DNA of 34,935 bases from a virus. The DNA lies in IMG/VR virus record IMGVR_UViG_3300048834_000074, positions 1-34,935 of that record; one strand, 5' to 3'. The notes under the pieces are model-generated. The model was not told the origin of the DNA. It saw only the letters and a list, made by a program, of their open reading frames with translations, and searched no databases. Of the stretch, positions 1 through 34,935 are shown piece after piece. A program made the translations under genes and the position numbers. Position 1 is the stretch's first letter. Each line of letters begins with the position of its first letter.

Positions 1-661
1 GCCCGTTCGGTGCGCCAGCGATGTAGACGCCGTTCTGTGACGTCGAGTTGTCGAAGTTACTGATGCCGATGTCGCGGATCACCGCATACGTGTCGGGGTC
101 CGTGTTCGGGTACGAGTCGAGGTCCGCACCCGATTCGAGGTAGATGGCGTGACCGGCGAACGTGGACGCCGTTGGCAACCAGAGCCACATGTCACTGACG
201 ACCGTGAAGTGCGTGTAGGTGTCGAAGTTCTTGATCGCGCCGAGCGGCGTGCCCGAACCGGTCGAAGCCGTCAGCCCCGACCCCGGCTTGAGTACCGTCA
301 GTTTGCCCTGACCCTGCAACCAGACGCCCGTACGGATCAGGATCGAGTCCGCCAACTCGAACTCGCCGCCCGTCAAGATGACCCGACCCGCCTGGGTGCC
401 TGCCGCTACGGCCCGGTCGGTGCCACCCATGCCGGCGTCGTTCGCTTGCGTCGGTGACGCCAGCTCGATGGCGGCGTTGATCTGCACGTCGTCGACCGTG
501 CCGTCGCACACGTAGTGCGCCTTCTCCTTCACGGCGTCTGGGGCGTCGTTGGATGCGACGATGATCGCCCCGTCGCCAACACCGGCGGCGTCGTGCAGCG
601 CCCCTGCGTAGCCGTACCACGACGTGTTGCCCGAGGCTGGAAGTGATGTCGTGAGTGCCAA
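1..661 (-). CDS. Tail spike, parallel beta-helix type, N-terminal part (runs off left end)
   Basis: The gene starts with TTG at 661, preceded by a strong purine-rich ribosome site (AGGGGAG, six bases away), and is open to base 1. About 220 residues are visible. Residues 45-60 contain a CDGTVDDVQINAAI-like segment, and later parts are rich in Gly, Asn, Asp and short beta repeats such as GGEFELADSILI. Both are typical of pectate-lyase-like right-handed beta-helix tail spikes that bind or cut surface polysaccharide. The frame continues without interruption from base 34935 leftward to a stop at 34697, which would give a 299-residue protein. The gene follows the other tail-tip genes and precedes the amidase. 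The fold is inferred from motifs. No catalytic residues can be assigned. Confidence 0.75.
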   Translation of the reverse strand, partial: MALTTSLPASGNTSWYGYAGALHDAAGVGDGAIIVASNDAPDAVKEKAHYVCDGTVDDVQINAAIELASPTQANDAGMGGTDRAVAAGTQAGRVILTGGEFELADSILIRTGVWLQGQGKLTVLKPGSGLTASTGSGTPLGAIKNFDTYTHFTVVSDMWLWLPTASTFAGHAIYLESGADLDSYPNTDPDTYAVIRDIGISNFDNSTSQNGVYIAGAPNG

Positions 662-675
662 TGTGTTCTCCCCTG

Positions 676-1464
676 TCAGCCCGTACCGAACGGGATGGTT
701 CCGAATGCGCCGAGACCGAAGCCTTCGACGGGTGTGGCGAACGCGCCGAGACCGGCAACGATCCCCCAGTAGGCGCGTGTGGTCGCGGCCGGGACGACCG
801 AGCCAAGCCATGCGACGTCGGAGTATCCGACGCTGTCGACGTTCATCGCGGCCGTGTTGGACACGACGACACCGAACGAGATGCGACCGAACGTGCCCGC
901 CGTGCCCGCCGTGTCGTACGCCGTCGAATCACCGAACGACTCATCGGGTGTCGAACCTTCGAGGTTCGCTCCGTAGAACAGGCGGGCATCGACGGCGGTC
1001 GTGTCTGTCGCGGCGTCAACACCGACGGCGTGAATCTCCAACCGGTACCAAGTGTTGTCGGTGAGCGTCGTCGTGGACGTGTGCCTCGATGTCGACGGGA
1101 TGCGGATGTTCAGGTTGCCGCCCGTCGTCACCCTCACGTCGAACGCAGCCGTAGACCCATCTGCACCGTTCGTGTCCAAGATGGTCAACGCAGACGCCGG
1201 CGTGGCGTCAGCGAGACGGAAGTACATCCGAATCCAGATCTCCGACGCCGGCGACGCTGGGTCCCAATAGAGCAGACCGGACGCGCCGGAGGTCGTGATG
1301 AGCGCCGACCGTGTGCCGTGAAGTGCGACGTCGGTGTCAGCGACAACGACCGTCCCCGTCACGAAGTCGAACGCATCGCCTGCCGTGTCGTCGTCGGAGT
1401 TCGCGGCAGTGATCGCCGTGCCGTCAGCGAGCCCGTTCTCGAACGAGTTGAGCAGCTCGGCCAT
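676..1464 (-). CDS. LamG/concanavalin-A-like tail protein
   Basis: The 262-residue protein has a lectin/glucanase-like jelly-roll pattern. A segment near residues 63-85 (SGLLYWDP...EIWIRMYFRLAD) is followed by a pattern near 140-150 (DNTWYRLEIHAVG), as in LamG domains. The C-terminus (about residues 225-262) is Gly/Phe rich with repeated GLGAF-type units, which may be a trimerising or attachment tail. Its ATG overlaps the stop of the preceding gene by one base (TGATG), so translation is coupled. Its place among tail-tip genes suggests a carbohydrate-binding receptor protein. The ligand is unknown, and a purely structural role is possible. Confidence 0.7.
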   Translation of the reverse strand: MAELLNSFENGLADGTAITAANSDDDTAGDAFDFVTGTVVVADTDVALHGTRSALITTSGASGLLYWDPASPASEIWIRMYFRLADATPASALTILDTNGADGSTAAFDVRVTTGGNLNIRIPSTSRHTSTTTLTDNTWYRLEIHAVGVDAATDTTAVDARLFYGANLEGSTPDESFGDSTAYDTAGTAGTFGRISFGVVVSNTAAMNVDSVGYSDVAWLGSVVPAATTRAYWGIVAGLGAFATPVEGFGLGAFGTIPFGTG

Positions 1465-2243
1465 CAGTTGTCCCGATACTCGACCCCGACAACGATGTCG
1501 GCCCCGGCGATCGTCGAACCGATCTGGTCGATGTCGACGGTGATGAAGTCACCCGCCGACACCGCCGTCACATCCGGTGCGCTCGTCATGTCGGTGAACG
1601 CCGAGGCGGCGATGGTCGGTCGGTTGCCTTGCGTCGTGAAGATCGTTGTCCCGTTCAAGTTGACGTCGAGGATCAGAGATGCCCCGGTCGGTTCCGTCGA
1701 ACACGACGCGTACACGTTGACGATCGTCGCTGCCCGCTTGAAGTAGATGCGGATAGCGCCCGTGTCGACCTCGGCGTCGCCGGGCCACGTGTACACCTTC
1801 TCCTGGATCACGCCGAGGTTCTCGCGTGCGGCAGCAGCAGTCGACGCACCCGTGCCGCCGTGAGCCACGGCGAGGTCCGTCGACAGGCTGACGATTGTCG
1901 AGTCTTGAATGTCGACGGAGTCGAGAACGCCGCCGCTGATGTTCACGTCGTCAGCATCCTGCGCCGCGATCGTGCCGAGGCTGTCGACGGCTGACAGTTG
2001 TCCAGCCGTCGCGAACTTGTTGGTGGTCGCCGCGTCGTCGATGTCGTCGGCGTCCAGCACGACCACACCGGTCGCACCGTTCACCGAATCAACCGCACCG
2101 CTCCCGCCCCCTCCGGTCACCCATTCAGTGACGAGCGGGTCGAGTGAATCGATGGCGAGCACCTGCCCCGCCGTGCCGTCCACTGCGGGGCGTGGCGCGA
2201 GTCTCGGATTGTCGACCCCGGTCCACGAGTTGAAAGCTGTCAT
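1464..2243 (-). CDS. Tail fibre protein with phage tail repeat
   Basis: The 259-residue fibre starts at ATG 2243, with GGAG about seven bases upstream. Residues 44-90 carry a Gly-rich hinge and a VDSVNGATGVVVLDADDI-type linker that is nearly duplicated in the gene at 3783-5159. Around residues 127-145 is AHGGTGASTAAAARENLGV, a classic tail-fibre repeat found in many phages. The rest (about 150-259) is a compact beta-rich head with a final VEYRDN. It is likely a trimeric side or tip fibre acting in host adsorption. Function is inferred from these repeats and its position. Confidence 0.8.
   Translation of the reverse strand: MTAFNSWTGVDNPRLAPRPAVDGTAGQVLAIDSLDPLVTEWVTGGGGSGAVDSVNGATGVVVLDADDIDDAATTNKFATAGQLSAVDSLGTIAAQDADDVNISGGVLDSVDIQDSTIVSLSTDLAVAHGGTGASTAAAARENLGVIQEKVYTWPGDAEVDTGAIRIYFKRAATIVNVYASCSTEPTGASLILDVNLNGTTIFTTQGNRPTIAASAFTDMTSAPDVTAVSAGDFITVDIDQIGSTIAGADIVVGVEYRDN
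1990..2110. repeat. Tail-fibre linker module, copy 1
   Basis: This stretch encodes the Gly-rich hinge plus the SVNGATGVVVLDADDIDD and TNKFATAxQLSAVD segments. It is nearly identical at DNA level to 4618-4740. Shared linkers of this kind are known recombination points for swapping fibre heads. Confidence 0.85.
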
Positions 2244-2289
2244 CGGGACGCTCCGATCGGGCGTAGATAATTGGAAGCGAACGCGGGCG

Positions 2290-3783
2290 TCAGCCCGTCA
2301 GCCGACGAACACGCCGCACCCGTAGCGCCAGAATCCACAGGGTGTCATCGAACGTGTCGCCGCCGTTACTCCACGACCGCTCGATCGTGATGCGGGTTGC
2401 TTTGCCTTGCTGAACCGCAAGAGGGGCCACGGCGGGGTAGCCGAGCAGCTCGAACCATGCGGGCACGTTCTGAGCGGGCATCGTGGCGATCAACTGCCGG
2501 AACGTGCCGGCGTTGAGCGTGTCGCCATCGCCTGCGACTTGGTGGCGCGTCGGCAGGACGAAACCGCCTGAAAGTGCGCCCCCGTTGACGACCAACGCGT
2601 CGATGGTGAAGTGGTGCCAGTCGGACGGCAGCGGTGGGATCACCACGCCGACGCCATCAGAGGCGTTGTGTCGTAGCCCCTTGGCGGGCCAGCCCACGGT
2701 CGGGACTGGTCCTGCTGGCGGCGCACCGAGGGTGGTCTGTAGCTCGCCTGCACCGATCCAGATTTCGTCGGTGGTTCGTGCGAGTTCGGTGGCGGCGGGT
2801 GGCGGGAATGCCCAAACGTCGCCGCCGTTGGGTGTAGAGAAATCGAAGTCGCGTATCAGGCCGAGCCGCCAGATGGCCTGGTCGTGGTTGGCGCCCGTGT
2901 CATCCATGCCAGTGAGCATGATGTCGAAGCGGTCGGGGATGCCTGATGCCGCGACCATGATGTCGCTGCGGTAGTGCCCCTGAGCGTCGAAGCGGCCACC
3001 CGACAGCGGCACCGAGGGCGCCGTGTCGCCCGTCCACGTCAGTCCATCCGTGCTCGCCCAATAGAACAGTCGGTAGGGGGCGGTGCCTGTCGGCACTGAC
3101 GCCGTGGCAAGCGCGTGGTAAACGCCGTTGGCGTCCTGCTCCACTGCGAGATGCCAAAGCCCGTAAGGCGATGGGAGTGTGGGGCGGGTGCCGAGGGTGG
3201 CCGACGTCCATGTGATCCCATCGGCCGACGTGCGCCTGGCGATGTTGTCATCCACCTCGAACATCGTGTACGAGCCATCCGACTCGATCACGATTGATGG
3301 CGAGACGCCCGCGTCCGTGACGACCACCGCCAGCTCGGTCCATGTGATGCCGTCTGTCGACGTGGTGCGCACGTATTCGTTGGCGACGCCCGTGTCTGTC
3401 CCCTTGAAGTACAGCACCATCGTGTCGCCGTCGAGGACCATCTCCGTGTCAGCCCAGTAGTCGTAGCCCGCCGACACCGCGTCAGCCAATGAAGCAATCG
3501 GATTGGTGAGCCCTTCGGGGACTTCCCAGTTGACGCCATCATTGGAGGCGACGATCGACGGGTTCTCGCGCGGTGACGCCGGGAACGGCGTGAACGCCAT
3601 CCAGTATGTGTACCCATTCCACCCGTCAGCGACGTACACCACCGATGGGTGGCCGATGCTCGGGTTGTTGTCGTAGACGGGAACGTCCAGCGGGATGAAT
3701 GCTGACGCCTGCGATCCGCTTTGCAGTGTGGCGAGGCGGTTGTGTTCGGCGACGTGCCCTGAGGAATTCTCGACGAATGTCAT
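2290..3783 (-). CDS. Beta-propeller glycosidase-like tail protein
   Basis: The 497-residue protein starts with a tail-attachment segment (FVENSSGHVAEHN). From about residue 35 it carries the signature of five-bladed beta-propeller glycoside hydrolases (GH43/sialidase-like): IGHPSVVYVADGWNGYTYW, then ENPSIVASNDGVNWEVP, WADTEMVLDGD, and repeated DGITWT or DGLTWT blade motifs. The propeller spans roughly residues 35-320. The remaining 170 residues look like a beta-sandwich. It probably binds or trims a host polysaccharide at the tail tip. The start overlaps the upstream stop by one base (TAATG). Whether it is catalytically active cannot be seen from sequence alone. Confidence 0.78.
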   Translation of the reverse strand: MTFVENSSGHVAEHNRLATLQSGSQASAFIPLDVPVYDNNPSIGHPSVVYVADGWNGYTYWMAFTPFPASPRENPSIVASNDGVNWEVPEGLTNPIASLADAVSAGYDYWADTEMVLDGDTMVLYFKGTDTGVANEYVRTTSTDGITWTELAVVVTDAGVSPSIVIESDGSYTMFEVDDNIARRTSADGITWTSATLGTRPTLPSPYGLWHLAVEQDANGVYHALATASVPTGTAPYRLFYWASTDGLTWTGDTAPSVPLSGGRFDAQGHYRSDIMVAASGIPDRFDIMLTGMDDTGANHDQAIWRLGLIRDFDFSTPNGGDVWAFPPPAATELARTTDEIWIGAGELQTTLGAPPAGPVPTVGWPAKGLRHNASDGVGVVIPPLPSDWHHFTIDALVVNGGALSGGFVLPTRHQVAGDGDTLNAGTFRQLIATMPAQNVPAWFELLGYPAVAPLAVQQGKATRITIERSWSNGGDTFDDTLWILALRVRRVRRLTG

Positions 3784-5159
3784 TACGCCCGCCTGAACGC
3801 GATAGATGGTGAAGCAGGGTTACCCGCTGCAACACTGAGACCGCTGCCGTTTCCGATGGTCGGTGACCCCGGCAGCGCGCCGGTGACTGATCCGACCGTG
3901 AGAGCGGAGGTTGGGAAGGCCAGACCGCTCGAAGCAGTGGTGGAAGACAGAACACCGAAACCCTGCGACTTGGTACGTACGGCGGGGGCGGTGGTGCTGG
4001 TTGTCTGCCAGACGATGCCGAACAACGTCCACCCTGCCGGGATCGTCGTGGAAACAGTCGCCTCCTTGTACCCCGTCGTCGACGGGTCAACCGTCCCCGC
4101 ATCGAGAAGCAGGGTCCCTCCTCCTCCGGCGACAGCATCGGCGTCATAGAGGCCGAGACGCAGCACGCCCGTACCGGGCGTGGTGACCTCGATGGCGATG
4201 CGGTCGACGGTCACCGCCGCAGGCATGAAGAATGGGTACAGGTAGAGGTTCTGGAACCTGTTGATGAAGCTGCCGACACCGATGGTGGAATCGGCCCCGA
4301 CCGGCGACACGTAGTGCCCGACCGTCGATGACGCCATGTTCAGAGCGGTCGGGCGCGTTTCGATCTTGTCGTCCAGGCCGACAAGCGCCTCTGACACGTC
4401 GTCAACTGTGAAGTCGGAGTTGAACACGTCACCTACGACGATCGCGGTGGCGTCATGTGCGCCTGTCGTGTCGGAGATGTGGGCGGCTGCGATCGGCTCC
4501 GCTATCGGCGCATACTGCGAAGCAAGCGACGCGTTCAGGTTCGTCGGGATGTTCCCGGCCGCCAATGTCGTCAGGTCAGCATCGAGCGGCTGATAGGTCG
4601 AGGCCAACCCGTCAACGGCTGAGAGTTGTGCAGCGGTGGCGAACTTGTTGGTCGTCGATGTGTCATCGATGTCGTCGGCGTCCAACACGACCACACCGGT
4701 CGCACCATTCACCGAATCAACCGCACCACCCCCGCCGGCGCCTCCGATCACCTCGACGGCGATCGACAGACCATCACCAGTCGTCACAGCGAACGTCCGC
4801 TCGAACGACGGCTGCGCCTTCGCCGAACCCGGCGGGTAGATCGAGATCGACCCACCGAGCCAAGGGAACCCGTCGACCGTCACCGACACCCGACCCGGCG
4901 AACCGGCGAGCGACGTCAACAGTGCGGTCGTCTTCACGCCCGTCAACGTCAACGTCAACACGTTGTCACCAGCACCGGAGATCGTCTGGCCGAACGTCGT
5001 CGCCTCCACCCCGGTCGCCGTGAGGATCTGCGCGACGATCGTCGCACCCGACAGATCCACGGGCGCGTCGGCGAGCGTCGCCGTGAACTCCAACGACACC
5101 GGGGCACCGGCCCACACGTTGATGTCGACCGGGTGCGGTCGAAGCTCGACAACAGTCAT
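3783..5159 (-). CDS. Tail fibre / baseplate-like protein
   Basis: The start is ATG 5159 with AGGAG six bases upstream, giving 458 residues. The open frame extends further upstream, but that part is antisense-like Arg/Ser-rich sequence inside the next gene and has no ribosome site. Residues 1-115 resemble the N-terminal beta domain of baseplate-upper-type proteins (WAGAPVSLEFTATLADAPVDL). A Gly-rich hinge and the duplicated VDSVNGATGVVVLDADD linker follow at about 140-185. A fibre shaft with a YQPLDADLT segment comes next, and a beta-rich head occupies about 280-458. It probably joins the tail tip to receptor-binding parts. The exact family is uncertain. Confidence 0.75.
   Translation of the reverse strand: MTVVELRPHPVDINVWAGAPVSLEFTATLADAPVDLSGATIVAQILTATGVEATTFGQTISGAGDNVLTLTLTGVKTTALLTSLAGSPGRVSVTVDGFPWLGGSISIYPPGSAKAQPSFERTFAVTTGDGLSIAVEVIGGAGGGGAVDSVNGATGVVVLDADDIDDTSTTNKFATAAQLSAVDGLASTYQPLDADLTTLAAGNIPTNLNASLASQYAPIAEPIAAAHISDTTGAHDATAIVVGDVFNSDFTVDDVSEALVGLDDKIETRPTALNMASSTVGHYVSPVGADSTIGVGSFINRFQNLYLYPFFMPAAVTVDRIAIEVTTPGTGVLRLGLYDADAVAGGGGTLLLDAGTVDPSTTGYKEATVSTTIPAGWTLFGIVWQTTSTTAPAVRTKSQGFGVLSSTTASSGLAFPTSALTVGSVTGALPGSPTIGNGSGLSVAAGNPASPSIAFRRA
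4618..4740. repeat. Tail-fibre linker module, copy 2
   Basis: This is the second copy of the hinge and linker found at 1990-2110, in the same orientation and frame. It differs mainly at synonymous or conservative positions (for example AATTNKF against TSTTNKF). Confidence 0.85.
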
Positions 5160-5184
5160 CAGTGCTCCTTGCGCTTCGAGTGGG

Positions 5185-5724
5185 TCACGGCGTCCACAAC
5201 CCGACCGCGGTGTAGCCGACAGCGGTGGTCGCGGCCGAACGGGATGCGACGTCGACGTAGCCGATGACGACGGCGGTCTCAGACGGTTCGTGGACCTGCG
5301 CCCACGACCTGCCCGTGTCGTACTTCGCTGGGCCGGCGCTGACCGCCGGTGGCACCGAGAACGCCTGCGGGAACGTGAACGACAACGTGCCCTGATACAG
5401 CGATCCGTAGGCGGTGTTGATGGCGAGGGAACGGTCCCCCAGGAACCAGCACACCTGGAACCCTGACCGGAACCTCGCCCAGTTCCCGTTGCTGTTCGAG
5501 CCCAGCTCGGGCGTATCCCCATCCACCGGCCCCAAGATCAACCGATCCGCGCCCTGTTGCAACACAGCGCAGTAGTCGCCGGATGCGACCGGGGTGAGCG
5601 CCGGCAGTTCGACTGCAGTCGCAGCACCCTCGAGTGCGACCGTGTTCATCGCGGTCGCTTCGCCGTAGACGATCGACGCACCCCGGTTCTGCAACGCCAG
5701 GATCGTTCGGGCCAGGTCGTTCAC
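5185..5724 (-). CDS. Minor tail protein, OB/H-lectin-like
   Basis: GTG at 5724 forms a 4-base GTGA overlap with the stop of the upstream tail-hub gene, which sets the start and gives 179 residues. The N-terminal half has a short helix and then a beta domain (VELPALTPVASGDYCAVLQ, then RLILGPV) resembling the OB-like fold of tail-hub accessory proteins. The C-terminal half, with a TFPQAFSVPPAVSAGP-type pattern followed by VHEPSETAVVIGYVDVA, is reminiscent of H-type lectin domains used in phage receptor binding. The role is inferred from its place directly after the hub gene. Confidence 0.7.
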   Translation of the reverse strand: MNDLARTILALQNRGASIVYGEATAMNTVALEGAATAVELPALTPVASGDYCAVLQQGADRLILGPVDGDTPELGSNSNGNWARFRSGFQVCWFLGDRSLAINTAYGSLYQGTLSFTFPQAFSVPPAVSAGPAKYDTGRSWAQVHEPSETAVVIGYVDVASRSAATTAVGYTAVGLWTP

Positions 5725-6908
5725 GACGCCACCTGCGACGCACGCGACCGTGCCGACATTCCACCGTCGGCGCCCAACCCGATCGACAGTGAGTCGATGA
5801 TGTGGAGCTCGTCGAGCGCCAACGCCGAACGCACCACACGCACCACGTCGGAACACTCCAACCGTGGGTCAGGCACCGCCGAGAAATCGACGGAGCGGGC
5901 CACACCGAGGTTCGATGCCAGGATCGACGCAGCCGCCGTCTCGCACTGTTCGTCCGATGCGAGGAACTCCGACGCGAAGAACCGAGGCTTGCGGCCGAAC
6001 GGGCCGTCGTAGTACGTCGGAGATGCCGGATCGAGGTCGGCTGCTTCGCCGCGGTACTGGGCACCCGTCGACGCATTCCGACCGGTCGCTATCACCTTGT
6101 TGTACGCGGTCACCCGATCCAACTTGACGTTGACCGACACCATGTTGACCCCTTCGGCGACCGTCGCATCAGGATCGGCAGTGAACGTCGGCTCCAGGCG
6201 CAGCACGACACGGCCGAGGCCGTCGAACAGCAGCTCGTGACCGATCGACTTCGCCATCGTCTGCGCCGCTTCCCACCGATCATCCTGCGCGGCGAACGTG
6301 AGTAGCGGTGTCGTGAACGTCACCGACGGAAACAGGAACTCGAGACCATCGACCCCGTCGTCGATCAGATCTTCGATCGCGGTGGCGTAGTTGGTGCCGG
6401 CGGCGATCTGGTAGACGTCCTCGAACCGGGCGTCCGACACCAGCCGGGAACGGTCCTCGGCGACGATCGCAGACGACAGCGTGATCCCGTCGACATCGGA
6501 TGTCTGGATCGGGAACACACCGAGCGGCACCATCTCCACCGAAGGTTCGCCGGCGACGGCGCCCACTGTCAGTGGGTTGCCGTACTCGTCGGTGAGAACT
6601 TCGCCGCTGCCATCGGTCAGAAACGGATCGGTCGTGATCGCTGCTCCCAGCCGGACACCGCGCCACACCAGCAGTTCGTAGCCGTACGGGGTCAAGATGT
6701 CATCGGCTGCAACCGGAACGCGTGTCGGTTCGGCGAACAGGGCGTCGAGACGGGCGAGATGTGCGGCGGTTCGGTCGTAGTCGACGCGACCATCGATCAG
6801 GTTCACACCTTCGGCGATCACCTCACGGTCGAACAGGACATCGCAACGAGAAACGACCTGATGCGACCCGGCGACCGTGTTCGCGAACGCGAGGCTGGCC
6901 GATCTCAT
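5721..6908 (-). CDS. Tail hub protein (DUF5047-like / Tal-like)
   Basis: The 395-residue protein has the layout of actinophage tail-hub proteins. An N-terminal GSHQVVSRCDVLFDREVI segment, a YGYELLVWRGVRLG motif and a VPLGVFPIQ motif near residues 75-135 are characteristic of DUF5047. A Tal/gp27-like region follows (SRLVSDARFEDVYQIAAGTN at about 152-172, then residues 200-260). Its ATG overlaps the upstream stop by four bases. It should form the ring at the tail tip to which the fibres attach. The C-terminal SVDFSAVPDPRLECSDVV region is also typical of hub domains. Confidence 0.82.
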   Translation of the reverse strand: MRSASLAFANTVAGSHQVVSRCDVLFDREVIAEGVNLIDGRVDYDRTAAHLARLDALFAEPTRVPVAADDILTPYGYELLVWRGVRLGAAITTDPFLTDGSGEVLTDEYGNPLTVGAVAGEPSVEMVPLGVFPIQTSDVDGITLSSAIVAEDRSRLVSDARFEDVYQIAAGTNYATAIEDLIDDGVDGLEFLFPSVTFTTPLLTFAAQDDRWEAAQTMAKSIGHELLFDGLGRVVLRLEPTFTADPDATVAEGVNMVSVNVKLDRVTAYNKVIATGRNASTGAQYRGEAADLDPASPTYYDGPFGRKPRFFASEFLASDEQCETAAASILASNLGVARSVDFSAVPDPRLECSDVVRVVRSALALDELHIIDSLSIGLGADGGMSARSRASQVAS

Positions 6909-8398
6909 TGGCCTGCAGTCGAATCAGCTGGAGCGGTCACACTGTCGTAGGTGGCCGACCAGAGCCGCCACAGGTTGTCCGAGTTCGCCGACATGAACAC
7001 CTCGTCGACGCCGTTGATCGCTGCGTAGAAGTCGGCGATGTCCATCGCAGCGGGGAACTGCACCAACACCACCGGTGTGTCTTCGAGCAGCGCCCGCAGA
7101 TCGGCGGCGTCGGTCGTGCTGTACGTCTCGATCGTCAACATGCCCGAATGGGACGACATCACATCGGACACGACGATCGGTGCCGCTGCCCCGATGATGT
7201 CGAATCGGCCGGTGCGGCGACGCTTCGCGTACACGTCACGGCGCGACATGCAGAACGTCGTATTCAGGCTCGGGTCGGTCGGAGACTTCAGCCAACACTC
7301 AGTCGACGACCACGACTCCGCCGGCGTTGACTGCACCCATGCGCCCGTCACCGGCAGACCCGACAGTAGGTACGTCGCACGCGCCCGGTAGAGAGCCGTC
7401 GTGCCGTTCGGGACTTCGTAGTCGAACACCTGAAAGTCGTTGGCGTCGGCGGTGCAGTCAACGTAGTTCGCGAAACGCACCGGTGTCCACGTCACGCCCG
7501 AATCGAGCGAGCGTTGCACCTCGATCAGTTCCCACGCTTCCGTGGCAGTGTCGCGGGTGACGTCGATTTGGATGCGGCCGCCTGCGTCTCCGCCGGTCGC
7601 CGTGACCGTGTCCACGTCGGCGGTGTCGACATCGACAGCGAACGTGTCGAACGCCCACGCCGACCAATGCGACGCACCGTTCACCGTCTGCGCCACACGG
7701 ACATACGCACGGTACGTGTCGCCAGTGACAAGCGCACCGGTGTTCGCCGTCAGCGCGGAGCCGACGACCTCACCCGACTCCCAGTACGAATCGGACGTGT
7801 CCGGATCGAAGCCGCCGGCGCCGTACTGGGCGTCGGTGAAGACCTTCACCTCGTAGCGGGTCTGGTCCCCACCGTCGGCGTCGAGCGTGTTCGACCATGC
7901 GATCGGGATGATGTTCGTCGCCGTATACGGGTCCGGTGAGACAGCGGTGACCGTCGTGACCGGCTGCGTGACGTAGATCAGGTCGAGATACAGCTCATAG
8001 AACCGAACGTTCACAGAAACAGGCTGCGCGCCCATCTGCAAACGGAGAGCATCAACGGACGCCTGCGACCACCCCACCGGCGAATAGCCGCCGGCGAAAG
8101 TCAGAATCCCGTTCGCGGTGCTGACCGTGCCCGCCAGCGACGGGCCTGCCGGCGATGATGCCGCTGTGATTTGCCCGCTCGCCGACGTATGCCACGCCCG
8201 TGCCCGGATGCGTGCAGACTTCGTAACGGCACCAGACCCCATCGCGACTGTGCCCATCTCGACCAGAGTCCCGTTCGCGCCGTTTCCGGCAACGTAACTC
8301 GAGTCGGAGTCGTCGTTCAGCGCTGTATGGGCGTTCGCTGCGCCAGTGACAGTGCCTGCCGCAACTGTCCCGTTCGGTCGAAGTGTCGTCGTCGTCAT
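6905..8398 (-). CDS. Minor tail protein, distal-tail-like
   Basis: The 497-residue protein lies directly after the tape measure, where distal-tail proteins are usually encoded, with 4-base overlaps at both ends. Residues 1-150 form a beta-rich, carbohydrate-module-like domain. Residues 155-340 carry fibronectin-type-III-like patterns (YEVKVFTDAQY, YRAYVRVAQTVNG, VEVQRS-type strands). The last 140 residues, with CWLKSPTDPSLN and a compact beta end, look like the conserved C-terminal part of actinophage minor tail proteins. The Dit role is an inference from order and domain types. Confidence 0.72.
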   Translation of the reverse strand: MTTTTLRPNGTVAAGTVTGAANAHTALNDDSDSSYVAGNGANGTLVEMGTVAMGSGAVTKSARIRARAWHTSASGQITAASSPAGPSLAGTVSTANGILTFAGGYSPVGWSQASVDALRLQMGAQPVSVNVRFYELYLDLIYVTQPVTTVTAVSPDPYTATNIIPIAWSNTLDADGGDQTRYEVKVFTDAQYGAGGFDPDTSDSYWESGEVVGSALTANTGALVTGDTYRAYVRVAQTVNGASHWSAWAFDTFAVDVDTADVDTVTATGGDAGGRIQIDVTRDTATEAWELIEVQRSLDSGVTWTPVRFANYVDCTADANDFQVFDYEVPNGTTALYRARATYLLSGLPVTGAWVQSTPAESWSSTECWLKSPTDPSLNTTFCMSRRDVYAKRRRTGRFDIIGAAAPIVVSDVMSSHSGMLTIETYSTTDAADLRALLEDTPVVLVQFPAAMDIADFYAAINGVDEVFMSANSDNLWRLWSATYDSVTAPADSTAGQ

Positions 8399-10581
8399 CG
8401 CACACCGCCCCTCAACGCCGCGACCGTCGACGACTCAGCACCCTCGATCTCCGTGCGAACCACGCCACGCAACTCCTGACCGTCAATCATCACCTTCACG
8501 TTCACCGTCGGCGATCCGCCACCCAACATCCGCTGCGACTCCGCCGGCGAATACATCCGCCCCGGACCGTCCGGCACGAACACCTGCTCACCGGGGATGA
8601 TCGCCTTCGCCTCACCAGCCTCGAACCGAGAACCGGTGTGCGACTGGCGGAACCGGTTGGATGACAACACCGACCGAGCGGTAGCCCCCGACCCGATCGC
8701 CGCCAGCTTGCGCAACAACTCATCAAGCGAGGCATTCGCCGAGCGGGTGTCCGCCGAGATCGTCGTATCCACCACACCCGGAACATCGAGCAGCTTGTCG
8801 ATGTACAGCTGGATGTCCTCACGCAACTCCGGATACTTCGCCTGCATCTCGCGCAGCTTCTCGACCTGCAACCGGCCGGACTCGACCGTGCCGTCTGCGG
8901 CGCCCTTCTCGGCGGCATACGCCTCAGCCAACGCCAACGCCTGAGCGGCAGCATCGATCTGCGCCGAGCGGGTATCTCGAACCGCTGCAGCCTTCTCGCG
9001 GTCGGTCGCTTCTGAGTCCTCGACAACACCGAGTGCCGTCAGATACGCCTCAGCTAGGTCGTCCACCGAATCCTGCAAGTCGATTTCAGCCTGTTCGAGA
9101 TCGTGGACCTGGCCGGCCGCTGCCAGCATCGTCGCCGTGAGATCTTCGATCCGCTGACGGGCCTCTGATGCCGACTCGGCCAGCGCTTCTTTGGCTTCCG
9201 TGTTGGCTTCGGTAGCGGCGGTATCTGCCTCGGTGGCTTCGGCTTCTACTTCCGCCGAGACCGCAGCGTTCTCCCGAGCGACCTTCTCCTTCGCAAGCGC
9301 CACCTCGAGCAGCTTCGTGATCTCGGTCTCTTCGCCCTTGGCCTTCGCCGTCGCCACGATCCGTTCAGCAGCACCGAGCTGCGTGCGGACCAGTTCGTCG
9401 AGCATCTTGTTGACGCCGTTGCCCTCGACGACCGACTGCAGCAGTGCCCGGTTGAACTGATCGAGGATCTCGGCGTCACTCGCACGCGACAGTTCGCCGA
9501 TCGCTGACGTCAACGCTGCAGCGTCCTTCGCTGCGTCACGGGCGTGCATTGCCAGACCGACGAACGCGACCGCGAGCGGAGCGGCGGCGGCGGTCATCGC
9601 GCTCATCGTCCGAGGGAAGCGCGTCGCGAGCGCGGAGATCTGCGCTCGCATCAAGATGAGTTTGCCGATGACGAACGAGATCGATCCGCCCAACGCCAAC
9701 GCGCCGACACCGAAGGTTGCGATCGTCCCGATCAGTCCGTTCGTGGCACTGTCTGCCGACGAGAGGGTGCTGATCAGGCTGGTGGACACTGACACGAGCG
9801 ACATGAGGTGCGGCAGGACGCCGGCACCGATCTCGTCGGACAGGTTCGTCAGGTTCGCTCGCATCGTCGCCAGCTGGCCCTGGAGCTCGCCGGACTCTCG
9901 GCTCCACTGGCCGATCATGTCGCCGCCTTGGCGGTACATCTCGGCGTTGATCGCAACGATCTTCTGTTGCGCCGTGAGCGTGCCCGTGACCTTCTCGCCG
10001 GTCTCCCGGAAGTAGGCCGTCTTCAGCGTGGCGTCGTCGAGGAAAATGCCGTACTTGCGCATCACCTCGGTGGATCCGGCGAACGCAGCCTGCACATCCT
10101 GCAACGCCTGTTCCGGTGCGACGTTCTTGAACGCTGCGAAGTCAGCGGACAGGCCGACCAGGTCCGTGGAGAACTTCGACAGATCCTCGCCGCCGAGACC
10201 GATGATCTTGCCCAGCTGAGCGAACGACGTCGCCGCTGCCACGGCATCTTTCGATGCCATGCCGACACCTCGGGCCGAGTCCTCTGCCCAGTCGCCGACC
10301 TGGTGCGCGACGGTGTCTCCGACGACCTGCTCGAGCGCCGACATGTTCGCTTCGGCGTCCGCTGCCCCGGATGCCATCTTGAACAGCCCGGCTCCGGCGA
10401 TGCCGGCGAACGCCATCGCCCCGGCACCGAACTTGCTCATGTTCGAGCCGAGCTTGTCCAGCTTCGCTTCGGCCTTGCCGAGTTCCTTGTCGGCGGTAGA
10501 CCCCAGCTGCTGCAGCGAGCGGACACCCTGAGTCGTGTCGAATGTCAGGATGTACGCCAGGCGTTCGGAGATCGTCGCCAT
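8395..10581 (-). CDS. Tape measure protein
   Basis: This is the longest late gene apart from the primase: 728 residues, strongly alpha-helical. Hydrophobic segments lie at about residues 51-70, 282-310 and 328-346. A long Ala/Glu-rich coiled-coil region follows at about 425-540. The SQL-type N-terminus (TLTFDT-like ... LQQLGSTADKELGKAEAKLDKLG) is typical of tape measures. Using the usual 0.15 nm per residue, the tail would be about 109 nm long. It fixes tail length during assembly and is ejected with the DNA. The start ATG 10581 lies 36 bases from the divergent small membrane-protein gene. Confidence 0.95.
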   Translation of the reverse strand: MATISERLAYILTFDTTQGVRSLQQLGSTADKELGKAEAKLDKLGSNMSKFGAGAMAFAGIAGAGLFKMASGAADAEANMSALEQVVGDTVAHQVGDWAEDSARGVGMASKDAVAAATSFAQLGKIIGLGGEDLSKFSTDLVGLSADFAAFKNVAPEQALQDVQAAFAGSTEVMRKYGIFLDDATLKTAYFRETGEKVTGTLTAQQKIVAINAEMYRQGGDMIGQWSRESGELQGQLATMRANLTNLSDEIGAGVLPHLMSLVSVSTSLISTLSSADSATNGLIGTIATFGVGALALGGSISFVIGKLILMRAQISALATRFPRTMSAMTAAAAPLAVAFVGLAMHARDAAKDAAALTSAIGELSRASDAEILDQFNRALLQSVVEGNGVNKMLDELVRTQLGAAERIVATAKAKGEETEITKLLEVALAKEKVARENAAVSAEVEAEATEADTAATEANTEAKEALAESASEARQRIEDLTATMLAAAGQVHDLEQAEIDLQDSVDDLAEAYLTALGVVEDSEATDREKAAAVRDTRSAQIDAAAQALALAEAYAAEKGAADGTVESGRLQVEKLREMQAKYPELREDIQLYIDKLLDVPGVVDTTISADTRSANASLDELLRKLAAIGSGATARSVLSSNRFRQSHTGSRFEAGEAKAIIPGEQVFVPDGPGRMYSPAESQRMLGGGSPTVNVKVMIDGQELRGVVRTEIEGAESSTVAALRGGVR

Positions 10582-10604
10582 CGCTCACACCCCTCTCGAT
10601 GGGA

Positions 10605-10616
10605 TAGGTTCGCCCC
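10605..10616 (+). promoter_or_regulatory. Candidate leaderless promoter (-10) for the 86-aa membrane protein
   Basis: TAGGTT at 10605-10610 fits the actinobacterial -10 pattern TANNNT. It is followed by six bases and then the ATG, so transcription would start on the start codon. No ribosome site and no convincing -35 box are visible. Confidence 0.4.
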
Positions 10617-10877
10617 ATGAAGCGGGCCGCCACGATCGTTCTCGTCGCCATCGGACTGCTGTCAGCGGCTCTTGCGTTCAGCAGCTACAACGCGGCCAGC
10701 GACGACGCCAACCTCGCCGAATCGATCTGTCGCCTCGGTGGCGGAACCGGATGCGACGCAGCGATGGACTGGAGCCGTCCGGGCCTGTTCTCTGTCGTCG
10801 CAGTCGTGGCGTTCGGTTCCGCCTGGTTGGTCGGCCGATCAGGCTCGGCGCAACGCGCCGAGGATCTCGTCGACTGA
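10617..10877 (+). CDS. Small membrane protein, probable moron
   Basis: This 86-residue ORF is one of only three credible plus-strand genes. It has two hydrophobic helices (about residues 5-24 and 57-73) with a charged N-terminus, and an intervening loop holding two cysteines (Cys38 and Cys46), perhaps a disulfide outside the membrane. Third codon positions are GC-rich, as in real genes here. It sits antisense in the gap between the tail chaperone and the tape measure, and overlaps the chaperone 3' end by 39 bases. Lone opposite-strand genes in late operons are often morons expressed from the prophage. No homologue is recognised. An alternative is that the gap encodes a frameshifted chaperone extension on the other strand. 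Confidence 0.55.
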   Translation: MKRAATIVLVAIGLLSAALAFSSYNAASDDANLAESICRLGGGTGCDAAMDWSRPGLFSVVAVVAFGSAWLVGRSGSAQRAEDLVD

Positions 10878-11201
10878 CGCCTTCGCTACCTCTTGGATCG
10901 CTGCGGCCATCTCGTCGCCGGCCTTCGCTGGGTCGTCGATGCCGGCGGTGCGTTCGACGCACACGAACGCGGTCAGCATCTGCATCAGCCGCTGGTGCCC
11001 GGCGAGCGGGTTGATGTCCAACGCCTCGTAGTCATCGGAGCCGGTGAGCAACGCGAGGAATGCCAGGTGCTGCCCGGTCAGGTCCGATTCGTTGTAGGCG
11101 CGGCCACGCCAGAACAGCGCCCACGACTGCGACGGCGCGCCGACCGGGCCCCCGGTCGGCGGCGGCAACTTCGGAACGGATGGTGCGGTCATGGTGCTCA
11201 T
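10839..11201 (-). CDS. Tail assembly chaperone (gpG-like)
   Basis: Lying between the tail-tube and tape-measure genes, this 120-residue helical protein is in the usual place of the tail assembly chaperone, which keeps the tape measure soluble. ATG 11201 overlaps the upstream stop by four bases. The N-terminus is Pro-rich (PSVPKLPPPTGG), and the rest has a helical body with a FLALLTGSDDYEAL segment. Many phages make a longer product by ribosomal frameshifting near the 3' end. Beyond this stop, one alternative frame is open for about 51 codons to 10685 and another to 10678, but no classic slippery heptamer was recognised. Confidence 0.7.
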   Translation of the reverse strand: MSTMTAPSVPKLPPPTGGPVGAPSQSWALFWRGRAYNESDLTGQHLAFLALLTGSDDYEALDINPLAGHQRLMQMLTAFVCVERTAGIDDPAKAGDEMAAAIQEVAKASVDEILGALRRA

Positions 11202-11794
11202 AGCTTTGCTACCCCCTTGAGGACGTTCGTCGTCCGTTTCGACATCGACTGAGAGATCACCGGGCGAGCCACCTTCGTGCCACGCTGCCACGTCTGCTTT
11301 CCGGACGTGCCTGGGTGGCGCACCGACTGGCGGAATCCACCGTCAGGCAGGCGCAGCACCGCCTTGTTCGACAGTACCGGGCCGATGAAGCTGCCCCGGC
11401 GTGCCGTAAATGTCCCGGCCAGGACCGGGCCGATCATGCCCTTGCGGGCGTTCCCGCGGCCTCCGTACAAGTACGCCGAGCGGATCACCCTGCCGGCGGT
11501 GTCGTTGTTGATCAGCTGCAACGGGCCGGTGGCGGTGAGGACACCGGACGGAGATGTTCCCCGCTTCTCCAGCTTGAAACGGACACCTACCTTCGTGTTG
11601 CCCGTCTTGCCCTTCGCAGCGTTGACACCGGAGAGTTGGCTGTCGCCGCCCGAGTCCTTTCGGATGATGGCGGCGTGGAGCTTCTGGCCGGCTTCGGCGG
11701 ATGCCTTGAGCGTGTCCAACGACTTCGCCTGCACCTGCCGGGACATGTTCGCGAGACCCTTGGCGATGTCCGGGCCAGTGAGCTTCGCGGCCAC
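11198..11794 (-). CDS. Basic tail-completion-like protein (HK97 gp10-like)
   Basis: The 198-residue, strongly basic protein starts with GTG at 11794. Its C-terminal third contains HPGTSGKQTWQRG, matching the HPGTKxxPFxR-type ending of HK97 gp10-like tail-completion proteins, with a further helix to the end. The centre is Gly/Arg-rich (GGRGNARKGMIGP). In most phages such a protein is encoded before the tail tube. Here it lies after it, between tail tube and chaperone, which is slightly unusual. Its role in joining the tail to the head is an inference from the motif. Confidence 0.6.
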   Translation of the reverse strand: MAAKLTGPDIAKGLANMSRQVQAKSLDTLKASAEAGQKLHAAIIRKDSGGDSQLSGVNAAKGKTGNTKVGVRFKLEKRGTSPSGVLTATGPLQLINNDTAGRVIRSAYLYGGRGNARKGMIGPVLAGTFTARRGSFIGPVLSNKAVLRLPDGGFRQSVRHPGTSGKQTWQRGTKVARPVISQSMSKRTTNVLKGVAKL

Positions 11795-11800
11795 GACCGG

Positions 11801-12748
11801 TCAGGCGTTCGAGTCAGTCGAAACGATCGTCACGGTGATGGCGTCGGTGTCGTCGTTGCCGTCACCCACGACGGCCTCGAACCCGATCGCCTGCTTCACG
11901 ACGCCTGCACCGTCGACCATCGGGACCGCACCGGTGTAGAACACGTTCAGGCCGAGCGTGACGATTGCTGATGCGCCGGCGTTCCACTCGATCTCGAGCG
12001 CGCCCTCGGTGCCGGCGAGGTAGGTGGCGACGGCGTCCATGTCCTCGAAGTCGCCCGACACGGTGCCGGAGATCGTGCGGCGACCGTTCTCGCGGATGAC
12101 GGCGCGGCCAGCGTCGGTGGCGCACGACTTGAACGACCGCTCCAAGTTGTTCGCCCCGGTGATCGTCAACGAATCGAAGCAGCGCGTGTTGGCGTCGATG
12201 TCCGACACGGTCAGGTGCTGGAACGTGAGCGGCGTCGGAGACGCATCCGGCGCATACGCAGCAGCAGTCTGGTTGGTCTGCATGTCGTAGCAGAACAAGT
12301 CGAGCGCCAGGGTGGCGAACTCGCCAGGGTTCTGGGCGAGCGTCCACTGGTTCACCATCGACCCGATGAAGTCGAACTGGTTGAACGAAGCACCCATCGG
12401 ACGCTTGATCTGGAACGTGCCGGTAGCGAGATCGCCACCCTCGAACACATGCGTGTACGGACCTACACCCGTCGTCGACGCGGTGCCGCCCAGCATCAGC
12501 TCGAACATGTCGACCATCGTCTCGGGCTGCAGCTCGAAGTTGATGCCGCCACCGACCTCTTTCGTGCCCTTCGACTTGCGCGGCGTGTGACGCAGCCCAC
12601 CTCCGAGCGCCTGCGAACGGATGAAGTTCTGATTGACGGTCAACGACTCCTGCACGAACCCGATGAAGTTCGTCGGCACTGCACGAGTGTTTTTCGTACC
12701 CTCTTTGGCCCAGCCTGCGGCGGCGTAGACACCTGTTCCAACTGTCAT
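11801..12748 (-). CDS. Major tail tube protein
   Basis: The 315-residue protein begins TVGTGVYAAAGWAKEGT, then FIGFVQESLTVNQNFIRS and a GGINFELQPETMVDMFELML segment. This is a typical tail-tube pattern of alternating beta strands, with GRRTISGTVSGDFED at about residues 222-236 being the tube-type strand set. It precedes the chaperone and tape measure, as expected. Its start overlaps the stop of the tiny upstream gene by four bases. Hexamers of this protein would build the tail tube. The last 90 residues could be an added Ig-like decoration, but this is not certain. Confidence 0.9.
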   Translation of the reverse strand: MTVGTGVYAAAGWAKEGTKNTRAVPTNFIGFVQESLTVNQNFIRSQALGGGLRHTPRKSKGTKEVGGGINFELQPETMVDMFELMLGGTASTTGVGPYTHVFEGGDLATGTFQIKRPMGASFNQFDFIGSMVNQWTLAQNPGEFATLALDLFCYDMQTNQTAAAYAPDASPTPLTFQHLTVSDIDANTRCFDSLTITGANNLERSFKSCATDAGRAVIRENGRRTISGTVSGDFEDMDAVATYLAGTEGALEIEWNAGASAIVTLGLNVFYTGAVPMVDGAGVVKQAIGFEAVVGDGNDDTDAITVTIVSTDSNA

Positions 12749-12924
12749 TCGGGTGCCTCCTCGGCGTCATCGCCCTTCACGGGCTTCGGGGTTGTGACCT
12801 TCGACCAGTCGCCTTCGAGCAGACCGGCAGCGACCCCATCGGGAACGTCGACAGCGACACCGCGCTCGGCGGTGATCCCGGCGACTCGGACCGCGTCAGC
12901 GCGGCCCACGTACTTGAGCTTCAT
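12745..12924 (-). CDS. Small phage protein, 59 aa
   Basis: A short gene from ATG 12924 with a 4-base ATGA overlap to the tail-tube start. The product begins MKLKYVGRADAVRVAG, then VDVPDGVAAGLLEGDW, and ends in an acidic tail. Small proteins with this build (a beta turn, a V-V-P-x-x-V-A-x-x-L-L motif, then a charged tail) occur widely in the head-tail region of actinophages. The function is unknown. Reading the frame on the minus strand and finding overlaps with its neighbours supports that it is real. Confidence 0.75.
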   Translation of the reverse strand: MKLKYVGRADAVRVAGITAERGVAVDVPDGVAAGLLEGDWSKVTTPKPVKGDDAEEAPE

Positions 12925-12925
12925 G

Positions 12926-13432
12926 TCAGATCCTTCCGACGTGTTCGTAACGGACCAAGGCGCGCCCGATCAGCCCCTCGCGAGGTGACGGGACGATCTC
13001 GAACGACACCTGCGAGATCCCACCATTCGCCACGACCCCATCGACACCGAGCGGGTTCAGACGGGCCGTCTCCGACGCAGCGCCGGACGTGTCGTCGTAG
13101 ACGGCACGCTGCACCACATCGGCCAACTCTTCCAACCGGTCGAGGATGAGGTCTTCGGCTTGGGCGTCGTAGACGGCGAACGTGTTGATCGCCACCACGA
13201 CGCTGAACGTCTCGTCGCGGCCGCTCGGGAACCGCTGCCAGTTGATCTCGGCGTCATCACCGAAGTCGGGCCAGATCCACACGACCTCGTCGAACGTGTC
13301 CCAGTCCGGCTCAGTCAACGCGATCTGCGGGACGTTCCCGGTGATCGGATGTGCCGGCAACGACTGCTCACGCAACCGGTCCCGCATCTTGCGGGCAGCG
13401 TCGAACACCCGAGATGTGAACGTGGTCGCCAT
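12926..13432 (-). CDS. Tail terminator / neck protein
   Basis: The 168-residue protein starts at ATG 13432, which overlaps the previous stop by one base (TGATG). It begins with a short amphipathic helix (FDAARKMRDRLREQ), followed by alternating strands (DEVVWIWPDF, FSVVVAINTFAVYD), a helix (EDLILDRLEELADVVQRAVYD) and a final set of strands (SQVSFEIVPSPREGL). This order and its position before the tail tube fit tail-terminator proteins (DUF3168-like fold), which cap the tail and join it to the neck. Family assignment is by layout only. Confidence 0.62.
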   Translation of the reverse strand: MATTFTSRVFDAARKMRDRLREQSLPAHPITGNVPQIALTEPDWDTFDEVVWIWPDFGDDAEINWQRFPSGRDETFSVVVAINTFAVYDAQAEDLILDRLEELADVVQRAVYDDTSGAASETARLNPLGVDGVVANGGISQVSFEIVPSPREGLIGRALVRYEHVGRI

Positions 13433-14313
13433 CAGGCAATCCCCGGCACATTCCAACGGTGAGCGACCAACACCTCGTCGACCTCCGGGATACCGGTGAT
13501 GAACGGGCCCAGACCGGGCGTGGCGAGCTGCGTCACACCGCCGGCACCGTCAGCGAACGACGTCGCCCGATCCGGCACCGACGAGGTGCCCGCACCGACC
13601 ACGTAACGGGTGTAGCGGGCAGCAGCGCCGACGACATCGAACGGCGCCCGGTCGTAGCCGTGCTCGTATCCGATCTCGACGTCACCACAGTCCCAGCAGG
13701 TGCCGTCACCCAACGTGGCGATACCGGTACTGCTCGCAGCGATCGACGCGATCTGCCCAGACGTCAACGCAGTCACGTTGCCGTCGGAGTCGATCTGGTT
13801 CGCCCAACGCACCGCACGCAGATCCGGGAACCGCAGAATCAACGACCGGTCACCGTGCGACCGGATCCGCTCGATCGCGAACCTCGGCGTCAGACCCCGC
13901 TTCGTTTCCCGCTTGAACAGGTCATCCACCTCACGGCGATGACGCGAGAACGTCGACGCCGCCACCGTCGACATCTTCGCCTCACGAGCGACGAACTCGG
14001 CACGGGTCAACAGGTAGGCGCCGATGATCTCGTGCACCGTCGTCGCCACCACCGTGCCGGACACGGTCCATGTGGCGGTGAGCAGATCGATCTGAGCGGT
14101 CTGCGCCGCAGTCAACGCGACCGTCCGAGCAGCCGTCGACGTCCCAGATGTCGCGGTCGCCGGAGCGATCACCTCGGAGCCGTCCGAGCCGGTCACACCG
14201 ACAGTCACGGTGCCGGGGTCGGCGGGTTCACCGTCGGAGTCGACCGGCTGCCACGACAACGTGGCGGCGGTCCCGGCGAGGATCTGTTGGTCAGCGACCG
14301 TCGACAGCAGCAT
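13432..14313 (-). CDS. Head-tail connector (adaptor), with N-terminal Ig-like domain
   Basis: ATG 14313 is preferred over GTG 14319, because AGGAG lies five bases before ATG but directly against the GTG. The product is 293 residues. Residues 1-100 form an Ig-like beta domain (AATLSWQPVDSDGEPADPG ... ATWTVSGTVVAT). Residues 100-293 show the helical adaptor fold (RAEFVAREAKMSTVAASTF, DDLFKRETKRGL, a late DVEIGYEHGYDRAP and helical end), as in gp6/gp15-type connectors. It should form the ring under the portal. The N-terminal Ig-like part is uncommon in short connectors and may extend outside the neck. Confidence 0.7.
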   Translation of the reverse strand: MLLSTVADQQILAGTAATLSWQPVDSDGEPADPGTVTVGVTGSDGSEVIAPATATSGTSTAARTVALTAAQTAQIDLLTATWTVSGTVVATTVHEIIGAYLLTRAEFVAREAKMSTVAASTFSRHRREVDDLFKRETKRGLTPRFAIERIRSHGDRSLILRFPDLRAVRWANQIDSDGNVTALTSGQIASIAASSTGIATLGDGTCWDCGDVEIGYEHGYDRAPFDVVGAAARYTRYVVGAGTSSVPDRATSFADGAGGVTQLATPGLGPFITGIPEVDEVLVAHRWNVPGIA

Positions 14314-14347
14314 GTTCACTCCTTCGACTTCGCTCGAATGGGCCAGG

Positions 14348-14377
14348 GACCGGCCGGAGTTTCACCTCCGGCCGGTC
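14348..14377 (-). terminator. Strong hairpin after the major capsid gene
   Basis: A perfect 12-bp inverted repeat (GACCGGCCGGAG and its complement, loop TTTCAC) lies in the 90-base gap between capsid and connector genes. On the minus strand no U-run follows it, so it may be a partial terminator or an RNA-stabilising stem that sets the high capsid-to-connector ratio, rather than a full stop. Confidence 0.75.
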
Positions 14378-14403
14378 TCCAACTGATTGGTGATCCGTCA
14401 GGA

Positions 14404-15873
14404 TCAGGCGGTGGTTGCGATGTCGAGCATCCGGAAGGCGGAATCCAGCACCGAGTCGGCACCGAAGTGCGCGCTCATGTAGATGCCGGAAGCGCCGATC
14501 GGACGGCCCGTGGTGCCGAACACGTCGGGGATGAAGCGGGTCGTGGTGCCCACGCCTTCCGCGATGACGTAGTTCTGGAAGTCGCCGACCACCAGGCTGT
14601 AGTTGCTGGCCGTGGCCGCAGCGTTGATCGCTCCGTCCATGTCCTGGTTCTCGAGGAGCGGCGCACCGAACAGGCGGGCGGGAGCACCCGACTGCCAATC
14701 GACCAACAGGTTGAAGTTGGCGGCGTCGCCGAGCTGTCGCAGGTCGTTGATGATGGCGATGTTCGCCATCCACGTCGCGTTGCGGCGGTGACGTGCGGGC
14801 AGCGCCTCCCACAGGCTGTAGGCATCCGCAATCGCGATGGCCTCGCCAGCGGCGTTGATCTCGCTGGCCGTGCCAGTGAGCGCCGTGATGATGCCCTGCG
14901 GCTGCGAGCCGGTGCCGGTGGTCAGTGCAGCACCGACCAGGTCGTTCCAGCCGCCCATGAGGACGTCCGAGACGATCTGCGTGACACCGCTGATCGAGCC
15001 CTGTGAGGCGTACGAGAAGGGCACGAAACCCTGCGCGAGGTACAGGCTGATGTCGACGTTGGCGAACGTCGGGGTGTCGTCGGACACCTCAGTGTTCTCA
15101 CCGTCCCACGACCATGCGGCGTGCGGCGACGTAACGACACGGTAGGTGTCGCTGGTCGTCTGCACCCGGCGGGCAACCCCGTAGATCGGGTTGTCGGTGC
15201 CGGTCGAGCTGAGCGTCACCGCGGCCTCGATGTCGGTCGGGACGAGGTAGCCACCAGCGTTGTCGGTGGTCATCGACACGGCGCGCTTGATGCTCTCGGT
15301 GTACTCGAGGGCTTCGCGCTCCGGCTGGGTCAGGTTGGCAGCTTCGAGGCGGCCACCCGAGCGTGCGAGCTTGCCGAAGGCCGTCTTGTATGCCGGCGAC
15401 GTGGTCGCGAGCACCAGGCGGTACATCTTCTCGTCGCCGCCCTGCTCCAACATGCGGGTCAACGCCTCGCGGCGTCCGTCCTGCGGGCCAGGGGTCTGCT
15501 CGATCGCGGTGAACGCGCGGGAGGCCAGCTCGTCGATGCTGCGGGTGCGGCTGACTTCGCTGATGTCCCACGGGTTCTTGATCGAGGAGACGCGCTCGAC
15601 GTCGTGCTCGTTGCCGAACGGGTCGCGGTCGAAGCCGCTGCCGTCCTCTCGGGCGGGCGCCTGGGTGACCGGGCTGAGACGGTTGATGCGGTCGAGGTCA
15701 GCGGCGCGACGAACGGCGAAAGCCTGCTCGTCCTTCACCTTGGCGTCGACGATGTCAAACTCTGCGGAGAGTTCCTGGTATCGGGCGATCTGGTCCGAGT
15801 CGAGGTCGGCCGCAGTCGCGAGGGGCTTGAGTTCCGCGGCCAGTTCGGCCAGGCGTGCTTCATTCGGGGTCAT
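14404..15873 (-). CDS. Major capsid protein, HK97 fold
   Basis: ATG 15873 overlaps the protease stop by four bases, giving 489 residues. Longer upstream frames overlap the protease and look like shadow sequence. Residues 1-60 are a charged coiled-coil (scaffold-like delta domain), with a probable protease cleavage area around 60-130. The HK97 body starts near 190 (SMTTDNAGGYLVPTDIEAAVTL) and continues through VARRVQTTSDTYRVVTSP to a C-terminal GRPIGASGIYMSAHFGAD strand set. It forms the capsid shell after cleavage by the adjacent protease. The GG-LVP motif and gene order make the assignment firm. Confidence 0.94.
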   Translation of the reverse strand: MTPNEARLAELAAELKPLATAADLDSDQIARYQELSAEFDIVDAKVKDEQAFAVRRAADLDRINRLSPVTQAPAREDGSGFDRDPFGNEHDVERVSSIKNPWDISEVSRTRSIDELASRAFTAIEQTPGPQDGRREALTRMLEQGGDEKMYRLVLATTSPAYKTAFGKLARSGGRLEAANLTQPEREALEYTESIKRAVSMTTDNAGGYLVPTDIEAAVTLSSTGTDNPIYGVARRVQTTSDTYRVVTSPHAAWSWDGENTEVSDDTPTFANVDISLYLAQGFVPFSYASQGSISGVTQIVSDVLMGGWNDLVGAALTTGTGSQPQGIITALTGTASEINAAGEAIAIADAYSLWEALPARHRRNATWMANIAIINDLRQLGDAANFNLLVDWQSGAPARLFGAPLLENQDMDGAINAAATASNYSLVVGDFQNYVIAEGVGTTTRFIPDVFGTTGRPIGASGIYMSAHFGADSVLDSAFRMLDIATTA

Positions 15874-16649
15874 TGGATGAGTCCTCTCAGACGTGCCGCC
15901 ATCTGGCGGCGCTGGGCGTTGAACTCGTCGGCAGCCCGATCGGGCGAGGCGGCGTCGTCGGCGATCTGCGGGTTCCCCGAGCGGCCGATGTCGGCAAGGT
16001 CGGGGAAGCGCGAACGCAAGACTTCGAACAGGTCGGCGACCTGCTCGGGTTCCAGCTCGTCGAGCGATTCGACGATCTGGTTGGCGGAGCGCATCGCGAG
16101 AACGCGTGCACCCTCGTAGGCGCGGAACACGGCAGGGCCGTACTCCGCGAGGCTGAGTTCCTGGCGGACCACCGTCGGCAAGTCCTCGCCCTTGGCGGCG
16201 GGGATGGTGCGCGAGCGGTTGGGCTTGCCGGAGAACGAGAAGCCGTCGACGGCGCCCGAGCGGATCAGCTCGAGCGCCTCGTCGCCGGCGGGTGTGTTGA
16301 CGTACCACGACGACACCCGCAGGCCGCGGCCATCGACCGATGCCGAGCGGTGAACGGCGACCGGGGCGGACCACTTGTCGGACGGGTTGCCGAAGATGTC
16401 GCGTCCGTGGTTGAAGAACACGGCGGGCTTGACGTTGCGCTTGAGCACACCGTCGAACGCGGTGCGGTCGATCGACTCGTAGTAGTGGCCGTACTGGTCG
16501 CGGATCTCGGTCGGCTGACCGAACACGGCGGCGTACGCCTCGACTGTGCGGCCGTCGCCCTCGGAGCGAACGACGAGGTCGTCGATCGCGAACGACCGCT
16601 GGATGGGGCCGGTCACCGTTGGTGCAACGGTGTCGATGGTGTCGGTCAC
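15870..16649 (-). CDS. Prohead protease, HK97 type
   Basis: The 259-residue serine protease starts with GTG at 16649, a GTGA overlap with the portal stop, with GAGGAGG upstream. Family motifs are clear. EAYAAVFGQPTE is at about 38-50. The FFNHGRD motif carries catalytic His81. GFSFSGK supplies Ser138. The LAEYGPAVFRAYEGARVL region, including Glu169, completes the core. It trims the capsid delta domain during maturation. The last 80 residues are helical and charged and are probably processed off. It lies between portal and capsid, as usual. Confidence 0.92.
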   Translation of the reverse strand: MTDTIDTVAPTVTGPIQRSFAIDDLVVRSEGDGRTVEAYAAVFGQPTEIRDQYGHYYESIDRTAFDGVLKRNVKPAVFFNHGRDIFGNPSDKWSAPVAVHRSASVDGRGLRVSSWYVNTPAGDEALELIRSGAVDGFSFSGKPNRSRTIPAAKGEDLPTVVRQELSLAEYGPAVFRAYEGARVLAMRSANQIVESLDELEPEQVADLFEVLRSRFPDLADIGRSGNPQIADDAASPDRAADEFNAQRRQMAARLRGLIQ

Positions 16650-17992
16650 GTTTCGACCTCCTCTGGATCTTGAGCAGATGATGTGCCTGGCTCTTGAAGC
16701 TGCACGCTGTACAGGCCCGAGTGAGAGCCGACGAGCTTGGACAGGTCGCCGTTGCCACGCACGTACTCGATGACGGCGTCCGGGCCGTAACCGGCGTCCG
16801 TCAGCTGGCGGATCGTCATGGCGTCGGCCTGGCGGATTGTTGCGGAGTCCTGCTGGTCCTCCTGGAGCAACAACACGCGCGATGGATCGAACGTCAACTC
16901 AGCGCCGCCAGGCACCTCGATGATGCGCTCCATCGACGCACAGAACCCCTGCGCGTACGGTGAAAACCACGAGTCAGCCCACAGTCGGCGCGTCTGAGCG
17001 TAGTTGCCGGCGTTCAACGCCGAACCGCTCAACCCTTCACGGATCAGCAGCACGGTGGCGGGGACACGCGAGCGCGAGGACACGCGAGTCTCGAAGCCGC
17101 CCTGCAGCTCGGCCATGCCGAGATCGCCGAGTTGAGAGCCGACGATCTTGATGTCCGTGCCCGACTGGGCGTAGATGGTGCGCCAAGCGTTCGCCGTTCC
17201 CTTGTGGGCACCGTCGAACGCGTCGACCCAAGCATTGAACTGGTCGAGATCCACGACGGCGGGCGGGGCCAGCGCCACCATGTTCGGCGTCGCAGCGTTC
17301 GAGAAGAACTTGGAGACGTGGTCGGTGGCCTGCATGTCGGCGGCGATCTCGCGGTAGATCGACGTCACCCACGCCTCGCCGATGAACAGCGACGACGGAT
17401 GCGGCTCGGGCGCCCAGTGGGCGACCTCGGACGGGGTCAACAACTGCGCCGGATGACTCGATGACGGACCGCCGGGCTTGTAGCTGTAGCCGATCACGCG
17501 GGCGTCTGCGGCGAGCGATGGATCTTCGACGCGCTCATTGGAGCCGATCAGGATCGTCAGCCAGTCCGGGCGCAGCCGACGCACACCGCCGTCGAGCATC
17601 CGGCGCACGTAGAAGTTGCCGTGATAGGCGACGTCCTGCTCGCAACGGATCAGCAGCGACGGGCGGGTCAAGTCGTCACCAGGGCGCTCGAGCGGCGACA
17701 GCGCCTCGGTCCCGAACAGTCTGCCGTCGTCGCCGCGTGAGTTACGAAACTTGAACACGAGCTGCGACATCACCAGCCCGCGAGCGATCACCGCCGACGA
17801 CACGACGCCGGAGCGCGAATGGATCGTGCGGACAGCGGTCGCGAAGTCAGCGGCCGACGCCTCCGTGTGTGAGCCAGCGAGCGTGTTCGTCGGCCGGACC
17901 GACGTGATGGGGAAGTCGCCTGCCTGATTGAACGGGCCGAATGTGTTGCGCTGGATGTCCCGACTCCGGAGACGGCTGATGACGCTAGGCAC
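16646..17992 (-). CDS. Portal protein
   Basis: The 448-residue HK97-type portal starts with GTG at 17992 behind GAGGAGG at seven bases. Visible landmarks are a region near residues 110-135 (LLIRCEQDVAYHGNFYVRR), RPDWLTILIGS, VAHWAPEPHPSSLFIGEAW, the KFFSNAATPNMVALAPP segment at about 233-249 that is strongly typical of portals, and VPATVLLIREGLSGSALNAGNYAQTRRLW-type helices at about 318-345. It forms the dodecameric DNA channel at one capsid vertex. It overlaps the preceding small membrane-protein gene by eight bases. Confidence 0.93.
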   Translation of the reverse strand: MPSVISRLRSRDIQRNTFGPFNQAGDFPITSVRPTNTLAGSHTEASAADFATAVRTIHSRSGVVSSAVIARGLVMSQLVFKFRNSRGDDGRLFGTEALSPLERPGDDLTRPSLLIRCEQDVAYHGNFYVRRMLDGGVRRLRPDWLTILIGSNERVEDPSLAADARVIGYSYKPGGPSSSHPAQLLTPSEVAHWAPEPHPSSLFIGEAWVTSIYREIAADMQATDHVSKFFSNAATPNMVALAPPAVVDLDQFNAWVDAFDGAHKGTANAWRTIYAQSGTDIKIVGSQLGDLGMAELQGGFETRVSSRSRVPATVLLIREGLSGSALNAGNYAQTRRLWADSWFSPYAQGFCASMERIIEVPGGAELTFDPSRVLLLQEDQQDSATIRQADAMTIRQLTDAGYGPDAVIEYVRGNGDLSKLVGSHSGLYSVQLQEPGTSSAQDPEEVET

Positions 17993-18143
17993 GCTTCGGC
18001 CTCCTCAGGGAATCGAGGTCGACGAAGAGTCCGACCAGCAGCGTCACGACGCCTGCAACAGCGAGGGCGATCGGCCCCCAGAGCACGACGAGGGCAACGA
18101 CGATCATGAGCCAGCCGACTGCGGCGACGGTCGCCCCGATCAT
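17985..18143 (-). CDS. Small two-helix membrane protein between TerL and portal
   Basis: ATG 18143 overlaps the TerL stop by four bases, giving 52 residues. The sequence is almost fully hydrophobic, with two likely membrane helices (about residues 4-22 and 25-44) and a basic tail (LRRPKRA). Tiny membrane proteins at this exact place occur in several HK97-like phages (DUF1056 is an example), but their role is not established. No soluble domain is visible. Confidence 0.75.
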   Translation of the reverse strand: MIGATVAAVGWLMIVVALVVLWGPIALAVAGVVTLLVGLFVDLDSLRRPKRA

Positions 18144-19645
18144 CGAAACGCCACCAGCGGGCCGCCGTAGGCGGGCGACGTGATCTCCGGAAGCGAGTCG
18201 GCCACCGCGGCGGCACACGTCGCAGCATTCAACGGCGTGACGTCACCGACACGGCCATCCCACATCCACCCGTCACCAATCCGACGAGCCGGCACCGCAA
18301 CAGCGAGGTTCGTTAACCGGGCATCACCATCATGAGTGATCTCGACGGCCTTGACATCGGCGACGAACGCCGCGCACGCAGCCTGATACTTGCTCATCGA
18401 CAGCGCCACCAGCTCGACCTCCTCGCCCGTTCGGGCGTTGTGCTCGGCGATGATGCGCTCCAGCATCGGACGCAACGCCTTCGACGGGCCGGATGCGTCG
18501 AACACGACCTTGGCAACGCGTTGAGCGTCGAGCACGTCGAGCAATGCGATCTCCAACCAGTGCGAACCGTCATCGTGCTGCACGACCTCGACACGCCTGC
18601 GACCGTCGCCCTCTCGGCCACACACCACCATCGCCGAGCGATCCAGGTCGAACGTCGTCGCCAACGCCACCACAACCTGCCCGCCGATCTCGCCGGCGGT
18701 ACGACACTCACGCCACCAGTGCGGATCGATCTTGGCCTTCATGGCGAGCAGGCGATGCGGCGGGTCCCACACGCACAGATGCTCACGAGCGAACTTCTCC
18801 GGGCCGTGACGGCGCAACTCCTCGCGCATCTCCTCGATCGACTTGCGACCGGCGTGCAGTGCCGGGTTGCTCGCCCACCACGTCGCCTCGTCGTTCGGGT
18901 CGACGTACTCCTGCTCGACATCGCCGTCGCCGTTGATCGTCACCCGCTCAGCTGTGTGACCGAGATAGGCGAACGCTCCAGGGTTGGGCGACAACGCACG
19001 GATGCGTTGATCCCACCACCAGGCGCCGCCGTCAGCCTTCGAACGGATCGCACCGGTGCCGATCGCGTTCACCTGCGGGTTCGGGTTCACCGACAGCGTC
19101 GGAGTCGCCGACGCCAACTGCTCCGATTCGACGTACTGCGCTTCGTCCAGCACCACGCGAGATAGGTCATCGAGACCGCGCAGACCGCCGCTCGTGCGGG
19201 TCCGATACCAGATGACTGCACCGTTCGATAGGCGGATCTCCTGCTGCCCCTTGCCGGCGAGCTCCTTGGTCACCTTGCGGCGCAGATCGCGGTGACCGAA
19301 CAGGGTCAGCATCCGCTCGAACGCCTGCGACACCGTCGGGATCTCGTGGGCCGTGTGACCGATCGCCTCACCGCGCTGCGTCAACCCGTACAGCTCGACA
19401 ACCTCGATCTCGTCACCCTTGCCCGACTGGCGAGCCACCTCGCGCCCCGTCGTGCGCGCCGCCCAGTTGCCGACCGAGTTCGTCGCCATCATCATCTCGA
19501 CGGCCTGCCGCTGCGCCGGGTCAAGCTTGCGGCGGCGGTAGAACTCCCACAGCTCGATCGCCTCGTAGGCGCTATCGAGACTGACTGCGTCGACCGGCCG
19601 GACGCAGATCCTCGCCGGCGCCACCTCGTCGTCGAGCCAGTTCAT
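18140..19645 (-). CDS. terL: Terminase large subunit
   Basis: The start is taken as ATG 19645 (MNWLDDEV), with GGAGG about eleven bases upstream. Earlier in-frame sequence is antisense-like. The 501-residue protein has an actinophage-type N-terminus (LDPAQRQAVEMMM) and a variant Walker A RQSGKG at residues 72-77. VVLDEAQ forms Walker B at about 165-171 with Asp167 and Glu168. The C-terminal nuclease half opens with ATTFDLDRSAMV (Asp333 and Asp335). It is the motor and nuclease that packages DNA into the prohead. It overlaps the small-subunit gene by 74 bases. Whether packaging is cos-type or headful cannot be told. Confidence 0.93.
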   Translation of the reverse strand: MNWLDDEVAPARICVRPVDAVSLDSAYEAIELWEFYRRRKLDPAQRQAVEMMMATNSVGNWAARTTGREVARQSGKGDEIEVVELYGLTQRGEAIGHTAHEIPTVSQAFERMLTLFGHRDLRRKVTKELAGKGQQEIRLSNGAVIWYRTRTSGGLRGLDDLSRVVLDEAQYVESEQLASATPTLSVNPNPQVNAIGTGAIRSKADGGAWWWDQRIRALSPNPGAFAYLGHTAERVTINGDGDVEQEYVDPNDEATWWASNPALHAGRKSIEEMREELRRHGPEKFAREHLCVWDPPHRLLAMKAKIDPHWWRECRTAGEIGGQVVVALATTFDLDRSAMVVCGREGDGRRRVEVVQHDDGSHWLEIALLDVLDAQRVAKVVFDASGPSKALRPMLERIIAEHNARTGEEVELVALSMSKYQAACAAFVADVKAVEITHDGDARLTNLAVAVPARRIGDGWMWDGRVGDVTPLNAATCAAAVADSLPEITSPAYGGPLVAFR

Positions 19646-19808
19646 CGACAAGCGGCACCTCCTCGACAGTCTCCGACTTCGCCAACAACTCGCCGAGAAT
19701 CCGTCGCTCACGAGCGATAGCTGCAGCAGCCGAACCCTCGGACGCTTCAAGCAGACGACCCAGCGCGTCGTAGTCCCGACGGCGATCCTCTGTCAGGTCA
19801 TCGGCCAC
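19572..19808 (-). CDS. Terminase small subunit candidate
   Basis: GTG 19808 has AGGAGG five bases upstream and defines a 78-residue product. It is charged and helical (EDRRRDYDALGRLLEASEG ... ARERRILGELLAKSE), followed by the VDELARRRG tail commonly seen at the end of actinophage small terminases. It is immediately upstream of, and overlaps, TerL. No clear DNA-binding HTH is visible in this short protein. The assignment rests on tail motif and position, so it could instead be an accessory packaging protein. Confidence 0.55.
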   Translation of the reverse strand: MADDLTEDRRRDYDALGRLLEASEGSAAAAIARERRILGELLAKSETVEEVPLVDELARRRGGAGEDLRPAGRRSQSR

Positions 19809-19840
19809 CGTGACCTCCTGGGGAATCGTGACAAGAGAGA

Positions 19841-19868
19841 ACACGGAGAGGATCGGGGTCCTCCGTGT
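19841..19868 (-). terminator. Hairpin between HNH gene and TerS
   Basis: An 8-bp stem (ACACGGAG with CTCCGTGT), extended by two pairs after a two-base bulge, surrounds a TCGGGG loop. On the minus strand it is followed by the pyrimidine-rich TCTCTCTTGTC. It lies in the 105-base gap before TerS and could be a terminator, an attenuator, or part of a packaging site. Confidence 0.5.
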
Positions 19869-19913
19869 CGCCGTCGGTTGCACGTTTCGGGGGTGCCCCT
19901 CCCCCTCCGGCCG

Positions 19914-20219
19914 TCAGCGGCGCCAGCGTGATGCGGACTGTGCGAGTTCTCGGTCGGTTCGACCGCTTCGTTGATGGTTGCCGTCGGTGGCTCCACTGCT
20001 GCGGTTGTGGTGGGCGCAGGCTGGCCGGAGCTGGCAGCAGCCGGTGCCTCGCCGGTGGTTGTGTTTCACCAGTGATGGGACGTGATCGATGTCTTCGGCT
20101 GGTTGGTCGCAGTCGGTGTGCCAGCAGGTGGTGCCGGGGTGGGCGGTGAGCCAGGCTCGGGCACGGCGGAAGTCCGGGTCGTTGTACGGACGGGGCTGGC
20201 CGTTGGAGCGAGCGGGCAT
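19914..20219 (-). CDS. HNH endonuclease, terminase-linked
   Basis: The 101-residue protein starts at ATG 20219, with GAGGTG six bases upstream. It carries a compact HNH fold: TCWHTDC (Cys32, Cys37), DIDHVPS (Asp45, His46), a GCCQLRPACAHHNRS segment with Cys68 and the final His71-Asn72. A small HNH nuclease next to terminase is very common in cos and pac siphoviruses and is required for terminase activity in some (for example HK97 gp74). The function is inferred from the motif and position. Confidence 0.88.
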   Translation of the reverse strand: MPARSNGQPRPYNDPDFRRARAWLTAHPGTTCWHTDCDQPAEDIDHVPSLVKHNHRRGTGCCQLRPACAHHNRSSGATDGNHQRSGRTDRELAQSASRWRR

Positions 20220-20222
20220 CGG

Positions 20223-20609
20223 TCACCTCGTCGGGGATCGAGTCCAAGGTGCGCCCTTGCCACGGAAGTGGAGCGGGTCGAGTTCGCTGTGGATCGCACC
20301 GTGCTCGGCTGGAGTCAGGGGCTGCAGATGCGCCGGGTTGACGCAACCCTTGTTGAAGCACTTGTGATGCAGGTGGTACCCACGTGGGATCGGGCCCTTC
20401 AAAGTCCGGTAGACGTAGCAGTGAGCCTGCTCCGTTGTCCCCTTGTGCGTCGATCCGACCTTGGCGTACTTGTCTGGGTTGCCGTCCATGATCCAGCATC
20501 CGTCCGGGCGAACGGTGATCCGTTTGCCGATTCTGGCTTCCATGCTGGCGTCGGCTTTCGGGGCTCGCAGTCCCTTCGGCGCGTGGTTCTTGGTGGATAG
20601 TCTGGGCAT
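20223..20609 (-). CDS. HNH homing-type endonuclease
   Basis: ATG 20609 has GGAGG seven bases upstream and is preferred over the upstream GTG. The product has 128 residues. A Zn-type HNH motif is clear: YHLHHKCFNKGCVNPAHLQP at about 79-98, with His81-His82, Cys84, Cys89, Asn91 and His94. This version is typical of free-standing homing endonucleases in phages. Beside the 19914-20219 gene, this makes two HNH genes in tandem before terminase. It is the first gene after a promoter-like element at 20720-20749, with a leader of about 100 bases. Confidence 0.85.
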   Translation of the reverse strand: MPRLSTKNHAPKGLRAPKADASMEARIGKRITVRPDGCWIMDGNPDKYAKVGSTHKGTTEQAHCYVYRTLKGPIPRGYHLHHKCFNKGCVNPAHLQPLTPAEHGAIHSELDPLHFRGKGAPWTRSPTR

Positions 20610-20719
20610 ATCAGCACCTCCAATGCTGGTCACGCCTCGGGACGTTCACTGCGTCGCCGGGGCACCTTCATTTCGGAGCTTCGGGCACTGCGGTGTCCAC
20701 TCAACGAAATGTGGTATTT

Positions 20720-20749
20720 ATTCCACCACACGCAGGCAGTTCGTGTCAA
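20720..20749 (-). promoter_or_regulatory. Candidate promoter driving HNH-terminase-structural operon
   Basis: On the minus strand, a perfect TTGACA (20744-20749) lies 18 bases before TGGAAT (20720-20725), in the only notably AT-rich patch of this area. An inverted repeat GTGG-(eight A/T bases)-CCAC at 20711-20726 spans the -10, so a regulator may bind there. It could be the late promoter. Confidence 0.6.
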
Positions 20750-20892
20750 GTACCCTCCGGCGGTTTGCAGTCGGGTCGCCCGCATGATCTGGTGCGACCA
20801 CGACGGACCTCGAGCACGTCGATCCACACGATCGTCTCGTGACACCAGCACTCGACGGCGACGCGCTCGCCTTCACGCGGTGGACGTCTCAC
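20746..20892 (-). CDS. Small zinc-ribbon protein, 48 aa
   Basis: GTG 20892 makes a GTGA overlap with the preceding gene's stop. The 48-residue protein has paired cysteines (Cys15 and Cys17 in ECWCHE, and Cys37 and Cys42 in SCGRPDC) separated by a beta strand, which is a short zinc-ribbon pattern. It may bind DNA, RNA or a protein partner. No family is recognised. Its stop codon overlaps the -35 box of the promoter at 20720-20749. Confidence 0.7.
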   Translation of the reverse strand: MRRPPREGERVAVECWCHETIVWIDVLEVRRGRTRSCGRPDCKPPEGT

Positions 20893-21113
20893 GGGTCGGT
20901 GGTTGCTTGCGGGTTGGCGCGTGATCGCCTGCGTCGCCGTCGATCGAACGCCTCGCCGTTGACGAAGGGCACGAAGGCGTCGCGTCTGGACATGGCGTCC
21001 CACTGCTTCTCCCTGCTCACGTAGACGGATGCCAGCCCGTTCCAATGCTGCATCTCGGAGACGAGCCACGGACGGAGCAGACGAGCGCCGACGCGGTAAC
21101 GGAGGCGGCTCAC
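20889..21113 (-). CDS. Hypothetical protein, 74 aa
   Basis: GTG 21113 forms a GTGA overlap with the gene upstream, and its stop overlaps the next start in the same way. The 74-residue protein has a mixed N-terminal half (RLLRPWLVSEMQHWNGLASVYV) and an Arg-rich C-terminal region that may bind nucleic acid. No known family is recognised. Reality is supported by the overlaps at both ends. Confidence 0.65.
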   Translation of the reverse strand: MSRLRYRVGARLLRPWLVSEMQHWNGLASVYVSREKQWDAMSRRDAFVPFVNGEAFDRRRRRRSRANPQATTDP

Positions 21114-21565
21114 TGGCTGTCCCCTTGCGGGTTGGCGCGGGCCACCTCGCGACGACGGCGACGCTCACTGAGTCTCCACGACCACGATGTGGTGCCGCTT
21201 CGGTGGGCCATCTTCGTGCCACCGAAGCCGCTGGTCCCGACGAATCGTTGTCCGCAGATCGGGCAGCGCCACTTCCAAGCCCCGCGCTCTGGTGCCCCTT
21301 CTAGCGGTTCGCACTTGTGTTCCATCAAGTCGATGATTCGATGGATCCCTCTGCCACCGTTGTCTATGTAGCCAGGATCAAGGGTGATCTTCGGAGGCAC
21401 CGCAGCGTCGGCGGGTCGAGCCAGTGACTCGTTCCACACGTAGTCCCAAACGTCCTGTGCAATCTGGTGACGCTGACTGAACACGACGAATCGTGTGGTG
21501 TTGCGCTGCACGATGTCGGCAATGTCGTTGGCGAACTTGGCTGGTGCTGGAGTGCTCGCCATCAC
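21110..21565 (-). CDS. Zinc-finger-like hypothetical protein
   Basis: The protein has 151 residues if it starts at GTG 21565, which makes a GTGA overlap with the upstream stop. ATG 21562 is an alternative. Residues 25-80 form a helical and strand region (IAQDVWDYVWNESLA). Near residue 100 is WKWRCPICGQRF, followed by a distant MAHRS, which resembles a C2H2-type or rubredoxin-like zinc site (Cys101, Cys104, His121). The tail is Arg-rich. Its role is unknown. The group of small proteins here may form a regulatory set before the late genes. Confidence 0.65.
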   Translation of the reverse strand: MMASTPAPAKFANDIADIVQRNTTRFVVFSQRHQIAQDVWDYVWNESLARPADAAVPPKITLDPGYIDNGGRGIHRIIDLMEHKCEPLEGAPERGAWKWRCPICGQRFVGTSGFGGTKMAHRSGTTSWSWRLSERRRRREVARANPQGDSQ

Positions 21566-21771
21566 GCGTTTCCTTGTCGGCGAGCGTTCGGCTCTTGCGG
21601 GTCTCGTTCGGCGGGATTGATGTAGCCGATGGCGTTCTCAATCTCTCTGGCCTGTCGGTTGAGTTCATCAACCACCCACCCGCACCAGCGGTTTCGCTCG
21701 TCGTCTTGCAGAATCAGGTTGAACACCGCCTTGGCGGCCCGCCTCAGATTGTCGGCGTTCTGGGCACTCAC
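21562..21771 (-). CDS. Hypothetical helical protein, 69 aa
   Basis: The start is GTG 21771, with GAGGGG close upstream. The 69-residue product is mostly helical (NLRRAAKAVFNLILQDDERNR, then WVVDELNRQAREIENAIGYI). No family or motif is recognised. It is coupled to the next gene by overlap. Confidence 0.6.
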   Translation of the reverse strand: MSAQNADNLRRAAKAVFNLILQDDERNRWCGWVVDELNRQAREIENAIGYINPAERDPQEPNARRQGNA

Positions 21772-21805
21772 GACCCCTCACTTCCTTGTCGTTCTCTCAT
21801 GGTCA

Positions 21806-22471
21806 TCATCTCCCCTTCCGTTTGCGCTTCTTCTTCGCCACCGTCTTCGCCTCAGCAACCTGAGCAGCGGTCGGCTTGATCCCCTTCGACCACGCCCGGA
21901 TGATCGCCGGCGACGGATCGGCACGGTCGTTGTTGCGACGGAACTCACCGCAGCGCCGACACAGCGACTGCGCCCGATGACGATCGTCGATCGGCTGATG
22001 ATCGCCGGCAGCGGCATGAAGACGACAACCGGTCGGACGAGTCGACTCGGTCGGCTGATACTCCACCACCAGCGAACGGGCGTGAGCGACGAGACGCGAC
22101 AGGTTGTCGAGCTTGCGTGCCGGGACATCGTTCGCATCGGTGCGTAGACGCTTCGCTGCCCAACGCAGCACGGCGAGCGAATGCGCCTCGTGGACGACCT
22201 CGACCGGCAACCGGACCCCGTCGAGCTCGGCGAACACGTCGATCGCAGCAGCAGCAGCCAGACGGATGCGCGCCAAGATCGCCAACTGCAACCGCACCGC
22301 ATGATCCCCTGTCGGCTTCGACGGTTGGTCGTCGTCCGATGGTGACGACCCCGACGACGGCGACGGGATCTCACCGGTCCACTCGTTCAGATGAGCGAGC
22401 GCAGCAGGCAGACCCGAGATGATCGCCTCGATGTCCGCCGAGAGCTGGGTCACGATCGCCGAGTGCTTCAC
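21806..22471 (-). CDS. Zinc-binding, basic-tailed early protein
   Basis: GTG 22471 gives a GTGA overlap with the 36-residue gene before it and yields 221 residues. Residues 55-140 are helical. Near residue 149 is CRLHAAAGDH, followed by LCRRCGEF at about 170-177 (Cys149, His152, Cys171, Cys174), a probable zinc site of a type seen in actinophage DNA-binding early proteins. The last 25 residues are a very basic Lys/Arg tail. A role in transcription or replication control near the origin-like repeats is plausible but unproven. Confidence 0.65.
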   Translation of the reverse strand: MKHSAIVTQLSADIEAIISGLPAALAHLNEWTGEIPSPSSGSSPSDDDQPSKPTGDHAVRLQLAILARIRLAAAAAIDVFAELDGVRLPVEVVHEAHSLAVLRWAAKRLRTDANDVPARKLDNLSRLVAHARSLVVEYQPTESTRPTGCRLHAAAGDHQPIDDRHRAQSLCRRCGEFRRNNDRADPSPAIIRAWSKGIKPTAAQVAEAKTVAKKKRKRKGR

Positions 22472-22578
22472 GACGTTCGTCCACAGGCCAAGCGCGGGAC
22501 CGATCGCGGGACCGCGGGACCGCGGGACCGTCCCGCGGGGGGTTCTCCCTCGCGTACGTACGAAGTCCGATAACTCAT
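22468..22578 (-). CDS. Micro-gene of 36 aa carrying the CGCGGGAC repeats
   Basis: ATG 22578 has AGGAG seven bases upstream, and its stop overlaps the next start by GTGA. This strongly suggests it is translated and coupled. The product begins MSYRTSYVREGEPPAG and ends in an Arg/Pro/Gly-rich part, which is encoded by the CGCGGGAC repeats. It may be a leader peptide for the 221-residue protein, or a nucleic-acid binding peptide. No known family is recognised. Confidence 0.5.
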   Translation of the reverse strand: MSYRTSYVREGEPPAGRSRGPAVPRSVPRLACGRTS

Positions 22579-22657
22579 TCTATTTCTCCTGGTAGTGGGA
22601 TTCTGTTCGTTACGGCTTTCGCGGGACGCGCGAGGGGTACCGCGGGACCGTCCCGCG
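22493..22657. repeat. Iteron-like CGCGGGAC cluster with two 17-bp palindromes
   Basis: The unit CGCGGGACCG occurs at 22493, 22505, 22513 and 22521, the last three spaced by 8 bases. CGCGGGAC recurs at 22620 and 22641. The palindrome CGCGGGAC-C-GTCCCGCG is found exactly twice (22521-22537 and 22641-22657), on either side of a relatively AT-rich stretch. Together with a DnaA box at 22671-22679 this resembles a replication origin or an operator set. Confidence 0.8.
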
Positions 22658-22670
22658 AATGGTCCTACAC

Positions 22671-22679
22671 TTATCCACA
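22671..22679 (+). promoter_or_regulatory. Perfect DnaA-box match
   Basis: TTATCCACA matches the bacterial DnaA-box consensus in full and lies 13 bases from a 17-bp palindrome. It supports an origin reading, although a single 9-mer can occur by chance. Confidence 0.55.
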
Positions 22680-22691
22680 GGCTCGAAGGGC

Positions 22692-24917
22692 TCACACGGG
22701 CCTCGATTTGCCCGCTCGGAACCCGTCAGCGATCGCCTCGATCCACCCGTTGGCGATCGCCAGGTCAATCATCTCGTCAACGGTGACGAGTTTCTTGTAG
22801 CTGCCTCGGACCGCCGACATCACGTCCCGTTTCGCCAGGGCGACGGCGGGGTCGCGGTGCGCCTTGCGGGCGATCGACAGGGCACCGGCTTCGAGTGCCC
22901 GGCGCTGCGATGCGTCCTCGACGACGATCTGGCGCTGCGCCAGCCGCAGGGCCGTCGAGCGTTCCGATGCCGCCGTGCTCGACCTGGCCTCCTCGATCGC
23001 CCACGTCCGCACCGCCCTCGAGGATCGCATCACCATGCCGGCCAGCTCCCAGTCGTCGACGCCCACGCAGAGGCGACCGCCGTCCATGACGGCGAGGATC
23101 GCTGCGACCTTCATGCGACCGAGGTCGGCGTGCGTGTCGAGCGGGTCAACCTCCCACTCTCCTCGTGTGGCACCGAGGGCCCGGCGTCGGATCTGCTCGA
23201 CGATGTCGGGGTCGAAGGCGACGGTCGTGCCGGTGGACACGATCGGTAGCGGAGCGAGATCGAGCGGCCCAGGCCACTGCGGACGCTCGTCGGGGATCGT
23301 CGGGTCCGTCGCGTTGACGAAGACGAACCGCTGCGGTGTGCCGCCCTCGGCGTCGGCGATGAGCGATGCGGCGTAGGCGAGCTGGAAGCCGAGCACCATC
23401 GCCATGCGGTAGCTGTGCGCCGGTAGGCGCCGGTTGGTCTCCTGCGAGGCGTTCTGCTGGCCGAGTGTCGCCCCGGACCACGCCGAGCGCATGATCGGCA
23501 TGATCGTGGCCCCGGAGCGTTCCGACATCGACAGCAGGCCTTGGCCCTCGTCGACGAACACGAAGGCGGCGTTCTTCGTCTTGCGCTTCACCTTGCGCTT
23601 CTTGCCGTCGTCGCCGACCTCCTCGACCATCTCGAAGTACATCTCGACGAGACCCTCGCCGCTGCCCGGCGAGACGTCAGGCAGGATGTCCTTGCGGTGC
23701 TCGATCGGCACGAGCTCGCAGGCGACGTCTTTCGAGGTCGACTTCCCGCCGCCCGAACGTCCGACGATGGCGCCGAAGAAGTTGAGGCTGGCCGTCGAGC
23801 CGACGATGGCCGGCAGGACGACCGTGTGCGGGATCAGTGTCGCCACGCGGGCCATCACGGCGACGAGCACGCTGTCGGCGCACCTCGAGCGACTGTGCGC
23901 GGCCTGGCGGACGTGGGCGAGGCAGTCCCGAGCGTCCCAGAACTCGTCAGGCAAGTTGCGCCAGTCCTGCTCGATCTCACCGGTGTCGGCGTCGACGGCC
24001 AGCTTCGGGGTGGTGGTTCGCTGCTGGGCGCCGAGGGCGCGTGCGGCGGCTGCATGGTCGCCGCCGTGTCGAGTGGCGGCGTGGTATCCGAAGCGGGTGT
24101 AGGTGGCGTCGGCGTCGAGGCCGGGAACGCCCGAGGTGAACACCTTGAGCAGATCCGTGCCGCCGTAGTACAGCGACGCGCTTGCGCCGTCCCTCGGGTC
24201 CTTGCCTGGTCGGGTCCACAGTTCGTAGTCGCCCTGGCGTCCGTTGCGTCCGGAGTGCAGCGTCCAGCCGTCGCGCTCGAGCAGGTCCGCCCACTCGTGC
24301 TCGGCCTCGAAGCGGTCGCCGGGGCGGTCGGACAGCAGCTGCGTGTTCCTCCGGGCCGCTCGACGGGGCTTAGGTGGTGTCGGGTTGTTCGTGAGCAGCT
24401 CCACGAGCCAGGCAGGCGCCTCGGCCAGCTCGGCACCGTCGAACGGATCGCTGAGGGCTTCCCACTCGTACTTCGTGCCGTTGGGGTGAATCGTGGGCGG
24501 CACGACGATCTGGCCGCCCTCGCCACGGATGTCGAGCCCAGGTCCGAGCCTGCCCGCCTGGTCGTTCGTGATCGTGACGCCGTCGGGCACCCGGAAGCAG
24601 ATGTGGCGCCCTCCCCCGCCGGTCAGGCTCTCGATGGTGTCCGGCAGCGTGCCGTGCTCGTGTTCGAGGTCGGCGAGCGTCTCGTCGCCGCCGTGTCGTG
24701 GGTCGACGTCCAGGGCGAAGAAGCCTGTCTGTTCCCCCGTGGCGATGCCGATGCCGTTCGACGTGCCGTCGGGCCACCACTGGGCGATCTGGTCGTGCTC
24801 CGTCGTGGCGCGCTGGGCCCAGTCGGCGAGCCCTTTCGGGAACTTCTCGCCGGCGGGGATCGGCACGACACGCCAGCCACGGGCTGCGTACGCGAGTGCG
24901 GTTTCCAGGGGGGTCAC
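22692..24917 (-). CDS. Prim-pol/helicase: DNA primase-polymerase fused to an AAA-type helicase
   Basis: GTG 24917 gives a GTGA overlap upstream and 741 residues. The first 170 residues form the bifunctional primase/polymerase domain (prim-pol): FFALDVDPRHGG places Asp70 and Asp72, RHICFRVP has His105, and LDIRGEGGQIVVPPTIHP has Asp129. The C-terminal part (about 330-741) is a DUF3987-like P-loop NTPase. Its Walker A is GRSGGGKST at 386-394, and AFVFVDEGQG at 451-460 is Walker B. This fused protein is common in actinophages and should prime and unwind DNA. It lies right beside the origin-like repeats. Confidence 0.9.
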   Translation of the reverse strand: MTPLETALAYAARGWRVVPIPAGEKFPKGLADWAQRATTEHDQIAQWWPDGTSNGIGIATGEQTGFFALDVDPRHGGDETLADLEHEHGTLPDTIESLTGGGGRHICFRVPDGVTITNDQAGRLGPGLDIRGEGGQIVVPPTIHPNGTKYEWEALSDPFDGAELAEAPAWLVELLTNNPTPPKPRRAARRNTQLLSDRPGDRFEAEHEWADLLERDGWTLHSGRNGRQGDYELWTRPGKDPRDGASASLYYGGTDLLKVFTSGVPGLDADATYTRFGYHAATRHGGDHAAAARALGAQQRTTTPKLAVDADTGEIEQDWRNLPDEFWDARDCLAHVRQAAHSRSRCADSVLVAVMARVATLIPHTVVLPAIVGSTASLNFFGAIVGRSGGGKSTSKDVACELVPIEHRKDILPDVSPGSGEGLVEMYFEMVEEVGDDGKKRKVKRKTKNAAFVFVDEGQGLLSMSERSGATIMPIMRSAWSGATLGQQNASQETNRRLPAHSYRMAMVLGFQLAYAASLIADAEGGTPQRFVFVNATDPTIPDERPQWPGPLDLAPLPIVSTGTTVAFDPDIVEQIRRRALGATRGEWEVDPLDTHADLGRMKVAAILAVMDGGRLCVGVDDWELAGMVMRSSRAVRTWAIEEARSSTAASERSTALRLAQRQIVVEDASQRRALEAGALSIARKAHRDPAVALAKRDVMSAVRGSYKKLVTVDEMIDLAIANGWIEAIADGFRAGKSRPV

Positions 24918-25000
24918 GCGTCTCGATCGGAGGCGGCGGGATTTTGGGGGTCGCGCTCGCTTCGACCGTCAGGGATCTGCGTCGGGCGCGGCGGCCTCAC
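24914..25000 (-). CDS. Micro-gene, 28 aa
   Basis: GTG 25000 and the stop at 24914 give GTGA overlaps with the genes on both sides, and GAGGGGG precedes the start. The product (MRPPRPTQIPDG ... SDRDA) is Pro/Arg-rich with no known domain. It may be a translation-coupling ORF between resolvase and primase. Confidence is limited because of its size. Confidence 0.42.
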   Translation of the reverse strand: MRPPRPTQIPDGRSERDPQNPAASDRDA

Positions 25001-25458
25001 GACAGCCCCCTCGACCCGATCAGCGCGGCGTCGGCGCGTCCGACGTCCTTGCGGCGCTCGAAGGTCTTGGCGTGTTCCGGCCACGTCTCGATGGCGAGCA
25101 GCCGGGCAGCGTCCTTGTCCTTGCCGATCAGACCGGTGCCCTTCTTCCATTCCTGCGGGGTGACCCACACGATCGGCCAGGCGAGGCCGCCGACGACGCC
25201 CTCGATGACGCCGAGCGACCGGCCGAACTTGAAGGTGCTCGAGACGCCCTGCTTCGGCATGGCGTGCACCTTTTCGACGACGACGGTCGGGCGATCGTCG
25301 AAGCCCGCGACGGCGAACTCGACGAGCACCGAGCGCAGCAGTGCCGCCACGACGCAGCCGTCGGCAACCGGCATGTCCTCGACGTCGAGGAGTTCGCCGT
25401 CGACAAAGCACGAGATAGCCCCGGTTGACCCAGGGTCGACGCCGATGACGACGCTCAC
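24997..25458 (-). CDS. RuvC-like Holliday junction resolvase
   Basis: GTG 25458 overlaps the upstream stop by GTGA, giving 153 residues. The RuvC RNase-H fold is clear: IGVDPGSTGAI places Asp8, TVVVEKVHAMPKQG places Glu62, and GRADAALIG places Asp143. These are the expected acidic metal-binding residues. A VTPQEWKKGTG segment near residues 99-109 is typical of the phage branch. It would resolve recombination or replication junctions before packaging. Its neighbours are the primase and zinc-finger genes. Confidence 0.9.
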   Translation of the reverse strand: MSVVIGVDPGSTGAISCFVDGELLDVEDMPVADGCVVAALLRSVLVEFAVAGFDDRPTVVVEKVHAMPKQGVSSTFKFGRSLGVIEGVVGGLAWPIVWVTPQEWKKGTGLIGKDKDAARLLAIETWPEHAKTFERRKDVGRADAALIGSRGLS

Positions 25459-25934
25459 GCCGAGATCGCCGATCGCTCGGTGTCGTTGACGGGTCGCCCG
25501 TGGGCCATCAACGTGTGGCGCTTGAGCCCGTTCACGTTGGGCTCCTCGTGGTTGCACGTCGAGCAGGCGAAGAACTCCTCGCCGAAGTCGTCGCTCGGGT
25601 CCCGATGCCCTGGCGATCGAGGCACCGCGTGCAGTGGCTTGGCGGCCGAGCCGGCGTGCTTCGTGGCGCGATGCGGGCCGATGCCCTGCTTGTGGAACAT
25701 CTCGCCGCAGTCCGGGCAGGCGACGCGCTCGGTGGGCGGCGTCGGCTTCTTCTTGGACTTCGCCGGCGGCTTCGAGGCCACGATCGCGACGATCTCGTCG
25801 CCGAGCGCCAGGTCGTTGTCGTCGGCGTCCGTGGGGTCGTAGGTGTTGAGAAGTTCAGCGGCGAGTCGGAGGCGCTCGTCGATGAGTTCTCGCTGGCGTT
25901 CGAGGTCGGCAATGAGGTCGTGCAGCAGCTGCAT
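25455..25934 (-). CDS. Tandem zinc-finger protein
   Basis: ATG 25934 has AGGGGA close upstream. The product has 159 residues. Residues 1-30 form a coiled-coil-type helix (LLHDLIADLERQRELIDE). A Lys/Pro-rich linker (60-70) leads to two C2H2-type fingers. One is CPDCGEMF...HRATKH (Cys73, Cys76, His88, His93). The other is CSTCNHEE...HTLMAH (Cys124, Cys127, His140, His145). It is probably a DNA-binding early protein. Two such fingers in one phage protein are infrequent. The regulated target is unknown. Confidence 0.78.
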   Translation of the reverse strand: MQLLHDLIADLERQRELIDERLRLAAELLNTYDPTDADDNDLALGDEIVAIVASKPPAKSKKKPTPPTERVACPDCGEMFHKQGIGPHRATKHAGSAAKPLHAVPRSPGHRDPSDDFGEEFFACSTCNHEEPNVNGLKRHTLMAHGRPVNDTERSAISA

Positions 25935-25963
25935 GGTGTTCCCCTTCATTCAGGTGTACGGAG

Positions 25964-25988
25964 TGCGCCGCCGGGAGTCGAACCCGGC
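25964..25988 (-). other. tRNA T-arm/acceptor-like fragment
   Basis: On the minus strand, CCGGG-TTCGACT-CCCGG has a perfect 5-bp T-stem and a canonical 7-base T-loop (25971-25987), and a 7-base acceptor-like strand follows. The gap holding it (25935-26011) is the only intergenic space here. No matching 5' acceptor, D-arm or valid anticodon arm was found upstream, so this is a fragment and not a functional tRNA. It could be a tRNA-derived attachment core. Confidence 0.55.
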
Positions 25989-26011
25989 CGAGGACCGTCA
26001 GCGCGGGGTGA

Positions 26012-26608
26012 TCAAAAATCGTCCGAATTGAAGGCGTTGCCGTCACCCGAGGCGGTGTGCGCCAGCTCGGTGCGCTCGCCGGCGGCACGCTGCAATTCGC
26101 GCCGCAGCTCCTCGCAGCGTGCCGACTGTGCGGCCTCCTCGGGCTTGTCGGCGCGGAGCTTGAACTTGCGGTTCTTGCGTGGCTCGACGGCCTTCGACGG
26201 CAGGTCCTCGACGTAGCACCACTGCGCCACGAAGCCGACCTCGAGGCCGACGGCGTCGGTACACGCCGACCACGACTTGAAGGGCTTGTCGAGCTTGTCC
26301 TCGTCCGGGTCCCACTTCGCGTAGCCCGACACGTAGACGCTGACGACCTCGTCGGGCTCGACCGGGCGCTCCTCGTCGCGGGACCCGACCACGGCGCCCT
26401 TGGACGACACGACGAGGCCAGTGAGGCGGATCTGCTTCTTCGGCTCGCCCTTGGCGTTCATCTCCGGAACCCGGTCGGAGCCATAGACGTACACGGGGAC
26501 ATCGGGGTCGATGTCCACGACGGCGAACGTGAGCGTGTCGCCGATGTTGGGGAGTTTCGCTGCGGGCGGCCCGCTCGCCTTGGCTCCGGTTGACAGTGAT
26601 GTACCCAT
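26012..26608 (-). CDS. SSB-like protein with acidic tail
   Basis: ATG 26608 has AGGAGG six bases upstream. The 198-residue protein has a beta-rich N-terminal half (residues 22-100, with TLTFAVVDIDP, QIRLTGLVVSS, EVVSVYVSGY) consistent with an OB fold, and a helical middle. The end is acidic (FNSDDF), echoing the acidic tip that SSB proteins use to recruit partners. It stands next to the PD-(D/E)XK nuclease. The ssDNA-binding role is an inference from fold pattern, tail and context. Confidence 0.6.
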   Translation of the reverse strand: MGTSLSTGAKASGPPAAKLPNIGDTLTFAVVDIDPDVPVYVYGSDRVPEMNAKGEPKKQIRLTGLVVSSKGAVVGSRDEERPVEPDEVVSVYVSGYAKWDPDEDKLDKPFKSWSACTDAVGLEVGFVAQWCYVEDLPSKAVEPRKNRKFKLRADKPEEAAQSARCEELRRELQRAAGERTELAHTASGDGNAFNSDDF

Positions 26609-26638
26609 GATGTGCCTCCTGTGGCGTTGTGGTGGGTT

Positions 26639-28264
26639 TCAGGCAGCCGACGTGGCTGCGGTTTCCGTCAGGACGACGTCGCCCTGATCGGAGAAGGTGA
26701 CGAGGGTCAGGTTGTCCCTCACGGACTGGGCGACCTCGGCGGCGTGGCGCGCCTCGGCGATCGAGAGATGCGCGAGCACGACGCCGATCGGGTTGGCCGG
26801 CATCAGCGCCTGTTCGGAGTCCGTCGAGGCCGACAGAACGGCGCGCACGACCTCGCCGAACGTGGCGTCGTCGGCGTCCTCGGGTGCGTCATGGATGATC
26901 GAGGCGAGCGCGTAGGCGGCCCGGGTGATCTCGACGTGACGCTCCCGGTGCCCGTTGCGGGGCTGCCACGACATCGAAGCGTCGGCGGCCTCGCGGAGCC
27001 AACCGTTGACGATCGAGCGCACTGGCGAGCCCTTGATGGTCGCCAGCAGCGAATCCACCACGTCGGCGTCGAGCACGCGCCCGTCGTCGATGCGACTCGG
27101 CGAAGTCTCGACCTCGACGTGACGGTACGGCTGGCGCTTGGTCGGCGGATCGTCGAACGGCCCGACGATCTCGTTGATCGCCGCCTGCGCCCTGACGAGC
27201 TGCTCGGGCGTCCAGGTGGCCTCGCCCTTGCGGACCCGTCCGGGTGTCGGCACGCCTGAGGGCCACTCGGCGGCGAGCAGCTTCTTCAGCTCGCCGCCCC
27301 AGTCGGCGATCGAGTTGGCGAGTTCGAGCGCAGGGTCGGGGGCGGGGTCCGACCCTGCGCTTCGCTCGACCTCGGCGTGAACGTCCGAAGGAGCGACGCC
27401 GGCCGTCCCAGCCGACGCGATCTGTGTCTTCGCCTTCGGCCACATGCGCCCGATCGGGGCGCGCTCGTCCTGGCGGGCGACCCACCAGGCGTGAGCGTGC
27501 GTCCAGTGTTCGGCGGCGGCGGCGAGGTCGACGGGGTACACGGCGAATCCGTCCGGCTTGATCGACACGATCAGGCCGCCGTCGATCTGCGGGATCGGAC
27601 GGCGCTCGCCGTCGACGATCATGTACTCCGCCGAGCGGATCGCGCCGAGCTGGGCCGCCTCGGTGGCGTAGCAGCCGTGACGGGAGTCGTCACCGCGCGA
27701 CTTCCAGTCGATGGCGTAGACCTTGCCCTTGATCCGCACGAGGGCGTCAGCGGTGCAGGCGTAACCTCGACCGTGCAGAGTCCGGTTGAAGCACACGTAC
27801 TCGGCGAGGATCGGCTCGGGCTGGTACTGGGCGAAGAACGCCTCGACCGCCTCGATGTACTCGTGGCCCGGCTGGCCTGGCGTGAGCGGCTGCGGCTCGC
27901 CGTTCAGCATCGCTTCGGCGACGAGGTGGACGTTGGTCCCACGCAGGGCTGCGGCCTTCAGCCCTTCGGCATTGATGCGGCGCATCTCAGCACCGATCGC
28001 CTCGGCGTCGAGGCCGGCGAAGCGGCCAGGGTCGGACTCGACGATGGCGGCCACACGCTTGATGGTGACGTTGGACCAGTCCGAGCCCGAAGCGGACTTG
28101 ACCGTGGATTGCGACACGAACAGCGCGTCGGTGGCCTCGGCGACCTCGCAGCCCGGGAGCGGGTCGCGATACCAGAATGGTCCGCGTCCATTGATCTGTG
28201 TCCGCAGCCAGTGGTCGCCGTAGGTGTCGGTGCTCTTCGGACGCGTCTCGAGTGATGTTCCCAT
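26639..28264 (-). CDS. PD-(D/E)XK exonuclease, RecB-like
   Basis: ATG 28264 overlaps the stop of the small membrane protein gene by one base. Of its 541 residues, about 105-215 carry the RecB/Cas4-like nuclease core: RGTNVHLVAEAML (His113), YACTADALVRI (Asp173), YAIDWKSRG (Asp186, Lys188) and AAQLGAIRSAEY (Gln205). The C-terminal half lacks a known domain and is helical. With the SSB-like protein it would form a phage recombination or DNA-processing pair. It could also degrade host DNA. Confidence 0.85.
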   Translation of the reverse strand: MGTSLETRPKSTDTYGDHWLRTQINGRGPFWYRDPLPGCEVAEATDALFVSQSTVKSASGSDWSNVTIKRVAAIVESDPGRFAGLDAEAIGAEMRRINAEGLKAAALRGTNVHLVAEAMLNGEPQPLTPGQPGHEYIEAVEAFFAQYQPEPILAEYVCFNRTLHGRGYACTADALVRIKGKVYAIDWKSRGDDSRHGCYATEAAQLGAIRSAEYMIVDGERRPIPQIDGGLIVSIKPDGFAVYPVDLAAAAEHWTHAHAWWVARQDERAPIGRMWPKAKTQIASAGTAGVAPSDVHAEVERSAGSDPAPDPALELANSIADWGGELKKLLAAEWPSGVPTPGRVRKGEATWTPEQLVRAQAAINEIVGPFDDPPTKRQPYRHVEVETSPSRIDDGRVLDADVVDSLLATIKGSPVRSIVNGWLREAADASMSWQPRNGHRERHVEITRAAYALASIIHDAPEDADDATFGEVVRAVLSASTDSEQALMPANPIGVVLAHLSIAEARHAAEVAQSVRDNLTLVTFSDQGDVVLTETAATSAA

Positions 28265-28401
28265 CAGTCGCCGCTCCCGGTGTCCCAGACACGATCGAAG
28301 TCGTCACGGTCCGAAGCTGCCGCCTTGCACAGTGCAGCGACGAACACGAGCACCGGGGCAACGATCACGGCGACGATGGCGGCGATGATCCAGCCGCTCA
28401 C
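28264..28401 (-). CDS. Small single-pass membrane protein, 45 aa
   Basis: GTG 28401 overlaps the upstream stop (GTGA), and the gene ends in a TGATG overlap with the nuclease start. The product has one strong hydrophobic segment (about residues 4-25, IIAAIVAVIVAPVLVFVAAL) and an acidic tail (DRDDFDRVWDTG). The function is unknown. Reality is supported by the tight overlaps at both ends. Confidence 0.65.
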   Translation of the reverse strand: MSGWIIAAIVAVIVAPVLVFVAALCKAAASDRDDFDRVWDTGSGD

Positions 28402-28661
28402 GACGGTTCACCCATCAGGCGCTGGAGTTCGGCGATCACGGCAGGGATGCCATCACGGTGGATGGAGACCATGATGCGCTGCTCAGCACGGTCGGGTCTC
28501 GCCGGTTCGGTGAACGTGAACTCGATGAATTGCCGGAAGCCGCTCTGCGTGATGGTGAGCCCGTCACCGGGTCGCATCGCTGACGCAGTGGCGAAACCGG
28601 TCAGACATGACGCTGCGGTGTAGGACTTGCTGGGCGCCGATGGCGGTGCCAGTGTGTTCAT
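28398..28661 (-). CDS. Hypothetical protein, 87 aa
   Basis: ATG 28661 has AGGGGG six to seven bases upstream. The 87-residue protein is a mixed alpha/beta fold with IEFTFTEPARPDRAEQRIMVS and a C-terminal IPAVIAELQRLMG helix. The pattern is common among small actinophage proteins of unknown role. Confidence 0.7.
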   Translation of the reverse strand: MNTLAPPSAPSKSYTAASCLTGFATASAMRPGDGLTITQSGFRQFIEFTFTEPARPDRAEQRIMVSIHRDGIPAVIAELQRLMGEPS

Positions 28662-28687
28662 GGTGTTCCCCCTTGTTGGAACGGTGT

Positions 28688-28795
28688 TCAGGACGGTGGA
28701 CGACGGAACCACGGACGTGGCGGCAGTGGCGGGCAACGCTTGATCGCGCCGAGCACGACAGCAGCCACCACGACAGAGACGAACACGACGGTCAC
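28688..28795 (-). CDS. Micro membrane protein, 35 aa
   Basis: GTG 28795 has a GTGA overlap with the next gene upstream. The product has one hydrophobic helix (about residues 2-18, VVFVSVVVAAVVLGAI) followed by a basic Pro/Arg tail. The role is unknown, and the small size limits certainty. Confidence 0.5.
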   Translation of the reverse strand: MTVVFVSVVVAAVVLGAIKRCPPLPPRPWFRRPPS

Positions 28796-29277
28796 GGGGA
28801 GTCGTCCGCTGCTTGCGGGTATGGCCTGTCGATGACGACCTTCGGGCGCGGGTCCGTCCATCCGGGCGGCGGTGGCGGCATTGGCGACACGATGCGTGGC
28901 GCCTGGCCGGCTTCGGCGAGCAGCTGAAGCACGAGCTTCCCGGCCGTTGTGATCGAGGCTGTGTTGCTCCACCGGGCGCACGTCTTGGCGTCGGCGTTGT
29001 AGTCGCGTGGTGCCCACGTCACCTCGATGAGTCCTCGGCGTTCGAGCGCCGTCAGGGCTCCGTCGTGCAGTGGGCGGCGCGATCGTTCGTGCTTCTGTTC
29101 GATGGCGTGAGCGAGCGATAGGAAGGTGAGCACCATGTTGCGGCTCAGGGACAGCGAGAACGCCGTCGATGCCACGTAGTCGGCGAACCGCTCATTCACG
29201 GGCTGCGATGGTTCGATGCCGTGGGCGATCCTGATGGACGCGCTCAGTTCGGCAGACATGGTTGCGGGGTCAGCCAT
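28792..29277 (-). CDS. Winged-helix-like early protein
   Basis: The 161-residue protein starts at ATG 29277 and shares eight bases with the preceding gene. A helical N-terminal part is followed by ALTALERRGLIEVTW (about 74-88) and ITTAGKLVLQLLAEAG, which together form the recognition helix and wing-like pattern of winged-helix DNA-binding proteins. The C-terminus is Pro-rich (PMPPPPPGW). It may be an early transcription regulator. Family membership is uncertain. Confidence 0.55.
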   Translation of the reverse strand: MADPATMSAELSASIRIAHGIEPSQPVNERFADYVASTAFSLSLSRNMVLTFLSLAHAIEQKHERSRRPLHDGALTALERRGLIEVTWAPRDYNADAKTCARWSNTASITTAGKLVLQLLAEAGQAPRIVSPMPPPPPGWTDPRPKVVIDRPYPQAADDSP

Positions 29278-29533
29278 TGCCGCCCCTTACTTGTCGATCC
29301 GTGTCGCCGCGCTGCGACGGATGGATCTGCTCGGACCGCTGGCGGCGCCACTCGATGTGCTCGCGCTCCCACTCGCCGAACATCGCAGCGATGCGCTGAT
29401 GCTCGGCCTCACGCTGCGCGACGAGCGCACCACACCGACGGACATGACGACGCTCGGCGACCCACATCCCGAACAGCCACGCCAGCGACGTCGTCCAACT
29501 GACCGCGAGCACGATGACGAACACCCGGCTCAT
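29270..29533 (-). CDS. Membrane-anchored coiled-coil protein, 87 aa
   Basis: ATG 29533 has AGGGGG about eight bases upstream, and its ATGA overlaps the micro-gene before it. There is one membrane helix (about residues 4-24) followed by a charged coiled coil (QREAEHQRIAAMFGEWEREH). This resembles small anchored proteins of unknown role. It could affect the host envelope or cell division, but nothing in the sequence proves this. Confidence 0.65.
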   Translation of the reverse strand: MSRVFVIVLAVSWTTSLAWLFGMWVAERRHVRRCGALVAQREAEHQRIAAMFGEWEREHIEWRRQRSEQIHPSQRGDTDRQVRGGNG

Positions 29534-29631
29534 CGCACGCCCCCTTCTGGCCAGGGCGCAGTCGATGCCCGGTGGTACCGGTAGGCGCGTAACGGGTGAC
29601 GGAGGCAGAAGGCTGCGAGACGGCGGGTCAT
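29530..29631 (-). CDS. Micro-gene, 33 aa, basic
   Basis: ATG 29631 overlaps the HNH stop, and the stop overlaps the next ATG, both as ATGA. The product starts MTRRLAAFCLRHPLRAYRYH, an amphipathic basic helix, and ends with PWPEGGVR. Similar short basic peptides occur in actinophage early regions. Its own translation is likely because of the overlaps. The function is unknown. Confidence 0.5.
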   Translation of the reverse strand: MTRRLAAFCLRHPLRAYRYHRASTAPWPEGGVR

Positions 29632-30245
29632 CGCTGCCCCTTGAGCAACTCGACGGCCTGATCGTCGTCATGCAGCCACGTCCACCGCTCGCGCCGCTTG
29701 ATGCGTGAGACCTGAGCAAGCGATACGCCGTACTCGGCCCCGATGGTGCTGCACGATCGAGCGTCAGCTCGGATGGCGATTACCTGGGCTTCAGTCAGCT
29801 TTGTGACTGGACGCGCCTTGCCGAGCGGCAAACGTCCACGTCGGATCATGTCATCGACGTTGTCCGCATTGTTCCCCCATCGCAGGTGAGTCGGGTTCAC
29901 GCATGGTGGGTTGTCGCAGGAGTGCAGCGCGTGTGGCTTGCCCTCGGGTGGTTCTCCTGCAGCATCGATCAGGGCAATCCGGTGGGCCAAGAAGTTTGAA
30001 CCGTTGGCGTGGAGTTGTCCGTAGCCCCTGTCGTTCGTATACCCGGAGAAGATCCAGCAATCGTCGAACTCGGATCTGATTGTCTGGTCCCGAACACGCT
30101 CGATCAGCGACATCCCGTCGCGTCGCTTGGCGATGGGCGCCGTGGATGTGTCGCCCCGCTTCTTCCTCTTGTAGTGCCCGTTGCACAGGTAGGTCGTCCT
30201 GGTCAAGATGTCGCAGCCGGGCACAGCGCAGACCTTGAGTGCCAT
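29628..30245 (-). CDS. HNH homing endonuclease with C-terminal HTH
   Basis: The 205-residue protein starts at ATG 30245, a TGATG overlap with the gene before it. An N-terminal zinc-like site is at CAVPGCD (6-12) and CNGHYK. The central HNH motif is HALHSCDNPPCVNPTHLRW (His108, Cys110, Cys115, Asn117, His120). The C-terminus has a helix-turn-helix (TEAQVIAIRADARS...IGAEYGVSLAQVSRIK). This layout fits a free-standing homing endonuclease inserted in the early region. Confidence 0.85.
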   Translation of the reverse strand: MALKVCAVPGCDILTRTTYLCNGHYKRKKRGDTSTAPIAKRRDGMSLIERVRDQTIRSEFDDCWIFSGYTNDRGYGQLHANGSNFLAHRIALIDAAGEPPEGKPHALHSCDNPPCVNPTHLRWGNNADNVDDMIRRGRLPLGKARPVTKLTEAQVIAIRADARSCSTIGAEYGVSLAQVSRIKRRERWTWLHDDDQAVELLKGQR

Positions 30246-30508
30246 CAGCGACCCACTCCCATCAGCAGGGCAATCGCTTCGTCACAAGATTTCGGGCTCG
30301 GCAGGTGCGCTCGAGCTACGTTGAGCAGCGAGGCGATCAGCTGCGCCTCGATCCTCGTGAGCTTCACGAACTGCTCCGGTGGCTCCTGCTCGTGATCGAA
30401 CATCTCGGGACGGACCCGGCGAGGTCGGAGCGGCTGATGCAGCGGCGTGACGTTCGCCAAGTGGTGATCGCGGTGGCCTGCGATCTCGAAGCGATCGGTG
30501 CGGGCCAT
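30245..30508 (-). CDS. Hypothetical protein, 87 aa
   Basis: ATG 30508 lies one base after the upstream stop, with GGAG nearby. The protein has a basic N-terminal half with several histidines and a C-terminal helix pair (RIEAQLIASLLNVARAHL, then DEAIALLMGVG). No family is recognised. Confidence 0.65.
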   Translation of the reverse strand: MARTDRFEIAGHRDHHLANVTPLHQPLRPRRVRPEMFDHEQEPPEQFVKLTRIEAQLIASLLNVARAHLPSPKSCDEAIALLMGVGR

Positions 30509-30509
30509 G

Positions 30510-30671
30510 TCACTCGACTCCCAACAGGTCGACGAGCACCGACGCAGCGAACGCGACACCGATCACGAACAAGACGAACCCGACAGCGACATAGCCACCG
30601 ATCTCCGGTGACGCTGCGAGCCCGACGCCGGCACCGATCAGCACGACCCCGAGGACAGCACGGACGATCAT
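30510..30671 (-). CDS. Small two-helix membrane protein, 53 aa
   Basis: ATG 30671 overlaps the upstream stop by four bases. There are two hydrophobic segments (about residues 4-20 and 26-48) joined by SPEIGG. It may act in superinfection exclusion or membrane modulation as many small early proteins do, but this is inference. No motif is recognised. Confidence 0.65.
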   Translation of the reverse strand: MIVRAVLGVVLIGAGVGLAASPEIGGYVAVGFVLFVIGVAFAASVLVDLLGVE

Positions 30672-31606
30672 GACGCGACCGCCTGGCGGCGGTACTTTGG
30701 TTGAGCCAACGTCCGCATCAGATCGCAAACAAGTTGAGCATCCGGTCGGCGGGCCTGGATGACCAGCAATTCATCGATCGCGGACGCCAGTTCCGATGCC
30801 TTCTTCTCCATCTCGGCGATCTGTTGACGCCGATAGGAGAGCATCCACTGCAACTGCTGGACGGTGGCCGATTGGACTGGGACGCGGTACCAGGCTTCTT
30901 CGTGGTAGTAGGTCACGTAGCGCGGCAACCCGTCGATGTGCGCTTCCTCGCTGTCATCTCCCACGGTGGCGTCCTCGACGAGCGCGTCGCGAATGACGTC
31001 CTTGACCAGCTCGCCCTCCGCCGTGCTCCACGGCTTCGCCCAGTGCAACTCGTTCCGCAGTGACTCGGCAAGCTGATTGATGGTTAGGGGCCTGGCCCGT
31101 TCGGTCGCATCGATCCGGTCGAGTAGCAGTGCCGCAGCGTTTCGAATCTGCTGGCGGTCGAGGTCGTCGTACGTCGGCGTTGGACGGTTGCGACCACTGC
31201 GCCAGTCCTCTCCCATCTCAGCCAGTTCGGCATCCTCGACCATCTGCTTGTAGGCCCGGTACGCGGCGATCGCCGTCGTCTTCTTTGATGCCAGTCCGAT
31301 GACTGACTGAAACACCTCCTCGTTGAGCAGATCCTTCGCCGGTCGACGTTGGTGCTGCGGCAGCATCTCGGTGGCACCGATCCTGGCGACGGCTCGGAGA
31401 GCGTGGATCTCGAACAGAATGCAACGGTGCATCACTCGGTCGTTGCACTTCATCGCCTGAGCGATCTTTCGGAACTGTGCCGCCTTGTCCGTGGCGTCGA
31501 TCAGTTCGTCGGCGGACATCTCGACAAGGCGGTCGATGGCGACATCGATGGCTCGTACCTGCGCCTCAACGTCGCCGTGCGGAGACAGTGCGGGCAGCGC
31601 GCTCAT
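30668..31606 (-). CDS. Early helical protein, 312 aa
   Basis: ATG 31606 overlaps the upstream stop by four bases. The 312-residue product is helical, with charged helices at about 15-75 and 155-215, a beta-like centre near 225-245 (GLPRYVTYYHEEAWYRVP), and a coiled-coil C-terminal part (QLQWMLSYRRQQIAEMEKK). It is the second gene of the early operon and is likely nucleic-acid binding or regulatory. No known family is recognised. It is one of the larger unassigned genes here. Confidence 0.7.
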   Translation of the reverse strand: MSALPALSPHGDVEAQVRAIDVAIDRLVEMSADELIDATDKAAQFRKIAQAMKCNDRVMHRCILFEIHALRAVARIGATEMLPQHQRRPAKDLLNEEVFQSVIGLASKKTTAIAAYRAYKQMVEDAELAEMGEDWRSGRNRPTPTYDDLDRQQIRNAAALLLDRIDATERARPLTINQLAESLRNELHWAKPWSTAEGELVKDVIRDALVEDATVGDDSEEAHIDGLPRYVTYYHEEAWYRVPVQSATVQQLQWMLSYRRQQIAEMEKKASELASAIDELLVIQARRPDAQLVCDLMRTLAQPKYRRQAVAS

Positions 31607-31806
31607 GCCGCCACCTCGCCGTACCACGAACGCAGCGCCTCGTGAGACACCGTGATCTCGCCGTTGGTGTCCTCGGCGAGCTGGTCGGCGATCAATCGCC
31701 AGGGCCAGCGGGGGCGGGCGTTGCGCTTCTCGGTGACGTACTCGGCGAGCGAGCGTCCCAGCGCAACCTCTGCGAGCCGTTGAGTCGGCGTCATCTCCAT
31801 TGACAT
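31603..31806 (-). CDS. Small HTH protein, first early gene (Cro- or Xis-like)
   Basis: ATG 31806 gives a 67-residue protein (ATG 31800 and 31794 are alternatives). The C-terminal part, RPRWPWRLIADQLAEDTNGEITVSHEALRSW, forms an HTH of the type seen in small actinophage regulators. The last residues are GEVAA, ending in two alanines like an ssrA-type degron. It is divergent from the repressor gene, which is the position of Cro. A -35/-10 pair ends six bases before ATG 31806, suggesting a leaderless transcript. Cro against Xis cannot be decided. Confidence 0.72.
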   Translation of the reverse strand: MSMEMTPTQRLAEVALGRSLAEYVTEKRNARPRWPWRLIADQLAEDTNGEITVSHEALRSWYGEVAA

Positions 31807-31880
31807 GACGTCATCATGACACGGTGATGACGCTACGTCAACACCTAATCTCTGGTTGCATGTTTGTTGACATCCTGTCA
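31801..31880. promoter_or_regulatory. Switch region with three 13-bp operator-like sites
   Basis: Three copies of a TGAC-R, 3-base, Y-GTCA type motif occur: 31801-31813 (TGACA-TGA-CGTCA), 31828-31840 (TGACG-CTA-CGTCA) and 31868-31880 (TGACA-TCC-TGTCA). An 8-bp inverted repeat (CGTCATCA ... TGATGACG, 31809-31832) and a 10-bp palindrome ATGACGTCAT overlap them. They lie between the divergent early and repressor genes, as expected for a repressor/Cro switch. Confidence 0.7.
31807..31841 (-). promoter_or_regulatory. Candidate leaderless early promoter
   Basis: On the minus strand TTGACG (31836-31841) and CATGAT (31813-31818) are 17 bases apart, and ATG 31806 begins after exactly six bases. This fits a leaderless mRNA start. 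Operator-like sites cover both boxes, so the repressor could shut the early operon. Confidence 0.55.
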
Positions 31881-31890
31881 GGATCGTGAT

Positions 31891-32232
31891 GTGGCAGACA
31901 CACTCATCCCCAGCAGGGCGCCGACGTATGCGACGGATCGCAGGATCGGCCAAGCAGTGGCGGCGGAGATCGCCTACTCCGGACGCAGCCGAACGGCGGT
32001 CGCGGAGGCGATCGGGCTCGACAAGGCGTCATTCAGTCGATCGATCGCAGGCAACCGGCAGTGGAAAGCGAGCGAGATCATCGACATTGCGTCAACGCTC
32101 GACATCCCGGTCAGCTACCTGATGGAGCCTCGACGGCCGAACACGACACCTGACCAGGGCGGTAGCCCTTCAGCGTGCAATGACGACGCCCTGATCCTCA
32201 AGTTCCCCTCAACCGCTCAAGTAGCAGCGTGA
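31891..32232 (+). CDS. HTH repressor, immunity
   Basis: GTG 31891 (with AGGA eight bases upstream) gives 113 residues. An XRE-like HTH spans about 31-75: RTAVAEAIGLDKASFSRSIAG (helices 2-3), then EIIDIASTLDIPVSYLM. Residues 80-113 form a low-complexity linker ending STAQVAA. The last alanines look like an ssrA-type tag. The stop overlaps the integrase start (GTGA), making a repressor-integrase unit. This order matches integration-dependent immunity phages, where recombination inside the repressor gene removes the tag. This is inferred, not shown. Confidence 0.78.
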   Translation: MADTLIPSRAPTYATDRRIGQAVAAEIAYSGRSRTAVAEAIGLDKASFSRSIAGNRQWKASEIIDIASTLDIPVSYLMEPRRPNTTPDQGGSPSACNDDALILKFPSTAQVAA

Positions 32233-33125
32233 CTGCCACGATACTCCCCCTCGTGGGAACGCTGTCACCGCACGTCAGGGAGTATCTGCGAGGACGGGTC
32301 GCACGAGCGGAGATCAGCCGCCAGACCGCCACCGACCTCTCCTACTGCCTCGCCGGGCTCACCCAGTCGTTCGGAAACCGGCCACTCACACAGTTTGGAC
32401 CGAAAGCGATCGACCGGTGGCTCGAATCGATCGGAGATCGCGCCCCCGCCACACGGCGCGAGTACCTGTCGAGAGTTCGGACGTTCTGCAACTGGCTCGC
32501 CACCGAAGGTCACATCCTCGCCAACCCGACCGGGCACGTACCGACGATCCGCCAGCCGCGCCAGGTGCCTCGCACGCTCACCGAGGCCGAAGTCGCCGTG
32601 CTCATCGCAGCCTGCCCGGACGACCGGGCACGGGCGATCGTCTGGCTCATGGTCGGGTGTGGCCTGCGCTGCGTCGAGGTGTCACGCCTCGACATCCACC
32701 ACTACGACCCGGCCACACGCACGCTCATCGCCACGGGCAAGGCGCTGCACGAACGCAGCATCCCGGTGCCCGCCGAAGTCGCTCAAGCAGTTGACACCTA
32801 CCTCGACAAAGCCGGGCGACCTGGAGGACCACTGTTGCGAACCCAAGCCGGCCATCGAATGGCGGCAAAGACCATCTCGTCATACGTGCGCCGCTGGATG
32901 CGAGACGCAGGAATCAAGACCGCGCCGCTCGACGGCCGATCGGCGCACGGACTCCGACGCACTGCGGCGAGCGACGTGATGGACCGATGCGGCGACATCC
33001 AAGTCGTACAGGAGATGCTCGGACACGTCCGGGTCGAGACGACCGCACGCGCCTACCTGCGCCCCGTTCCCATTCACAAGATGCGCCGAGCGATGGAAGG
33101 CCGGACATACAACGGAGCAGCCTGA
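32229..33125 (+). CDS. int: Tyrosine integrase
   Basis: The 298-residue tyrosine recombinase starts with GTG in a 4-base overlap with the repressor stop. Residues 1-105 are the SAM-like core-binding domain (SPHVREYLRGRVARAEIS ... LSRVRTFCNWL). The catalytic part has Arg147 (GCGLRCVEVSRL), Lys171 (ATGKALHERSIPVP), His240 and Arg243 (SAHGLRRTAASDV), His266 (MLGHVRVETTARAYL) and nucleophile Tyr276. It is Xer-sized, with no long arm-binding domain. The end, RTYNGAA, again shows two C-terminal alanines. It should catalyse integration and, with a helper, excision. Confidence 0.93.
   Translation: MTATILPLVGTLSPHVREYLRGRVARAEISRQTATDLSYCLAGLTQSFGNRPLTQFGPKAIDRWLESIGDRAPATRREYLSRVRTFCNWLATEGHILANPTGHVPTIRQPRQVPRTLTEAEVAVLIAACPDDRARAIVWLMVGCGLRCVEVSRLDIHHYDPATRTLIATGKALHERSIPVPAEVAQAVDTYLDKAGRPGGPLLRTQAGHRMAAKTISSYVRRWMRDAGIKTAPLDGRSAHGLRRTAASDVMDRCGDIQVVQEMLGHVRVETTARAYLRPVPIHKMRRAMEGRTYNGAA
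32236..32256 (+). other. Inverted repeat at the repressor-integrase border
   Basis: CCACGA-(9 bases)-TCGTGG lies just inside the integrase coding start. It could be an RNA hairpin limiting integrase translation or core-type integrase sites. In the preceding repressor 3' end, CTCAAGT occurs at 32197 and 32216 and CTCAA at 32208, possible arm or core sites. Confidence 0.4.
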
Positions 33126-33142
33126 CCCGAAAACGCGAAGAA

Positions 33143-33201
33143 GGCCCCGGCGCGGTTCCTCGCAACGCCAGGCGGAAGGCGTGCAGGAACCGGCCGGGGC
33201 C
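33143..33201. terminator. Large bidirectional terminator hairpin
   Basis: GGCCCCGGC(G)CGGTTCCT pairs over 17 bp, with one bulged base, with the complementary arm at 33185-33201. A nested inner stem (ACGCC/GGCGT) lies in the loop. It sits between the convergent integrase and holin genes. A pyrimidine-rich tract (TTCTTCGCGTTTT) follows on the minus strand, supporting termination of the lysis transcript. Confidence 0.85.
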
Positions 33202-33228
33202 GGGGTTCACCCGAGGGGGACCGGGCGA

Positions 33229-33474
33229 CTATGGGAACTCGTTCGGGAAGTTCGGTGCGACACCACCATCACCCGGCGGCGGCGGAGGTGGCAGCTGGTC
33301 ACCGACGTTCAACACGGCGGTGCCGAAGCCGAGCACGACCAGCGCCGACAGGATCTTGCCCTCGAGACCGTCTTCGATCACGTCGAAGATCGCTTCGAGA
33401 CCGACGAGCGTCCCGAGGATCGAATAGATCGCGGTGCGCCACTTCGTTGGGATGGACTGGGCCAGGTTCTTCAT
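33229..33474 (-). CDS. Holin
   Basis: ATG 33474 has a near-perfect GGAGG five to six bases upstream. The 81-residue protein has a short N-terminal helix (SIPTKWRTAIYSILGTLVGLE), two likely membrane helices (about 14-30 and 40-57) and a Pro-rich tail (PPPPPPGDGG). The KWRxxIYSILGTLVGLEAIFDVI pattern is typical of actinophage holins. It follows the amidase and the DUF2746-like gene, at the end of the lysis cassette. It would form the membrane lesions that release the amidase. Confidence 0.82.
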   Translation of the reverse strand: MKNLAQSIPTKWRTAIYSILGTLVGLEAIFDVIEDGLEGKILSALVVLGFGTAVLNVGDQLPPPPPPGDGGVAPNFPNEFP

Positions 33475-33815
33475 GGTTCCTCCTTCGGGTCGGGGCCGTA
33501 CCTGTGGCCCTTGGTGTCACGTTCGGCGTCGTGTCGCAGCAGCAGGTTGATGTCCTCGCGCGCCTCTTGTAGCGACTCCTTGAGGTCAAGCAGCGACGAG
33601 CCGTTGTTGCGGTGATGCATGAGGTACTCGACGTGCTGGCCGACGACGCCCTCGACTCGGGCCTCAAACCATCGTCCGATCGGGCCGGAAACGTTCGTGG
33701 CCCACAACCATCGCAACGGCCGACCCAGGTACTGCGACTTGGCGATCACACCGATGGCGGTGGCGAGCATTCCGAGCGCGACGATGAAGCCGGCGGCGGC
33801 AAGGATGAACTCCAC
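33471..33815 (-). CDS. Membrane-anchored lysis-cassette protein (DUF2746-like)
   Basis: GTG 33815 is three bases past the amidase stop. The stop overlaps the holin ATG by four bases. The 114-residue protein has one N-terminal membrane helix (about 4-24) and a long charged region with a coiled-coil feature (NNGSSLLDLKESLQEAREDI), matching DUF2746-type proteins found beside actinophage holins. It might act as a holin partner or spanin-like factor. Its exact activity is unknown. Confidence 0.72.
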   Translation of the reverse strand: MEFILAAAGFIVALGMLATAIGVIAKSQYLGRPLRWLWATNVSGPIGRWFEARVEGVVGQHVEYLMHHRNNGSSLLDLKESLQEAREDINLLLRHDAERDTKGHRYGPDPKEEP

Positions 33816-33818
33816 CGA

Positions 33819-34691
33819 TCAGCCCCGGTTCGCTGTCCACACCGCACCACGCGGCGTGTTGACCCACTCAGGCGGACACTTCGACGTGGTCTGCAACGTC
33901 TTGATGAGCCCGTCGAGCTCGGCGGTCGTCAAGTCGTCGACGACGCGGGCGCCGCCCTTGCCGAGAGCGATGTCGGCGTGACCGTCGCCGATCCACCCGA
34001 GCTGCGTCCCGTTGCAGATCAGACCGGTGTAGGCGCCCGGCTTGTACGAACTATCGGTGTATCGGATTCTGAACATGGCGTCGTCCTCGTCGTCTGTGGT
34101 CGGTGGGGTGGTCTGTTCGGTGATCGTCGCGGCGACGTCGGCACGGAACTCGTCCATGTCCCACTTGCCGGACGCTGCCCACATCGACGGCCCAGACGGG
34201 TCGATCTTGCGGGACGTCCACTCGAAATGGGCACGGACGTGGGCGACATCGATGTCGTAGTGGCGACAGATCGCAGCCGACGACGTCAACACCGACTGCT
34301 GCTGGACGGCCGGGTACGGCTCACCGATCCCGTTGTTGGCGATCTCGTTCGAGATGGCGTACAGGTTCATCGAGTCGGCCGGGACACCGTCGAGCGGGCC
34401 ACCGCGGCCGTTCGTGTTCGTGGCGCCGGCGGCACACACCCACACGACGCCAGATCGGTCGGTGTAGATGTTCGCGACCGGCTTCACCGGTGAGCCCGAC
34501 ACGATGTAGTCGACGTCGCGCTGGCCGTCGGTGCGCTGCGGGCTCGCCGTGTGGTGAACGAGCAGATGGGTGGGTCGACCGTCGGCGTAACCGCCCGACG
34601 AACGAGCTCGAGTCTCCCAGCCGTCGACCTCGACGACGGTGAGCCCCGCCGCACGCAGCACGTCGGCAAGGTCAGTCAGATAGCGGCCCAT
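33819..34691 (-). CDS. Endolysin, N-acetylmuramoyl-L-alanine amidase
   Basis: The 290-residue protein starts with ATG 34691, five bases after the tail-spike stop. The amidase_2/PGRP domain spans about 35-190: HLLVHHTAS places His46 and His47, NLYAISNEIANNGIGEPYP has Glu116, and RAHFEWTSRKIDPSGP supplies His155 and Asp164 as Zn and catalytic ligands. It cleaves the amide bond between MurNAc and the peptide. A linker (TTPPTTDDEDD, about 195-208) leads to a C-terminal domain of 80 residues that resembles no familiar cell-wall binding module. A holin follows in the cassette. Confidence 0.92.
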   Translation of the reverse strand: MGRYLTDLADVLRAAGLTVVEVDGWETRARSSGGYADGRPTHLLVHHTASPQRTDGQRDVDYIVSGSPVKPVANIYTDRSGVVWVCAAGATNTNGRGGPLDGVPADSMNLYAISNEIANNGIGEPYPAVQQQSVLTSSAAICRHYDIDVAHVRAHFEWTSRKIDPSGPSMWAASGKWDMDEFRADVAATITEQTTPPTTDDEDDAMFRIRYTDSSYKPGAYTGLICNGTQLGWIGDGHADIALGKGGARVVDDLTTAELDGLIKTLQTTSKCPPEWVNTPRGAVWTANRG

Positions 34692-34696
34692 CAGCC

Positions 34697-34935
34697 TCAG
34701 CCCTCGGAGACGAGCGTTGTGCCGTGCGAGATGCGCATGAAGTTGCCCGAGCCCGCCGTCGTTCCCGCCACAGGTGTCGTGATGTCTGTGGCGTCGATCA
34801 CTCCCTGAACGTTCTGGCGGACACCGCCACCGTTGAAATCGATGCCTTGCGTCATCGTGGCGTAGCGACCGCCCGACCGTTGATGCATCAGGAACGACAG
34901 TTTCAACGTGTTGACGCTGGACGCGATGTCGATGC
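34697..34935 (-). CDS. Tail spike, C-terminal part (continues from base 1 if circular)
   Basis: The frame is open from base 34935 leftward to a stop at 34697 and continues the frame entering from base 1. The joined sequence reads on smoothly (... YIAGAPNG then RIDIASSVNTLK). This part holds the last beta strands (LSFLMHQRSGGRYATM, GIDFNGGGVRQNV) and a small C-terminal cap ending LVSEG. As a standalone ORF it would begin at an internal TTG with no ribosome site. It ends five bases before the amidase ATG. Confidence 0.75.
   Translation of the reverse strand, partial: IDIASSVNTLKLSFLMHQRSGGRYATMTQGIDFNGGGVRQNVQGVIDATDITTPVAGTTAGSGNFMRISHGTTLVSEG

Follow-up and report, generated by a model that had tools for sequence, protein, structure and literature searches.

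How does a phage lysogenize stably if its repressor is made unstable, and can integration itself be what stabilizes it? The question is raised by a locus in an IMG/VR viral record, 34,935 bases long (the whole of which is here called the window), where a repressor gene immediately precedes one for a tyrosine integrase and a small gene diverges from the pair. The order is reminiscent of mycobacteriophages BPs, Brujita and Charlie and their integration-dependent immunity, which Broussard and colleagues are said to have described in 2013. A preliminary description had proposed such a switch here, with Ala-Ala at the C-terminus of all three products as candidate degradation signal. The genes are as follows, and the window has no near DNA match to cultured phages.

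31603..31806, minus strand: divergent small HTH-like gene with a putative Cro- or Xis-like role, product ending EVAA
31891..32232, plus strand: immunity repressor (HTH), 113 aa in its viral form from a predicted start codon, ending QVAA
32229..33125, plus strand: tyrosine integrase of the simple (arm-less) kind, 298 aa, ending NGAA

All three reading frames are present with the ends claimed for them (repressor STAQVAA, integrase RTYNGAA and divergent gene WYGEVAA, each followed by stop). In profile searches the repressor matches PHROG 4583, transcriptional repressor (E=1.8e-11), and Pfam BetR above cut-off; its start is most likely the GTG at 31891, giving the 113 aa, rather than the first TTG at 31864. 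Integrase residues 116-278 correspond to Pfam Phage_integrase, the catalytic domain (E=4.8e-24), and a Pfam SAM_1-like match, below cut-off, begins at residue 63 with little sequence ahead of the matched domains; there are thus only core-binding and catalytic domains and no room for an arm-binding domain, placing the protein with simple tyrosine recombinases such as IntBrujita (PMC8138268). Its start may instead be the GTG at 32253, which aligns better with relatives than the annotated one. The GTGA overlap of repressor stop and annotated integrase start, to which attention had been drawn earlier, does exist at 32229-32232 and, being absent from every relative, was dropped as a diagnostic feature. 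For the divergent gene there is a weak HTH_32 match, in a longer ORF, and its counterpart in viral contig L156 is 35% identical to it; comparison of the window's divergent gene with that of the element G001, introduced below, gave no significant similarity.

Relatives found with the integrase comprise viral contig L002 (41%), an integrated element of Acidiferrimicrobium sp. IK (L004/G001, 48-49%), a genome of the same class (G111, 62%), a contig of another genome of the order (G423, 42%), viral contigs L146 and L149, and more distant viral contigs. From the two best of these the host of the window phage probably belongs to the class Acidimicrobiia. In six relatives int is immediately preceded by a small repressor-like gene in the same orientation, contiguously in L002, G423, L146 and L149, and after rejoining of the prophage ends in G001 and G111; with the window they make up the seven close cassettes considered here. 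The stretch immediately ahead of int yielded no HTH gene in L148 and L150-L154, for which reason these contigs serve as outgroup only, and a scan of viral contigs with the repressor by itself gave no matches.

Two of the relatives are integrated and display their junctions. The G001 prophage is bounded by a 21-bp direct repeat, GGCCGGTGGTGGGTCTCGTTG, at 169048-169068 and 206353-206373 of contig C23 (37,305 bp apart), one copy being just upstream of int and the other (attR) within the repressor ORF. In the prophage the repressor ends GGGSR and stop; with the phage sides rejoined it reads GGGSRWNATRIAAVMPLHSDVAA and stop, with the tail WNATRIAAVMPLHSDVAA and the end DVAA, so that integration shortens it from 139 to 121 aa. 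On the host side integration took place at the 3' end of a gene which, judged by its sequence alone, looks like one for a histidine phosphatase. The G111 prophage splits the host gene dtd (PF02580): HMM positions 1-83 are at 873955-874212 and 78-144 at 834751-834948, the halves being some 39 kb apart on contig C1 (loci L114 and L116), and no second dtd copy was found in that genome. Thirteen relatives of the G111 family have an intact dtd across the site, i.e. an empty site. Here too attR is inside the repressor, whose prophage form ends QGGSPTA with a TGA completed by dtd sequence; the rejoined gene continues from QGGSPTA into WNDDRPGQVLAFRRLAA and stop (end FRRLAA), and integration takes the protein from 116 to 99 aa. 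The crossover was placed by eye within AGCGTG, common to attL, attR and most dtd genes. A G111 lysogen would lack dtd, the D-aminoacyl-tRNA deacylase gene, unless it is restored by excision.

In both prophages, then, attL is directly upstream of int and attR within the repressor gene, a TGG codon becomes TGA at the junction, and a tail of 17-18 residues is lost with the HTH domain kept in what remains. Location of attP within the repressor gene, on which the preliminary description had staked its proposal, is thereby borne out in both relatives with visible integration, where it is the Ala-Ala-ended tail that goes, and the window has the same attP island. Of the 30-residue low-complexity tail that, as was suggested, integration could remove, the removal stands for these two relatives; the length does not, and ‘low-complexity’ was a loose term for a short tail whose DNA holds the predicted attP.

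For the window itself the corresponding features are:

32155..32188, plus strand: predicted attP island lying within the repressor gene; 27/34 bases agree with the attP reconstructed from the G111 prophage
32171..32177, plus strand: predicted 7-bp crossover region, CAGCGTG, identical in the intact dtd of two relatives of the G111 host
32176..32229, plus strand: repressor tail predicted to be removed by integration, CNDDALILKFPSTAQVAA, 18 residues with an Ala-Ala end, the G111 and G001 tails being analogous

When the G111 attP is run against the whole window, the score of 27 at 32155-32188 is followed by a next best of 20, and when the two repressor genes are compared the best 34-base match is likewise at 32155 (27/34, with 22 as the best elsewhere); none of 1500 codon-shuffled pairs and none of 300 query shuffles reaches 27. 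No other stretch of the repressor gene is as well conserved as the island, the window and G111 repressors otherwise aligning poorly. Since, integrase aside, tblastn matches of window genes to the G111 prophage are at only about 27-33% identity, the island travels with the integrase. From this common island we infer that attP lies inside the repressor reading frame in the window also. Homology makes dtd the most likely integration target; it counts against this that attP and dtd have only a short core in common. Around the predicted cut the repressor reads QGGSPSA and then CNDDALILKFPSTAQVAA to the stop; an in-silico crossover into dtd converts the TGC at 32176-32178 to TGA and yields a repressor of 95 instead of 113 aa ending QGGSPSA, and the HTH match ends ahead of the cut. 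No lysogen of the window phage was found, BLAST of its repressor tail against 395 Acidimicrobiia genomes gave short coding-like matches only and no convincing attB, and in the attP region neither a tRNA nor an Rfam family was matched.

Taking together the cassette layout, the tail loss at an attP within the repressor gene of two related prophages, the common attP island and the recurrent Ala-Ala ends, all of which can be read directly from sequence, we are confident, if short of certain, that the window belongs to a temperate phage, with a host that is probably one of the Acidimicrobiia, and carries a cassette for integration-dependent immunity in which loss of the tail on integration turns immunity on. 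For the rest (where the window phage would integrate, how its repressor would be broken down and would repress, and in what sequence the steps would come) the scheme that we envisage is as follows. In the free phage the repressor with its 18-residue Ala-Ala tail would be degraded, probably by ClpXP, making lytic growth the default, and the integrase, Ala-Ala-ended as well, would probably be short-lived. Where enough integrase survived, attP (near 32171-32177, within the repressor gene) would recombine with the host site, most likely dtd, and the first host base would make the TGC codon a TGA stop. The lysogen would then have a 95-residue repressor devoid of the tag, stable and able to shut off the lytic promoter.

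How much weight can the Ala-Ala ends bear? They are present on the repressor in all seven close cassettes (QVAA in the window, RLAA in G111, DVAA in G001, LAAA in L002, KPAA in G423, LVAA in L146 and NPAA in L149), against a background of 10/149 non-cassette genes (6.7%, from a crude gene call on the window and four related phage sequences). The chance of 7/7 would be about 6e-9 for independent cassettes, and these, being related, are not fully independent; even so, their repressor tails differ in sequence and length, which argues that the common end is not simple inheritance. Integrases end in Ala-Ala in four of the seven (NGAA in the window, DYAA, RSAA and YLAA), with TYA, SAS and GNR in the other three. 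In L148, L150 and L152-L154, distant contigs in which no HTH gene turned up immediately ahead of int, the integrase stops at GRxY, so that the integrase Ala-Ala has the look of something added behind a conserved end. Divergent genes end variously (EVAA in the window, KGAA in G111, AVG in G001, EAAS in L002). The caution voiced earlier that such ends could be chance in GC-rich genes is consequently hard to sustain for the repressor, less readily dismissed for the integrase, and apt for the divergent gene, where Ala-Ala is not conserved. The nuclease cited in its favor does end as was said, and fits the 6.7% background:

26639-28264: exonuclease-like protein (PHROG 298), ending SAA

Ala-Ala ends are necessary, not sufficient, for recognition by ClpXP. 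Their recurrence in the cassettes, and the tmRNA tags of the host genomes, which end ALAA, SIAA or SLAA, argue indirectly for a degradation tag. An exception is the more distant cassette of contig L156 (integrase 30%; ORF 3363-3900): the repressor tail, TPQGGTLRSTRRCGDADGDATIILFPQ, resembles that of the window but continues and ends VKCG; it may represent the state before the tag or after it.

It is conceivable, and in our estimate unlikely, that attP is in the repressor gene and integration truncates the protein as proposed, with the tail working otherwise than through ClpXP degradation, whether by misfolding, steric block or transcription activation, and Ala-Ala being in part compositional. 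The 6.7% background in these Ala-rich genes and the untagged L156 repressor are compatible with this, as are certain M. abscessus prophages without Ala-Ala tags, presumed to depend on other degradation systems (PMC8092301); it fares poorly with seven of seven close repressor tails, of varied sequence and length, converging on the ending that host ssrA tags have. An ordinary repressor-integrase operon with attP elsewhere (for instance between the int and endolysin genes) and chance Ala-Ala ends could appeal to the window attP being predicted from relatives rather than observed and to other window genes such as the exonuclease ending in Ala-Ala, but is very improbable given that both relatives have attR in the repressor gene and attL just ahead of int, and that no stretch of that gene is better conserved than the attP island.

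Integration-dependent immunity through tail removal is thus the reading to be set beside known systems. The BPs repressor has 136 residues in its viral form and 103 in the prophage, the long form being degraded via an ssrA-like tag (PMC4557955). With BPs, Brujita and Charlie the cassette has in common co-directional repressor and integrase genes in that order, a divergent small gene, attP in the repressor gene and a C-terminal tail lost on integration; with Brujita it further has Ala-Ala ends on repressor and integrase (EHAA and SAA in Brujita) and an arm-less integrase. However, the window integrase is only 26% identical to Brujita's over 214 residues (E=3e-18), the tail is of 17-18 residues in the window and its relatives versus 33 in BPs, the host class is another, and attB of the two prophage relatives falls in protein-coding genes and not tRNA genes. 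M. abscessus prophages with this kind of immunity (MabC, MabH, MabK, MabN and MabO; PMC8092301) provide a parallel for the junction itself: in MabC, MabK, MabN and MabO it is the first bacterial base that completes the stop codon. Four of the attB sites used by tyrosine integrases there are something other than tRNAs, some non-tRNA sites have short cores, and several of the prophages have -AA tags. They differ in that the repressor loses 20-35 residues and that the tyrosine-integrase sites listed there spare genes or touch their ends, unlike the mid-gene splitting of dtd in G111. Integration-dependent immunity has been predicted for Gordonia phages Guacamole, Obliviate and Jeanie (PMC5559632, PMC4929511) and is also reported for Bifidobacterium phages (PMC6109161). 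Guacamole and its relatives embody the same cassette idea, and the window repressor is 30-35% identical to gp38 of Gordonia phage Bunker and to Guacamole gp41 and the integrase 28-34% identical to those of Gordonia phages; their attB, in contrast, is mostly tRNA with 20-40 bp cores, and in Guacamole the repressor match is to the divergent gene product gp41, not the int-linked gp40.

The kind of system is accordingly already known from BPs, Brujita and the M. abscessus prophages, and what is new is the host class, the target in two relatives being protein-coding; in the literature searched, no earlier report of integration-dependent immunity in Acidimicrobiia was found. We lean, with only modest conviction, to the broader view that integration-dependent immunity is at work in a family of phages of Acidimicrobiia, a class other than that to which the mycobacterial, Gordonia and Bifidobacterium hosts belong; that its conserved switch is the change of a single codon at the crossover, TGG or TGC to TGA, and its attB sites are protein-coding; and that in the branch where dtd is split lysogeny may turn host tRNA proofreading off and excision turn it back on. 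Such immunity ties the decision for lysogeny to the recombination event itself, and its descriptions come mainly from phages of Mycobacteriales; the Acidimicrobiia junctions, together with an integrase so distant from Brujita's, suggest that the design is older or more widely spread than cultured phages reveal. For uncultured phages, a search for attachment sites might look for a simple integrase preceded by a repressor that ends in Ala-Ala and has TGG or TGC about 9-18 residues before its end, a placement seen at two junctions and predicted elsewhere.

The sequences on either side of the two co-directional genes have features of their own:

31801..31880: three TGAC-N5-GTCA palindromes (at 31801, 31828 and 31868), candidate repressor operators
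33142..33201, plus strand: strong, terminator-like hairpin that follows int and lies between convergent genes (z=-3.9 for the fold of 33126-33225)

TGAC-N5-GTCA occurs four times in the whole window, where 1.07 would be expected, and three of the four are between the divergent starts. The hairpin, not reported by a consensus terminator scan, is likely a terminator between the convergent genes; AACGCGAAGA is ahead of it in the window (33126-33225), as it is ahead of a hairpin after int in L002 (5872-5925), the fold being that of the window version. Near the immunity region, at 29628-30245, there is in addition a gene for an HNH endonuclease (PHROG 59, E=3.3e-27).
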